The position numbers were made by a program, and so were the translations under genes. The notes under the pieces were generated by a model, which saw only the letters and a list, made by a program, of their open reading frames with translations, was not told the DNA's origin and made no database searches. DNA of 64,000 bases from Lysobacterales bacterium. GTDB taxonomy: Bacteria > Pseudomonadota > Gammaproteobacteria > Xanthomonadales > SZUA-38. The stretch lies in assembly GCA_028285525.1 (NCBI GenBank), contig JANQOZ010000024.1:1-64000 (forward strand), in the 5' to 3' direction. Shown here one piece after another: positions 1 to 64,000 of this stretch; position 1 is the stretch's first letter, and every line of letters begins with the position of its first letter.

Positions 1-295
1 TGGCGGCCAGCGCCGGACCCTTATCGTCGCAGCCGGCGACCAGCCGGGTGATGCCCAGCTCCGCCATGCGGTGGTTGACGATCGGATTGTCGCGGCCGGT
101 GATGATTCCGACCTCGGTGCCCGCCCGCATCAGGTGCTTGAGGCCAAGGCCATCCTGCGTGAAAAAGGCCTTCAGCTCCCGGCCGGACTCATCGTAGTAA
201 AGCCGGCCGTCGGTCATCACGCCGTCGACGTCGAACACGGCCAGGCGAACCGCGGCGGCTCTGCGCTTCACCGCCTCGGGCACCGCGGCCGTCAC
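1..295 (-). CDS. kdsC: 3-deoxy-D-manno-octulosonate 8-phosphate phosphatase KdsC (partial, C-terminus beyond window)
   Basis: The first 98 codons of a HAD-superfamily phosphatase are present and the gene runs off the left edge. Reading from GTG at 295 gives the HAD motif I, FDVDGVMTDG, at about residues 21-30, followed by a conserved KAFFTQDGLGLK stretch and IITGR (motif II region), the usual KdsC landmarks. KdsC hydrolyses Kdo-8-phosphate to Kdo for LPS inner-core synthesis in the cytoplasm. The start lies one base beyond the kdsD stop, so the two are probably translationally coupled. Homology is clear; the exact start is inferred from that coupling. Confidence 0.93.
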   Translation of the reverse strand, partial: MTAAVPEAVKRRAAAVRLAVFDVDGVMTDGRLYYDESGRELKAFFTQDGLGLKHLMRAGTEVGIITGRDNPIVNHRMAELGITRLVAGCDDKGPALAA

Positions 296-296
296 G

Positions 297-1331
297 TCAG
301 ACGACCCCGGCTCGCAGCAGGTCGTGAATGTTGAGCGCCCCGACGAGCTGTCCGTCTTCCTCCACCAGCAGGCTGGAGATGCCGTGACGCTCCATCAGCT
401 GGGCTCCTTCAACGGCGAGTTTGCCGGGCTCGATCGTAATGCCCTGGCGGGTCATCACCTCTTTGACCGGCACCTGGCGAATATCGCCTCCGCGGTCCCA
501 GGTCCGCCGCAAATCACCGTCGGTGAAGACGCCGAGGAGCTGGTCCTGCTCGTCGACCACCGCGGTCATGCCGAAGCCCTTGCGGGTCATTTCGTCGACC
601 ACCGCCGGCAGGAGGGCGTCCGCCGGAACGCGGGGAATCTCTTCCCCGATATGCATAAGGTCGCTGATGTGCACCAGCAGGCGTCGACCGAGCTGGCCAC
701 CAGGGTGGGAGCGCGCAAAATCTTCCTGTGTAAACCCCCGTGCGTGAAGCAGCGAGATCGCCAGCGCGTCACCCATCACCAAGGCAGCGGTGGTGCTGGA
801 AGTGGGCGCCAGGCCCAGGGGACAGGCTTCCTGGTCAACGCTGACGTCAACGTGGCGGGTGGCGTTGCGGGCCAGCGTGGAGGACGGGTTGCCGGTCAGC
901 GCGATTAAAGGCACGTCGAGGCGCTTGATCACGGGCAGGATGGTGAGGAGCTCCTCCGTCTCACCGGAGTTGGACAGCGCCAGGGCGACGTCGCTGGCGG
1001 TGATCATGCCCAGGTCGCCGTGGCTGGCCTCGCCGGGATGCACAAAAAAGGCGGGTGAGCCGGTGCTGGCCAGGGTGGCGGCAATCTTGGACGCAACGTG
1101 GCCGGACTTTCCCATCCCCATCACCACAATGCGGCCTTTGCAGCTCAGCATCAGCTGGCAGGCGGCCAGGAAATCGTCGTCGATCCGCTCGAGCAGCGCC
1201 TCCACGGCGGTCATCTCGGTTCGAATGACCGCCCGCGCCATCGTTCGGGTGGCGACCTCGTCGAGCCGGGTCGGTCCGAGCGGAATGGTGCCGGTAATCA
1301 GGCCGGCGAGCCTTGACGGGATGGGTTCCAT
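297..1331 (-). CDS. kdsD: D-arabinose 5-phosphate isomerase KdsD (KpsF/GutQ family)
   Basis: 344 aa. The N-terminal SIS domain (about residues 63-195) carries MGMGKSGH, HPGEASHGDLG and SNSGETEE. Two CBS domains fill the C-terminal third, ending HDLLRAGVV exactly as in E. coli KdsD. The enzyme interconverts ribulose 5-phosphate and arabinose 5-phosphate, the first committed step to Kdo. It is followed by kdsC, the later phosphatase of the same pathway. The protein is about 16 residues longer than the E. coli form; a second in-frame ATG at codon 31 could be the true start. Function is confident, the N-terminus less so. Confidence 0.95.
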   Translation of the reverse strand: MEPIPSRLAGLITGTIPLGPTRLDEVATRTMARAVIRTEMTAVEALLERIDDDFLAACQLMLSCKGRIVVMGMGKSGHVASKIAATLASTGSPAFFVHPGEASHGDLGMITASDVALALSNSGETEELLTILPVIKRLDVPLIALTGNPSSTLARNATRHVDVSVDQEACPLGLAPTSSTTAALVMGDALAISLLHARGFTQEDFARSHPGGQLGRRLLVHISDLMHIGEEIPRVPADALLPAVVDEMTRKGFGMTAVVDEQDQLLGVFTDGDLRRTWDRGGDIRQVPVKEVMTRQGITIEPGKLAVEGAQLMERHGISSLLVEEDGQLVGALNIHDLLRAGVV

Positions 1332-1370
1332 AAATCGGGTTTGAAGCTCCGGTGACCGGAAGACTCAAGT

Positions 1371-2342
1371 CTATTGGTTGAGCTCAGTGTAAAAGACCAT
1401 CGCCTGGTAAGCCACAAATGCCGCCAGCAGAACCGCGCCGGAAACGCGGGAGATCCGCCCGGGCCCCCTGAAGCCGTAGGCCATCAGGAACAGCATCAGC
1501 GACAGGCCTAGCATGATGGTGTAGTCGCGATACAGGAGGGTCTTGTCGACCGGGGTCGGCTCGATGCTCGCGGCAATACCGAGCACGCCGAGCAGATTGA
1601 ACATGTTGGAGCCGATGATGTTGCCGATCACCAGCTCATACTCACGCTTCAGCACGCTGGCGATGGCGGCGGCGAGCTCCGGCAGGCTGGTGCCGATCGC
1701 CACGATCGTGAGACCGATCACCACATCCGAAACGCCCATGATTCGGGCGATGTCGGTAGCGCCCAGAACCAGAATGTGGGAGCTCGCGGGCAGTACGATC
1801 ATGCCCAGCATCAGCCAGCCGAGGGCGACGGGCGTGGACATATCGGACGGGATCTCGGTCGCAAACTCCGCAGCGATTGGGTCGGGGCCGCTGCGCTGCA
1901 TGCCGATGGCGGCCATCCAGGTGGTCATCAGCAGCAGACCGAATAACAGGATGGCGCCGTCGATCCGCCCGAGGCTCTGATCCAGCATCAGGACCAGGGC
2001 GAGCACCGACACCACCAGCAGGATCGGGTATTCACGGCGCAGCGTGTCGGAGTGAATCTGCAGCGGGTAGATGCTGGCCGCGACGCCCAGGATCAGCGCG
2101 ATGTTGGCGATGTTGGATCCGACCGCGTTGCCGACCGCCAGCCCCGGGTTACCGCGAAGCGCCGCAACCCCGGAGACCACCATTTCCGGGGCCGAGGTGC
2201 CGAAGCCGATCACCGTCAGGCCGATGATCAGCGGCGACACGCCAAGGTTCCGCGCGGTGGCTGCGGCCCCCGCCACGAACCGGTCAGCGCCCCATACGAG
2301 GAACACAAAACCGATGGCGATGAGTCCTAGCGAGAGCAGCAT
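1371..2342 (-). CDS. yrbG: Calcium/sodium antiporter, CaCA family (YrbG-like)
   Basis: 323 aa inner-membrane protein with about ten hydrophobic segments. Both alpha repeats typical of CaCA exchangers are visible: GFGTSAPE with GNAVGSNIAN in the first half (about residues 47-80) and AIGTSLPE with GNIIGSNMFN in the second (about 215-250). The length matches E. coli YrbG (about 325 aa). It lies upstream of kdsD in the same orientation, as in the E. coli yrb locus. The transported ion is family inference and was not tested. Confidence 0.9.
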   Translation of the reverse strand: MLLSLGLIAIGFVFLVWGADRFVAGAAATARNLGVSPLIIGLTVIGFGTSAPEMVVSGVAALRGNPGLAVGNAVGSNIANIALILGVAASIYPLQIHSDTLRREYPILLVVSVLALVLMLDQSLGRIDGAILLFGLLLMTTWMAAIGMQRSGPDPIAAEFATEIPSDMSTPVALGWLMLGMIVLPASSHILVLGATDIARIMGVSDVVIGLTIVAIGTSLPELAAAIASVLKREYELVIGNIIGSNMFNLLGVLGIAASIEPTPVDKTLLYRDYTIMLGLSLMLFLMAYGFRGPGRISRVSGAVLLAAFVAYQAMVFYTELNQ

Positions 2343-2459
2343 AGCCGTGAAGCAGGGTTATCCATCAAGGTGAATCCGGGTCTCTTATTATTTTGTGCAG
2401 CGCCGCGCCGCCGCGCATCCTGCCCAGCGCCGGTACGGTTTCGGTAGTGCCAGATTTCC

Positions 2460-2465
2460 TATAAC
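2460..2465 (+). promoter_or_regulatory. Possible -10 element for ibaG-murA
   Basis: TATAAC lies in the 248-bp region between the divergent antiporter and ibaG genes. No -35 hexamer at the standard spacing is convincing (TTTCGG sits 15 bp upstream), so this is a weak call. The rest of the gap shows no gene. Confidence 0.3.
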
Positions 2466-2590
2466 ATCGCCCGCCTCAACCCACCGATCGGGTGGCGACG
2501 GACGGGCCGGCACAGGTTCTTAGGCGCCACTATCGATCGCGGCAACCCGCGGCTCATAACCAGCGGACAACGGGCAAGGGGCGAAAGTCT

Positions 2591-4106
<1,516 letters not shown>

Positions 4107-4120
4107 GTCGCTGCAGTCAG

Positions 4121-4948
4121 CTAAGGCCCGAGACTGGTCGGGCAGGGTTCACAGATCCATTCCGTCAGCCGCATCTCGATGACTTCGTCGTCGTCACCAT
4201 CCACCTGTTCAAGCCGAACCGGCAGGTAGCCCAGCTTCGGCGCGTGCCATGATCGCGTCTGGCGCCGCGGGTTGCTGTGGTGCCGATTCACAAGAACCGT
4301 TTGAAGCTTACCCTCGCTGGTGTCGGTGACCGAGATCTCGTCGGTTCGCGTATAGGTATGCTGGCGGACGTTGCCGCGCTCGACCGTCTCGAAGGCAAAC
4401 TGCTGCTGGCCTTCGGCGAGCTGGCGCATGAGCTTCAGATTGATCAGCATGCGATCGGTCTGGCCGGCGACCAGCGGCAGCGTGAAGTCTTTCTTCTTGT
4501 AAACACCCTCAACCTGCAGCCGGTCCCAGTCGAAGCGGGCGCGCCCTTCGCGTCGGGAAAACCGGATGCCCTGCTGGTAGTCGTAGTCCAGGGACAACAG
4601 CGTGCCGTCTTCGGCGAGTTCGAACTGGCTTCGTTCGGTGATTTTGCCGCCCAGGAAGCCCGCCAGCCCCCGGTTAGCCTCCGTTGACACGCGATAGGTC
4701 CACTGGGCACCGGACTTCTTCAGCGTCGCCTCGGAGCGCCCCAGCAGGCGGCCGTTTCGGTAAACGTCATAGCGCGCCGAAAAAGGTGCAAGCTGCTGGG
4801 CCGGGCAATAGCCGACGGCCGGTGCACGTTCCTCAGCTGCCGCGACTGGAATCAGCGCGAGGAAGAGGGCGGTCAACAGCACCGCCTTCCGCCAGCCGTA
4901 GCGGCTGGCTGAGCGGTTCACCGTCAAAACAGACCTGTCCGTTTGCAT
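4121..4948 (-). CDS. DUF3108 family exported protein
   Basis: About 275 aa from the ATG at 4948. The N-terminus has a basic region (RYGWRK), a hydrophobic core ([17 protein letters not shown]) and a likely cleavage after VAAA, so the product should be periplasmic. The body matches the DUF3108 pattern: APFSARYDVYRNGRLLG early, then AQWTYRVS and a C-terminal basic segment. DUF3108 genes follow purN/purM in Pseudomonas and relatives, as here. Its first 116 bases lie inside the purN 3' end, an unusually long overlap. In-frame TTG and GTG codons a few residues downstream could shorten it. Function unknown. Confidence 0.85.
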   Translation of the reverse strand: MQTDRSVLTVNRSASRYGWRKAVLLTALFLALIPVAAAEERAPAVGYCPAQQLAPFSARYDVYRNGRLLGRSEATLKKSGAQWTYRVSTEANRGLAGFLGGKITERSQFELAEDGTLLSLDYDYQQGIRFSRREGRARFDWDRLQVEGVYKKKDFTLPLVAGQTDRMLINLKLMRQLAEGQQQFAFETVERGNVRQHTYTRTDEISVTDTSEGKLQTVLVNRHHSNPRRQTRSWHAPKLGYLPVRLEQVDGDDDEVIEMRLTEWICEPCPTSLGP

Positions 4949-5564
4949 AAAAAACCCTTTCTTCGCCGAACCAACCCACCACGGCAACCAACAGCTGGTG
5001 CTCGAGCGGCAGCAGGCGGCTGGCCAGTGATTGCGGCGTATCCTTGTGCTCTACGGACAGCGTGATTTGGGCAATCACAGGGCCTCCGTCGAGCTCAGGC
5101 GTCACAAAATGTACGCTTGCCCCGTGTTCTTTGACACCAGCTTCTAGCGCACGTTCATGGGTTCTTAGGCCGCGGAACGCGGGCAGGAGCGAGGGGTGGA
5201 GATTGATCATCCCGCCGACGAAGCGGGTGACAAAATCCGCGCCGAGAATCCTCATGAAGCCTGCCAAAACAATAAGTTGAGCATTACTTCTCGAAAGTCT
5301 ATCAGCAAGCGCGTGCTCAAAATCGGTGCGTTCCGCGAATGTGCGGTGATCGATGACCGCCGTTTCGACACCCGCGCGTCGCGCGTGATCGAGTCCTTCG
5401 GCTTCCGGATTGTTGCTGATGACCAGCGTGACCTCATAGTCCCCGCGGTGGCGCAGCAGGGCCTGCAGGTTCGAACCTCGACCAGAGATCAAAACCGCGA
5501 GGGTCAGCCGGGGGGCGGCGGTGTCGCCGGCAGCGCCGGTTGGCGCGGCCCGCCGGTCCGTCAC
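4833..5564 (-). CDS. purN: Phosphoribosylglycinamide formyltransferase PurN
   Basis: 243 aa, versus about 212 in E. coli; both an N-terminal extension and a tail are longer. SGRGSN is at residues 27-32 (phosphate binding). The catalytic [11 protein letters not shown] supplies Asn121 and His123, and Asp159 lies in PELDGGPVI. The enzyme transfers formyl from 10-formyl-THF to GAR in purine synthesis. It overlaps purM by 4 bp (ATGA) and is transcribed after it. Its 3' end overlaps the DUF3108 gene by 116 bp, which may explain the extended C-terminus. Confidence 0.96.
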
Positions 5565-6634
5565 TGCTCAGGTCCGGTGTAGCGGACGCGTTCGCCGCCC
5601 TGCGCCGGCTCAACCTCGCCGATCAGGCGGGCGCTCAATCCCTCACTTTTCAGCGTGTCCATGACGGCGTCGGCGGAGTCCGGCGGACAGACCAGGCAAA
5701 ACCCGATGCCGCAGTTGAAGGTCCGGCGCATTTCCGGCGCCGTGACGTTGCCCGTGCTGGCGAGCCAGCGGAACAGGGGCGGCCAGGGGCAGCTGGTCAG
5801 GTCGAGATGAATGGCCAGGCCGTCGGGAATGACGCGGAGCAAATTCTCCGCCAGCCCGCCGCCGGTGACGTGGGCCATGGCGTGCACCGTATGCGTCTGA
5901 AGGGCCTGCAGCACCGGTTTGACGTAGATGGTGGTCGGCGCCATGAGCGCGGCACCCAGGCTCTGGCCGTCGATGTTGTGCTGCAGCGCGTCGGGTTCGT
6001 CCGCCTGCGCGCGTTCGACGATGCGCCGGATCAGGGAAAAGCCGTTCGAATGGGGCCCCGACGAATCGAGCCCGATCACCTGATCGCCGGCCTGGGTTGC
6101 CTCACCCGTGATTACCTGATCCCGATTGACCGCGCCGACGGTAAAACCCGCCAGGTCATAGTCACCCGCGGCGTACATGTCGGGCATTTCAGCGGTTTCA
6201 CCGCCGATGAGTGCGCAGCCGGCAAGCCGGCAGCCTTGCGCGATCCCGGCGACGACCCGCTCCGCAATCGCAGGCTCAAGCCGTCCGGTCGCGAAGTAGT
6301 CCAGAAAGAACAGCGGTTCGGCGCCCTGGACGAGCACGTCGTTCACGCACATGGCCACCAGGTCGATGCCGATCGTGTCGTGCTGATCCAGCTCGGTCGC
6401 CAGCTTCAGCTTGGTGCCGACCCCGTCGGTTCCCGAAACCAGCACCGGATCGGTAAAGCGCTGGGTATCCAGCGCAAACAGCCCGCCGAAGCCGCCGACT
6501 TCCGTCAGCACCTCGGGGCGGCGGGTTGCGGCCACGAGGGGCTTGATGCGGTCTACCAGGGCGTTGCCGGCGTCGATGTCCACGCCGGCATCTTTGTAGG
6601 TGAGTGAGGTATTTGCCGTTTGCCTTTCAGTCAC
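5561..6634 (-). CDS. purM: Phosphoribosylformylglycinamidine cyclo-ligase PurM
   Basis: 357 aa beginning at GTG 6634. It starts the canonical [19 protein letters not shown] region within 10 residues, followed by [23 protein letters not shown] and [11 protein letters not shown], all PurM signatures. The enzyme closes the imidazole ring to AIR using ATP. It is first of the purM-purN-DUF3108 run and divergent from the DUF2066 gene, whose ATG is 64 bp away on the other strand. Confidence 0.97.
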
Positions 6635-6698
6635 GGTGCTGACGCCTGTTTGGGAACGGTGGAGGTGGCCGTCGAGGACCGCCGGCTATGGTATCTTA

Positions 6699-7769
6699 AT
6701 GGCCACCTCATTTCGCCTCGCAGCCGCCGTGATTCGCCTTTATTGTCTATTGCTTCTGTCCCTTTACGCAGCATCTTTGGGGGCCAAGGGCTTCGAGCCT
6801 TTTGTCGGCCGGGTGCCGGCCAGCGAGCTGACGGCCGACGGCCTGGAAGGCGGCTACCGGCAGGCGCTGCTGCAGGTGCTCGGCAAGCTGTCTGGCTATC
6901 CGCAGCAGGTTGAAGCGCTCGCGGAGGCGGGCCAGCTGGGCCCCGTGGCGCCGCTGGTGATGGTCCATCGTTTTGTCGATCGCGGTGCCGGAGAGCTGCG
7001 CCAGCGATGGCTGGAGGTCCAGTTCGACAGCACCCTGACTAATGACCGGCTGCGCGATCTGGGTCTGCCGGTGTGGCCGCTGGAGCGGCCCGCAACGCTG
7101 GTGTGGGTGGCCGTCGAGCGGGACGGCCAGCGAAATCTACTCGGCCTGTCTGAGAGCGACGGCGCGCTGCTGGATCTGATGGTTGAGGACGCGGCCGTCG
7201 TCGGCGTGCCGCTGCTGCTGCCGCTGATGGACCTGCAGGACCAGCAGCTGGTCAGCGTCAGCGACGTCTGGGGCGGCTTTGCCGATCAGCTGCGTCCCGC
7301 CTCCGATCGCTACGGCGCGAGGCAGCTTCTCCTCGGTCGCAGCTACTTCAGCGGCGGCGCCTGGACGACCCGCTGGCTGCTGAGCGGGATGTCGCGGAGC
7401 CAGCGCTGGGAAAGCCGCGGAACAACCCTGGAGACGACGCTTTCAGCAGGGATGCGTCGGCTTGCCTCGACCATGGCCGCGGAGGCTGCGATCCGCCCCG
7501 AGGAGTTCAGCGGCCGGCTGCTCCGCATCCGGGTGCATGGCGTCAGCAGCGCGCGGGGTTACGGTACGGTCATGCAATACCTGACCGGGCTGTCGGTGGT
7601 CGATCGGCTCGAGCCGGTCAGCGTCTTTAGTGAGTACCTCGACCTCAACCTTTCCAGCAATGTCGGGCTGAGAGGGTTCCAGCAGGCCCTGGCGGCCGGC
7701 GATGTCCTTCGAACGCGAAACGGGAGCGGCAGTGCGGTGGACCTGGAGCTTGAACTCCAGGGGCTGTGA
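6699..7769 (+). CDS. DUF2066 domain-containing exported protein
   Basis: 356 aa from ATG 6699. The N-terminal hydrophobic stretch (LYCLLLLSLYAASLGAKG) looks like a signal peptide. The remainder follows the DUF2066 pattern: a first part ending QVEFDSTLTNDRLRDLGLPVWP, then LVWVAVERDGQRNLL. A longer in-frame reading from 6600 would overlap purM and lacks homology, so it was rejected. This family sits between purM and the membrane/hda genes in several gammaproteobacteria. Its molecular role is unknown. Confidence 0.85.
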   Translation: MATSFRLAAAVIRLYCLLLLSLYAASLGAKGFEPFVGRVPASELTADGLEGGYRQALLQVLGKLSGYPQQVEALAEAGQLGPVAPLVMVHRFVDRGAGELRQRWLEVQFDSTLTNDRLRDLGLPVWPLERPATLVWVAVERDGQRNLLGLSESDGALLDLMVEDAAVVGVPLLLPLMDLQDQQLVSVSDVWGGFADQLRPASDRYGARQLLLGRSYFSGGAWTTRWLLSGMSRSQRWESRGTTLETTLSAGMRRLASTMAAEAAIRPEEFSGRLLRIRVHGVSSARGYGTVMQYLTGLSVVDRLEPVSVFSEYLDLNLSSNVGLRGFQQALAAGDVLRTRNGSGSAVDLELELQGL

Positions 7770-7866
7770 GGGGCCGCGCGATGTCGACAGCCCTTTCTGA
7801 CCGCCGGCGCGGACGACCCAGCAGCACCGCCGACCCACAGCGCGGCGCGGCGAGAGGCTAAGCACG

Positions 7867-8448
7867 ATGGCGCAGCCCGTCCTGTCCTGGTCACACCTGC
7901 CGAACGTCATCACGATCGCGAGGATTGCGGCCGTGATACCGCTTACCTGGCTGCTGGTCGAACGATCTTACGGCGCCGCGCTGCTGGTGGCGTTCATCGC
8001 GGGGATGTCGGACGCGGTGGATGGGTTTCTGGCAAAGCGCTTCGGCTGGACGAGTGACCTGGGAGGCATACTCGACCCGCTCGCCGACAAGCTGCTGCTG
8101 CTGAGCTGTTTTTTTGTGCTGGGGTCGCAAGGCTGGCTTCCGGTCTGGCTGCTGCTGCTCGTGCTGGGTCGAGACCTGCTGATTGTCGGGGGCGGGGTCG
8201 CCTTTCACTACTGGATCCGGCCGGTGACCGGTGAGCCGCTGCTGGTCAGCAAGCTCAACACGTTTCTGCAGATTCTGCTGATTCTGCTGCTCCTGCTCGA
8301 CTTGGGCTGGCGCGAGATCCCGGATCAGTGGCATGTTGCCATGGTCTGGGCGGTCACCCTGAGTACGGTCGCCAGCGGGCTTCAATACGTGGTGCTGTGG
8401 GGCTATCGTGCGGTTGTGGAAAGCCGCCCACAGAGGGAGAAACAATGA
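7867..8448 (+). CDS. CDP-alcohol phosphatidyltransferase (PgsA/cardiolipin synthase-like)
   Basis: 193 aa with about five membrane segments. The family metal-binding motif is complete: Asp49, Asp52-Gly53, Ala56, Gly66, Asp70 and Asp74 (DxxDGxxA...GxxxDxxxD). Proteins of this class transfer a phosphatidyl group from a CDP-lipid to an alcohol; by size and N-terminus (LPNVITIARI) it is closest to PgsA, which makes phosphatidylglycerophosphate. The preceding 97 bp hold no recognisable gene. It overlaps the next gene by 4 bp. Whether it is the main PgsA or a paralogue cannot be decided here. Confidence 0.88.
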   Translation: MAQPVLSWSHLPNVITIARIAAVIPLTWLLVERSYGAALLVAFIAGMSDAVDGFLAKRFGWTSDLGGILDPLADKLLLLSCFFVLGSQGWLPVWLLLLVLGRDLLIVGGGVAFHYWIRPVTGEPLLVSKLNTFLQILLILLLLLDLGWREIPDQWHVAMVWAVTLSTVASGLQYVVLWGYRAVVESRPQREKQ

Positions 8449-9578
8449 CCGAATCTCGCCAATGGATGGTCCTCGTGGTGGCCGTCATCACGGCGTGGCT
8501 GATCTATCTGCTCGCGCCGATCCTGACGCCGTTTGCCGTGGCCGCGCTGTTTGCCTACCTGGGCGATCCGGTCACCGACTGGCTGCAGAAGCGGGGGCTG
8601 TCGCGGACGCTGGCGGTGTCGGTGGTATTTGTGCTGCTGTCGGTGGTCGTGATCGGCCTCCTGCTGGTGCTGCTGCCGCTGCTGGAGGACCAGATTTTGC
8701 GGCTGGTCGAAGTCCTTCCGGCTTTTGTCGACTGGGCGAAAAACGCTGCCGGTCCCGTGCTGGAGCGGCTGGAAGGTGCAGGGGTCAACCTGTTCGACCG
8801 GGATCGGCTGGTCAAGATGCTGCAGGAGCATTTCAAAGAGGCGACGGACATCGCCTCAACGGTGGTCGGCTCCTTTGCCCGTTCGGGCGTGGCGCTGGTC
8901 AACTGGGTTATGAACCTGGTCCTGATTCCGGTGGTGGCCTTCTACCTGCTGCGCGACTGGGACATCATCATCGGGCGGATCCGTGAACTACTGCCGCGGC
9001 GACTCGAGCCGACGGTGGTGACGCTCGCCACGGAGTCGAACTCCGTGCTGGGGGCGTTTCTGCGCGGGCAGCTCACGGTCATGTTGGCCCTCGGCGTCGC
9101 CTACTCGATCGGTCTTTGGCTGGTGGGGCTGGACCTCGCAATTCTGGTTGGGATGACCGCCGGGCTGATCAGCTTTGTGCCTTACCTTGGAGCGATTGTC
9201 GGGGTGGTGCTCGGGGTGGTGGGTGCGCTGTTCCAGTTCGGGGACCTTTTTCACGTGGCCATGGTGCTGGTGGTTTTCGGGGTCGGCCAGACGCTGGAAG
9301 GGGTGGTGCTGACGCCGCTGCTCGTCGGAGATCGGATCGGGCTGCACCCGGTTGCGGTGATCTTTGCCGTGCTGGCGGGTGGTCAGCTTTTTGGCTTTCT
9401 CGGCGTCCTGCTGGCGCTGCCCGCGGCGTCGGTGGTGATGGTGCTGCTGCGCCACGCGCACGACAGCTATCGAGGCAGCGGGCTTTACGACGAGGTCAAC
9501 GACATCCCGCCAACCCCGTCTCGTGTCGTGCTGCCCGGATCACCAAAAGACGACGCCAAGCCTCACGACAAAGACTGA
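8445..9578 (+). CDS. AI-2E family transporter (PerM/YhhT/TqsA family permease)
   Basis: 377 aa integral membrane protein with about seven to eight hydrophobic segments in the family layout. There are two or three near the N-terminus (MVLVVAVITAWLIYLLAPIL), a soluble amphipathic middle with AFYLLRDWD (about residues 165-175), then FLRGQLTVMLALGVAYSIGLWLVGL and the VGDRIGLHPVAVIFAVLAGGQLFGFLGVLLALP signature, split here over two helices. The ATG at 8445 overlaps the previous stop (ATGA) and follows GGGAG. The substrate is unknown; the AI-2 name is historical. Confidence 0.88.
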   Translation: MTESRQWMVLVVAVITAWLIYLLAPILTPFAVAALFAYLGDPVTDWLQKRGLSRTLAVSVVFVLLSVVVIGLLLVLLPLLEDQILRLVEVLPAFVDWAKNAAGPVLERLEGAGVNLFDRDRLVKMLQEHFKEATDIASTVVGSFARSGVALVNWVMNLVLIPVVAFYLLRDWDIIIGRIRELLPRRLEPTVVTLATESNSVLGAFLRGQLTVMLALGVAYSIGLWLVGLDLAILVGMTAGLISFVPYLGAIVGVVLGVVGALFQFGDLFHVAMVLVVFGVGQTLEGVVLTPLLVGDRIGLHPVAVIFAVLAGGQLFGFLGVLLALPAASVVMVLLRHAHDSYRGSGLYDEVNDIPPTPSRVVLPGSPKDDAKPHDKD

Positions 9579-9623
9579 TGATCAAACAACCGCCGAACCG
9601 CGCGCGTCGTCAGCAACCCGGCC

Positions 9624-10331
9624 GTGACCCGGAAGCCCGTGGCTGCTGACCGATCTGCGCTGCAGCTCCCGCTGGTATTGCGGGGGGAAGATGAGGCCAC
9701 GTTCGACCTGTTTGTCGCCGACGCGGCGTTTGTGCGCTACCTGCGCCAGGTGGCGGCGGGTGAAACGCACGACTGGGTTTGGCTCCAGGGGCCCGCCGGC
9801 TGGGGCAAAACCCATCTGTTGAGCGCCGTGTACCGCGAGGCGGGTCGATCGGCCGGCTATCTCGACGCGGCCGCGCTGCTGGCCTCGGGCCCCGAAAGCC
9901 TGGAACAGATCAACGGCTACGACCTGGTGCTCCTGGACAATTTTGACCTGGTCCTAGGGCCAGCGTGGGAAGAAGCCTGGTTCCATCAGCTCAACCGCTG
10001 GCGGGATGCCGGCGTGCAGCTGGTTGTCGCCAGCCGCCTGCGTCCGCGTAATCTGGAGCTGGCGCTGCCGGATCTGGCGTCCCGACTGAAGATGATGATC
10101 GAGGTGAACATCGGGCCGCTGGATGCTGACGGTCGGACGGCGCTGCTCGAGCGGCGGGCTGCGGCGCGGGGGTTTGAGCTGCCGGCGGCGGTGGTGAGCT
10201 ACCTCCTGAGCCGGGAAGCGCGGAGCGCCGTTGAGCTGGTCAGCATGCTGGACCGGCTTGGGCGTGAAAGCCTGCGCGCTCAGCGCAAGCTTACGGTGCC
10301 GTTTGTTCGTCAGGTGCTCGGCAGCGCCTGA
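9624..10331 (+). CDS. hda: DnaA regulatory inactivator Hda
   Basis: 235 aa from GTG 9624. Gln-Leu-Pro-Leu at residues 14-17 is the clamp-binding motif by which Hda docks on DnaN. An AAA+ P-loop (GPAGWGKTH, residues 56-64) and a Walker B-like LLDNFD follow, and the C-terminus is helical with AxAELVSMLDRL. Hda with the DNA-loaded clamp stimulates DnaA-ATP hydrolysis after initiation. It follows the AI-2E-type gene, an arrangement shared with related genomes. Its last 22 bases overlap the convergent histidine-phosphatase gene. Confidence 0.92.
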   Translation: MTRKPVAADRSALQLPLVLRGEDEATFDLFVADAAFVRYLRQVAAGETHDWVWLQGPAGWGKTHLLSAVYREAGRSAGYLDAAALLASGPESLEQINGYDLVLLDNFDLVLGPAWEEAWFHQLNRWRDAGVQLVVASRLRPRNLELALPDLASRLKMMIEVNIGPLDADGRTALLERRAAARGFELPAAVVSYLLSREARSAVELVSMLDRLGRESLRAQRKLTVPFVRQVLGSA

Positions 10332-10846
10332 CTTCGGTCGATTCTGACTCCCGAGACTTCACCCCCGCTTAGGGTGACGACAAAAATCAGGCTGTGCTCG
10401 GCGTCGTCCAGCTGCTCGTAGCGGTCTTCTTTGAGCAGGAGGTTCAGCAGCGCCGGCGTCGTGTTGCTGTGGCCGGCCACGAGCGTGGCGGCACTCGCCT
10501 GGCGCAGCCGGTCGGCCAGCTCATCAAGCGCACGCGGATCGTAGGTGGTCACCTCGAGCCCCTTGGCTTTTTGGATCTCCGACACGGTTTGCCGGGTGCG
10601 GGTGATCGGCGTTGAGTAAATGACGCTCAGATCCCGGTCGGCGAAGTAGGTCGCCAGCCAGCGCGCCCGCTCCCGTCCTTGCCCGTTCAACGGGCGGTCC
10701 GGGTCAACTTCTGCCTGGATGGTCTCCGCATGACGGATTAGGTAGAGCGTGACGGAGGGCGCATCAGGCCGCCCGGCGCAGCCCGCCAGCGTCATCAGCA
10801 GGACGATACCCAGCGAGCGGCGAAAGTGAACAATCACGTGGTGCAT
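10310..10846 (-). CDS. Lipoprotein of the histidine phosphatase (phosphoglycerate-mutase-like) family
   Basis: 178 aa from ATG 10846. The lipobox LAGC places the acylated Cys at residue 23 after a basic, hydrophobic leader. The catalytic LIRHAET gives Arg38, His39 and Glu41, and the second histidine is His126 in AGHSNTTP. The fold is SixA/PGM-like, but the product should be membrane-anchored and periplasmic. It overlaps the murU 3' end by 13 bp and closes the amgK-murU operon, suggesting a cell-envelope substrate (inference). A longer reading from 10912 buries the leader and is less likely. Confidence 0.83.
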   Translation of the reverse strand: MHHVIVHFRRSLGIVLLMTLAGCAGRPDAPSVTLYLIRHAETIQAEVDPDRPLNGQGRERARWLATYFADRDLSVIYSTPITRTRQTVSEIQKAKGLEVTTYDPRALDELADRLRQASAATLVAGHSNTTPALLNLLLKEDRYEQLDDAEHSLIFVVTLSGGEVSGVRIDRSQALPST

Positions 10847-11507
10847 GGGAGATCTCCCGCGAGGAGGGTGCGCGCATCTTCCAGCCGCTCCGGCGTGCCG
10901 ATGTCCAGCCACTGTCCGGCATGATGCTCTCCGGTTGCCCGGCCGGCGTCCGCGGCGGCGCGGATGGCCGGCACCACCGAAAACGCGGTTTGCTTCGGCT
11001 CATTGCCGATCAGCCTGGGGTGGAACACGCCGATGCCGGAATAGGTCCAGGTGGGTTCATTGGTCAGCTGCTCGCCGGCAAGGCCGAAGTCGCCCGCCGG
11101 GTTGTGGGCCGGATTGTCGACGAGCACCAGGTGGCAATCGGTGGGCTTTAGCTTGGTCAGCCGCGCGAACGGAAAGTCGCAGATGATGTCGCCGTTGACC
11201 ACCAGGAAGGGCTCGGGGCCCAGCAGGGGCAGGGCGTGGCGCATGCCGCCGCCTGTTTCAAGCGGCGTGTCGCCTTCGCGGGAAAGACGGATCGAGGCAT
11301 TCCAGCGGGACCCGTCACCGATGAAATCCGCGATCTGATCGCCCAGCCAGGAAACGTTGACCACAATCGAGCGAACGCCTGCGTTGACCAGGTTGGTGAG
11401 ATGCCGTTCGAGCAGCGAAACCTCGCCAACCTCCAGCAGCGGTTTTGGAGTGCGCAGCGTGAGCGGGCGAAGTCGCTCGCCGTACCCGGCCGCCAGGATC
11501 AGCGCTT

Positions 11508-11511
<4 letters not shown>
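10834..11511 (-). CDS. murU: N-acetylmuramate alpha-1-phosphate uridylyltransferase MurU
   Basis: 225 aa nucleotidyltransferase. The NTP-binding LAAGYGERLRPLT (residues 6-18), the PKPLLEV lysine motif and the metal-binding VVNGDI are all present. The C-terminal WLDIGTPERL is also typical. MurU makes UDP-MurNAc from MurNAc-1-phosphate in the peptidoglycan recycling route that bypasses MurA and confers fosfomycin tolerance in Pseudomonas. Its start overlaps the amgK stop by 4 bp, the canonical pairing. Confidence 0.92.
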
Positions 11512-14451
<2,940 letters not shown>

Positions 14452-14468
14452 ACCGCGACGCCGCAGCG

Positions 14469-14497
14469 TTGTGGCCTTCACGCGCAAATAGTACAAT
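14469..14497 (+). promoter_or_regulatory. Sigma-70 promoter of the suf operon
   Basis: TTGTGG at 14469-14474, a 17-bp spacer and TACAAT at 14492-14497 form a good housekeeping promoter 28 bp before the sufR start codon. The ribosome-binding site TGGAGG is at 14514-14519. An A/T-rich segment with AGTC overlaps the -10 and could be the operator of the downstream Rrf2 regulator, but no full IscR-type palindrome is visible. Confidence 0.72.
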
Positions 14498-14524
14498 TTT
14501 AGTCCTCTTTACCTGGAGGCACTC

Positions 14525-14986
14525 ATGCTTCGTATCAGTAAGCTCACCGACTACGCGATCGTCGTGACCGCCGCGATGGCCGGTGACCCAAAGCGCATCT
14601 TCAGCGCAGCGGAGCTGTCCTCGGAAACGCATCTTGAGCCGCCCACGGTAGCCAAGGTGCTGAAGATGCTCACGCGAAGCGATCTTGTTCAGTCCTTTCG
14701 CGGCGCCAGCGGCGGGTACCGGCTGGCACGAACACCGGCCGACATCACGGTCGCGCAGCTCATCGTGGCGATGGAAGGTCCGATCGGCATGACGCAGTGC
14801 AGCGTTCACCAGGGCCTTTGCTCAACCGAAGCGGTTTGCGCGCTGCGCGGACACTGGCAGCAGATTTCTCGAGCCGTTCACGCGGCGCTGAGTGAAATGA
14901 CGCTCCTGGACATGACGCGCCCGACGATCACACACACGCTAGTGCCGGAGCTCAAGCTCCATAACCAAACCACGGAATCGCCCTGA
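14525..14986 (+). CDS. SUF system Rrf2-family transcriptional regulator
   Basis: 153 aa. The N-terminal winged helix (MLRISKLTDYAIVV, then PPTVAKVLKML and FRGASGGYRLA) is typical of Rrf2/IscR. Cys92, Cys99 and Cys105 (C-x6-C-x5-C) match the Fe-S ligand cysteines of IscR. This suggests it senses cluster supply and regulates the suf genes it heads. Its stop codon directly abuts the sufB ATG (TGAATG). Confidence 0.92.
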   Translation: MLRISKLTDYAIVVTAAMAGDPKRIFSAAELSSETHLEPPTVAKVLKMLTRSDLVQSFRGASGGYRLARTPADITVAQLIVAMEGPIGMTQCSVHQGLCSTEAVCALRGHWQQISRAVHAALSEMTLLDMTRPTITHTLVPELKLHNQTTESP

Positions 14987-16432
14987 ATGGCCACCGAAAA
15001 TCAGCACATCAAGGAACTGGTAAAGCGCCGCTACGAACCCGGCTTCTTCACCGATATCGAAAGCGACACCATCGCCCCCGGCCTGTCCGAGGACGTCGTG
15101 CGGTTCATCTCGGAAAAGAAGAACGAGCCGGGCTGGATGACCGAGTGGCGCCTGAAGGCGTTTGCGCTGTGGCAGAACATGCCGACCCCAAAGTGGGCGC
15201 ACGTGCACTACCCGGAGATCGATTTTCAGGCCATCTCTTACTACTCAGCGCCAAAGTCGGGCGCCAAATACGAGAGCTGGGACGAGGTGGATCCGAAGCT
15301 GATCGAAACCTACGACAAGCTGGGCGTGCCGCTGCACGAGCGGGCCCGGCTGGCCGGCGTGGCGGTCGACGCGGTGTTTGACTCGGTATCTGTCGGGACC
15401 ACCTTCCGAAAGGAGCTGGCCGAAGCGGGCGTCATTTTCTGCTCGATGTCCGAGGCCATCCAGGACCATCCTGAGCTGGTGCGCAAATATCTCGGCAGCG
15501 TCGTGCCCCAGGGCGACAACTTTTACGCGGCGCTCAACTCGGCGGTTTTCTCTGACGGCTCGTTTGTCCTGATTCCCAAAGGCGTCCGCTGCCCGATGGA
15601 GCTCAGCACCTACTTCCGGATCAACGAACTGAACACCGGCCAGTTCGAGCGCACGTTGATCATCGCGGAAGAGGACAGCCACGTCAGCTACCTGGAGGGC
15701 TGCACCGCGCCGATGCGCGATGAGAACCAGCTTCATGCGGCGGTGGTGGAGCTGGTCGCGCTCGATCGTGCACAGATCAAGTACTCCACGGTCCAGAACT
15801 GGTACCCGGGAGACGAGCACGGCAAAGGCGGGATCTACAACTTCGTGACCAAGCGCGGCGACTGCCGCGGCGAGCGCTCCAAAATTTCCTGGACGCAGGT
15901 CGAGACCGGTTCAGCCGTGACGTGGAAATATCCGAGCTGCATCTTGCGGGGCGACCACTCCTCGGGTGAGTTCTACTCCGTGGCGCTGACCCACAACTTT
16001 CAGCAGGCCGACACGGGCACCAAGATGGTTCACCTGGGCAAGAACACTCGCAGCCACATCATTTCCAAGGGTATTTCGGCTGGCCGGGGCCAGAACGCCT
16101 ATCGCGGGCTGGTGCAGGTCAACAAGAAAGCCGACAACGCGCGTAACTTCACGCAGTGTGACTCGCTGCTGATCGGCGACCGCTGCGGGGCCCACACATT
16201 TCCCTATATCGAAGCCAAGAACGCGACGGCCCAGATCGAGCACGAGGCCAGCACGTCCAAGATCAGCGATGACCAGCTTTTTTACTGCCTGCAGCGCGGG
16301 ATCAGCGAAGAAGACGCGGTGTCGATGATCGTCGACGGCTTCTGCAAAGAGGTCTTTAAAGAGCTGCCGATGGAGTTTGCGGTGGAGGCGAAAAAACTGC
16401 TGGAAGTCAGCCTGGAAGGAGCGGTCGGATGA
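14987..16432 (+). CDS. sufB: Fe-S cluster assembly protein SufB
   Basis: 481 aa, the usual size. The SufB/SufD beta-helix core is evident, with [14 protein letters not shown], the [14 protein letters not shown] turn and [17 protein letters not shown] near the C-terminus. SufB is the scaffold subunit of the SufBC2D complex on which clusters form in the cytoplasm. It is first structural gene of sufBCDSU and overlaps sufC by 4 bp. Confidence 0.97.
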
Positions 16433-17193
16433 CCCAGAACATTCTCGAAATCAAAGACCTTCATGCGAGCGTTGAAGGCAAGCAGATTCTCAAAGGGCTC
16501 ACGCTGACGGTGGCGCCGGGTGAGGTTGCCGCGATCATGGGCCCGAACGGCGCCGGCAAGAGCACGCTGGCCAACGTCCTGGCCGGTCGCCCCGGCTATA
16601 CGGTGGACAGCGGCTCGGTGTCTTATCTCGGTCAGGACCTGCTGGCGCTGGAGGCCGACGAGCGGGCCTGTGCCGGGGTGTTCCTCGCATTCCAGTATCC
16701 GGTCGAGATTCCGGGGGTGAACAACACCTACTTCCTCCGCGCTGCCCTGAATGCTCAGCGCCGCTCCCGCGACGAGGAGGAGCTCGACTCGATGGCTTTT
16801 CTCAAGCTGGTGCGCGCTCGACTCAAGGCGCTGCATATCACCGACGACCTGCTGCACCGAGCGGTCAATGAAGGCTTTTCCGGCGGGGAGAAAAAGCGCA
16901 ACGAGGTGTTTCAGATGGCGGTGCTGGAGCCCCGGCTGGCCATCCTTGACGAAACCGATTCCGGCCTCGATATCGACGCGCTGAAAATTGTGGCCGACGG
17001 CGTCAATGAGCTTCGCAGCAGCGAGCGGGGCTTTGTGGTCGTCACCCACTACCAGCGGCTGCTGGACCACATCGTGCCCGACACCGTGCATGTGCTCATG
17101 GATGGCCGGATCGTGAAGTCGGGGACCAGCGACCTGGCGCTGCGCCTGGAGAAAGAGGGCTACGCCTGGATCCAGGAGGAGCTCGCGGCGTGA
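16429..17193 (+). CDS. sufC: Fe-S cluster assembly ATPase SufC
   Basis: 254 aa ABC-type ATPase. Walker A is GPNGAGKST (about residues 38-46), the signature is [10 protein letters not shown], Walker B is [12 protein letters not shown], and the H-loop is VVTHYQR. These are all SufC hallmarks. It powers rearrangement of SufBC2D. It overlaps sufB and sufD by 4 bp each, implying coupled translation. Confidence 0.97.
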
Positions 17194-18509
17194 GCCTGAT
17201 CGAAGCACTGCTCAGTACCGCTCCGGATGCCACCGCGGGTTGGTGGCAGCCGTCGCGCGAGGCTCATCGGGTCATCGTCGAGCGCCACGGCCTGCCGGAC
17301 CGCCGGCAGGAGAACTGGAAGTACACGGCGCTGCGGCCGATCGAAGGTCACCGGTACCAGGCTCCCGAACAGGGGGTGCTGCAGCCGGAGGATCTCGCTG
17401 AGCTACTCGACGCAAACGGGGTGCCTCAGCTGACGGGCAGCCGAATAACCTTTGTGAACGGCCACTACGCGCCGGCGCTGTCCCATGTTGACGACGTAGC
17501 CGGACTGAAGGTGCGGGCCTTGAGTCAGCTGGGCGACGCGGAGGCGGCCAGCGCCTCAGCGGAGCTTGCCACCGAGTTTTCCCGGCCGGACGAAGGATTT
17601 GCAGCGCTCAACACGCTGCTCGCATCCGACGGCGTCCTGCTGGAGTTCAGCGGGACCACACATGCTGACGGTCAGGACATGGCCACGGCCCCGGTCGTGG
17701 AGCTGCTGTTTGTGGACGTGCCTGGCGCTACGCCCGCGGCCACGGCGGTCAGAAACATCATCAAGATCGGGCCCGGCGCGTCGCTCTCGCTGCTGGAGCG
17801 CTACGTCAGCGCCGGAGAGGGTGTGGCGCTGATCAACAGTTTGAGTCAGGTGGAGCTGGAGGCTAAGAGCCGGCTGAGCCACGTGCGTCTGCCGCTGCTC
17901 GGCGAGGAGCGCTCGCTGATCTCGCGGCTTGATGTACGTCTGGGCGAGGGAAGCGACTATCGCTGCTTTGGGCTCGACCTCAGCGGCACGCTGGTTCGCC
18001 ACGATCTCAACGTGGCCATGGTTGGGCGGGACGCCCAGGCGTCACTCAACGGTGTTTACGCCCCGCGCGGCAAGACCCATATCGACAACCACGTGGCCGT
18101 CGACCACCGTGTCCCGGATGCCGTGAGCAGTCAGGCGTTCAAGGGCGTGCTCAGCGAGCGCAGCCGGGGGGTCTTCAACGGCAAGGTGGTGGTGCAGGAG
18201 GGCGCAGACGGTACCGACGCCAGCCAGTCCAACGCGAATCTACTGCTGTCTCCAGACGCTGAGATCGACACCAAGCCGGAGCTCGAAATCTATGCGGACG
18301 ACGTCAAGTGTGCCCACGGCACCACCGTCGGAGCGCTGTCGGGCGATCAGCTCTTCTACCTCACCGCGCGCGGCATTCCGGAGGTGGAAGCCCGGCGGAT
18401 GCTGACCACCGGCTTTTGTCGCGAAGTGCTGGAAGGGATTCCGGTTGAATCCGTCCGGGATCACGCCATATCGTTGCTCACAGATCATTTGCAGGACATC
18501 CAGGCATGA
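17190..18509 (+). CDS. sufD: Fe-S cluster assembly protein SufD
   Basis: 439 aa from GTG 17190, which overlaps the sufC stop. The N-terminal RRQENWKYTALR motif is characteristic. The C-terminal half has the SufB/D beta-helix with VHNG-like FNGKVVVQEGADGTDASQSN, then CAHGTTVGALSGDQLFYL, typical of SufD. It partners SufB and SufC. It overlaps sufS by 4 bp. Confidence 0.96.
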   Translation: MSLIEALLSTAPDATAGWWQPSREAHRVIVERHGLPDRRQENWKYTALRPIEGHRYQAPEQGVLQPEDLAELLDANGVPQLTGSRITFVNGHYAPALSHVDDVAGLKVRALSQLGDAEAASASAELATEFSRPDEGFAALNTLLASDGVLLEFSGTTHADGQDMATAPVVELLFVDVPGATPAATAVRNIIKIGPGASLSLLERYVSAGEGVALINSLSQVELEAKSRLSHVRLPLLGEERSLISRLDVRLGEGSDYRCFGLDLSGTLVRHDLNVAMVGRDAQASLNGVYAPRGKTHIDNHVAVDHRVPDAVSSQAFKGVLSERSRGVFNGKVVVQEGADGTDASQSNANLLLSPDAEIDTKPELEIYADDVKCAHGTTVGALSGDQLFYLTARGIPEVEARRMLTTGFCREVLEGIPVESVRDHAISLLTDHLQDIQA

Positions 18510-19756
18510 GCGCAGTTATTGCAGTGGAAAATCATTCACCGCTGAACGTGGAGGAAATCCGTAAGGACTTCCCCATACTCTCTCGAGAAATTCATGGTAA
18601 ACCGCTGATTTACTTTGATAATGCAGCTTCCGCGCAGCGGCCGTCGGCGGTGATCGACGCCACGCACGACTTCTACAGCCGGCGCAACGCCAATATTCAC
18701 CGAGGCGTTCACACGCTGGCTGAGGAGGCCACTGCGCTCTACGAGCAAGCGCGCCAGACGATGGCCCGCTTTATCAACGCGCCGAGCGACCGCAACGTGG
18801 TGTTTCTGCGCGGCGTCACCGAAGGCGTGAACCTCGTCAGTCAGGCGTTTGTGCGTCCGCGGGTCAAGCCTGGCGATCAGATCCTGGTCACCCATCTCGA
18901 ACACCACTCCAACATCGTCCCGTGGCAGCTCCTCGCCAAGCAGACGGGCGTGGAGCTCAAGGTGGTGCCGATGACCCAGGCGGGGGAGCTCGACATGGAC
19001 GCCTTCCACGGCATGCTGAACGAACGGGTGAAGCTGCTGGGTGTGGTCCACGTATCCAACGCGCTGGGGACCATCAACCCGGTCGCGGACATGGTTAAGG
19101 CTGCTCGCGAGTTCGACATCCCGGTGCTGGTAGACGGTGCCCAGGCAACGCCGCACATGGCGGTGGACGTTCAGGCGTTCGACTGCGACTTCTACTGCGT
19201 TTCCGGTCACAAGATGTATGGCCCGACCGGCGCCGGCATTCTCTACGGCAAATCTCGCTGGCTGGAGGAGATGGAGCCGTATCACGGCGGGGGCGAGATG
19301 ATTAAGCACGTGACTTTCGAGGAAAGCGTGTTCAACGAGCCGCCGGCAAAGTTTGAGGCCGGCACGCCGAACATCGCTGGCGGTATCGGGCTTGGCGCTT
19401 CCGCCCGCTACCTGCTGGACGTTGGCCTGGACCGGATTCGCGAGTACGAAGCCGGTCTGCTCGCCTACGCCACGGAGGCCGTTCAGCAGGTTGAGGGGCT
19501 GAGGATCATCGGGACCGCCCGCGACAAGGCGAGCGTGATTTCCTTCACGCTGGAAGGCATTCATCCGCACGATCTCGGCACCATTCTCGATCATTCCGGC
19601 GTGGCGATCCGCACTGGCCACCATTGTGCGATGCCGATCATGCAGTTCTTCGAGGTGCCGGCCACCTCCCGCATGTCGCTGGCGATGTACAACACCCGCG
19701 ATGAGGTTGATCAATTTGTAGCGGCGCTGAACAAGGCGAGAGACATTCTCGCCTGA
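18506..19756 (+). CDS. sufS: Cysteine desulfurase SufS
   Basis: 416 aa PLP enzyme of the type II desulfurase group. The PLP lysine is Lys236 in SGHKMYGPTG. The persulfide cysteine is Cys374 in RTGHHCAMP. His134 is in the THLEHHSN motif. It mobilises sulfur from cysteine for SufBCD. It sits 4 bp before the SufU-like gene, its expected sulfur-transfer partner. Confidence 0.96.
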   Translation: MSAVIAVENHSPLNVEEIRKDFPILSREIHGKPLIYFDNAASAQRPSAVIDATHDFYSRRNANIHRGVHTLAEEATALYEQARQTMARFINAPSDRNVVFLRGVTEGVNLVSQAFVRPRVKPGDQILVTHLEHHSNIVPWQLLAKQTGVELKVVPMTQAGELDMDAFHGMLNERVKLLGVVHVSNALGTINPVADMVKAAREFDIPVLVDGAQATPHMAVDVQAFDCDFYCVSGHKMYGPTGAGILYGKSRWLEEMEPYHGGGEMIKHVTFEESVFNEPPAKFEAGTPNIAGGIGLGASARYLLDVGLDRIREYEAGLLAYATEAVQQVEGLRIIGTARDKASVISFTLEGIHPHDLGTILDHSGVAIRTGHHCAMPIMQFFEVPATSRMSLAMYNTRDEVDQFVAALNKARDILA

Positions 19757-19760
19757 CGCC

Positions 19761-20204
19761 ATGTCGCTGCAAGACCTCTACCGCACGGCGGTGATCGAGC
19801 ACAACAAGAACCCGCGGAATTTCCTCGAGCTGGAGAACCCCAGCCATCAGTCGCGTGGTCTCAACGCTCTGTGCGGCGACGACATCCGCGTCTACCTGTC
19901 AGTCGACGAGGACAGGATTCAGTCCGCCAGCTTTCTGGGCCAGGCCAGCGCCATCACCATGGCGTCCGCATCGATGATGACCGTGCAGATCGCGCGTCTC
20001 ACGGTGGGCGAAGCCCTGCAAACCTGCGACCGCCTCGACCAGCTTCTTCAGGGGGAAGCTGATGAGGCGCTGCGGGAAGCGCTCGGCGAGCTTTGTGCGC
20101 TGGAGGGCGTGCGCCAATATCCGTCGCGGATCAAGGCGGCTCGCCTGCCCTGGCAGGCGATGAAGGCGGCGCTGAACGAACAGCAGATCGCCAGCACGGA
20201 GTAG
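19761..20204 (+). CDS. sufU: SufU/NifU-N-like Fe-S scaffold protein with missing ligand cysteines
   Basis: 147 aa with the U-type scaffold fold: LYRTAVIEHNKNPRNF, LCGDD and MASASMMTV. The first family cysteine and following Asp (Cys38, LCGDD) are kept. At the second position, where the family has Gly-x-Gly-Cys before the SxASASMM helix, this protein reads GQASAIT. At the third, where the family has VKCATLAW, it reads IKAARLPW. Two of the three zinc/cluster ligands therefore appear lost. The DNA was re-read at both places and the frame is intact. It may be a non-metal partner of SufS rather than a scaffold (inference). No sufE or sufT follows. Confidence 0.85.
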   Translation: MSLQDLYRTAVIEHNKNPRNFLELENPSHQSRGLNALCGDDIRVYLSVDEDRIQSASFLGQASAITMASASMMTVQIARLTVGEALQTCDRLDQLLQGEADEALREALGELCALEGVRQYPSRIKAARLPWQAMKAALNEQQIASTE

Positions 20205-20314
20205 GGCATCGCCGCCATCTGACGGCGGCCGTCGGCTGGAGTCCGGTTTCACAATTAGGGTAACCTCCGCACTCGGTCAGATCGGCCCGGTGTCCAAGAG
20301 CAGGGGATCTTCGT

Positions 20315-21679
20315 TTGCGAACGTACATGTTATGGATCGGCCCGCTGCTGGCCGTGGCGGTTGGTGTGGCGGTCTCAGCGGCCCTCGGCACCAGCGCCGG
20401 CCTCACCGCCGCGATAACGACCCTCTGCGCCGTCTGGTGGATCTTTGAGCCGATCCCGATTCCCGCCACGTCGCTGCTGCCGCTGGCGCTGTTTCCGCTC
20501 CTGGATATCCTCCCGGCCAAAGAGATTGCCGACTCCTACGGCAACGCGCTGATCCTGCTCCTGATGGGCGGTTTTATGCTGTCGACCGCCATGGAGCGCA
20601 GCGGGGCCCACCGGCGGCTGGCGCTGGCGATGGTCAATCTGTTCGGCGGCAGCGGCGGCAAGTCGCTGGTCTTCGGGTTCATGGCGGCTTCAGCGTTTCT
20701 AAGCATGTGGATTTCGAATACGGCCACGGTCCTTATGCTGCTGCCCATTGTGCTGGCGATCACGGAGCGTCTGGACGACGAGCGGCTGAAGCTCGCGCTG
20801 ATCCTCGGCATCGCTTACGCCGGCAGCGTCGGCGGGGTCGGCACGCCGATCGGAACGCCCCCTAACCTGATCATGCTGCGGGTGTACAGCGAAAGTACGG
20901 GCATTGAGCCCACCTTCACCCAATGGATGCGCTGGGCTCTGCCGGTTGTGATCATCATGGTGCCGATCATCGGACTGTGGCTTACGCGCGGGATGAAAAG
21001 AGGGGCGCCGATCGACCTGCCCGAGTCGGGTGCCTGGCGGCCGGAGGAAGTACGGACGCTGACGGTGTTTGGAATTACGGCGCTCGCGTGGATGACCCGC
21101 CGGGAGCCCTTCGGCGGCTGGTCGGCCTGGCTGGATCTGCCCAACGCCAACGACGCCAGTGTTGCCATGCTGGCGGTGGTGCTGATGTTTCTGGTGCCCA
21201 ACGGGCGCGGTGAGCAGCTGCTGACCTGGGAGCGGGCCAGCAGCATACCGTGGGGCATTCTGATTCTGTTTGGTGGCGGTATCGCCATCGCCAAGGCGTT
21301 TGCTGCGACGGGGATCTCAGCCGCGCTGGGTGAGCAGCTGGCCCAGCTGCAGACACTGCCGGTGCTGGTGCTGCTCGGGCTGCTGTGTCTGACCGTGACT
21401 TTCCTGACGGAAATCACCAGCAACACCGCCACAACGGCACTGCTGATGCCGATCATGGCGGCCGCGGCAGTGGCGGCGAATATTGATCCGAAGCTGCTGA
21501 TGGTTCCCGCCGCGATGACCGCCAGCTGCGCCTTCATGCTGCCGGTTGCAACCGGCCCCAACGCCGTGGTGTTTTCCAGCCAGAAGGTGACGATTCGTGA
21601 GATGGCGCGCGAGGGGCTGGTGCTGAATTTTGTCGGCGTCACGGTGGTGACCTGCGTCAGCTATCTGCTCTTTTCCTAA
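20315..21679 (+). CDS. SLC13/DASS family sodium:dicarboxylate-type symporter
   Basis: 454 aa with about 11-12 membrane segments. Both SNT signature repeats are present: SNTATVLMLLPI in the first half and TSNTATTALLMPI in the second. The GTPIGTPPN stretch is typical of DASS carriers. Substrates in the family are C4 dicarboxylates, citrate or sulfate; the specific one cannot be told here. TTG at 20315 is 7 bp after AGGGGA and preferred over the ATG four codons later. The 110 bp before it include a short GC hairpin at 20211-20229 without a T tract. Confidence 0.9.
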   Translation: MRTYMLWIGPLLAVAVGVAVSAALGTSAGLTAAITTLCAVWWIFEPIPIPATSLLPLALFPLLDILPAKEIADSYGNALILLLMGGFMLSTAMERSGAHRRLALAMVNLFGGSGGKSLVFGFMAASAFLSMWISNTATVLMLLPIVLAITERLDDERLKLALILGIAYAGSVGGVGTPIGTPPNLIMLRVYSESTGIEPTFTQWMRWALPVVIIMVPIIGLWLTRGMKRGAPIDLPESGAWRPEEVRTLTVFGITALAWMTRREPFGGWSAWLDLPNANDASVAMLAVVLMFLVPNGRGEQLLTWERASSIPWGILILFGGGIAIAKAFAATGISAALGEQLAQLQTLPVLVLLGLLCLTVTFLTEITSNTATTALLMPIMAAAAVAANIDPKLLMVPAAMTASCAFMLPVATGPNAVVFSSQKVTIREMAREGLVLNFVGVTVVTCVSYLLFS

Positions 21680-21727
21680 GTTTTCGGTGTCGTTTCGCTG
21701 GGCATTTTGCCGAGCGATTCATGATAA

Positions 21728-23800
<2,073 letters not shown>

Positions 23801-23885
23801 CGATCCACACAACCCGCTCGCGATGGATGGTGAGCCTGGCCAGGGTCACACCGACCCACCGTTCAGGCCGGGGCCGGGCGGAAAG

Positions 23886-23913
23886 TTGCGCTCCGGCCCG
23901 AGCTTGCTATGCT
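23886..23913 (+). promoter_or_regulatory. Possible sigma-70 promoter of the DUF4870 gene
   Basis: TTGCGC, a 16-bp spacer and TATGCT (23908-23913) lie 57 bp before the next ATG, inside the 170-bp gap after fadH. The match to consensus is moderate. Confidence 0.38.
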
Positions 23914-23970
23914 TTTCGAGTACACGAATTCTCGCTAGCAACCCACCGCCGACAACCAAGGAACGCCTTC

Positions 23971-24366
23971 ATGACGGACCATGATTCCAGCTCAGGAACC
24001 TCTTTAGATTCTTCTTCATCTGACCCGCTCGAGCGTCAGGCCAACCAGTGGGGCATGTTTATTCACTTTGGGCTTTTGGCTGGCTTTGTGGTGCCGTTCG
24101 CCGGTCTGGTGGTGCCCATCGTGCTGTGGCAAATGAAGAAAGACGAGCTGCCGCGGGTGGACGCTCACGGGAAGGTCGTCGTGAACTGGATACTCAGCAG
24201 TCTGATCTATGGCCTGGTCTGCGGGGTACTGACGCTGATTCTGATCGGTGCGCTCGGGTTTCTGGCGCTCGGGCTCGCTTCCATCATCTTTGCGATCGTC
24301 GGCGGCATCAAGGCCAACGACGGCGAGGTCTGGGAATACCCGGCCTCAATTCGTTTCCTGAAGTAA
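23971..24366 (+). CDS. DUF4870 family small membrane protein
   Basis: 131 aa. A hydrophilic Ser/Asp-rich N-terminus is followed by WGMFIHFGLLAGFVVPFAGLVVPIVLW, split here over the first helix and turn, then KVVVNWILSSLIYG and two further membrane segments. This is the DUF4870 layout (HxAxLxG...P..IW...K....V..H....NF). The ATG at 23971 follows AAGGA. Function unknown. It ends 22 bp from the convergent ABC-transporter gene. Confidence 0.85.
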   Translation: MTDHDSSSGTSLDSSSSDPLERQANQWGMFIHFGLLAGFVVPFAGLVVPIVLWQMKKDELPRVDAHGKVVVNWILSSLIYGLVCGVLTLILIGALGFLALGLASIIFAIVGGIKANDGEVWEYPASIRFLK

Positions 24367-24388
24367 CGATCCGCCCGCGGGGTAGTCG

Positions 24389-26152
24389 CTAGGCGGCGAA
24401 CTGCAGGCTTGCGAGGTGGGCGTAAAGCGCTGAGTCACGCGTGAGCGAATCGTGTGTTCCCTGCGCCACGATTCGACCATTCTCCATCACCAGAATGCGG
24501 TCGGCCTGTCGAACAGTCGCCAGCCGGTGCGCGATGATCAGGGTGGTGCGCCCCTCCATCACCGCGTCCAGCGCCTGCTGAACCACCCGCTCGCTCTCAG
24601 CGTCTAGCGCACTGGTCGCCTCGTCCAGGAGCAGCACCGGTGGGTCGGTGAGCAGCGCCCGGGCGATCGCTATCCGTTGCGCCTGCCCGCCTGAGAGGCG
24701 CACACCGCGCTCGCCGAGGAACGTGTCGTAACCATCCTGTAAATCGGCGATAAAGTCGTGGGCAAAGGCAGACCGCGCCGCTTCCTTCACCTGCTCCCGG
24801 CTCGCGTCGGGGTTGCCGTAGCGGATGTTTTCCAGCGCATTGCTCGAAAACAGCGTCACATCCTGTGCGACCAGAGCCAGCTGGCGGCGATAGGCCAGGA
24901 GGTCGAGCTCGTTGATCGGGGCGCCGTCGAGCAGTATCTGCCCTTCGGTCGGATCGTAGAAGCGCATCAGCAGCTGGAACACGGTGGACTTGCCGGCACC
25001 AGATGGCCCAACCAGCGCCACCTTTTCGCCGGGCTCGATGGTGAGCTGGATGTCATCCAGCACCCGCCGGTCGAGGCGGGAAGGGTAGGCGAAGCTCAAG
25101 TCGGCAAATTCCAGCCGCCCGCGGGCCCGGTTGGCGGAAGGTCGTGGGTTTGCCGGCGACCGAATCTCCGGCTCCATTTCCAGCATTTCCAGGATCCGCT
25201 CCAGGGCGCCGGCGGCGCGCTGCAGCTCACCATAAACCTGGGTCAGGGCACCGGTGGTGGTTGCCGCAATGATGGCGTAGAGCACAAACTGGCTGAGCGT
25301 GCCGGCAGACATGGTGCCGTCGATCACATTCTGGGCGCCGATCCACAGCACGCCGATCATGCCGCCGAACATGAGCCAGACAATCAGGATCGCCATGATC
25401 GTCTCGGCCCGGATCCGGCGTCGGGCGATGCCGAACACCGCTTCGGCGTTGTCGCTGAAGCGCCGGGTTTCGCGCGCGTCCTGCGCGTACGACTGCACCG
25501 TTTTGATCGCGTTGATCGTTTCGGTCGCTGTGGCGGACATATCCGCGATGCGGTCCTGGTTTTCCTTTGACAGGCGGCGCACCCAGCGCCCCATGATCAC
25601 AATGGGCGCGATGATCAGCGGAATCAGGAGCCCGATGAGCAGCGCCAGCCTGGGGCTGGTGATGATCATCATCGCGCTGGCGCCGAGGAACATCACCGCG
25701 GAGCGAAGCGTGATGGAGAACGTGCTGCCAACAACCACCTCAACCAGCGTTGTGTCGGTGTTGATCCGGGAGAGCACCTCACCGGTGCGGGTTGTTTCGA
25801 AAAAGGCGGGTGAGAACGACATAATCTTGCGGTAGACCGCCTGGCGCAGGTCAGCGACCACGCGTTGCCCGATCCACGAGACCCAGAAATAGCGCAGGCT
25901 GGTAAACAGCCCCATCGCCAGCGCCACCCCGAACAGCAGAAGGAAATAGCGCGTTATGGCGGACTGCTGGGCGGGATCAAAGCCGAGGTCGATCATCTGG
26001 CGTACGGCAATCGGCAGGCTCAGCGTAGTGGCGGCTCCCAGCACCAGCAGCGCGAGGGCGAGCAGCAGTTTCGACAGGTAGGGCCGCACGAACGGCCAGA
26101 GCCGCTTGAGAATCGCCAGATTTTTGGAGGGTTTTCGGTCCTGTTCCGCCAA
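24389..26152 (-). CDS. ABC exporter, fused permease-ATPase (MsbA/ABCB-like)
   Basis: 587 aa half-transporter. Six membrane helices span about residues 20-300. The NBD has Walker A GPSGAGKST, signature LSGGQAQR, Walker B VLLLDEATSALD and an H-loop in IIAHRLATV. It should dimerise in the inner membrane and export a lipid or hydrophobic compound. It starts at TTG 26152. Lipid A export is possible but not shown; the context (DUF4870, ECF genes) gives no clue. The 105 bp upstream hold no clear promoter. Confidence 0.92.
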   Translation of the reverse strand: MAEQDRKPSKNLAILKRLWPFVRPYLSKLLLALALLVLGAATTLSLPIAVRQMIDLGFDPAQQSAITRYFLLLFGVALAMGLFTSLRYFWVSWIGQRVVADLRQAVYRKIMSFSPAFFETTRTGEVLSRINTDTTLVEVVVGSTFSITLRSAVMFLGASAMMIITSPRLALLIGLLIPLIIAPIVIMGRWVRRLSKENQDRIADMSATATETINAIKTVQSYAQDARETRRFSDNAEAVFGIARRRIRAETIMAILIVWLMFGGMIGVLWIGAQNVIDGTMSAGTLSQFVLYAIIAATTTGALTQVYGELQRAAGALERILEMLEMEPEIRSPANPRPSANRARGRLEFADLSFAYPSRLDRRVLDDIQLTIEPGEKVALVGPSGAGKSTVFQLLMRFYDPTEGQILLDGAPINELDLLAYRRQLALVAQDVTLFSSNALENIRYGNPDASREQVKEAARSAFAHDFIADLQDGYDTFLGERGVRLSGGQAQRIAIARALLTDPPVLLLDEATSALDAESERVVQQALDAVMEGRTTLIIAHRLATVRQADRILVMENGRIVAQGTHDSLTRDSALYAHLASLQFAA

Positions 26153-26257
26153 CGCCGGGGTCGCCTTTGATGACTAAAGCAAAATTGTCTCACAGGAGAC
26201 GTGCACAACCTGTGCGTACGCGGCACCCGTTTTGGCGGAGAACAGCGGGTCTTGGGC

Positions 26258-26851
26258 TCAGCCGTCGCTTAAGCCCGGCAGCGGCAGCTGGTTATCAGCG
26301 ATCCACCGCCGCAGGTCATCAGGCAGCGGGGTGTCGTCACGGTGCTGCTGATAGACCTCCCAGGTGGCCAGAAAGCCTTCGCGATCGGCGTTGTTGGCGT
26401 GCAGCCTGAGCTGCTCCCACCAGAATTCCGGTGAGTCGAGCGCCGGCGACGGGTTGGTGCCCGCAACCACCGAGGTGACGCCACCGTCATCCACGCCGCC
26501 GCCAACGGCCGGAGCGGGCCGCTCGGAGCCAGCGTCGATTGCCGGAGCGGGCAGGAGCGATTCAGTTCGGGCGGTGCCCGAGGGCGGATTGGGCTGGACC
26601 ACTCGGGCCAGCTGGAACACCAGGGTCGTGCACAGCGCCAGCGATGCCGCGAGGCTGGCCGGCCAGATCCAGCGGCCGCCCGGTGGCGGTCGGTGCGCCC
26701 GTTCACGAATGAGGTCATGAACTGTGGGTGAGGGCACCGGCGCGTCGCCGTCTTCGTTCAGCGTGCGATAGGCCCGGATGAGTTTCGGGTCGGTTTTTGG
26801 GTGCTCAGCGGTCTCTCCGAGCGTTCCCGACTGGGGCTCAAAGTTCGTCAT
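26258..26851 (-). CDS. Hypothetical single-pass membrane protein, candidate regulator of the adjacent ECF sigma factor
   Basis: 197 aa. The cytoplasmic N-terminus (about residues 1-60) contains KLIRAYRTLNED, and one membrane helix (WPASLAASLALCTTLVFQLA) is near residues 64-83. The Pro/Gly-rich C-terminal part ends in a helical EFWWEQLRLHANNADREG segment. It overlaps the ECF gene by 14 bp, the usual place for an anti-sigma factor, yet no zinc-binding HxxxCxxC motif is seen. No family recognised; the role is inferred from position and topology only. Confidence 0.7.
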   Translation of the reverse strand: MTNFEPQSGTLGETAEHPKTDPKLIRAYRTLNEDGDAPVPSPTVHDLIRERAHRPPPGGRWIWPASLAASLALCTTLVFQLARVVQPNPPSGTARTESLLPAPAIDAGSERPAPAVGGGVDDGGVTSVVAGTNPSPALDSPEFWWEQLRLHANNADREGFLATWEVYQQHRDDTPLPDDLRRWIADNQLPLPGLSDG

Positions 26852-27485
26852 AAAGGTCTCCCAGCGCTTTTCTCAAGCGCGCGGTGGCGTAGCGCATCCG
26901 GCTCTTGACGGTCTCCCGACCGCAGCCGCAGATGCTCGCAATCTCCTGCAGCGTCAGGTTTCGCTCCAGGTGCAGCAGCACGGTGCTGCGCTGCTCCAGC
27001 GGCAGCTCCAGCAGAGCGCGGTTCAGCATCCGGGCCACCTGGCGACGCGTTGGCTCGTCGGGCTGCGGCTCATCCGGAACGGCTTCAGGCTCCGCCAGAG
27101 GCAGCGATTTCGACTTCCGGTACCAGTCGATGATCCGGTGGTGAGCGATGCGATAGAGCCAGGTTTGAAACTGCGCCTGCGGTCGATAGCGACGGCGGGC
27201 GTCAACCACCCGGAGCCAGGTGTCCTGATAGATCTCCTCGGCCTGAGCCTGGCGCCCGACGTGGCGGTAGATAAATCGAAACAGGCCGGGTCCATGCCTG
27301 CGGTAAAGCGTGTCGAAGGCTTTGCTGTCGCCCGTCGCAAACGCCTGCATGAGATCCTCGCTGCCCGTGACTGACTGGGGATCATGCGATGACTCCTCAC
27401 TGGCATCGTCAACGGGCCAGCTCGCGCCCACAACGCCTTCGGTTCCGGTTATACCCAAACTAATGGTCTCCACGACGCAGGCCAA
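26838..27485 (-). CDS. ECF-type RNA polymerase sigma factor
   Basis: Up to 215 aa. Region 2 includes LYRRHGPGLFRFIYRHVG and QAEEIYQDTWLRV. Region 4 includes LPLEQRSTVLLHLERNLTLQEIA, split over two helices, and the HTH CGRETVKSRMRYATARLRKAL. It directs RNA polymerase to a small regulon, probably under control of the overlapping membrane protein. The start is uncertain: the ATG at 27350 has a good GAGGA site, but it would cut the conserved DLMQAF helix, so an upstream start is preferred. Confidence 0.88.
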   Translation of the reverse strand: MACVVETISLGITGTEGVVGASWPVDDASEESSHDPQSVTGSEDLMQAFATGDSKAFDTLYRRHGPGLFRFIYRHVGRQAQAEEIYQDTWLRVVDARRRYRPQAQFQTWLYRIAHHRIIDWYRKSKSLPLAEPEAVPDEPQPDEPTRRQVARMLNRALLELPLEQRSTVLLHLERNLTLQEIASICGCGRETVKSRMRYATARLRKALGDLYDEL

Positions 27486-27552
27486 AAGAGATCACTTGCG
27501 TGGATAAACGGTTCACAACGCGTTTCGGGGTTAGGGTGATTTTGACCTCCGG

Positions 27553-28914
27553 TCACGGCGAGTCGTCCTCGGCGCCGGTCACGCGGGTCACCGTCGAAGC
27601 CACTTCACCCTCGGCCAGCCGGGTGATCAAAGCCTGGCCGCGCTCGACGTCTGCGGCGGACCGCACCACCGACCCGTCAGCGGAAACCGTCACCGAGTAA
27701 CCGCGGCTGAGGACCGCCAGGGGGCTGACGGCGTTGAGGCCGCGGCGGGCGGCAGCAAGCTGGCTTGCGCTGTGCTCCAGCCGGCGAATCATCGACTGGT
27801 CGAGCCGGCGTCGCAGCCCCAGGAGCCGCTGCTGATAGCTGGCCGCCTCGACCCGGGGATTGCGCTGCATCAGCCGATGGCTGAGCGCCGCGATACGCTC
27901 ACGATAGCGGCGCAGCCGGCTCTGCTGCTGCTGCCCAAGTCGCCGCGAAAGTTCTTCCAGCCGCCCTCGGCTGCGTTCGATTCTGGCCGCCGGCTGTGCT
28001 CGGGAGAGTCGGTCACCGAGTTCGCCGAGCCGCAGCAGGCGCTGTTCCTGACTTGCCTGAAACCGTCGGATCAGCAGCCGTGTGAGCTGATCGACCCGCC
28101 GCCGGAGCTCCGCGCTGTCCGGTACCAGCACCTCCGCCGCGGCGGAGGGCGTCGCCGCCCGCACGTCCGCAACAAAGTCGGCGATGGAAAAATCCACCTC
28201 GTGACCCACGGCACTGACCACCGGGAGCGGGCTTTCGGCGATGGCCCGCGCCAGGGATTCGTCGTTGAAGGCCCACAGATCTTCCAGCGAACCACCGCCT
28301 CGGGTGAGCAGTATCACGTCGGCAGCCAACCTTCCGGCCGCCCGAAGCGCCTTGATCAGCGCCGGCGGTGCGGCTTCGCCCTGCACCAGACTCGCGCAGA
28401 CCGTCACCCGGACCGCGGGAAAGCGTCGTTCGAGCACGCTCAGCACGTCGCGCAGCGCGGCGCCGGTGGGTGAGGTGACCACCGCGATATGTTTGGGGAA
28501 TGTCGGCAGCGGTCGTTTGCGTGTCGCGTCGAACAGACCTTCCGCCGCCAGCCGCTTTTTCAGGGCCTCAAACTGGGCTCTCAGCAGCCCCTCACCCGCG
28601 AGCTCAACCGACTCCACGATGAGCTGATACTCGCCGCGGGCCTCATAGAGGCTGACCCGGGCCCGCACGACAATATGCATGCCCGCCGCGAGCTTGACGC
28701 CGGCCCGCCGGTTGCGAAACAGCGCGCAGCGCACCTGCGCGCTGGCGTCCTTGAGGGTGAAATACGCGTGGCCCGACGCCGGCGTGGAAAGGTTGGAGAT
28801 TTCGCCTTCCAGCCAGATGAGCCCAAACTCGCCCTCGAGCAGGCTCCGAATCTGTCGATTCAGGCCGCTCGGGGTGTAAATCTGTCGCTGGCTGAAGAGA
28901 TCGTTGCTGGGCAC
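27553..28914 (-). CDS. xseA: Exodeoxyribonuclease VII large subunit XseA
   Basis: 453 aa. The N-terminal OB domain (IWLEGEISNLSTPASGHAYFTLKD, across two strands) is followed by the catalytic region with VVTSPTGAALRDVL, LTRGGGSLEDLWAFNDE and PVVSAVGHEVDFS. A long coiled-coil C-terminus completes the family layout. With XseB it degrades single-stranded DNA in repair. It starts at GTG 28914 and is divergent from guaB. xseB is not adjacent. Confidence 0.96.
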   Translation of the reverse strand: MPSNDLFSQRQIYTPSGLNRQIRSLLEGEFGLIWLEGEISNLSTPASGHAYFTLKDASAQVRCALFRNRRAGVKLAAGMHIVVRARVSLYEARGEYQLIVESVELAGEGLLRAQFEALKKRLAAEGLFDATRKRPLPTFPKHIAVVTSPTGAALRDVLSVLERRFPAVRVTVCASLVQGEAAPPALIKALRAAGRLAADVILLTRGGGSLEDLWAFNDESLARAIAESPLPVVSAVGHEVDFSIADFVADVRAATPSAAAEVLVPDSAELRRRVDQLTRLLIRRFQASQEQRLLRLGELGDRLSRAQPAARIERSRGRLEELSRRLGQQQQSRLRRYRERIAALSHRLMQRNPRVEAASYQQRLLGLRRRLDQSMIRRLEHSASQLAAARRGLNAVSPLAVLSRGYSVTVSADGSVVRSAADVERGQALITRLAEGEVASTVTRVTGAEDDSP

Positions 28915-28987
28915 GGTGTTTCCGCGGACGCGGGTCTGGCCCGCCGGCCGATAAATGTAGCACGTGCCTTTGGCTCGGCTAATGAGA

Positions 28988-28993
28988 TAAAAT
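28988..28993 (+). promoter_or_regulatory. Possible -10 element of guaB
   Basis: TAAAAT in the 129-bp xseA/guaB divergent gap, 50 bp before guaB. The best -35-like hexamer (TTGGCT, 28970-28975) is only 12 bp away, too close, so the call is tentative. Confidence 0.3.
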
Positions 28994-29031
28994 GGGGCGA
29001 TTTAGTCGGGCCGCCTCCCGCCCCTGCATAA

Positions 29032-30504
<1,473 letters not shown>

Positions 30505-30520
30505 GAGCCCGGCCCAATCC

Positions 30521-32092
30521 ATGACAGATATCCATGATCACCGCCTGCTGGTGCTGGACTTCGGTGCGCAGTACACCCAGCTGATCGCCCGCCGCATTCG
30601 GGAAATCGGCGTTTACTGCGAGATTTTCCCCTGGGATGCACCCTCCGAACTGATCACCGGCCTTAAGCCGAGCGGCGTGGTGCTGTCGGGCGGTCCGGAG
30701 TCCGTCCACGGGGACAGTACGCCCCGGCTGCCGGATTGCGTCGTGGAACTTGAGGTCCCCATCCTGGGGATCTGTTACGGCATGCAGGCACTGGCGGCCT
30801 ATTTCGGTGGCGCGGTCGAGGCGGCGGAACGCCGTGAGTTTGGCTATGCGTCCGTGGAGCCGGTCGGTGAGAGCCCGCTCCTGGACGGCTTGAGCGACCG
30901 GGAATCCGGTCAGCCTCGCGAGCTGGACGTCTGGATGAGTCACGGCGACCACGTGGTGGCCGTTCCTCAGGGCTTCGAATGTGTGGCGCGCACCGAATCG
31001 GCGCCGATCGCAGCGATGCAGGATAAGGACCGCCAGATCTATGCGCTGCAGTGGCACCCGGAGGTCACTCACACCCGCCAGGGTGAAGCGATGCTCAGGC
31101 ACTTTGTGCTGGATGTTTGCCGCTGTGAGCCGCTGTGGACGCCGGCATCGATCGTCGAGAGCACGATCGCGGAGGTGCGCGAGAAGGTCGGTTCCGACCA
31201 GGTGCTGCTGGGGCTTTCCGGTGGCGTAGACTCATCGGTGGTGGCCGCGCTGCTGCACGAGGCGATCGGCGACCAGCTCACCTGCATTTTTGTGGATACC
31301 GGCCTGCTCCGGCTCAATGAAGGCGACCAGGTGATGGCGACCATGGCGGCCAATATGGGCGTCAAGGTGCTTCGGGTCGACGCACGCGAACAGTTCTTCG
31401 GCGCGCTGGCCGGCGTGACCGACCCCGAACAGAAGCGCAAAATTATCGGGCGGAAATTCATTGAGATCTTTGACGCTGAAGCGGCCCGGCTCGATGGCGT
31501 TCGCTGGCTTGCACAGGGCACGATCTACCCTGACGTGATCGAATCAGCGGGGGCGGCAACCGGCAAAGCCCACGTGATCAAGTCCCACCACAATGTCGGC
31601 GGCCTGCCTGAGGACATGACGCTCGAGCTGGTTGAACCGCTGCGCGAGCTGTTCAAGGATGAGGTGCGGAAGATCGGGCTGGAGCTCGGCCTGCATCGCG
31701 ACATGGTATTTCGCCATCCCTTTCCGGGGCCCGGCTTGGGTGTTCGCATTCTTGGCGAGGTCAAAGAAGAGTTCGCAGGTCTCCTGGCTCGCGCGGACGA
31801 CGTGTTTATCGAGTGTCTGCACGAGGCGGGGCTCTACGACGACGTCAGCCAGGCCTTTGCCGTGTTTCTCCCGGTCAAATCGGTTGGGGTGGTCGGTGAT
31901 GGCCGCGCCTATGAGTACGTTATCGCACTGCGAGCCGTCGAGACGGTGGACTTTATGACGGCCCGCTGGGCCCGCCTGCCGTATGACTTCCTGGAGCACG
32001 TGTCGCGTCGGATCATCAACGAGATCAACGGCATCTCCCGCGTGGTCTACGACATCTCAGGCAAACCCCCCGCCACCATCGAATGGGAATAG
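30521..32092 (+). CDS. guaA: GMP synthase (glutamine-hydrolysing) GuaA
   Basis: 523 aa. The class I amidotransferase domain has the nucleophile in GICYGMQAL and the His/Glu pair in WHPEVTHT. The ATP pyrophosphatase P-loop is [13 protein letters not shown]. The C-terminal dimerisation domain ends in KPPATIEWE. It aminates XMP to GMP. Its last 10 bases overlap tadA. Confidence 0.98.
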
Positions 32093-32538
32093 ACGCCGAT
32101 CAGGCGTTGATGACCCGGGCGCTCGGGCTGGCCCGTACCGCGGAGCGGCTCGGTGAAGTGCCGGTTGGCTGCGTGATTGCCAGGGAGGGAGAGGTGATTG
32201 CCGAGGCTCACAACGCGCCGATCAGCGTGAGTGATCCGACCGGGCATGCGGAAGTTCGCGCGCTGCGGCTGGCGGGGACCCGACTCGGCAACTATCGGCT
32301 GCCTGACTGCGATCTCTACGTCACGCTGGAGCCCTGCGCGATGTGTACCGGGGCCATGATCCACGCCCGGCTTCGTCGTCTCGTGTTTGGCGCCGCAGAT
32401 CCGCGCACGGGCGCCGCGGGTTCAGCGATCAACCTCACCGACGGGAGCTACGGCAATCACCGGCTCGAGGTCACCGGCGGCGTGCTGGCTGACGAGGCTT
32501 CGGCAATGCTTCGGACGTTTTTTCGAGCGCGACGCTAA
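32083..32538 (+). CDS. tadA: tRNA-specific adenosine deaminase TadA
   Basis: 151 aa. The zinc-deaminase motif is complete: His55 and Glu57 in GHAEVRAL, and Cys85 and Cys88 in EPCAMC. The [13 protein letters not shown] loop is typical of TadA. It makes inosine at the wobble position of tRNA-Arg(ACG). It is translationally coupled to guaA by a 10-bp overlap and converges on the histidine-kinase gene 12 bp away. Confidence 0.95.
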
Positions 32539-32550
32539 CGTCGCTTCACA

Positions 32551-34350
32551 TCAATCGCGGCGCTTCCCGGAAACGGTGTCCATCAGCCCGTCGTAGTCGA
32601 ACTTGCGGGTCATTTCCTTAAGGTCGCCCGCGAGAGTCTGGTCGATGCTTTCCAGCTCACCGATCAGTGATTCGAGGCCGTCGACGTCCGCGCGCTCCGC
32701 CGCTTCCCCGAGCGATTTTGCCACGTTGGCCGGAATTTTGACTTCCCGGGGCGGTGTCCGGTGCTGCGCCTGCTTCAGCGCGCTGTCGATCGTTGCGGTG
32801 AGCTCGCGAGCCATAAACGGCTTGATGAGCAGTGTGTCCGCACCCGCGGTCAGTAGCTGATCAGCGCTCACGCCGTCGAGCGAGTCGCAGATGGTCACGA
32901 TGGCGCTGATCGGCAGCCGCGACCGAACCTCGCTGACCAAAGACACGGCGTCGGGATTATCGCTGCAGTCCACCATCACCAGCTGGGCATCCAAATCATC
33001 ACCGGCCTTGCTCAGGTTTTCGATCCGACTCACCGGCTGTCCCTGATGGGCCAACGTGTCGCTGATGCAGCGGTTGTGGAAGCTGTTGTCCCCGATCAGA
33101 AGAAGCGAGGGGGTTCGCCCCTGTGTATCCTGACGGCGCCGGTTTTCCGTTACCGAAACGGGCACCTTAACCGTAAAACAACTGCCCTGGCCCGGTTCAC
33201 TTTCGGCTTCGATTGAGCCCTCGAGCTGCTGGGTCAGATCGCGGCAGATGGCGAGGCCAAGCCCAGCGCCGACCTGACCGCCGACCTGCTCGAGCCGAAA
33301 GAACGGTTCGAACACGCGAGGCATGACCTCGGCGGGGATACCGCAGCCAGTGTCCGTGACGCTCAGCGAGAGCTGATCGTCCGCGCCCAGTTCGCCGGTG
33401 ATCATGATTTCGCCGGCCTGGGTGTGTTTGATGGCGTTATCGACCAGATTGACCAAAATCCTGCGCAGCTTGACCCGATCGGTATGCACCATGCAGTTGT
33501 TGTCCTGCATCTTCCAGCTCAATGAGACGCTGTCTGGCAGGCCGGTGGCGTTGAACATCTCCGCCACGTCGCTGATCAGCTCGAAGGCGGAAAAGCCGGT
33601 CCCAGCCGGTTCGGCCTCGCTGGTTTCTCCAAGCTCGCTGTCTATCGTGGACAGCATGGCGTTGCAGTGGGTTTCGACCTTCGTCAGACACTCGCGCTGA
33701 CGTTCGGTCAATGGGTCCTTCTGCATCATCTGTGAATAGCCGCGAATGGCGTTGAGCGGCGTGCGCAGATCATGGCACGCCTTGGCCAGCGGCGTATCTT
33801 TGCGAACCGTGGGCCTACCCATGGGGACCCGGGGTTGTACGGCGCAGACCACGGACGCCGGTCTGCCCTGCGCGTCGGGGAGCGTTTTGCCGAGGATCCG
33901 TACCTCCGTTGCCGTCTTCGGGTCAGCACCGAGAGAGCAGGTGCATTCGAGATCCCGGCCGGTTTGGAGGCTTCGGCGCAGGCCGTCCGCCAGCTGGTCG
34001 CGGGTGCTGTCGGAAACCAGCGCGAGAAAGTCTTTGAGCCTCGCGCCCATCATGGGGGAGTCGATGCCTGCGATCTGGCACAGCACGGCGTCGAGCGTGA
34101 TCTCGTTTCGCTGCGAGTCCCAGGTGAGGGTCCCGAAGTCTTTGGTGTCGTGCGAAAAATCCTGGTTGGCGGCCGTCTCGTTGATCATGCCGGCAAAGGG
34201 GCCCGGCATGGGTGCGTTGGCGACCAGACCCTTGGCGATGTCGATCGTCTGCTGCTCGCCGCCGGTGCCGAAGTTGGCGGGTATCAGCACGTCCCGGGAG
34301 GCCTTTTTTCCGAGGAAGATTTCTTTCAGTGTTGGCCGTGGATCGCTCAT
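32551..34350 (-). CDS. PAS-containing hybrid histidine kinase with degenerate receiver
   Basis: 599 aa, no obvious membrane segment, so probably cytoplasmic. A PAS-like region is at about 70-172. HisKA has the phospho-acceptor His193 in CHDLRTPLN. The HATPase has the N box NLVDNAIKHT (301-310), DTGCGIP and GAGLGLAICRDL. A receiver-like domain at about 413-530 keeps Asp461 and Lys510, but its acidic pocket reads IGDN instead of DD. A helical tail (about 545-599) follows. It is downstream of the diguanylate cyclase by 18 bp and so probably in the stator operon. The signal is unknown. Confidence 0.88.
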   Translation of the reverse strand: MSDPRPTLKEIFLGKKASRDVLIPANFGTGGEQQTIDIAKGLVANAPMPGPFAGMINETAANQDFSHDTKDFGTLTWDSQRNEITLDAVLCQIAGIDSPMMGARLKDFLALVSDSTRDQLADGLRRSLQTGRDLECTCSLGADPKTATEVRILGKTLPDAQGRPASVVCAVQPRVPMGRPTVRKDTPLAKACHDLRTPLNAIRGYSQMMQKDPLTERQRECLTKVETHCNAMLSTIDSELGETSEAEPAGTGFSAFELISDVAEMFNATGLPDSVSLSWKMQDNNCMVHTDRVKLRRILVNLVDNAIKHTQAGEIMITGELGADDQLSLSVTDTGCGIPAEVMPRVFEPFFRLEQVGGQVGAGLGLAICRDLTQQLEGSIEAESEPGQGSCFTVKVPVSVTENRRRQDTQGRTPSLLLIGDNSFHNRCISDTLAHQGQPVSRIENLSKAGDDLDAQLVMVDCSDNPDAVSLVSEVRSRLPISAIVTICDSLDGVSADQLLTAGADTLLIKPFMARELTATIDSALKQAQHRTPPREVKIPANVAKSLGEAAERADVDGLESLIGELESIDQTLAGDLKEMTRKFDYDGLMDTVSGKRRD

Positions 34351-34368
34351 GGAGATGGTCCGTCAGGT

Positions 34369-35946
34369 TTAGTGTGTGGCGCTCGAAATGGTGCAGTTGC
34401 GCCCGGCGCTCTTCGCGGCGTAGAGGGAGACGTCCGCTTTTTCGACCAGGTCTGAGATCGACTGGCCAGGCTCAAGCTCAGCGATACCCACCGAGATGGT
34501 GACCTGCACGCGCTTGTCGCGGAACGCAAAGGGGCAGTTGCCGATCGCTTCGCGAATCTTTTCCGCCACGGGCACCGCCTTTTCCAGAGGCGTTTCGACC
34601 AGCAGAATGACAAACTCTTCGCCGCCGTAGCGGCAGACAAAATCGGACTTGCGCAGATTGCCGGCGATCAGCGCGCCGACCTCTACGATGACGGTATCGC
34701 CTGCCTTGTGGCCATAGCGATCGTTGACCAGCTTGAAATGGTCGATGTCGGCCACGGCCAGCGACAGCTTGTTGCCGTAGCGGACGGCCCGTTCGAACTC
34801 CTGCTGGGCCCGCTCGAGGAACCCGGAGCGGTTTGGCAGTCCGGTGAGCGGGTCAAGCTGAGTCTTGACGCGCAGGTGGCTGATCTCGTTATACAGCTCG
34901 TTGCACTCGGCGTGCGCTTCGCCAAGCTTGTCCTGCAGCAGCCCGATGCTGGCTTCAAATTTCTTGTGTCGGATGGCCTCTACCTCGGTAAAGGTATTGA
35001 GCGTGCCAGTCATCTGTTCAACTTCGCTTTCGACCGCCTGCTGAAGCTGACGCAGGTTGGTCGAGCTGGCGATCTTGCCGCGGATGTTTTCCGCGCCACG
35101 CGAGAGCTCCTCCTGAAGCCGGGTGCGCTCGGCGTAAGCATCCTGCTCATCGCCGACGCTGCTCTTGATGCTGGCCTCCAGCTCATCGAACTGTCCGGCC
35201 ATCTGCTGCACAAATTCCTCGAAGCGCTTCTGTTCGCTGCGGCGAATCTCGCCGGCAAGCTCGGCGACCGACTCCAGAATATCGGGCATCGAGTCGAACA
35301 CCAGCGTCTCGGAAAGCTGCTTGCGCAGCGCGTTCACCTGCTCGACCTGAACCTCGTCACTTTCGAGGTGATTGACCAGGACCATCAGCGTGTTGCGCAT
35401 GTGCTCAAGGGCTTCGGCGGTCGCCTCGGCGTCAGCGGCAGCGGGAGCGGCGTCGCCGGTGGCCTGTCCTTTCTTGGCGTCGGCCGGCGCCAGCCGCGCC
35501 TGGAGGGCGCTCTGCAGCGTCTCGTGGTATTCCTTCAGGAATTTCTGAAAATCGCAGCGGTCGTTGCGCAGCGAGTTGGCCAGGCTCTTGCGCTTGCGGC
35601 GCAGCTGCCAGCCGGGTTTCAGCAGGTCGATGACGTGGAGCAGGCGATGGCCGATGTTGGCGTTGTCGGCGCGGGTCCGTTTGGTCTTGGCGTCGATCGC
35701 CAGGATTCCCTTGGACACCTCCGCGACCAGCGCCTCCACGACGGGTGCGCTCGTGGTGCTGCGCATCTTCTTGCGGAGCATCCCCAGCTGGGAATCGAGC
35801 TCATCGTCGATACCCGAGGCCGCGTGGCTCATCCGGATAATGCCGTTGCGCAGCTGTTCGACCAGCTGCTCCTGGCCTCGGTCCGACGCGTCAGCCTGAG
35901 AAGGTCTCGGGGAACTGCTGGGTGAGGTTGCGGTGTTCACAGCCAT
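34369..35946 (-). CDS. Diguanylate cyclase (GGDEF) with long helical N-terminus
   Basis: 525 aa. The C-terminal GGDEF domain begins near LDPLTGLPNR. It has the active-site GGEEF at about residues 441-445 and an inhibitory I-site, RKSD, five residues before it (432-435), so feedback-inhibited c-di-GMP synthesis is predicted. The first 350 residues are predicted helical and charged, with no transmembrane segment and no sensor domain I can name. It lies 24 bp after pomB and 18 bp before the hybrid kinase, suggesting control of motility by c-di-GMP. Confidence 0.9.
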   Translation of the reverse strand: MAVNTATSPSSSPRPSQADASDRGQEQLVEQLRNGIIRMSHAASGIDDELDSQLGMLRKKMRSTTSAPVVEALVAEVSKGILAIDAKTKRTRADNANIGHRLLHVIDLLKPGWQLRRKRKSLANSLRNDRCDFQKFLKEYHETLQSALQARLAPADAKKGQATGDAAPAAADAEATAEALEHMRNTLMVLVNHLESDEVQVEQVNALRKQLSETLVFDSMPDILESVAELAGEIRRSEQKRFEEFVQQMAGQFDELEASIKSSVGDEQDAYAERTRLQEELSRGAENIRGKIASSTNLRQLQQAVESEVEQMTGTLNTFTEVEAIRHKKFEASIGLLQDKLGEAHAECNELYNEISHLRVKTQLDPLTGLPNRSGFLERAQQEFERAVRYGNKLSLAVADIDHFKLVNDRYGHKAGDTVIVEVGALIAGNLRKSDFVCRYGGEEFVILLVETPLEKAVPVAEKIREAIGNCPFAFRDKRVQVTISVGIAELEPGQSISDLVEKADVSLYAAKSAGRNCTISSATH

Positions 35947-35970
35947 CTTTTCGTCTCGCTTTTCACAGTT

Positions 35971-36963
35971 TTACTGCGCTCTGTTGGTCAGATCCCGAGC
36001 TGGCGGTTCGGGGATTTCGGGCTTCATTTCCTCGTTATCGGCCGGCGGTTCAGATTTCTGAAGCATCTCGCCAACATTTGTCACACTCTTTGTCGGCATG
36101 ACCAGGGAGACCTCCACCCGCCGGTTGAGGGCGCGATTCTCGCGGCTGTCGTTCGGAGCAATCGGGCGCGTGTCGGCAAATCCGCGAATCTGCAGCCGAT
36201 CGGGCGCAAAGGCCGCTTCGTTTGTCATATAGCGCACGAACGCTGCGGCCCGGGCCGAGGACAGCTCCCAGTTCGAGGGGTAGCGCGCGGTTTTGATCGG
36301 TACGTCGTCGGTGTGTCCGGCGACCACCACCTCACCCTCGGTGGCTTTGAGCGTTTCGGTCATTTTTTGCAGCACCGGCAGGAACTGTTTGCTCAACGTT
36401 GCGCTGCCGGACTCGAACGATCCCTTTTCCCGCACCCGAATCGCCACGCGCTCCGGCGTTGCAACGACCTCGATCATGCCCAGCTCGATCTCGTCGTTGA
36501 GGGCTTTGGCGATCATTTTTGCCGCCTCAAGAATCGATGGGTCGATGGGCGGCGTATCGGTGGGATCCTCGACAGGCTGCTCGGGCTTTTCGGTTGGGTC
36601 AGCCGTCTCCTCGGCCTTACCCTTGAAGTCGGAGTCGCTGAAATCGAGGTTTTGCTTGGTCTCGTCGGTGCTTTCCTGCTGGAGCACAATCGTAAAGGTC
36701 TGGGTGGGCTTACCCGGACTGAACTCCTGGGCAATGATGCTCGTGCCCTTGGGAATTTCCTTGCTTTTGATCTGACGCTGGACGCCGAACGCCTCGCTCA
36801 TGGAGCCGGCAACCTGCTTGTACTTCTTGATCTCCATCTCGGAGAACGACAGCAGAAGCACGAAGAAGCACATGAGCAGCGCCATGAGGTCGGCGAAGGT
36901 CGCTAGCCAACCGCCGCCTTCGCCGCCGTCCTCCTCCAGGCCTGCGTCGAGATCGTCACTCAT
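35971..36963 (-). CDS. pomB: Flagellar stator protein, PomB/MotB family
   Basis: 330 aa. A single membrane helix carries the ion-binding Asp25 in TFADLMALLMCFFVLLLSF. The next segment (KQVAGSMSEAFGVQ, then IPKGTSIIAQEF) is very like Vibrio PomB. The OmpA-like peptidoglycan-binding domain (about 185-310) has VVAGHTDDVPI and NRALNRRVEVSL. With PomA it forms the torque-generating ion channel; Na+ coupling is inferred from PomB similarity. It shares one base with the pomA stop. Confidence 0.92.
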   Translation of the reverse strand: MSDDLDAGLEEDGGEGGGWLATFADLMALLMCFFVLLLSFSEMEIKKYKQVAGSMSEAFGVQRQIKSKEIPKGTSIIAQEFSPGKPTQTFTIVLQQESTDETKQNLDFSDSDFKGKAEETADPTEKPEQPVEDPTDTPPIDPSILEAAKMIAKALNDEIELGMIEVVATPERVAIRVREKGSFESGSATLSKQFLPVLQKMTETLKATEGEVVVAGHTDDVPIKTARYPSNWELSSARAAAFVRYMTNEAAFAPDRLQIRGFADTRPIAPNDSRENRALNRRVEVSLVMPTKSVTNVGEMLQKSEPPADNEEMKPEIPEPPARDLTNRAQ

Positions 36964-37730
36964 CAGGCGTCAGCCGTTGAGTAAGCGTCGCGCTTATCCT
37001 GGGGCAGATAGTTGATCAACAGCTGTTCCAGCACCTTGGGATGCGTTCCGCTCTGAATGCCCTGGATCGATTCGAGGATCAGCTTTTTGTTGAGCGACTC
37101 CTCGCGGCTGCGGAGCTTAAGCTTCTCGGCGATCGGAATAGCGATCGCGTTGGCCACCACTGCACCGTAGAGCGTCGTCAGCAGCGCGACGGCCATCGCC
37201 GGCCCAATGGTCTTGGGGTCTTCCATGGTGCTCAGCATCTGAACCAGGCCGATCAGCGTGCCGATCATGCCCATGGCGGGGGCGACCTCGCCGGTGGCCG
37301 TAAAGGTGTTGGCGCCCGTGGTCTGATGCTGGATGGTCAGGCTGATGTCGTTGGACAGGCAGTGTTTGATGACGTCCGTATCCTGGCCGTCGATGCACAT
37401 GTTGATGCCTTTGGCAAAGAACGGATGGGAGATGGGCTTGTCTTCAATCGCCAGGATACCGTCCTTGCGGACGATCGTTGCCAGCTCGACTGCTTCGTGG
37501 ATCAGGTCCTCCGGGGACTGACCCTTGTGCAGGAAGGCGCCGACGGCCACCTTGAAGGAGCCGAGAAACTGGGCCAGCGTGATGCGCGACAGGACCACCA
37601 TCAGCGTACCGCCGATAACAATCAGCAGCGAAGGCGCGTTGATAAAACCCAGCGCGTTACCGCCAATCAGCACGGCGCCGGTGATAATGCCGAACGCGCC
37701 CAACAATCCGAGTAGGGTTGCAATATCCAT
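36963..37730 (-). CDS. pomA: Flagellar motor stator protein, PomA/MotA family
   Basis: 255 aa, close to Vibrio PomA (253), with four membrane helices. The N-terminus MDIATLLGLLGAFGII, the GEVAPAMGMIGTLIGLVQML helix and the AMAVALLTTLYGAVVAN helix are PomA-like. The cytoplasmic loop includes the charged segment contacting FliG. The gene follows a sigma-28 promoter and starts the stator-cyclase-kinase run. Confidence 0.93.
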   Translation of the reverse strand: MDIATLLGLLGAFGIITGAVLIGGNALGFINAPSLLIVIGGTLMVVLSRITLAQFLGSFKVAVGAFLHKGQSPEDLIHEAVELATIVRKDGILAIEDKPISHPFFAKGINMCIDGQDTDVIKHCLSNDISLTIQHQTTGANTFTATGEVAPAMGMIGTLIGLVQMLSTMEDPKTIGPAMAVALLTTLYGAVVANAIAIPIAEKLKLRSREESLNKKLILESIQGIQSGTHPKVLEQLLINYLPQDKRDAYSTADA

Positions 37731-37781
37731 AAAGCTGTCTTTTGCCTGACTAACGCACCACGGGATGGATGCTCACCTCAG

Positions 37782-37808
37782 GTATCGACCGATCGGCGCA
37801 AAAATTTA
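37782..37808 (-). promoter_or_regulatory. Sigma-28 (FliA) promoter of pomAB
   Basis: Read on the minus strand: TAAATTTT (37808-37801), an 11-base spacer, and GTCGATAC (37789-37782). The consensus is TAAAGTTT-N11-GCCGATAA, so 7 and 6 of 8 positions match at exact spacing. It lies about 50 bp before pomA, within the 231-bp gap after DUF2802. Confidence 0.8.
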
Positions 37809-37810
37809 GC

Positions 37811-37830
37811 CCTAAGTTAGGCCTAAGTTA
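37811..37830. repeat. Direct repeat upstream of the pomA promoter
   Basis: CCTAAGTTA occurs at 37811-37819 and 37822-37830, an 11-bp period (one helical turn). The junction forms the palindrome TTAGGCCTAA. It is placed immediately upstream of the sigma-28 element, where an activator or repressor would bind. No known site recognised. Confidence 0.6.
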
Positions 37831-37961
37831 ATCTTGGGAGGGTCTTTTTGAGCGGCGGGGCAGGGTGTTGTTGACGCGGTAAAAAAGGTGGCAGCGGGGC
37901 CCGTTTTGGGTCCGGATCGCCTGAATGGCTTAGCGTGCGCGCAGCGAGGCGCGGGAAGGTC

Positions 37962-38399
37962 TCAGGCGTCGGCGGCCTGCGCGAGCTGCTGGTCGAGCCC
38001 GGCACCTTTGCGGTGCAGCAGCGACAGCAGGTGGGCTTCGCTCGGATTCAGCTTGCCGCGCTGGACCAAGGCATTGAGGCTGCGACCCTCCGACAGGAGA
38101 TTCTTGGCGTCTTCCACCGTCTCTTTACCGTCGTGCCGGGTTTCCAGAAGCGCTACGCGGCTTTCGAGGGTGGTATGCCGCTGGCGCTGCTCCATGGATT
38201 GGCTCAGATGCCCTTTCACAACGCCGGAGATGTCCTTGAGGTCCTGGCGGCAACGCTGGCCGTCAGCTTTGATCAGCCGGAGTTCTGTCAGATGGTCGCG
38301 CTGCTGTTCGCGGCTGCTGCGGACCACCACCCAGGCGATGACCAGAGCGCAGACGGCCAGGAGCAAGGCGGCGGCGGAAATGATGGTTGGGTCGATCAT
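37962..38399 (-). CDS. DUF2802 domain-containing membrane-anchored protein
   Basis: 145 aa from ATG 38399, which overlaps the fliA stop (ATGA). An N-terminal helix (ISAAALLLAVCALVIAWVVV) is followed by a coiled-coil region and the conserved C-terminal DUF2802 segment with NLLSEGRSLNALVQRGKL and SEAHLLSLLHR. DUF2802 genes are found at the ends of flagellar/chemotaxis operons in pseudomonads. Function unknown. A longer reading from 38480 lies inside fliA and was rejected. Confidence 0.85.
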   Translation of the reverse strand: MIDPTIISAAALLLAVCALVIAWVVVRSSREQQRDHLTELRLIKADGQRCRQDLKDISGVVKGHLSQSMEQRQRHTTLESRVALLETRHDGKETVEDAKNLLSEGRSLNALVQRGKLNPSEAHLLSLLHRKGAGLDQQLAQAADA

Positions 38400-39142
38400 G
38401 CCGGTATTGCACCCTTCGGAATCATTTCGGGGTCGAGACGCGAACGCATTCGCGCCAGAATCTGGCCGTGAATCTGGCACACGCGAGACTCGCTGACGCC
38501 GAGGATCTGGCCGATCTCCTTGAGGTTACACTCCTGGTCGTAGTAAAGCGCGAGTACCATCTGCTCACGGGGCGGGAGCGTTTCGATAACGCTCGCCAGA
38601 TACTCACTGAACGCCCCGGCTTCTACATGGTGCTCCGGATCGTCGTGCTCTTCCGCCGCGCCCCCGATGCTGTCACCCCGCTGCTCGAGCAGCGCGTCCC
38701 AGCTGAAGACTGAGAAAGACACCGAGTCCTGCAGCAGGTTGCGATAATCCTCGGAACTCATGCCCATGCCGGCTGCCACGTCCGCCTCGCTGGCTTCCCG
38801 GCCGGTTTCGCCTTCGATCTTGCGGATCACCTCGGACATCTCGCGGATCTTGCGGCGGGTAGACCGCGGTGACCAGTCGTAGCGCCTCAGCTCGTCGAGC
38901 ATCGCGCCGCGGATGCGAATGCTGGCGTAGGTCGCGAAGCTGGCACCGTGGCTGGGGTCGAAGCGCTGGGCTGACTCAAGCAGGCCGATGGCGCCTGCCT
39001 GAATGAGGTCGTCCATGTCCACGGTAGGCGGCACTCGGGCCGCCAGGTGGAGGGCAATCTTTTTGATCAGGCCCGTGTGTTCTTCAATCAGAATCTGCGG
39101 GTGTGCGCATTCTGGCTGCGCGTAGGCGGCTAATCCGTTAAT
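38396..39142 (-). CDS. fliA: Flagellar sigma factor FliA (sigma-28), proposed ATT start codon
   Basis: 248 aa as proposed. Region 2 (DLIQAGAIGLLESAQRFD, ASFATYASIRIRGAMLDELR) and region 4 (QECNLKEIGQILGVSESRVCQIH) are clear. The first in-frame ATG/GTG/TTG is GTG 39034, which would delete the N-terminal helix IEEHTGLIKKIALHLAAR found in all FliA proteins. Reading on upstream, the frame stays open to ATT 39142-39140 and gives NGLAAYAQPE, resembling MNA-type starts of relatives. This restores the normal length (about 240-250). GGGAG lies 9 bp before. The ATT shares a base with the flhG TAA (ATTAA). Gene certain, start codon inferred. Confidence 0.85.
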   Translation of the reverse strand: MNGLAAYAQPECAHPQILIEEHTGLIKKIALHLAARVPPTVDMDDLIQAGAIGLLESAQRFDPSHGASFATYASIRIRGAMLDELRRYDWSPRSTRRKIREMSEVIRKIEGETGREASEADVAAGMGMSSEDYRNLLQDSVSFSVFSWDALLEQRGDSIGGAAEEHDDPEHHVEAGAFSEYLASVIETLPPREQMVLALYYDQECNLKEIGQILGVSESRVCQIHGQILARMRSRLDPEMIPKGAIPA

Positions 39143-40037
39143 GGCTCTGCTCTCCCTTGTTGTGACCGGCGTCCGGTTCGGTCTTTAGCAGCCGCTGGAA
39201 AAACGGGCTGTTTTGGGTTGGTTCACTTTCCGGCCAGCGGCGGACTGCTTCGCCGAGCTTGCGAAATGCACCGGCTGCCGGGCTTCCCGGGTAGCGCTCA
39301 ACGACGGCCCGCTGCTGCTCGACGGCGCGTCGAACCATGGGGTCTTCGGGAATGCCACCCACATATCGTGGGGATACGTTGAGGAAACGTTCGCAGGCAA
39401 CCGCCAGCTTCGAATACATGGTCAGGCCGTCCTGGCTCGACTCATTGCGGTTGCTGAGAATATGAAAACGCTGCATGCCCTCGTCGCGATTGAGGACCTT
39501 CATCAGCGCATAAGCGTCGGTGATCGACGCCGGTTCGTTACAGGCAACAATCAGCAGCTCATCGCAGCCGCTGGCCATAAAGATCACGCTGTCGGATATG
39601 CCGGCGGCCATGTCGACCAGCAGATAGTCGATCTCGCCGGCGAGAGCGGCGAAGTTGCGGCTCAGGGTTTCGTGCTGAGCCTGGGTCAGCGCCATCATTT
39701 GTCTCGCGCCGGAGGTGGCCGGAACAATCTGGATCCCGGCCGGGCCGGGCACGAGTATCTCTTCGAGGGTCCGCTGCTTGTTCAGCACGTGCGAGAGGTC
39801 GAAGGTCGGCTGCAGTCCGAGCAGCACGTCGACGTTCGCCAGGCCCAGGTCAGCGTCGAGAATCATCACCCGCTGATTGGCGTGAGCCAGATCCAGGGCC
39901 AGGTTGATGCAGGTGTTGGTTTTACCAACGCCGCCCTTGCCGCTGGCGATGCCGATGACCTTGACCGGGCTGGCGTCCATGAACTGCTCCAGTTGTCCAC
40001 TGCTGGCGGAATTGCTCTGAGCTGGTCGACTAAGCAC
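39138..40037 (-). CDS. flhG: Flagellar number regulator FlhG (FleN), MinD/ParA-like ATPase
   Basis: 299 aa. The deviant Walker A SGKGGVGKT is at residues 32-40, followed by MILDADLGLANVDVLLG and LLVDMAAGISDSV. It restrains flagellar number and antagonises FlhF/FleQ at the pole. The GTG start overlaps the flhF stop by 8 bp and includes SASSGQLEQF, a possible remnant of the DQAxxLR activator helix. The ATG at 39980 with a GGAG site is a shorter alternative. Confidence 0.93.
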   Translation of the reverse strand: MLSRPAQSNSASSGQLEQFMDASPVKVIGIASGKGGVGKTNTCINLALDLAHANQRVMILDADLGLANVDVLLGLQPTFDLSHVLNKQRTLEEILVPGPAGIQIVPATSGARQMMALTQAQHETLSRNFAALAGEIDYLLVDMAAGISDSVIFMASGCDELLIVACNEPASITDAYALMKVLNRDEGMQRFHILSNRNESSQDGLTMYSKLAVACERFLNVSPRYVGGIPEDPMVRRAVEQQRAVVERYPGSPAAGAFRKLGEAVRRWPESEPTQNSPFFQRLLKTEPDAGHNKGEQSH

Positions 40038-41154
40038 TGGCCTGCTCCCGGGTTTGGGTGGCGATCAGCTTGCGGGTGGCTGGCGACAGCGCGCCCGCGG
40101 CGAGCTGTGCAGCGCGCGCCGGGCGGAGGTCTTCGGGAATCCGCGGTCCGGTTGACAGGTAAGACACCGCGATGCGGCGCTCTACCAGCGTGCTGATCAG
40201 CGGGCCGATGTGATCGAGCTGTTCTGTGTGGCTCAGGATGACGCCCTTCGGATCCAGCAGGCTGAAGCGGGTCAGGGCCTGGTTGAAGATCGCCGGCGCG
40301 AGCGCCGCTGACAGCACCAGGTGCGGCTGCAGGCTGCTGATCTGCGCGTAGGCCTTGAGCTGCTCGATACCACGCTCGCCGTGAATCGAGATTCCGGGGC
40401 TGTCCACCAGCACCAGAGACTTATCTGCATGGTTGTCGAGCTGCTCGCGCAGCTGGCCGCTGGAGCGGGCGATGCTCAGCGGAACCTGGAGCAGCTGCGC
40501 GATGCGCTCGAGCTGCGCGCAGGCACCGATTTTGGTGCTGTCCGTGGTGATCAGCGCCACCTGGTCAGCCCCGTGGGCCAGCAGATAGCGGGTGGCGAGC
40601 TTGGCGATCGTCGCGGTCTTGCCCATGCCCTGGGGGCCCGCGAGCAGGATGCGTCCACCCTGGTTCAGGATGTTGTTGTTGGTGACCGGGATCTTGCGGG
40701 CGAGGCGCACCAGCACCTCGTGCCAGGTGGCCCGAATGCCGCCTTCCTCGAGGTTTTTAAGCAAACTCTCGCTGACGCTCCGGCTGATGCCGCAGCTGGT
40801 CAGATAGCCCGAGCAGGCCGCCGCAATCGGCTCACGCTGCGCGAGATCGCGACCCGCAAGCTGAGACAGGCTCTCGTCGAGCAGGCCGTGCATGCTGCGA
40901 AGCTCCCGGCGCAGCGATTCCATTTCCGCCAGCGCGATGTCGTTGCCGCCCGCAGCTGGCGCGGCCGGGGCGGCGCTCATCACGGCGTTGGCGGCCGCCT
41001 GAGCGGCGTCGGGACCATCCTTGATCTGCGTGACAATTTCGGTGCCGTCACCGGCAGCGTTGCAGGAGATGATGACCGCGTCACCTCCCTGCTCACGCTT
41101 GATCTGGCGCATGACGGTCCGTGCATCCGGGCCGAAGTAGCGTTTCAGCTTCAT
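40030..41154 (-). CDS. flhF: Flagellar biosynthesis SRP-like GTPase FlhF
   Basis: 374 aa with B, N and G domains. The N-terminus MKLKRYFGPDARTVMRQIKREQGGDA, split by a helix turn, is typical. G1 is GPQGMGKTATIAKL (173-186) and G2 ITTDSTKIGA. G3 reads DSPG (251-254) rather than DTAG. At G4 the usual TKLDE is replaced by EQLDH (311-315). The closing GPRIPEDLRPA is conserved. It sets polar flagellar placement. It overlaps flhA by 4 bp. Confidence 0.93.
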   Translation of the reverse strand: MKLKRYFGPDARTVMRQIKREQGGDAVIISCNAAGDGTEIVTQIKDGPDAAQAAANAVMSAAPAAPAAGGNDIALAEMESLRRELRSMHGLLDESLSQLAGRDLAQREPIAAACSGYLTSCGISRSVSESLLKNLEEGGIRATWHEVLVRLARKIPVTNNNILNQGGRILLAGPQGMGKTATIAKLATRYLLAHGADQVALITTDSTKIGACAQLERIAQLLQVPLSIARSSGQLREQLDNHADKSLVLVDSPGISIHGERGIEQLKAYAQISSLQPHLVLSAALAPAIFNQALTRFSLLDPKGVILSHTEQLDHIGPLISTLVERRIAVSYLSTGPRIPEDLRPARAAQLAAGALSPATRKLIATQTREQASA

Positions 41155-43244
41155 GCGCCGCCCTCCAGGGCCGCCTGCGCGGAGCCGATGTTCGTCACGA
41201 TGCGGATCCGCTTGTCGTCAGGGATCTCCTGGAAGGACAGCACGTGCAGGCTGGGCATGACGGGTCTCAGCAGGCGCGACATCCACTGGCGCAGCGCTGG
41301 AGACACCACCAGCACGGCAGGCTGGCCCTTGCGCTCCTGATTTTCAGCGGCGGATCGAATCATGGTTTGCAGCTTCTCAGTCAGTTCCGGTTCCGGTGCA
41401 GCGCTTCCGGCGGCACCACCTGTTATTGACTCAAGCAAGATCCGTTCCAAGTTTGTTTCCAGAGTAATCAGATCAAGTTCAGGTTCCAAGCCATTGATTT
41501 TTTGACAGATCGCTCGACCCAGTGCGGCGCGAACCGCTTCAGTCAGAGCGCCAGGATCTTGACTAGTGGGCGCGTTTTCCGTCAAAGCTTCGGCGATGGT
41601 CCGCATGTCCTTGATCGCCACGCGCTCCGCGAGGAGGTTTTTCAGCACCTTGACCACCACAAACATGGGCAGGGCGCCGGGGACCAGATCCTCGGCCAGT
41701 TTGGGTGCGTGTTCGGCCAGCCGGTCGAGGAGCATCTGCGCTTCTTCGAATCCCATCAGGTTGGAGGCATGATCGAAGATGATGCGGCTCAGATGGGTGG
41801 CGATCACGGTCGGTGCGTCGACGACGGTGTAGCCCAGCGCCTGCACCTCCTGGACGCGGCTGGCGTCGATCCAGTAGCCATCCAGGTTGAAGGCGGGGTC
41901 GCGTGCTGCTACGCCTTCGATGGGCAGCGTGGCGTCGCCCGGGTTGATGGCGAAGTGGCGGTCGTGAATGATCTCCGCCTCGGCAACCGGCACGCCGAGG
42001 ACACGCACCCGATAGGCTGAGGGCGCCAGCTCGAGGTTGTCCCGGATATGCACGGGCTGGATCAGGAAGCCCAGCTCCTTGCTGAGCTTTTTGCGAATTC
42101 CCTTGATCCGGGACAGCAGCGGCCCACCTTTGCCGCTGTCCAGCAGCGGTATCAGCTTGTAACCCACCTCGATACCGAGGATGTCCGGTCGCTCAATGTC
42201 GTCCCAGCTGAGTTCTGCCGGCGGTACGGGTTCCGGCTCGGCCGCCTTTTTCGCTTCGAGCGCCTGGCGCGCGCGCTGGCGGCGCGTCTGCCACGCGGCA
42301 CCGCAGACCGCCAGGGCCAGCACCAGGAAAACCATGGTCGGCATACCCGGAATCAGGCCGAGAATGGCCAGGATACCGGCCACTACAAACATGGACTGGC
42401 TGCTGCCGAGAACCTGGTTGGAAAACTGTTCGCCCATCGACGTCGGGGCGGACGCCCGGGTCACCAGGATGGCGGTCGCGGTCGACAGCAGCAGGGAGGG
42501 GAGCTGGGCCGCCAGGCCGTCTCCGATCGTCAGCAGCCCGTAGCGCTGCAGCGCGGTCCCGAGGTCCAGGTCATGCGTTGTTGCGCCGATCACTATGCCG
42601 CCGATCAGGTTGATCAGGAGAATAAAAACGCCGGCGATGGCGTCACCGCGGACAAACTTGCTGGCGCCGTCCATCGAGCCGTAGAAGTCGGCCTCCTGAG
42701 CGATCTCCTGGCGTCGGGCGCGGGCCTGCTCCTGGTCGAGCAGGCCGGCGTTCAGATCGGCGTCGATCGCCATCTGCTTGCCGGGCATGGCGTCGAGGGT
42801 GAAGCGGGCGCTGACCTCTGAGACCCGGCCCGCACCTTTGGTCACAACAACAAAGTTGATCAGCACCAGAATCACAAACACGACAAAGCCGACCGTGTAG
42901 TTGCCGCCGGCGACAAAGTTGCCGAACGCCTGAATGACCTGGCCTGCTGCCGCGTCACCGTTGTGGCCGTTCATCAGAACGATGCGGGTCGACGCGATGT
43001 TCAAACTCAGCCGCAGCAGCGTGGCGATCAGCAGCAGGCTGGGGAATACGCCAAAATCCAGCGGCCTGGTCGAATAGACGGTGATCATCAGCACCAGCAG
43101 ACCCAGCGCGATGTTGAACGTAAAGAGCAGGTCCAGGACGATCGTTGGCACCGGCACGACCATCAGCACCATGATCGTGATGAGCGCTACGGGGATCGCG
43201 ACGCCCTGGGCGATAAAAGAACGAACCTGGGTCAGCGCATTCAT
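41151..43244 (-). CDS. flhA: Flagellar export gate protein FlhA
   Basis: 697 aa. About eight membrane helices span the first half, with the FHIPEP-type loop region LLRLSLNIASTRIVLMNG, split across a helix, and DAMPGKQMAIDADLNAGLL. The large cytoplasmic domain has DRLAEHAPKLAEDLVPGALP. FlhA forms the nonameric export gate. It overlaps flhB and flhF by 4 bp each. Confidence 0.97.
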   Translation of the reverse strand: MNALTQVRSFIAQGVAIPVALITIMVLMVVPVPTIVLDLLFTFNIALGLLVLMITVYSTRPLDFGVFPSLLLIATLLRLSLNIASTRIVLMNGHNGDAAAGQVIQAFGNFVAGGNYTVGFVVFVILVLINFVVVTKGAGRVSEVSARFTLDAMPGKQMAIDADLNAGLLDQEQARARRQEIAQEADFYGSMDGASKFVRGDAIAGVFILLINLIGGIVIGATTHDLDLGTALQRYGLLTIGDGLAAQLPSLLLSTATAILVTRASAPTSMGEQFSNQVLGSSQSMFVVAGILAILGLIPGMPTMVFLVLALAVCGAAWQTRRQRARQALEAKKAAEPEPVPPAELSWDDIERPDILGIEVGYKLIPLLDSGKGGPLLSRIKGIRKKLSKELGFLIQPVHIRDNLELAPSAYRVRVLGVPVAEAEIIHDRHFAINPGDATLPIEGVAARDPAFNLDGYWIDASRVQEVQALGYTVVDAPTVIATHLSRIIFDHASNLMGFEEAQMLLDRLAEHAPKLAEDLVPGALPMFVVVKVLKNLLAERVAIKDMRTIAEALTENAPTSQDPGALTEAVRAALGRAICQKINGLEPELDLITLETNLERILLESITGGAAGSAAPEPELTEKLQTMIRSAAENQERKGQPAVLVVSPALRQWMSRLLRPVMPSLHVLSFQEIPDDKRIRIVTNIGSAQAALEGGA

Positions 43245-44389
43245 CGTGCGTCACGCCTCAATTTTTCGGGGATGTCCTCATCGCTGATCTTCGGCGGCCG
43301 CAGGCCGGGCGTCTCGGCCAGCTGCATGACGTAGATGATGACCTTGGCCACAACCCGGAACAGCTCGGCCGGCACCATCTCACCCTCCTTGACGGTGAAG
43401 AACAGGGACCGAGCCAGCGGCGGTGCCGAGACCACCGGCAGCTTGCGTTCGGCAGCCAGCTTGCGAATTTGTTCTGCGATCACGCCGGCACCCCGCGCGA
43501 GGACTACCGGCGCGGGGAGGCCTTCGTCGTATTTGAGCGCAACGGCGTAGTGGGTGGGGTTGGTGACGACAACCGTCGCTTCCTCCAGCGCAATCTCCAG
43601 ACGGCGCGTCGCGGCCTGCATCTGGAGAGAGCGGATCCGCTGCTTGACCTCCGGTCGCCCCTCGGTGTCCTTGTGCTCATCACGCAGCTCCTGGTGGCTC
43701 ATCTTCAGCTTCTTGAAGTGCTGGAAGAGCTGAAACGGCACGTCGATGGCGGCGATGACCAGCAGCGACAGGCAGACAATCAGAAAGAAGCCCAGCAGCA
43801 TGCCGCCGGTGCTGTTGAGCGCCTGAGTGATGTCCTGGCGCCCCAGCATCATCAGATCGGGGGCCATAAAACGGAACGCGACGATACCGACGGCGCCCAC
43901 CAGGATGAATTTGAGAACCGCCTTGCCGAGCTCAACCAGGGCCCGCACGCTGAACATCCGCTTCAGCCCTTTCCCGGGGTTGATGTTGGAGGCTTTAGGC
44001 GCCGCTCCGGCGAGGCGAAAAATCACCCCGCCGGTCATCAGCGGCCCGGCGAGCGCAAGCACCGTCAGACCCGCCAGGATCGGCAGTACGGCGGTCAGCG
44101 CTGAGTCTCGCGCGACGGCCATCGCCTCGCTGAACTGCGCGGGCCCCTCCGTCAGGCCCTGGCTGATGGCGCTGCCGCTGGCCCAGACAAACAGGTTGCG
44201 GGAATAGGTGGCGATCTGGGAGACGGCGTTGGCGCCGAACAGCCAGATGATGCCGCCGCCGCCGAGGGTGATGAGCAGGGTGTTGAGCTCGCGAGAGCGG
44301 GCAACCTGTCCCTTCTTGCGCGCGTCCGCGAGCCGTTTGGGTGTTGGTGGTAGATTACGTTCCTGGGAATTGTCGTTCTGTTCGCTCAT
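43241..44389 (-). CDS. flhB: Flagellar export specificity switch FlhB
   Basis: 382 aa. The N-terminus carries ERNLPPTPKRLADARKKGQVARSREL, split over two helices, followed by four membrane segments. The autocleavage site NPTH lies in VVTNPTHYAVALKYDEG. Self-cleavage switches export from rod/hook to filament proteins in response to FliK. It overlaps fliR by 4 bp. Confidence 0.97.
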   Translation of the reverse strand: MSEQNDNSQERNLPPTPKRLADARKKGQVARSRELNTLLITLGGGGIIWLFGANAVSQIATYSRNLFVWASGSAISQGLTEGPAQFSEAMAVARDSALTAVLPILAGLTVLALAGPLMTGGVIFRLAGAAPKASNINPGKGLKRMFSVRALVELGKAVLKFILVGAVGIVAFRFMAPDLMMLGRQDITQALNSTGGMLLGFFLIVCLSLLVIAAIDVPFQLFQHFKKLKMSHQELRDEHKDTEGRPEVKQRIRSLQMQAATRRLEIALEEATVVVTNPTHYAVALKYDEGLPAPVVLARGAGVIAEQIRKLAAERKLPVVSAPPLARSLFFTVKEGEMVPAELFRVVAKVIIYVMQLAETPGLRPPKISDEDIPEKLRRDAR

Positions 44390-45195
44390 GCCTTAGCTCC
44401 TGCGAACAGCTCGCTGGCCGCCTCAAAAGCCTCTCCGAACAGGCTGGCGGTGGCGTCGAGCAGCGTCCCGATATTGATCATGACGGCCGCCATGCCGATC
44501 AGCATCATCAGCGGAAATCCCACGGCAAACACGTTGAGCTGGGGGGCCGCCCGCGTGATCACGCCGAAAGCCAGATTGGTCAGCAGCATCGCGGCGATGA
44601 CCGGCAGCGCCAGGCGCAGGGCGTTGGCGTACATCGCCATGGCCCATTCCAGCAGCGGCGTGGCGCCCCCCTGGACATTGCCCTGGCTGCCGGGCGGCAG
44701 CATCGTAAAGCTGTCGTGCACCATGTTGAGCGCAACCAGATGACCGTTGATCGCGACGAACAGCATCGTTCCGAGCAGCACAAACTGCTGACTCATGGTC
44801 GGCACCGAGGCGCCGTTCTGCGGATCGACGATCGTGGCGAAACCCAGTCCCATGCCCACCGCCACACATTCGCCCGCGATGGTCAGGGCGGCGAACACCA
44901 TCTGAATGCAAAGGCCCATGGCGAGGCCGAGGGCCATTTCCCACATGGCGATCGGAATCAGGCCGAAACCGAAGGTCGGGGCGACATAGCCCGGGGGCAG
45001 GGTGCCGACCGTGAGCGCCGCCACGGTGACCGCCAGCAGCAGTCGGATTCGCGAGGGGACGCCGGTGGAGCGGAAAACCGGGGTGGCCATCAGGAGTGCA
45101 CTGACGCGCGTCAGCGCAAGCAGGTAGGTCACCACCAGGTCTTCGAGATTGAGCGCTGCCAGATCGATCGGCAGGATGAGCGGCATCGACATCAT
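44386..45195 (-). CDS. fliR: Flagellar export apparatus protein FliR
   Basis: 269 aa from ATG 45195, which overlaps the fliQ stop (ATGA). There are about six membrane segments, with LLALTRVSALLMATPVF and FATIVDPQNGASVPTMSQQ typical of FliR. A longer reading from 45531 is out-of-frame fliQ sequence and was rejected. Confidence 0.95.
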   Translation of the reverse strand: MMSMPLILPIDLAALNLEDLVVTYLLALTRVSALLMATPVFRSTGVPSRIRLLLAVTVAALTVGTLPPGYVAPTFGFGLIPIAMWEMALGLAMGLCIQMVFAALTIAGECVAVGMGLGFATIVDPQNGASVPTMSQQFVLLGTMLFVAINGHLVALNMVHDSFTMLPPGSQGNVQGGATPLLEWAMAMYANALRLALPVIAAMLLTNLAFGVITRAAPQLNVFAVGFPLMMLIGMAAVMINIGTLLDATASLFGEAFEAASELFAGAKA

Positions 45196-45461
45196 CCCAG
45201 CAGCGTCGGAATGCTCGTCACCAGTTGACGCATGTACTCGACCAGCACGGTCAACATCCAGTGACCCATGACGGCGGTTGTCACCAGCACCGCAAACAGT
45301 TTGGGGATGAAGCTCAGCGTCATCTCCTGAATCTGCGTTGCGGCCTGCAGCACGCCGATCGCCAGACCGACACACAGCGCCACCAGCAGGATCGGTGAAG
45401 CTACCAGCATGGTGGTCACCAGCGCGTGGCGACCAACGTCGACCAGGGTCTCGGGGGTCAT
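45192..45461 (-). CDS. fliQ: Flagellar export apparatus protein FliQ
   Basis: 89 aa, two hydrophobic helices. MTPETLVDVGRHAL, GVLQAATQIQEMTLSFIPK and the second helix match FliQ. It forms part of the FliPQR core. It overlaps fliP and fliR by 4 bp. Confidence 0.96.
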   Translation of the reverse strand: MTPETLVDVGRHALVTTMLVASPILLVALCVGLAIGVLQAATQIQEMTLSFIPKLFAVLVTTAVMGHWMLTVLVEYMRQLVTSIPTLLG

Positions 45462-46222
45462 GGCGGCCCTCCGAGCAGGAAGCTGGACGCCAGGGTCCCG
45501 AGGATAAGCGTCCAGCCGTCGACCATGACAAACAGCATCAGCTTGAACGGCAGAGAGATCACAAGCGGCGACAGCATGACCATGCCCATGGACATCAGGA
45601 CGCTGGCCACCACCAGGTCGATCACCAGAAAGGGGAGCAGCAGCAGAAACCCGATCTGAAAGGCGGTTTTGAGTTCGCTGGTGATGTATGCGGGAATCAG
45701 CACGCTCATCGGGATCGGCGTGTCGGCAGATACCGGCAGGGGGCCACGCATGCGGGAGAAGAGCTCAACGTCAGCCTCGCGGACCTGATCCTGCATAAAC
45801 AGGCGCACCGGTTCGCGGCCCGCCGCGAGGGCCTCCTGAAACGTAATCTCCTGATCGAGGTAAGGCGACAGCGCATTGCTGTTCACCTCGCTGAACACCG
45901 GCGCCATCACAAACACCGTGATGAACAGCGCCAGGCCGATGAGGATCTGGTTGTTGGGCGTCTGGGCCAGGCCAATACCCTGGCGAAGGATCGCCAGGAT
46001 GATGATGATCCGCGTAAATGGCGTCAGCATAATCAGCGCTGACGGGAGCAGGGTCAGCGCCGTCATCATCAGCAGCAGCTGCAGGGTGACGGAGTACTCG
46101 GTGGTGCCGCCCTCGGACGGTGAGGCGACCACCGCCGGCAGGCCCGGTTCGGCCTGGCCAAACGCGGTGCCGGCCGTGAGAACCAACAGCGCCAGCAGGC
46201 TCAGGAGTCGGGACACGTTCAC
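45458..46222 (-). CDS. fliP: Flagellar export apparatus protein FliP
   Basis: 254 aa. A cleavable signal peptide (LLSLLALLVLTAGTAFGQA) is followed by LLMMTALTLLPSALIMLTPFTRII, split over helix 1, and TPNNQILIGLALFIT, both FliP hallmarks. FliP pentamers seed the export gate. It starts at GTG and overlaps fliO by 4 bp. Confidence 0.97.
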   Translation of the reverse strand: MNVSRLLSLLALLVLTAGTAFGQAEPGLPAVVASPSEGGTTEYSVTLQLLLMMTALTLLPSALIMLTPFTRIIIILAILRQGIGLAQTPNNQILIGLALFITVFVMAPVFSEVNSNALSPYLDQEITFQEALAAGREPVRLFMQDQVREADVELFSRMRGPLPVSADTPIPMSVLIPAYITSELKTAFQIGFLLLLPFLVIDLVVASVLMSMGMVMLSPLVISLPFKLMLFVMVDGWTLILGTLASSFLLGGPP

Positions 46223-46515
46223 GCGGCAGCCTCCGGTTTGATCTCCACGGCTGCCGGTCCGGCCGGCGTGCTGGCCAGGCGATTGATCGAGCTGGCAGTT
46301 ACGCCGAGCAGGATCTGCTCACCCTCAAACTGGACCACCACGAGCTTCTCGCGCTGGCCAAGGTTCATGGAGCTGCGCAGCTGAAGGCCAGACTCACGGT
46401 TGCCCGCGAGGTGGGGCAGGCGCATGCGCCGTGCCAGCCAGGCCAGCGCGCCCATGAGGCCCAGCACCAGCAGGAGGGCGCTCAGCAGCTGCGGCAGCAT
46501 CTCGGTGACGTTCAC
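46219..46515 (-). CDS. fliO: Flagellar biosynthesis protein FliO
   Basis: 98 aa. One N-terminal membrane helix (LLSALLLVLGLMGALAWLARR) is followed by a cytoplasmic segment with LGQREKLVVVQFEGEQILLGV, split over two strands, as in FliO. It stabilises FliP assembly. It starts at GTG directly after fliN. Confidence 0.9.
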   Translation of the reverse strand: MNVTEMLPQLLSALLLVLGLMGALAWLARRMRLPHLAGNRESGLQLRSSMNLGQREKLVVVQFEGEQILLGVTASSINRLASTPAGPAAVEIKPEAAA

Positions 46516-46516
46516 G

Positions 46517-46885
46517 TCAGTTGATACTCCGGATGCGTTCGCGCGGACTGATGACGTCGGTCAGCCGGATGCCCACCCGGTCGTTGACCATCACCACTTC
46601 GCCGTGGGCGATGGGCGTACCGTTCACCAGCACGTCCATCGGCATGCCCGCCGGCTGATCGAGTTCGAGGACCGATCCTTGACTCATCTGCAGGAGATCC
46701 CGGATGGCGATCCGCGTAGTACCAACCTGAACAGAGAGCGTCACGTTGACGTCGAGGATCAGCTCCAGGTTGTCGAGTGACACCGCATCACGGGTTGCGC
46801 CGATATCGGGCAGGTCCGGCTGCGGTGGTGGCATGTTCTCCGCACCCTCGTTTGGGCCGGCGTCGGTGGTCTGGTCGTTACTCAT
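46517..46885 (-). CDS. fliN: Flagellar motor switch protein FliN
   Basis: 122 aa from ATG 46885, which overlaps the fliM stop by 8 bp. The SpoA domain holds LELILDVNVTLSVQVGTT, SQGSVLELDQPAG and VLVNGTPIAHGEVVMVND. FliN forms the C-ring base with FliM. An upstream TTG at 46906 would add seven residues. Confidence 0.96.
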   Translation of the reverse strand: MSNDQTTDAGPNEGAENMPPPQPDLPDIGATRDAVSLDNLELILDVNVTLSVQVGTTRIAIRDLLQMSQGSVLELDQPAGMPMDVLVNGTPIAHGEVVMVNDRVGIRLTDVISPRERIRSIN

Positions 46886-47864
46886 GAGGGTTTGCTCTTT
46901 GTTCAAGGCGTGGAATGTCGTTGGACGGTTTGGCCACCGGGCCCAGAATGTGGACGGCGTTCATGGAGCCGGAGACGCCCAGCAGGCCCCGCAGCAGCGG
47001 CTGGCCGTTGGCGCACAGCACCACGTTCTGATCGATATCGACGGGAATGAAATCCCCGGGGGCAACGCGCAGCAGGTCGCCGATCCCCAGCGATACTTCC
47101 GCCGCTCGTGCGGACAGCGTTACGCGGGCCTCCGTGGTGGCGTAGGCGATCTGCTCCTTCCAGGATTCGTCTGAGGTTCCCGGGTCTGCGGGCTTGCCGA
47201 GCAGATCGCTGAAAACTTCGGGGGCGGCCGCCAGGCAGAGCTCGCCGCCGCCGTCCCCGATCGCCAGATTGAGCCTCAGCACCGCCAGGGTCGTTTCGTC
47301 GGAGGGGCCGGGCAGGGCAACCGGATTGGTCTGAAAGTCGAAGCGCCCGTCGGTGCCGGCACTTTCGCTGCGGCCCAGAACCGTCATCACCTTCTCCAGA
47401 AACTTCTGGGCGATTCGATTTTCGGTCCGGGAGAGATAGTCGCGGTTGGTGGGCTTCCCGCTGCCCCCGAAGAGCGCGCCGACCATCGACTGAGCGCCGT
47501 TACGGCAGACGGTGACCAGCAGCCCTTCCTGCGCATGGCGCAGCGCGATGCTGAGCATAGCGGTGGGGCTTTCGATCGTCTGCCGAAATTCGCTGTATTC
47601 CATCAGCTCAGGCTGAGGACCGCTGACGACAGAACAAATTTTCGACAGCGGGGGCTCCAGGCTCGGCGGCAGCCGCTCGATGAGCCGATCGACCAGCGGC
47701 TCGACGTCGGGCAGGCCGCTCGTCTTCATCGCCGGTGGGTTGAAGATATCGTAGCTGCTCACCTCGTCCGTCAGGCCGTCGCGAATTTTCTTCTTCGCAA
47801 CGGAGTCGGCCTTGTCGAGCAGGGCGTCGATCTCTTCCTGGCTGAGGATTTCCTCGCTGCTCAT
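46878..47864 (-). CDS. fliM: Flagellar motor switch protein FliM
   Basis: 328 aa. The N-terminal LSQEEIDALL is the CheY-P docking motif, so chemotactic switching is expected although no che genes are nearby. A CheC-like middle and a SpoA C-terminus (DLLRVAPGDFIPVDID, VLCANGQPLLRGLLGV) follow. It starts one base after the fliL stop. Confidence 0.96.
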   Translation of the reverse strand: MSSEEILSQEEIDALLDKADSVAKKKIRDGLTDEVSSYDIFNPPAMKTSGLPDVEPLVDRLIERLPPSLEPPLSKICSVVSGPQPELMEYSEFRQTIESPTAMLSIALRHAQEGLLVTVCRNGAQSMVGALFGGSGKPTNRDYLSRTENRIAQKFLEKVMTVLGRSESAGTDGRFDFQTNPVALPGPSDETTLAVLRLNLAIGDGGGELCLAAAPEVFSDLLGKPADPGTSDESWKEQIAYATTEARVTLSARAAEVSLGIGDLLRVAPGDFIPVDIDQNVVLCANGQPLLRGLLGVSGSMNAVHILGPVAKPSNDIPRLEQRANPHE

Positions 47865-47865
47865 G

Positions 47866-48387
47866 TCACTGAAAAACGAACGTGGTGAAAAAGACTTCCT
47901 CCACGCCGGGTTCGCCGGTGTGCTTTTCGAGGACCTCCTGGGTCAGCTTCAGCACGCTCATCCGGAGCGCCTCGCGGCCCTCCAGCGTCTGCAGCTCGCC
48001 GAACTGAGTCTGGCCAAGCTCGCGATAGATGCCGTCGACAATCGCCGGCATGTGGTTGCGAATCTCCAGTACCGTCTCGTCAGAGCGGGTGAGAAACTGC
48101 GCGACCAGCTGCAGGTAGCGTTCCTTGTTGCCAGAGCGGAAGTTGACGACCACGGGCTTATCCATGGATTCGTAGATGGGTGGGGGCAGCTCCTCCTCCA
48201 TCTCCTCAGCCATTTCTTCGCCTTCCATCGGCGGCGTCAGGTCGAAGGGGCCAACCTTGAGCACCAGCATGGCGACCATGGCGACCGTGATCAGCAGATT
48301 GGCGCCGACCAGAATGGTCAGCAGCTTGCCCGGGCCCGCTGCGGCGGGTGGTGCGCCGCTGTCGAGTTCGATGGCTTGGTCCGGCAT
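47866..48387 (-). CDS. fliL: Flagellar basal-body protein FliL
   Basis: 173 aa. One membrane helix (LLTILVGANLLITVAMVAML) is near residues 22-41. The periplasmic domain has VVNFRSGNKERYLQL and ends in FFTTFVFQ, as in FliL. It supports stator function. It is first gene after a sigma-54 promoter; GAGGAC precedes the ATG. Confidence 0.94.
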   Translation of the reverse strand: MPDQAIELDSGAPPAAAGPGKLLTILVGANLLITVAMVAMLVLKVGPFDLTPPMEGEEMAEEMEEELPPPIYESMDKPVVVNFRSGNKERYLQLVAQFLTRSDETVLEIRNHMPAIVDGIYRELGQTQFGELQTLEGREALRMSVLKLTQEVLEKHTGEPGVEEVFFTTFVFQ

Positions 48388-48425
48388 GTTTCTGTCCTCA
48401 GATGATTTCTCTGTCTGAACAGAAA

Positions 48426-48441
48426 AGCAATTATGATGCCA
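48426..48441 (-). promoter_or_regulatory. Sigma-54 (RpoN) promoter of the fliL operon
   Basis: On the minus strand TGGCATCATAATTGCT matches TGGCACG-N4-TTGCW at 14 positions' worth of spacing, with GG and GC ten bases apart. It lies about 39 bp before fliL in a 136-bp gap. It predicts activation by a FleQ/FlrA-type enhancer-binding protein encoded elsewhere. Confidence 0.85.
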
Positions 48442-48523
48442 AAACCTAACTACATGATTTGTATGGTTTTTACTGGAGGGGCGTCGGAATAATGACGAAG
48501 AGAGTCAATACTCCGTCAGCGCG

Positions 48524-49948
48524 TCAGGCGTACAAATCCAGGGAACGGTCGACAGCGGGTTTTCCGCGGGCGGCCGAAGGCTCGATAGCCTCACCGGGTT
48601 CTGCGCCCGGCTCACGCTGAAGCTCCCCGGCCAGCCGGGTTTCCTGCTCCAGGGATTGACGCTCCTGCTCCTGCGACTGACCCATGTCGAGCGCAAGCTG
48701 TGCCATGCCCATGCCTTCTTCCATAAACAGCTGGCGCAGCCTGGGCAGGGCGCTGGCGAGTTCACGGTAGAGATCAGGGTTGCTGGCCTCGATCGAGACG
48801 CTCGCCTGGTCGGCGTTGAGGGCAATGCGGATATTCACGGCGCCCAGTTCCCGGGGATGGAGCTGAAGCTGAGCTTCACGCTGGTCACCCTGGACCATCA
48901 TTTTCACCTGGTCGGCCACCTGAAGCGCCGGTGGCGTCTGGACGGGACTGCGGTCCGTCGGCAGCGCCGTGCTCAGTTCCGGGTTCGTCGGCGTCAACGC
49001 CGGGGTGGCCGTCACGTTGACGGTGGAAGCGGGCGCTGACGGTACGCTGCCGGTGAGTTCAACCGTGCCTCGACGCAGCGTAAAGAGGTTGTCGCCAGCC
49101 GCAGCTGCGGCGCCAAGCGTATTCGCGGCAAAGAGCGATGCCGTCGTGTTCGGCTGGTAGCCGGCAAGCGCCTGGCCTTCCGGGACTTTGGCGGCGGCTT
49201 GGGCTGTGGTCGTACCAGTAAGGCTGACCACTGGCCCTTTGCCGATTGGGGCGTCGTTGAGAAAGACAGTCTGCGTCGGTTTTCCCGAGCCGGTTAAGGA
49301 CTGCGTCCCGATAGAGGTCGCGCTGGCTGTGGCGGCGGGTTTCAAGCCTTGCTCGACGCTGCGCGGCAGTGGGAGGAGGGCCTCTTCACCCAAGGGTTTG
49401 CTGGCATCGACGTCAGCGTTGAGCGTGGTTGTCAGCAGTGTCGTCGAGTCAGTCTCACCGCTGACCCCAGCGGGGCTGAGTCCGGCTATCGGCGCCTGGC
49501 CCGTCCCTGGGCCCTGAATGGCCGTCCCTGCTTCGCTGGGGAGTCCTTGAAGGTTGGCCGCAAGCGCGTTGATCCGCGGTCCGCTCTCGCCGGCTGACGC
49601 CAGCGTTCCGTTGGCCAGGCCGTTGATCAGCCGATTGTCGACGGCGATGCGCTCGGCGTGCCCCGTGACGGATGGTGGTTCCATCGCGTGCCCGCTGCTC
49701 GGCCCCGGCCAAAAGGGGGTCGAGAGCACCGGCTGCTGAGGGTCGGTCGGCGCAACCAGGGCGCCGCCTCCGGCAGTCGCTTCACCTGGGAGGGTCCGCA
49801 GCTGGTGGTTGAGCGTATCGGAAAAGGCGGTCGACGTTTCGTTCTCCGCCGGTCCTGTCTGGGTTGATGAGGACGCACCTGCGGCGGCGGCGCGGCCAGC
49901 AAATAGTGTGGCCAGGGCCGGTACGTTTTGGGCAGAATTTTCGCTCAT
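48524..49948 (-). CDS. fliK: Flagellar hook-length control protein FliK
   Basis: 474 aa. A long low-complexity Ala/Gly/Thr/Pro-rich ruler region covers about residues 1-350. The conserved Flg_hook C-terminal domain follows, with AQLQLHPRELGAVNIRIAL and LPRLRQLFMEEGMGMAQLALD, each split at a strand end. It measures hook length and signals FlhB. It overlaps fliJ by 4 bp and is last of fliEFGHIJK. Confidence 0.92.
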   Translation of the reverse strand: MSENSAQNVPALATLFAGRAAAAGASSSTQTGPAENETSTAFSDTLNHQLRTLPGEATAGGGALVAPTDPQQPVLSTPFWPGPSSGHAMEPPSVTGHAERIAVDNRLINGLANGTLASAGESGPRINALAANLQGLPSEAGTAIQGPGTGQAPIAGLSPAGVSGETDSTTLLTTTLNADVDASKPLGEEALLPLPRSVEQGLKPAATASATSIGTQSLTGSGKPTQTVFLNDAPIGKGPVVSLTGTTTAQAAAKVPEGQALAGYQPNTTASLFAANTLGAAAAAGDNLFTLRRGTVELTGSVPSAPASTVNVTATPALTPTNPELSTALPTDRSPVQTPPALQVADQVKMMVQGDQREAQLQLHPRELGAVNIRIALNADQASVSIEASNPDLYRELASALPRLRQLFMEEGMGMAQLALDMGQSQEQERQSLEQETRLAGELQREPGAEPGEAIEPSAARGKPAVDRSLDLYA

Positions 49949-50385
49949 GGTGCTCGGTACCTCAGGTTGCGTTGGGCCAGCTCGTCATGTTCTTTGGCGC
50001 TGGAGCGTTCCTGTCGCTGGTTTTCCACCTGCTGGATCTTCTCTAACAGCGCCTCGGTGGCCAGCGAGCGGGTGCGCTTTTCGCGCCAGTTCATGCGATT
50101 GATTTCGAGTTCCTGCGTCTGCTGCGCGATCGCCTCGCGCTGCTGGGTGATCGCCTTGCCGAGCTGCTCGGAGAACTGGCGTTGGCGGCTCCAGGACGCC
50201 GCGTCTTTGCGGGCGCCCTCGCGCTGACCGAGAGTCTCGTAGTGCCGGTTGTAGTTCAGCAGCTCTTCGTGAACCTGATGACCGCGGGCGAGCTGCCGCT
50301 GTGCGTGCTGGACGTCGCGCGCTGCCAGCATCTCTTCGAGCTGCTTGAGTTCAACAATCCGTCGGATCCGCTTGGAGCGGCTCAT
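49945..50385 (-). CDS. fliJ: Flagellar export chaperone-like protein FliJ
   Basis: 146 aa, almost entirely coiled coil, with RSKRIRRIVELKQLEEMLAA at the N-terminus. FliJ fits into the FliI ATPase ring and contacts FlhA. It overlaps fliI and fliK by 4 bp. Confidence 0.9.
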   Translation of the reverse strand: MSRSKRIRRIVELKQLEEMLAARDVQHAQRQLARGHQVHEELLNYNRHYETLGQREGARKDAASWSRQRQFSEQLGKAITQQREAIAQQTQELEINRMNWREKRTRSLATEALLEKIQQVENQRQERSSAKEHDELAQRNLRYRAP

Positions 50386-51728
50386 GCATCAGCCTCCGGA
50401 AAGAGTGCGCTGAGGGATGCCAGGCTGTCGGCAAAGCTGACGCTCGCCTCCATCTCCTGCCGCAGAAAGTCGAGCATCTCCGGGCGTCGCGCGATCGCTT
50501 CGTCCACGAGGGGATCGCTGCCGGCCGAATAGGCGCCCACCGTGATGAGGTCTTTGTTCTGCTCGTAGGTGGCATACAGGCGCAGAAACCGGGCCGTGAG
50601 GCGGCGGTGCTGCTCGCTGGTGACCGCCGGCATCACGCGGCTGATCGATCGCTCGACGTCGAGCGCCGGGTAAACGCCCGCTTCGGCGAGCGCGCGGTTG
50701 AGAACGATGTGGCCATCGAGAAACGATCGGGCGCTGTCGGCGACGGGATCGTTGTGGTCGTCGCCGTCGACCAGTACGGTGTAAACGGCGGTTAACGAGC
50801 CCGCGCCAGGACCGTTGCCGGCGCGCTCGACCAGTTCGGAGAGCCGGGCAAACACGGAGGCGGTATAACCTTTCGTGGCCGGGGGCTCGCCGACCGCGAG
50901 AGCAATTTCCCGGTGGGCCTGCGCGTATCGCGTCAGTGAATCCATCAGGAGCAGCACGTTTTTGCCCTGATCTCGAAAATGACGGGCGATTGTGGTCGCA
51001 CGTTCCGCGGCGTGAATCCGATGGACCGGGCTGGTGTCGGCGGGGCTGGCGACGATCACCGAGCGCTCCTGCGCAGCGGGTCCCAGAATGTTGTGGATGA
51101 ACTCCTGCACCTCGCGACCGCGCTCCCCGATCAGACCAACGACCACAACGTCCGCGGCCGTAAAGCGGGTGATCATGCCGAGCAGGACGCTTTTGCCAAC
51201 GCCGCTGCCCGCAAACAGGCCGATTCGCTGGCCCTGGCCGATGGTGGTAAAGGTGTTGATCGAACGCACGCCCACGTCTAGGGGCTTGTCCACCGGCGCG
51301 CGCTCCAGCGGGTTGTCCGCGCTTTCACTGGGCGTAACCCATTCGTCAGCGCGCAGCTCGCCGCGCCCGTCGAGCGGGCGGCCCAGTCCGTCGATGACGC
51401 GACCCAGCAGGCGGTCACCCACCGCGGTCCGGGCTTCGGTCAGCACCGGTACAACCCTGGCGCCGGGCCGGATGCCCTGGCTGTCCGCCAGCGGGATAAG
51501 GAAGGTGCGATCGTCCTCAAAGCCGACGACCTCGGCCTCGATGTCGAGCCCCGGGTTCAGAATCCGGCAGCGGACGCCGATGGGGACATGGATTCCCTCG
51601 GCCTCCAGCGTCATCCCGACCGATCGCCGCAGCCGGCCGCTGACGCTGAACGTATTAACCCCGTTGAGGCCAGAACGGCAGGCGTTGAGCTGGTCGAGCC
51701 ACTGGTCGACGGTGCGGGTTTGCAGCAT
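50382..51728 (-). CDS. fliI: Flagellum-specific ATPase FliI
   Basis: 448 aa, F1-beta-like. Walker A is in GLFAGSGVGKSVLLGM, Walker B in NVLLLMDSLTRYAQ, and the family signature PPATKGYTASVFARLSEL is present. It energises type III flagellar export. It lies 7 bp after fliH. Confidence 0.97.
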   Translation of the reverse strand: MLQTRTVDQWLDQLNACRSGLNGVNTFSVSGRLRRSVGMTLEAEGIHVPIGVRCRILNPGLDIEAEVVGFEDDRTFLIPLADSQGIRPGARVVPVLTEARTAVGDRLLGRVIDGLGRPLDGRGELRADEWVTPSESADNPLERAPVDKPLDVGVRSINTFTTIGQGQRIGLFAGSGVGKSVLLGMITRFTAADVVVVGLIGERGREVQEFIHNILGPAAQERSVIVASPADTSPVHRIHAAERATTIARHFRDQGKNVLLLMDSLTRYAQAHREIALAVGEPPATKGYTASVFARLSELVERAGNGPGAGSLTAVYTVLVDGDDHNDPVADSARSFLDGHIVLNRALAEAGVYPALDVERSISRVMPAVTSEQHRRLTARFLRLYATYEQNKDLITVGAYSAGSDPLVDEAIARRPEMLDFLRQEMEASVSFADSLASLSALFPEADA

Positions 51729-51735
51729 GGCGGTC

Positions 51736-52383
51736 TTAACCTCGGCTGGATTGACCCAGGGTCGATTCCAGGAGCTGCTCCAGCCGCGTCTGGAGTCGGG
51801 CGTCCACGGTGCTGGCGCCGGCCCTCAGCTCGCAGTCGCCGCGCTGCAGCGATGGGTCGGGCACAATTGTCAGCTCGGGCAGCTCGATTTTCAGCTGCTG
51901 TTCAACGAGCGCCGCGTCTTCGGGATGGAGGCTCAGCTCCGCGGCCTCTTCGGGCTGGGGCAGGGCGGCGAGCGCTTCGGTGATCACCGCCTTGAGAGCC
52001 TCCGGGTCGGCCGTCAGCTCGCGACGCGCCAGCGCAGCGCCGGTCTGAAGCGCCATCTCCACGAGCGTCGCCAGCAGCTGGTCGTTGATATCCTCATAGG
52101 GCCGGGTCAGGCCTTCGAGCAGATGCCTCACGGCAACCGCGTCGCGTCGGCGCTCACTCTCCACCTGTTCCTTTGCCTTCTGAAGGCCGGTGGCGTAGCC
52201 CTCCTGTTCGGACTTGTCGAAGAGTTCTTTCAGATCGTCCGAAGAGGGCCACGGCGTTCGGCCTAGCGGGACCGACTTGAAGCTTGAGCCAGCCGCAAGC
52301 TGGGTCAGCGGAATCGGCGCCGAGTTGGCGGCGTCATATTGTCCAACGGGCATGATCTGGCTGACCCGCAGCTCCTTAAACAT
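51736..52383 (-). CDS. fliH: Flagellar assembly protein FliH
   Basis: 215 aa from ATG 52383, which overlaps the fliG stop by 8 bp (ATGTTTAA). The middle has YATGLQKAKEQVESERRRD (coiled coil). The C-terminal half matches V-type ATPase E/HrpE-like FliH (LHPEDAALVEQQL, RGDCELRAGASTVDARL). It binds and regulates FliI. Confidence 0.92.
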   Translation of the reverse strand: MFKELRVSQIMPVGQYDAANSAPIPLTQLAAGSSFKSVPLGRTPWPSSDDLKELFDKSEQEGYATGLQKAKEQVESERRRDAVAVRHLLEGLTRPYEDINDQLLATLVEMALQTGAALARRELTADPEALKAVITEALAALPQPEEAAELSLHPEDAALVEQQLKIELPELTIVPDPSLQRGDCELRAGASTVDARLQTRLEQLLESTLGQSSRG

Positions 52384-53383
52384 ATTCCTCAGCTCCTTTA
52401 CCACCCAGGTTGATGGTGCCTTCGTCCGCCAGCCTCATGGCCACGGTCAGGATTTCCTTCTGTGCTGCCTCCACGTCGCTCACCTTCATGGGGCCCGAGA
52501 CCTCTAGATCGTCACGCAGCATCTCGGCGGCGCGCTTTGACATGTTGCTGAAAAAGCGTTCCCGCAGCGCTGGCGCAACGCCCTTCAGGGCCGGGATCAT
52601 CAGATCCTGCGGCACCTCTCGCAGCAGCTTCTGGAATCCGCGGTCGTCGAGCGTATTCAGGTTCTCGAACACGAACAGCAGGTTCTCGACCTGCTCGGCC
52701 AGTTCGGCGTCGTCTTCGCGCAGCGACTCCATCAGCATCTCCTCGAGCTCGGAGTCGACGCTATTGATAATATCGGCGGCGTGGTTGATTCCCTTCAGCT
52801 CGATCGCTGAGCCCATGCCACCGCTGGTGGCCAGGCCCTTCTCGTCCAGCATGTCTTTCAGGTGGGCCATCGCCGAGGGAGGGATCTCTTTGATGCGGGC
52901 GATCCGCCCGACCGCTTCCTTGGCGATCTCGGGATCGAGTTCGGACACCACTTCGCCGCAGTCCTCCGGATCGATCAGCGCCAGCACCGTGGCGATCACC
53001 TGCGGGTTCTCCAGCTTGATCATGTCCGCGAGATCTTTTGGATCGATCCAGCGCAGGGCTTCGATACGGGCCGAGCGACCGTTGTTGCCGATGCGGTCCA
53101 GGACCACGTTGGCCTGCTCCTCGCCGAGCGAGTCGGTGAGCATCTTGCGCGTGAAGTCCGGCGCCTTGATCCGAAACGCGGTTTCCTCCGCCACCTCTTC
53201 CTGGAAGCCTGTGTTGACCTCCTGAACGTTCTGCCAGGAGACTTTGTCCAGTTCGCCGATCGCCTGGCTGACCAGCTGCACCTCTTTGCTGTCGATGTGC
53301 TTCAGGATCCGCGACGCGGCCTCCTCGCCGATAGACATCAGCAGGACGGCAGCGCGCTTTGGACCGGTCAGCTCTTCGCTCAT
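52376..53383 (-). CDS. fliG: Flagellar motor switch protein FliG
   Basis: 335 aa from ATG 53383 (ATGA overlap with fliF stop). It has GPKRAAVLLMSIGEEAAS, EALRWIDPKDLADMIKLENPQ, split by a turn, and the C-terminal torque helix with SKRAAEMLRDDLE. It links the MS ring to FliM/N and contacts PomA. A longer in-frame start at 53401 is possible but less likely. Confidence 0.97.
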   Translation of the reverse strand: MSEELTGPKRAAVLLMSIGEEAASRILKHIDSKEVQLVSQAIGELDKVSWQNVQEVNTGFQEEVAEETAFRIKAPDFTRKMLTDSLGEEQANVVLDRIGNNGRSARIEALRWIDPKDLADMIKLENPQVIATVLALIDPEDCGEVVSELDPEIAKEAVGRIARIKEIPPSAMAHLKDMLDEKGLATSGGMGSAIELKGINHAADIINSVDSELEEMLMESLREDDAELAEQVENLLFVFENLNTLDDRGFQKLLREVPQDLMIPALKGVAPALRERFFSNMSKRAAEMLRDDLEVSGPMKVSDVEAAQKEILTVAMRLADEGTINLGGKGAEEYV

Positions 53384-54996
53384 GCCGGGTCGGCCAGCCA
53401 CTCAGATACGACCTGCGCCGCCCGCGCCGGGTCTTCAGCCACGATGCTGCGTGACTGGCCGACCATCTGGTTCATCTGGTTGGAGTCCAGGTGGGCCAGG
53501 GCGTTCTGGTCTTCGGCAGGCTCAACGGGCTGCGGCTGGGGCAGGGCGGGAGCGGTGGACAGGTTCCGGAACGTCGGCCGGAAGATCGTCAGGAGCAGCA
53601 CCAGCACGCCCAGCGGGGCGAGCACCTGCTTGCCCATCTGCCACAGCCAGGGCTGTTCCCAGATCGGCGCAGCGGCAACCGGCTCGGCTTCCGGCGGCTG
53701 ATAAAAAGCGACGTTCGCCACCTCAACCGTGTCGCCGCGCTGCGCGTTGAAACCGACCGCTTTTTCGACCAGCGCCTGGATGCGGGCCATTTCCTCCTCG
53801 GACCGGGGCGTCAGGGTGACGGCACCCTCGTCGTCGACGCTGCGCATGTGGTCAACCACAACGGCGACGGACAGTCGCTGCAGGCCGCCCGGGGCGTACT
53901 GCGTGTGGCTGACCTGGCGATCCACCTCATAGTTGCGGTTGGCGATCTTGGTCGACTGGGTCGGTGCCGGGGTGGGCTGACCTTCCGCATCAGCTGTCCC
54001 CACCTCTGCTGCCGGCGGCGGCTGGTTACTCAGCGCTCCAGGGATTCCCTGAGCAGCGGGCTCGTTGGTTGTGGACTCTTCGGTTTGTTCGCTTAAGAGT
54101 GCAATCGTGTCGGGGTCAAACTTCTCCGCCGTCTGCTCGCTGCGCGTGAAGTCCACCTCCGCAACGACCTGCGCGTGAACGCCGTTGGATCCGATCACGG
54201 GGATCACAATGTCGAGGATGCGGTCCATGTAACGCTGTTCGAGCCGCTGGGTGTAGTCGAGGCGTTCGCTGTCGCTGGAGAACTCCTCCTGCTCAACGTC
54301 TTTGGTCAGCAGGCGGCCGTTTTGGTCGACAACCGTGACCCGCGAGGGCTCCATGTCGGCAACGCTGGCGGCCACGAGGTGAACGATGCCGCGCACGTCC
54401 CGTTCGCTTAAGGTTTTGCCGTCATAGAGATGAACGATGACGGAGGCCGAAGACTGGCGCCGGTCGCGCAGAAAGGCGCTGGGGCGTGCCAGGGCCATGT
54501 GGACGCGGGCTGACTGGACCATGCTGAGGGAGTTGATCGAGCGCGCCAGCTCACCCTCGAGGGCGCGCTGGTGACGTGAGTCTTCGCTGCGTTGGGTCAT
54601 CGTGAATCCAACATCCTGGTCCAGCAGCTCGTAGCCGGTAGCGCCGGCGCTGTTGTTCAGCAGGTTGTCCGCGGCCAGGCGCAGGCGTGCGGTGTAGACG
54701 TCAGCCTGGGGTACGAGAATGCTGCCGCTGCCGAGGTCGAGCCGGTGCTTGATGCCGTTGCGGGTCAGGGCATCGATCACTTCGGCCTTCTGCGCGTCGG
54801 GCACGTTGCCGAGCAGCAGGGTGTAGTCCGGCTGCTGGCTCCAAAGGACTCCGGCGCCGGCCAGGGCCAGGGATCCGGCCAGCAGCACGATCAGCGCAGC
54901 CTGGCGCAGCCCGGGCAGGCGTTCAAACCCGCGCCAGGCTGCCGCCAGGCTGTTGCTGTCGGCGTTGGCCACCGCCAGGGAATCACTCTCCGCCAT
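53380..54996 (-). CDS. fliF: Flagellar MS-ring protein FliF
   Basis: 538 aa with two membrane helices (about 33-53 and 443-465). Between them are the ring-building domains with QRALEGELARSINSL and VHMALARPSAFLRD. The C-terminal tail binds FliG. It lies 70 bp after fliE, a gap with no visible signal. Confidence 0.97.
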   Translation of the reverse strand: MAESDSLAVANADSNSLAAAWRGFERLPGLRQAALIVLLAGSLALAGAGVLWSQQPDYTLLLGNVPDAQKAEVIDALTRNGIKHRLDLGSGSILVPQADVYTARLRLAADNLLNNSAGATGYELLDQDVGFTMTQRSEDSRHQRALEGELARSINSLSMVQSARVHMALARPSAFLRDRRQSSASVIVHLYDGKTLSERDVRGIVHLVAASVADMEPSRVTVVDQNGRLLTKDVEQEEFSSDSERLDYTQRLEQRYMDRILDIVIPVIGSNGVHAQVVAEVDFTRSEQTAEKFDPDTIALLSEQTEESTTNEPAAQGIPGALSNQPPPAAEVGTADAEGQPTPAPTQSTKIANRNYEVDRQVSHTQYAPGGLQRLSVAVVVDHMRSVDDEGAVTLTPRSEEEMARIQALVEKAVGFNAQRGDTVEVANVAFYQPPEAEPVAAAPIWEQPWLWQMGKQVLAPLGVLVLLLTIFRPTFRNLSTAPALPQPQPVEPAEDQNALAHLDSNQMNQMVGQSRSIVAEDPARAAQVVSEWLADPA

Positions 54997-55066
54997 GATG
55001 TCAGATCACTCCTTTATCTTGCTTCAGACGAATGTCGGTCTTGGCTCGCATGACTCGGGCGCCGGG

Positions 55067-55405
55067 TTAAACCGGCATGTTCATGATTTCCTGGTAGGCC
55101 GCTACCAGGCGATTGCGAACCTGCTTAACGCCCTCGAACGAGACGCTGGCTTTTTCCAGCGCCACCATGACCTCAGCCAGGTTGGCGTTTGGATCGCCGC
55201 GCTCAAAGGCGTCTGCCTTGGCGCCCGCTTCCGCCTGAACCCGCGACACGCCCTCCAGCGCGCCGTTGACCAGCTGCGCGAAGTCGCTCGGCGCAACCTC
55301 CTGCTGCGGGCTGACGCTGGGCGTGTTCTGCACCAGACCGCTCTGTGCCACCTGCCGCATCTGGGCCAGCACGCTGCTGATTGCCTGGTTGTCCACCGGA
55401 GTCAT
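55067..55405 (-). CDS. fliE: Flagellar hook-basal body protein FliE
   Basis: 112 aa. The C-terminal [38 protein letters not shown] (in several helices) is diagnostic. FliE joins the MS ring to the rod. It is first gene of fliEFGHIJK, behind a sigma-54 site. Confidence 0.95.
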
Positions 55406-55449
55406 GTTGTTCGTCGAACCTTGCGTTAAACCGCTAACGCAGGAACTAG

Positions 55450-55465
55450 AGCAAGGACCGTGCCG
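55450..55465 (-). promoter_or_regulatory. Sigma-54 (RpoN) promoter of the fliE operon
   Basis: On the minus strand CGGCACGGTCCTTGCT differs from TGGCACG-N4-TTGCW at one position. It lies 45 bp before fliE. The remaining bases of the 276-bp gap up to fliT hold only a small GC hairpin and the repeat at 55661-55708. Confidence 0.85.
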
Positions 55466-55660
55466 AAAATGGCCGGTGCCGTGAAATTGGCGAAAAGTGT
55501 TGCTGCTGTGGGGTTTTGCGGGTTCCCGTAGGAGGGGAGAGCGGGCCTGGCGTCAGAAACTTGTCAGCCGTGGGTCAAAATTCTGGCTGATGGGGGTGAG
55601 GGCGGTTATGGCCCCTGCCAAAGGGGCTGGGCGGGGAAGCGTCCTGCCGTTGGCTGATCA

Positions 55661-55708
55661 GGCGGTTTCCTAGGCGGTTTCCTAGGCGGTTTCCTGGGCG
55701 GTCTCCTG
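55661..55708 (-). repeat. Four-copy 12-bp tandem repeat at the end of fliT
   Basis: Coding-strand units in order: CAGGAGACCGCC, CAGGAAACCGCC, TAGGAAACCGCC, TAGGAAACCGCC. In the fliT frame they read QETA, QETA, stop-ETA, stop-ETA, then TGA at 55660-55658. The gene's stop codons in units 3 and 4 are single C-to-T changes of the repeat's CAG. Confidence 0.92.
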
Positions 55709-55999
55709 ATAGAGGGACATGCCGCGTCGCCGCCGGCGGCGCTGGTCGATCTCGGCTGCGCAGATGTCACGGGTTTCCTTGACGCTGACGGCCAGATCCT
55801 CACTCAGCTGCTGGATGTGGTTCAGCAGCTGGGCAGGGCGGCCGTCACTCGGGAGTTCGGGCTGACCAAACAGGTCCTGCAGCTGGTTCTGAAGCCGGCC
55901 GTGCAGCTCGGCCACCAGCTGCCACTGCTGTCGATCGGCCGCCTCCCGCAGTGAGCCTGAGAGCGCCATGAGTTGACCCTGTGCCTGTTCATAGTTCAT
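55682..55999 (-). CDS. fliT: FliT-like flagellar protein with repeat-derived C-terminus
   Basis: 105 aa, mostly helical. Its position after fliS with a 4-bp overlap, its size and its helical content fit FliT, the FliD chaperone. Sequence identity to FliT is not evident from motifs, so the name rests on context. It has an unusual RRRRRR stretch before GMSLY and ends in two QETA repeats (see tandem repeat). The amber stop lies within the repeat array. Confidence 0.72.
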   Translation of the reverse strand: MNYEQAQGQLMALSGSLREAADRQQWQLVAELHGRLQNQLQDLFGQPELPSDGRPAQLLNHIQQLSEDLAVSVKETRDICAAEIDQRRRRRRGMSLYQETAQETA

Positions 56000-56421
56000 G
56001 AGAAGTAGGCGTCCAGGTTGACGTCCGAGGGACGGATGGTCGGGAGCTGGTCCCAGGCCGACTTGGGCGAACTCAGCAGCGTCTTAACGTGCTGAATCCG
56101 GCCGGGGCTCATGTCCAGGTTGGAGCGCACGAGCTCCTCAGTCATGTGGCTGTAGAGCGCGTCGAGCCGTTGGCCGAGCTCCTCTTCCTGGTGGTCCTCG
56201 CTGAGGCTCTGGCGCAGCGTTTCGATGCCGTCGATGGCTTTGCCGAGGGCTTCGCGTCGCTTGACCGCGTCACCGCCGTCGGTGATCGCGCAGGCAACGG
56301 CGAGCTGCTTCAGCGTATGTTCCATCAGGATCTGAATCAGGCGAAACCGGCTGGCGGTTTCCACTTCGCTGACGGGTCCCGCCTGGCGGTAGCTTTCAAG
56401 GGCAAATTGAAGATTCATCAC
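55996..56421 (-). CDS. fliS: Flagellin export chaperone FliS
   Basis: 141 aa helical protein. LESYRQAGPVSEVETASRFRLIQILME, over two helices, is the FliS pattern (YxxxxxxTAsPxxLIxMLYDG variant), and IDGIETLRQSL follows. It binds the C-terminus of FliC before export. It lies 7 bp after fliD. Confidence 0.9.
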   Translation of the reverse strand: MMNLQFALESYRQAGPVSEVETASRFRLIQILMEHTLKQLAVACAITDGGDAVKRREALGKAIDGIETLRQSLSEDHQEEELGQRLDALYSHMTEELVRSNLDMSPGRIQHVKTLLSSPKSAWDQLPTIRPSDVNLDAYFS

Positions 56422-56428
56422 AGTTACC

Positions 56429-57859
56429 TTAAGAGTCAGACTGGTTGATGTTGAGGTTGCTGAGCTGGTTGGTCACGAACTGGCTGGTCGTTCGTAAGTT
56501 CGACAGCAGCGTGTCCAGGTTGGCGAACTGACGCGTCAAGCGTTGTTCGATGGCTTCGATCCGCCGGTCGAGCGCAATCCGCTCGTCGGCGATGTCGTCC
56601 AGCCGCGTCTGGATGCCGTCGGTGCGGACGTTGATGAGCCCGTCACCGTTGATGTAGGGATCAGTGCGCTTGAGGTAAGCGTCACTCACGTCGGTCAGGC
56701 GGCTGAGCGCGGCGTTGAAGTCATCGCCGATAAACGCCTGCACCGCGTCGTTATCGACGCTCAGGGTTCCGTCCTCGGCGGTTGTCAGGCCCATCTCGAG
56801 CAGAGAATCAGCACCGAGGCCGCTGAAGCTGCCCGATACGCTCAGGCCCGTGCGCAGGCTGTTGATCAGGCCCCGCAGCGTGGTGTCGCCAAACAGGGTG
56901 CCCGACTGGCCGCTCTCGGGATCGAAGGAGGCGAGCTCGCCGTTGAGGCTCACCAAACCGTTGTAGGCTTCGGCAAAGTCATTCAGGGCGGACGTGATGT
57001 CCGACTCCCGATTGGCCACCTTGATCACGGCGGCGGAGGTGCTGACGGACTCGAGGTTGAGCGTCAGGCCTTCCACGGCGGTGATGCCGGTGTTGCTTGC
57101 GGCGCTCAGGGACAAGCCGTTAACCGAGAAGGCGGCGTCCTGCCCGGCGACCGTCTGCTCCAGGTTTGTGGCCGCCGCGTTAAAGGCGAGCGCCGAGAGA
57201 CCCGCCGTATCGGTGTTGTTGCCGTCGTTGTCCGCGACAGTGATTTCCAGCGTGCTGTCTGCGCCGCTGCTGTTGGAGCTCAGCACCAGCCGCGGGCCGT
57301 TGACGTCCGTCACAATCGACGCCGTGACGCCGGCGTTGGCTTCGTTGATGGTGTCTCGAACGGCCGACAGGCTCTGGTCGCCGGGTCCGATTTCTATGGT
57401 GACCGGCGAGCGCCCGGTGTCGGCGGTAAAGCCGTTGTACACGTCGCCAACCGAATCATAGTCGGTGGTGCCAAAGGCGATGGTGATCGTGCCGGAACCC
57501 ACCAGCGTGTCGCTGGAGGCAAAGGCGGTGGTTGCGAGGCTTTGCTGGGTCGCAAGCTGATCGACCTGAACCGAATAGGTCCCGAGCGCGGCGGTTTCGT
57601 CAGCGCTGGCGGTGAGCGCTTCGATCGCGCCAGAAACGACTGCCGACTTCCCGGGCGTCAGCTCGGTGAGCTTCTCCGCCGCGTCTCGCAGCGACTGAAC
57701 GGCCGCGGTCAGGTTGCCGAAAGCGGAAAACTCCGCCTGGAGGCCGGCTTCCCGGATCGCCAGACGCTGCTGCGTGGGGCCGCGTTCGGCCGCCACCAGC
57801 TGGTCCAGCAGCCCCTGCAGATCAATGCCTGATCCGACGCCTAGAGATGAAATGGACAT
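56429..57859 (-). CDS. fliD: Flagellar filament cap protein FliD
   Basis: 476 aa. The N-terminal MSISSLGVGSGIDLQGLLDQLV and the C-terminal coiled coil (ERIALDRRIEAIEQRLTRQF) are characteristic. A flagellin_IN-type motif (SLSAVRDTINEANAGVTASI) is in the middle. The pentameric cap folds flagellin at the filament tip. The 80-bp gap to flaG shows no promoter. Confidence 0.95.
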   Translation of the reverse strand: MSISSLGVGSGIDLQGLLDQLVAAERGPTQQRLAIREAGLQAEFSAFGNLTAAVQSLRDAAEKLTELTPGKSAVVSGAIEALTASADETAALGTYSVQVDQLATQQSLATTAFASSDTLVGSGTITIAFGTTDYDSVGDVYNGFTADTGRSPVTIEIGPGDQSLSAVRDTINEANAGVTASIVTDVNGPRLVLSSNSSGADSTLEITVADNDGNNTDTAGLSALAFNAAATNLEQTVAGQDAAFSVNGLSLSAASNTGITAVEGLTLNLESVSTSAAVIKVANRESDITSALNDFAEAYNGLVSLNGELASFDPESGQSGTLFGDTTLRGLINSLRTGLSVSGSFSGLGADSLLEMGLTTAEDGTLSVDNDAVQAFIGDDFNAALSRLTDVSDAYLKRTDPYINGDGLINVRTDGIQTRLDDIADERIALDRRIEAIEQRLTRQFANLDTLLSNLRTTSQFVTNQLSNLNINQSDS

Positions 57860-57939
57860 GCTTAGCTCCCTGACTCAATACTTCGTCTGGCCGCCGGCAA
57901 ACCGTCGGCTGCGGTGGTTGTCAGAGAACAGTGCAAAGG

Positions 57940-58341
57940 TCATGCCGTTTCGTCGACCGACAGGCTGATCAGCGAGCCGTCTGCGAGCAGACCGTTCTGG
58001 GACCAGTACTCGGCCAGCTTCATCGTGGACTCAGCCGGGATCTGCCGGATCACCGTGTCGGTTTCTTTATCGATCACCTCGATCACGGCGGTTTCGGCAA
58101 ACTCGCTGGCCTTGAGACGCACGCTCCGCTCCTGGGCTTTCAGGACCTGGTTGATGTTCTCAACGGCAGAAAACAGCGTCTCCGCTGGCGGCGGCGCTGT
58201 CTGTCGGGTCTCGTTTTGGGCACTCGGTTCGGTCCTAGGGACCGGTGAGGCTGGCGGCGACGCGCCGCTGGCACCCTGGGCCGGGTTCCGGGAAACGAGC
58301 TTGGTCATGTCATCGTTGGATACTTGCATGGCAGTTTCCAT
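57940..58341 (-). CDS. flaG: FlaG family protein
   Basis: 133 aa. A disordered Pro/Ala/Ser-rich N-terminus (about 1-50) precedes the FlaG domain with FAETAVIEVIDKETDTVIRQ and IPAES. FlaG lies between fliC and fliD in polar flagellates and affects filament length. A second ATG four codons in may be the true start. Confidence 0.9.
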   Translation of the reverse strand: METAMQVSNDDMTKLVSRNPAQGASGASPPASPVPRTEPSAQNETRQTAPPPAETLFSAVENINQVLKAQERSVRLKASEFAETAVIEVIDKETDTVIRQIPAESTMKLAEYWSQNGLLADGSLISLSVDETA

Positions 58342-58357
58342 TTATCGCCATCTAAAG

Positions 58358-58385
58358 GGTGGCCCGGCGTCTAGGCCGGGCCACC
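58358..58385 (-). terminator. Stem-loop after fliC
   Basis: GGTGGCCCGGC and its perfect complement (58358-58368 and 58375-58385) enclose a 6-base loop, with only TTT following on the minus strand. It lies 16 bp after the fliC stop and just before flaG. With such a short U tract, it may be a partial terminator that lowers flaG-fliD expression relative to flagellin. Confidence 0.7.
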
Positions 58386-58401
58386 TTGCTGCTTGTCGAA
58401 C

Positions 58402-59907
58402 TTACTGCAGCAGCGCCAGCACACTCTGTGGGTTGGCGTTGGCCTGACTCAGGATCGACAGGCCGGCCTGCTGCAGAATCTGACCCTTGGTCAGTTCTGC
58501 CGTCTCGGTCGCAAAGTCTGCATCCCGGATCCGGCTTCTGGCGGCGGAGGCGTTCTCCACCGTGCTGGCCAGGTTGGCGATCGCAGACTCGAATCGGTTC
58601 TGAACCGCACCGAGGCTGGCTCGCTCGGACGAGATCGTCTGCAGCGCAGAGTCGATGATCGCCAGCGCGTCCTGCGCGCCCTGGACGGTGCCGATGTTCA
58701 CGTCAGCCACCGTTGAGGCGGTTGAGGCGACAGCGGTGTTCGCCGCCACGTTCAGGATGCTGCCTGCGGTTTCCGCAATGCTCGACTGCACCGAGTAGTT
58801 CTCAGCAGAGTTGAAGGTGACGGTGCCGCTGACCCGGGTGCTGTCGTTACCGCCGGTGACCAGATCGGTACCGGTGGCGTTGCCCGCACCCGTTACGGTG
58901 AGTTCGGTTGCTGCCGTGGAGGACGTGAAGTCGGTGATTTCGATGTCGTCACCGTTGGCGTCCGTCAGCACAATCGACGCGTTGTTGTTGGTCAGCTCGG
59001 CCGAGATGCCGGTGGAACCACTGGCGTCGTTGATTGCGTCAGCCAGGTTGGTCAGGTCCGTGGTGGCCGTGATGTTGGCCGAAACCGTGGTGGTTGCGTC
59101 ACCGCTTGAACCGAGCTGGAAGGTGACAACACCCGCGTTGGTCAGGCCGCTCAAGGTGGCGCTGTTGGTGGCCGTGGCGGTCACGCCGGTCGGCCCGGTG
59201 TTGCTGTTCACCGCAGAGGCGATCTCAGACGCCGTTGCACCCGCGGTCACGGCAAGCGTCTGCGCGCCGGAGCTGGTGTTGAAGGTCAGGGTCTGGGCGG
59301 CGATCGCATTGTCCGCTGGCAGTGCCGCGGCTGCGGCAGTGACGGCGCCTGTGCCTCGGCTGGCGGTCGTCGAGCTTACGGCGGTCAGCGAGTTGTTGGA
59401 CAGGTCCGTAGCGCTGGTGCCGCGGATGGTCACACCGATCACTTCGTTGACGTTGGCGCCAACCTGGAAAAACTGCTGGTTGAAGTTGCCGTCCAGGATC
59501 ACCTGGCCGTTAAAGCGGGTCGTCTCAGCAACCCGATTGATTTCAGCCTGCAGTGCGTTGACTTCCTGCTGCAGCGCGGCGCGGTCTTCCGCAGAGTTCG
59601 TGGCGTTGCTCGACTGAAGCGCCAGCTCACGAATTCGCTGCAGGTTTTCCGTCGTCTGTCCCAAGGCGCCTTCAGCGGTCTGGGCCAGTGAAATACCGTC
59701 GTTAGCGTTCCGGATCGCCTGGGTCAGGCCGCGGATCTGGCTGGTGAAGCGCTCGGAGATAGCGAGGCCGGCGGCGTCGTCTCGGGCGCTGTTGATTCGC
59801 AGGCCGGTAGACAGGCGCTGCAGTGAACGGTTCAACACATCCTGGGATGCGTTCAGGTTCCGCTGTGCGTTTAGGGACGCAACGTTGGTGTTGATAATCT
59901 GGGGCAT
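58402..59907 (-). CDS. fliC: Flagellin FliC
   Basis: 501 aa. The conserved N-terminal D0/D1 ([38 protein letters not shown]) and C-terminal D1/D0 ([37 protein letters not shown]) are complete. The variable centre is Thr/Ser/Ala-rich and has two flagellin_IN-like motifs. A single flagellin gene is seen here. It has its own sigma-28 promoter and terminator. Confidence 0.97.
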
Positions 59908-59983
59908 CGTATTTCTCCGAATTACAAATTTGAGCCCACAAGGGCGTTTAACCTAACGACCTCGAAGCTCGCGGTCAGGGTGG

Positions 59984-60010
59984 TTAACGGCGCCGGAGAA
60001 AAAAGCTTTA
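59984..60010 (-). promoter_or_regulatory. Sigma-28 (FliA) promoter of fliC
   Basis: On the minus strand TAAAGCTT (60010-60003), an 11-base spacer and GCCGTTAA (59991-59984) match the FliA consensus at 7 of 8 in each box. It is about 77 bp before fliC, in the 144-bp gap after flgL. Confidence 0.88.
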
Positions 60011-60051
60011 GCGCTGACTTGACAAAGCGAAATAAATCGCCCGAAGAAGTG

Positions 60052-61245
60052 TTACAAAAGGCGAAAGAGGGACAGATTCTGGAGCGACAGAAAGGTCTGC
60101 TGCGCGGCTTCCAAGATGGTGCTCTCGTACTCGAACTCGCTGATCGCGGCCGCATAGTCCAGGTCTTCAATCGATGATCTCAGGGTCTGCGCCTGGATCA
60201 CGTCGCGGGCATTCAGATCGCGATAGGAGTCGATACTCGAGAGCCTGACGCCGAGGGTTGCGCGTGACTCCTGATTGACCGTCAGCGCGTTGTCGATATT
60301 GTTGAGCGAACGGTTGAGCAGGTTCGCCATCGCCGTTTCGGTCAGGGGTGTCTCCCCGTTCAGGGCAGCGCCGAGCTCGGCCAGCGTCGTAAAGATATCC
60401 TGGGTGGTATTGGTCTCCACCGTGAACTGATCGCCCGCAGCAGGGGTGCCGATAAACGACAGGTCAGCACCCCGGAAACTGATGGTTCCGGGTTCGGAAT
60501 AGGTGCCTGTCTGAACCAGCACACCTCCGCTGTCGCGCACCTCCCAGTTACTCGGATCGAGAAAGGTGAGCGTGTAGTCGTCCGGGACCCACAGGGTCGG
60601 ATCGGAGATGCTGCTGTCGCCCGCGACGGCCGTGCCGGTATTGCCCGGGTTGTCAATGACCTGAAACCGGCCGTTGCCGGTGGGGATGTCGATAAATACT
60701 TCGTCGCCGGGCAGGCCCATGGCAACGGTTTGGTTGTCCGAAATCGATACACTTCGCGACTGACTGTTACCAAAGTAGCTGTAGGTCAGCGTCCCGGAGA
60801 GGGTGAAGGGAAGCGTGTTGGAGGCCGTGCCGGAAAACAGATATTCCCCGTTGGCATCAGCCTGGTTCGCCAGGGCGATCATGCCTTCGAGCTGGCTCAG
60901 CACCTCCTGCCCGTAGGCCTCCAGCGTGCTGGGAGTATTGATGCCGTTGACCGACGCCAGCGCCAGTTCCCGAACCCGATTCAGGGAATCCGAGACCGAC
61001 ACCAGCGCGTTTTCCGTGGTGCTCAGGCGCGCTTCAGCGGCGTCCGAGTTGCGGGAATATTGCGTGATGCGTTCGGTCAACGCGCGAAGCTCCAGAATGC
61101 GTCCCGCGCCGACCGGATCATCGGCCGCCGTATTCACCTGCTTGCCGCTGGCGATGGCGCGCTGCAGATCGGCCAGGCGAGCCTGACCGCCGGTGATGCT
61201 GCTCAGCGTATTGGTAAAGAGCTGGGACGTAGAAATCCGGTTCAT
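60052..61245 (-). CDS. flgL: Hook-filament junction protein FlgL
   Basis: 397 aa flagellin-like protein. The N-terminus MNRISTSQLFTNTLSSI and QRAIASGKQVNTAADDPVGAGRIL, over two helices, and the C-terminal FEYESTILEAAQQTFLSLQ, as in FlgL. It forms the second junction ring. It overlaps flgK by 4 bp. Confidence 0.95.
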   Translation of the reverse strand: MNRISTSQLFTNTLSSITGGQARLADLQRAIASGKQVNTAADDPVGAGRILELRALTERITQYSRNSDAAEARLSTTENALVSVSDSLNRVRELALASVNGINTPSTLEAYGQEVLSQLEGMIALANQADANGEYLFSGTASNTLPFTLSGTLTYSYFGNSQSRSVSISDNQTVAMGLPGDEVFIDIPTGNGRFQVIDNPGNTGTAVAGDSSISDPTLWVPDDYTLTFLDPSNWEVRDSGGVLVQTGTYSEPGTISFRGADLSFIGTPAAGDQFTVETNTTQDIFTTLAELGAALNGETPLTETAMANLLNRSLNNIDNALTVNQESRATLGVRLSSIDSYRDLNARDVIQAQTLRSSIEDLDYAAAISEFEYESTILEAAQQTFLSLQNLSLFRLL

Positions 61246-63116
61246 CTCACCGACCTGATGAGCGTGTCAAACATCTCGTTGGCCACCGTAAAGACTTCGG
61301 CCGCCGCGGTGTAGGCCTGCTGGAATCGCTGCAGGTTGATCGCTTCCTCGTCCAGGTTGACCCCGCTGGCGTTGTTCTGCCGGGTCTGGGCGTCTTCGAG
61401 CAGATTGCCCTGGACCACGGTGGCGGCGTTCAGTGAATTGGCCTGCACGCCGACCGACGAAACCAGCTGCTGGTAGGCGTCCAGCACGGACAGCGTCTGG
61501 TTTTCCAGCGTATTGAGGCGCTCTACCGCCCCGAGGAGGCCGGCGTTGCCACCGTCACCCACGCCGCCGATGTTGTTGCGAACGGTAAAAGAATCGCCCG
61601 TATCGGGGCTCCCGCTGATGCTGAGCCGCCAGCCGTTGACGTCGATGTCGCTACCCGGCACATACGCGATGTCCGGGCTACCGTTGATCGAATAGGTTGT
61701 CGGGCTGGTAAAGACGATGTCGACGTCGTTGAGCAGCGCCGGGTTGGCAGGGTCGAGAATCTGGGCCGCGCTGATCTGGCCATTGCCCAGATTCTGGCTG
61801 TTGGCGGTGGTGTTCAGGGCCGCCGCGGCCGCAAGCTGGCGTGGATCGGTGATGCCCAGCGCCAGTTCGCTGGCGCCCTGCCTCGTGGGCCGGATTAAAT
61901 AGCTGTCTCCCGCAGCGGCGCCGGGATCCACGCTGATGCGCAGGCCGTCGGCGAGAAAATCCGCGCCGTCCGGCGTCAGCGGTACCGGGCTGCCGGTCCG
62001 CAGGTTGGTCAGCGTCCACGTCGCGCCGTCAAAGTCGAGCTGATATTCGTCCGAGGTGAGCTGGCCGACGTCGTCAAACGATATGCTGGTCGTGTCGGTC
62101 AGCAGATTGCTGTTGCTGTTGGCCGGAAGCAGCTGGGGCGCCGCCTGGTTAAACAGATTCAGGCCCAGGTTGCCGTCGAGGTCCAGCCCACGCTGATGCT
62201 GTTCGTTGACGCCAAATGCGAGCGCTATCGCGACTCTTCCCAGCTCGTTCTGTGCAGGATCGAGCACGTTATCTAAAAAGGACAGGGCGCCGGCAAGCCG
62301 CCCACCCGCGTTCTGCGCGGTCAAACGCTGGTTGCTGGAGCCGCGCCCGAGCGTGAGCTCAATCTGCCGCGGGTCGAAGCTCGACCGGCCGACGGTGACC
62401 TCGTTGACCTCCACGCCGGTCACCACGGCTGAGCCGTTGGTCAGAGACACGTTGAGCGACGCGCCGTCCTGCACCACCTGCACGTCCAGAAACTCCGATA
62501 GCTGGAGGATGGCCTGGTTGCGCAGGTCCAGCAGGTCGTTGGGGCCGTCACCCGCCAGCTGTTGATCGTTGATGCGTCGGTTCAGATCCGCAATCTGGCT
62601 GCTCAGGCTGTTGATCTCGCGAGCGTACGCGGTCACCCGGTTACCCAGGTCGTCGCGTACATCGTTTAGTCGCTGATCGAGCACGTTGAAACGATCGGCG
62701 ATCGACCCGGCCGAGCTCAGCACGGCGGTTCTGGCGGCGACCGAGGTTGGGTCGGCCGACAGATCCTGCCACGCCGACGAAAAACCGTTGATCGGGGCCG
62801 AGAGATCAAAACCGTCGGCACCCAGAAATCCATCGACCAGCGTGGTCAGTTCAGCTCGCACCTCTGTTTGGGTGAAATTGCTGGTCGCCTGCCTGAGCTG
62901 GTTATAGAGCAGCGAGTCGAAGCTGCGGCGCACCGCCGCCAGCTCTACGCCGCCGCCCAGCGGCCCCACCGGGCTCAGGTTGCCCGGCAGATTGCTGAAC
63001 AGCACGGTCTGCCGACTGTAGCCCGGCGTATTGGCGTTCGTAATATTGTGGGCCGTGACCGACAGGGCCCGCTGAAACGCGGCCAGCGCGGACAGACCGA
63101 TGGATTCAATGGTCAT
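61242..63116 (-). CDS. flgK: Hook-associated protein FlgK
   Basis: 624 aa. The rod/hook N-terminal motif is ALSVTAHNITNANTPGYSRQ. The C-terminus has LDEEAINLQRFQQAYTAAAEV and FDTLIRSVR. It forms the first junction ring. It overlaps flgJ by 11 bp. Confidence 0.96.
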   Translation of the reverse strand: MTIESIGLSALAAFQRALSVTAHNITNANTPGYSRQTVLFSNLPGNLSPVGPLGGGVELAAVRRSFDSLLYNQLRQATSNFTQTEVRAELTTLVDGFLGADGFDLSAPINGFSSAWQDLSADPTSVAARTAVLSSAGSIADRFNVLDQRLNDVRDDLGNRVTAYAREINSLSSQIADLNRRINDQQLAGDGPNDLLDLRNQAILQLSEFLDVQVVQDGASLNVSLTNGSAVVTGVEVNEVTVGRSSFDPRQIELTLGRGSSNQRLTAQNAGGRLAGALSFLDNVLDPAQNELGRVAIALAFGVNEQHQRGLDLDGNLGLNLFNQAAPQLLPANSNSNLLTDTTSISFDDVGQLTSDEYQLDFDGATWTLTNLRTGSPVPLTPDGADFLADGLRISVDPGAAAGDSYLIRPTRQGASELALGITDPRQLAAAAALNTTANSQNLGNGQISAAQILDPANPALLNDVDIVFTSPTTYSINGSPDIAYVPGSDIDVNGWRLSISGSPDTGDSFTVRNNIGGVGDGGNAGLLGAVERLNTLENQTLSVLDAYQQLVSSVGVQANSLNAATVVQGNLLEDAQTRQNNASGVNLDEEAINLQRFQQAYTAAAEVFTVANEMFDTLIRSVR

Positions 63117-63999
63117 GAGCTGATCTCAGTTCCGGCCCGCCGAGAATGGCTTTGATCTTGCGGGCATAGTTCGGGTCGGTGGCGTAGCCGCCGTCCTCAA
63201 GCGCCTTGAGATACGCATCGGGGCTGCTGGCCTTGGCTGCTGCGGCGTAGCGTCCCGATGACCGGATCAAGTTGACGTAGTCCGAGACGCTTTCCGCAGG
63301 ATTTGCGTAAGCGCGAAAGCTGGCCACCACCTCGCGGAGCTTGCCGCCCAGGAATTCGGTGGTGGTTTGGGTGGATGTTGGACCCTGCCAGCCGGCGCCG
63401 GCCTTAACGCCAAATAAATTGTGGCTGCTGCCGCCGCCGGCACGCGTGGGAACGTGTTTTCCCCAGCCCGTTTCCAGGGCGGCCTGCGCGACAATCACCG
63501 CCGCGTCGATGCCGAGGGCTGAGGCCGCTTTACGTGCCACCGGCAGCAGCTGGTCGACAAAGCGCTGGCGTTCCACCGCGCTGCTTCCCGTCGCTTCCGC
63601 CGTCCGGCTGACGCTGGCAGACTGCGCCGGTCGAACGCCCTGGGTAAGGGTGATCGCGGACTGCGGCTGCTGCGGTTTGCCGCCAAGCTGTGCCACCACC
63701 ATCTGGGCGATCCCCGTAGCGCCGCGTCCGGCCAGCGAGTCTGCGAGGGCGCCGTCGCGCATCTCCTCAAATGCCGCCATCTGCTGGCGGTCGAACAATC
63801 CGCCTTCAGGAATGGTATCGCGCATCGACTTCAGCAGAATCTTGAGAAAAGCCCCTTCAAAGGCGGTTGCCGCTTCGTTCAGCTTGGCGTCGCCGGCGTT
63901 GCCAGGCGCGTTAGCCTGCCCAGGAACCCGCGGCGAGCCGGAGTCCTTGAGCGCCTGGATCAACGGCATCCCGGCCTTGTTGTCCAGGGGCGTTTGCAT
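63106..63999 (-). CDS. flgJ: Flagellar rod-cap protein / peptidoglycan hydrolase FlgJ
   Basis: 297 aa, complete at the window edge. The rod-binding N-terminal domain (about 40-105) has FEGAFLKILLKSMRDTIPEG, over two helices, and GATGIAQMVV. The C-terminal glucosaminidase domain (about 145-297) has the catalytic Glu176 in AALETGWGKH and NLFGVKAG. It opens the wall for the growing rod. Upstream genes (expected flgI) lie outside. Confidence 0.95.
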   Translation of the reverse strand: MQTPLDNKAGMPLIQALKDSGSPRVPGQANAPGNAGDAKLNEAATAFEGAFLKILLKSMRDTIPEGGLFDRQQMAAFEEMRDGALADSLAGRGATGIAQMVVAQLGGKPQQPQSAITLTQGVRPAQSASVSRTAEATGSSAVERQRFVDQLLPVARKAASALGIDAAVIVAQAALETGWGKHVPTRAGGGSSHNLFGVKAGAGWQGPTSTQTTTEFLGGKLREVVASFRAYANPAESVSDYVNLIRSSGRYAAAAKASSPDAYLKALEDGGYATDPNYARKIKAILGGPELRSAHDH

Positions 64000-64000
64000 G

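Follow-up and report, generated by a model that had tools for sequence, protein, structure and literature searches.

A SUF operon of a Lysobacterales bacterium ends in a gene for a SufU homolog that has lost two of the three cysteines of the zinc site and has kept the one that accepts sulfur in its relatives. The gene lies in the window analyzed here, a stretch of 64,000 nucleotides (positions 1 to 64,000 of contig JANQOZ010000024.1). Our preferred reading, held with moderate confidence, is that the protein descends from SufU, that its zinc site has been dismantled, and that it probably still acts as a sulfur acceptor in the manner of SufE, beside a SufE encoded in the same genome. More tentatively, we propose that a whole clade of SufU proteins in this order has turned into single-cysteine transpersulfurases that do without zinc and converge on the mechanism of SufE, with the matching histidine of SufS lost in two families and the stages of the change surviving in living species. 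The operon runs from an Rrf2-type regulator through sufB, sufC, sufD, and sufS to the sufU homolog, as follows.

14525..14986, + strand: Rrf2-family SUF regulator (TIGR02944, 149 bits, cut-off 110.65)
14987..16432, + strand: sufB (NF008773, TIGR01980)
16429..17193, + strand: sufC (TIGR01978)
17190..18509, + strand: sufD (TIGR01981)
18506..19756, + strand: sufS (TIGR01979, 576 bits), with the catalytic cysteine in RTGHHC and a histidine at the SufU-type specificity position (HPHD)
19761..20204, + strand: SufU homolog gene without two zinc-ligand cysteines, 147 amino acids (TIGR01994, PF01592)

The open reading frame is complete and starts 4 bases past the sufS stop codon, in line with a preliminary description of this DNA that had called the gene intact and placed right behind sufS. 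The same position directly behind sufS was found in every examined genome of the window's family. Loss of the SufS catalytic cysteine, suspected from an ATSRMS stretch, was ruled out by its presence in RTGHHC. This SufS (18506-19756) also scored 629.9 bits against the model for family 2A encapsulin cargo desulfurases, below the cut-off of 800, compared with 576 bits against the SufS model, which is probably mere desulfurase-domain homology.

With 120.5 bits, the window protein clears the cut-off (92.5) of TIGR01994, the NCBIfam equivalog model for SufU, and a Pfam scan returned PF01592 (NifU_N) alone (63.7 bits). It aligns over nearly its full length with the solved SufU-type proteins 2qq4, 5xt5/1xjs, 1su0, and 9dcl. 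AlphaFold2, run on a 51-row alignment, predicted a SufU fold (pLDDT 94.2, pTM 0.89) whose nearest solved structures are the SufU-type protein of T. thermophilus (Z 24.2) and SufU of B. subtilis (Z 23.2). Alignment to the solved SufU structures (1xjs/5xt5) places the B. subtilis ligands C41, D43, C66, and C128 at C38, D40, S63, and A126 of the window protein, which bears out the earlier claim that two of the three ligand cysteines are lost and Cys38 is kept. The relevant codons are listed here.

19872..19874, + strand: Cys38, counterpart of Cys41, which accepts sulfur in B. subtilis SufU
19878..19880, + strand: Asp40, counterpart of zinc ligand Asp43 in the alignment to 1xjs/5xt5
19947..19949, + strand: Ser63, in place of zinc ligand Cys66, which aligns with the S of GQA-S-AIT
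20127..20129, + strand: Arg123, the arginine of the SufU PxRxK motif and putative SufS-docking residue
20136..20138, + strand: Ala126, in place of zinc ligand Cys128

The four-ligand set of zinc-dependent SufU (Cys, Asp, Cys, Cys) is incomplete in this protein. Between S63 and A126 lie 62 residues with no large gap relative to B. subtilis SufU, and the protein carries the SufU-type insertion as well as Lys125 where IscU has a histidine. Judged by its sequence, the protein descends from SufU but is not a SufU of the zinc type. The protein ends in IASTE (20187-20201), a tail that the predicted model shows as a short strand; a tail of the form (A/V)-S-T-E occurs in 46/70 SufU proteins of the class and is missing from the CDCN and CDST types described below.

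How widespread is this state? We surveyed 151 genomes of the order, with a SufU match in 95 and SufE in 142, and recorded, for the SufU genes fetched, which residue stands at each of the four ligand positions; 91 order sequences made up the tree set once duplicates and partial rows had been dropped. Thirty-one of these were canonical (CDCC), 58 lacked the third cysteine (C128), and 2 were diverged (CSCS). The types lacking C128 were CDCS (26 sequences), CDCN (20), CDST (6), CDSA (2), CDGA (2), CDSS (1), and CESA (1), so that Ser, Asn, Ala, or Thr replaces the third cysteine in 58/91 order sequences. CDCS was found in families f6, f8, and part of f7, CDCN in f9, and CDST and CDGA in f11. The second cysteine was also lost in 12 of the 58, the window's family (f1) among them, and SufU of a congener (88% identity) has the same doubly depleted state. 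In the rest of the class, 69/70 fetched SufU genes were CDCC, the lowest-scoring ones included, and one was CSCS. Because this state is fixed in the congener and related states occur in 58/91 sequences of the order, compared with 69/70 canonical ones elsewhere in the class, it cannot be put down to chance. We saw ligand loss in this order alone, and almost all of its genomes have SufE (142/151). The preliminary description had allowed that this might be the common form of a subfamily with known function; the form is indeed common in this order, but within a limited library we found no described function for it and no literature on SufU proteins without zinc ligands or on this clade.

In the full tree, the 58 sequences without C128 group together (support 94/92), and nested among them is a group (support 98/87) made up of the 12 that also lack C66, from f1 and f11. 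A single origin for each loss, which this nesting would imply, did not hold in a quick tree built without the ligand columns and with rows from the class included, where two changes are needed for C128 and three for C66; firm branches of the quick tree force only one change for each. Read from these trees, the loss of zinc ligands is old and stepwise and took place once or a few times, and its rough order is third ligand first, second later.

Some SufU genes of the order lie outside the suf operon, with no common gene neighborhood seen among them. Several f7 genomes have such a gene with all four ligands. One of these four-ligand proteins (L034, 1471-1908) is flanked by moaC with a ThiF/MoeB-like gene and, on its other side, by moaA, in a genome whose SufS has Asn at the specificity position, and may serve sulfur supply to the molybdenum cofactor. 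The gene next after a CDCS sufU outside the operon (L016, about 1446-3048) looks like one for a rhodanese-type sulfurtransferase. Scattered genomes (L095, L098, and L267) encode a diverged NifU_N protein whose pattern is C-S-C-S (CGS for CGD), in G103 in addition to an operon SufU; these proteins are possibly a separate subfamily.

We then consider the sulfur carriers available to SufS. The genome that contains the window encodes one NifU_N-type protein (the SufU homolog itself), one SufS-type cysteine desulfurase, and one SufE, which is intact, adjoins cysS, and has the active site YGCQSQVWL (PF02657, 156 bits); no IscS scored above the model cut-off. This answers the earlier suggestion that the genome be searched for sufE, iscU, or a second sufU, and it leaves SufS with two candidate sulfur acceptors. 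SufU and SufE are said normally to exclude each other. SufE accompanies SufU in 8/111 SufU genomes of the class sample outside the order compared with 86/95 within it (Fisher p about 2e-37, a value that ignores the relatedness of the genomes), so the exclusion holds in the class sample and is reversed in the order. Canonical SufU and SufE occur together in 32 genomes of the order, and the presence of SufE alone therefore does not force ligand loss.

The main alternative, which we regard as less likely, is that SufE does all the transfer and the SufU homolog is an accessory that binds SufS, as a regulator or active-site chaperone, and has lost sulfur carriage. The intact SufE of this genome could perform all transfer, SufE suffices in the 56/56 SufU-less genomes of the order, and the putative SufS-docking residue Arg123 is retained. 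However, Cys38, which would not be needed for binding alone, is invariant in 58/58 degenerate homologs, and at least one near-complete genome with a degenerate SufU has no SufE match. That genome, G030 (99% complete, CDST), is the cleanest of nine in the order that lack SufE. None of the 151 genomes lacks both proteins, and all 9 without SufE have SufU, degenerate in 6 of them; that SufU would be present in all 9 by chance has a probability of ~0.016 (95/151 to the ninth power), a comparison confounded by the draft state of the SufE-less assemblies, some of which are fragmented. Four f11 members (L078, L087, L075, and L093, from G065, G030, G058, and G072) carry a CDST SufU outside the operon, and 3/4 of these genomes have no SufE match.

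A second alternative is that the SufU homolog, redundant with SufE, is a relic on its way to loss. SufU is missing from 56/151 genomes of the order, including several whose families also have members with SufU, and the ligand sites disappear stepwise, as a decaying gene would predict. We nevertheless consider this improbable given the selection acting on the gene. Compared with the congener, dN is 0.077 and dS is 1.13, a dN/dS of 0.068 that indicates strong purifying selection and is no outlier among the values for the rest of the suf genes (0.012-0.107). The gene has no frameshifts or stops, and Cys38, Gly39, and Arg123 are unchanged in 58/58 homologs without C128.

The preliminary description had also suggested that the remaining cysteines take over as ligands, and had named an alignment placing them at the ligand positions as grounds for giving up the idea of ligand loss. 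Neither was borne out: C89 and C112 do not coincide with any ligand position and are not conserved, being His and Ala in a protein of the same family (L028), with Cys in 11 and 3 of 102 alignment rows, respectively, which speaks against them as substitute ligands. Across the doubly depleted clade, Cys38 is the sole conserved cysteine, and the only candidates enriched there are Asp at position 45, Cys at position 89 (half of the rows), and acidic C-terminal residues. It is equally improbable that the protein still holds a metal or cluster, for example one that bridges two subunits through the Cys38 and Asp40 of each, or one bound with help from Ser63, Cys89, or Cys112: Cys38 and Asp40 are retained, the congener has Cys89 and Cys112, and half of the clade has Cys at 89, but no replacement His or Cys or other ligand residue has been gained by the clade as a whole.

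SufS itself bears on the use of zinc. In zinc-dependent pairs, a histidine in the HXXD motif of SufS replaces the acceptor cysteine on the metal, and E. coli SufS, which is partnered by SufE, has Tyr at this specificity position (PMC11408855, PMC10216065). The zinc-swapping histidine is retained in the window SufS. In f9, SufS has Asn in 19/20 CDCN genomes and His in 4/4 CDCC genomes; in f11, it has Thr in 6/6 CDST genomes and His in the single CDGA genome typed. These residues suggest that f9-CDCN and f11-CDST have given up the zinc swap on the SufU side and on the SufS side. Joint loss of the SufS histidine and the SufU zinc ligands is not a strict rule, however: it fails in f1, f6, and f8, and also in some f7 genomes, where SufS has Asn and a CDCC SufU is sited outside the operon. 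SufS of SufU-less genomes in the order has His, Thr, or Gln. Since the window SufS, and often that of SufU-less relatives, keeps the histidine, this residue tracks zinc use uncleanly.

For the zinc-free acceptor that we favor, we infer SufS binding, the absence of zinc, persulfide transfer, and a division of labor with SufE. A persulfide would form on the catalytic cysteine of SufS, and the SufU homolog would dock through Arg123 onto the Asp of the HXXD helix; an arginine of SufU forms a salt bridge with this Asp (PMC11408855), and Arg123 is presumably the same residue. Sulfur would then pass to the lone conserved Cys38, as it does in SufE on its own single cysteine. With no zinc ion holding Cys38, the exchange of ligands with the histidine of SufS would not take place, and the protein would work beside the SufE of the genome. 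Plausibly, SufE made zinc-dependent transfer dispensable, and the site would have eroded as a result, third ligand and then second. The preliminary description had proposed a variant SUF system in which this protein acts with SufS without metal. The invariance of Cys38 and of the putative docking residue Arg123, purifying selection, and adjacency to sufS all fit that proposal, but the intact SufE could serve in its place. Moreover, zinc matters for sulfur transfer in SufU of B. subtilis and M. tuberculosis (PMC10216065, PMC11408855), and a zinc-free SufU may therefore not work.

The window protein resembles SufU of B. subtilis and M. tuberculosis (5xt5, 6jzw, and 8odq) in fold (Z 20-23, 29-38% identity), in its place behind sufS, and in its acceptor cysteine, CGD aspartate, PxRxK motif, and spacing between the second and third sites. 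It differs from them in having Ser and Ala as its second and third ligand residues, so that the zinc site and ligand swap known from SufU cannot form as described, and in sharing its genome with SufE. With SufE and CsdE it shares the overall fold (Z 7-9 against the model, with SufE structures at Z 8-9), one conserved acceptor cysteine, probably the lack of a conserved metal site, and SufS as presumed partner; unlike them, it has no PF02657 match and is of SufU/IscU descent, the true SufE being separate in the genome. The superfamily and the CGD motif are shared with the IscU and NifU N-terminal scaffolds, whereas the protein lacks two of the three cysteines and the histidine of IscU, has the SufU-type insertion, and scores 28.3 bits against the IscU model TIGR01999 (cut-off 192.4), with the NifU model also far below its cut-off. 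With the order's other SufU proteins without C128 it shares a tree group and the retained Cys38, Gly39, and Arg123; unlike it, most of these keep the cysteine at the C66 position, and the f9-CDCN and f11-CDST genomes have lost the SufS histidine that its own genome keeps. The clade appears to break two described rules, that SufU depends on zinc for caging and releasing the cysteine that accepts sulfur and that SufU and SufE are mutually exclusive, and a SufU annotation by itself is no proof of a zinc protein. Because intermediates with all ligands, one lost, and two lost are at hand, the purpose of the zinc becomes testable, and the clade allows one to test how one sulfur carrier adopts the mechanism of another.
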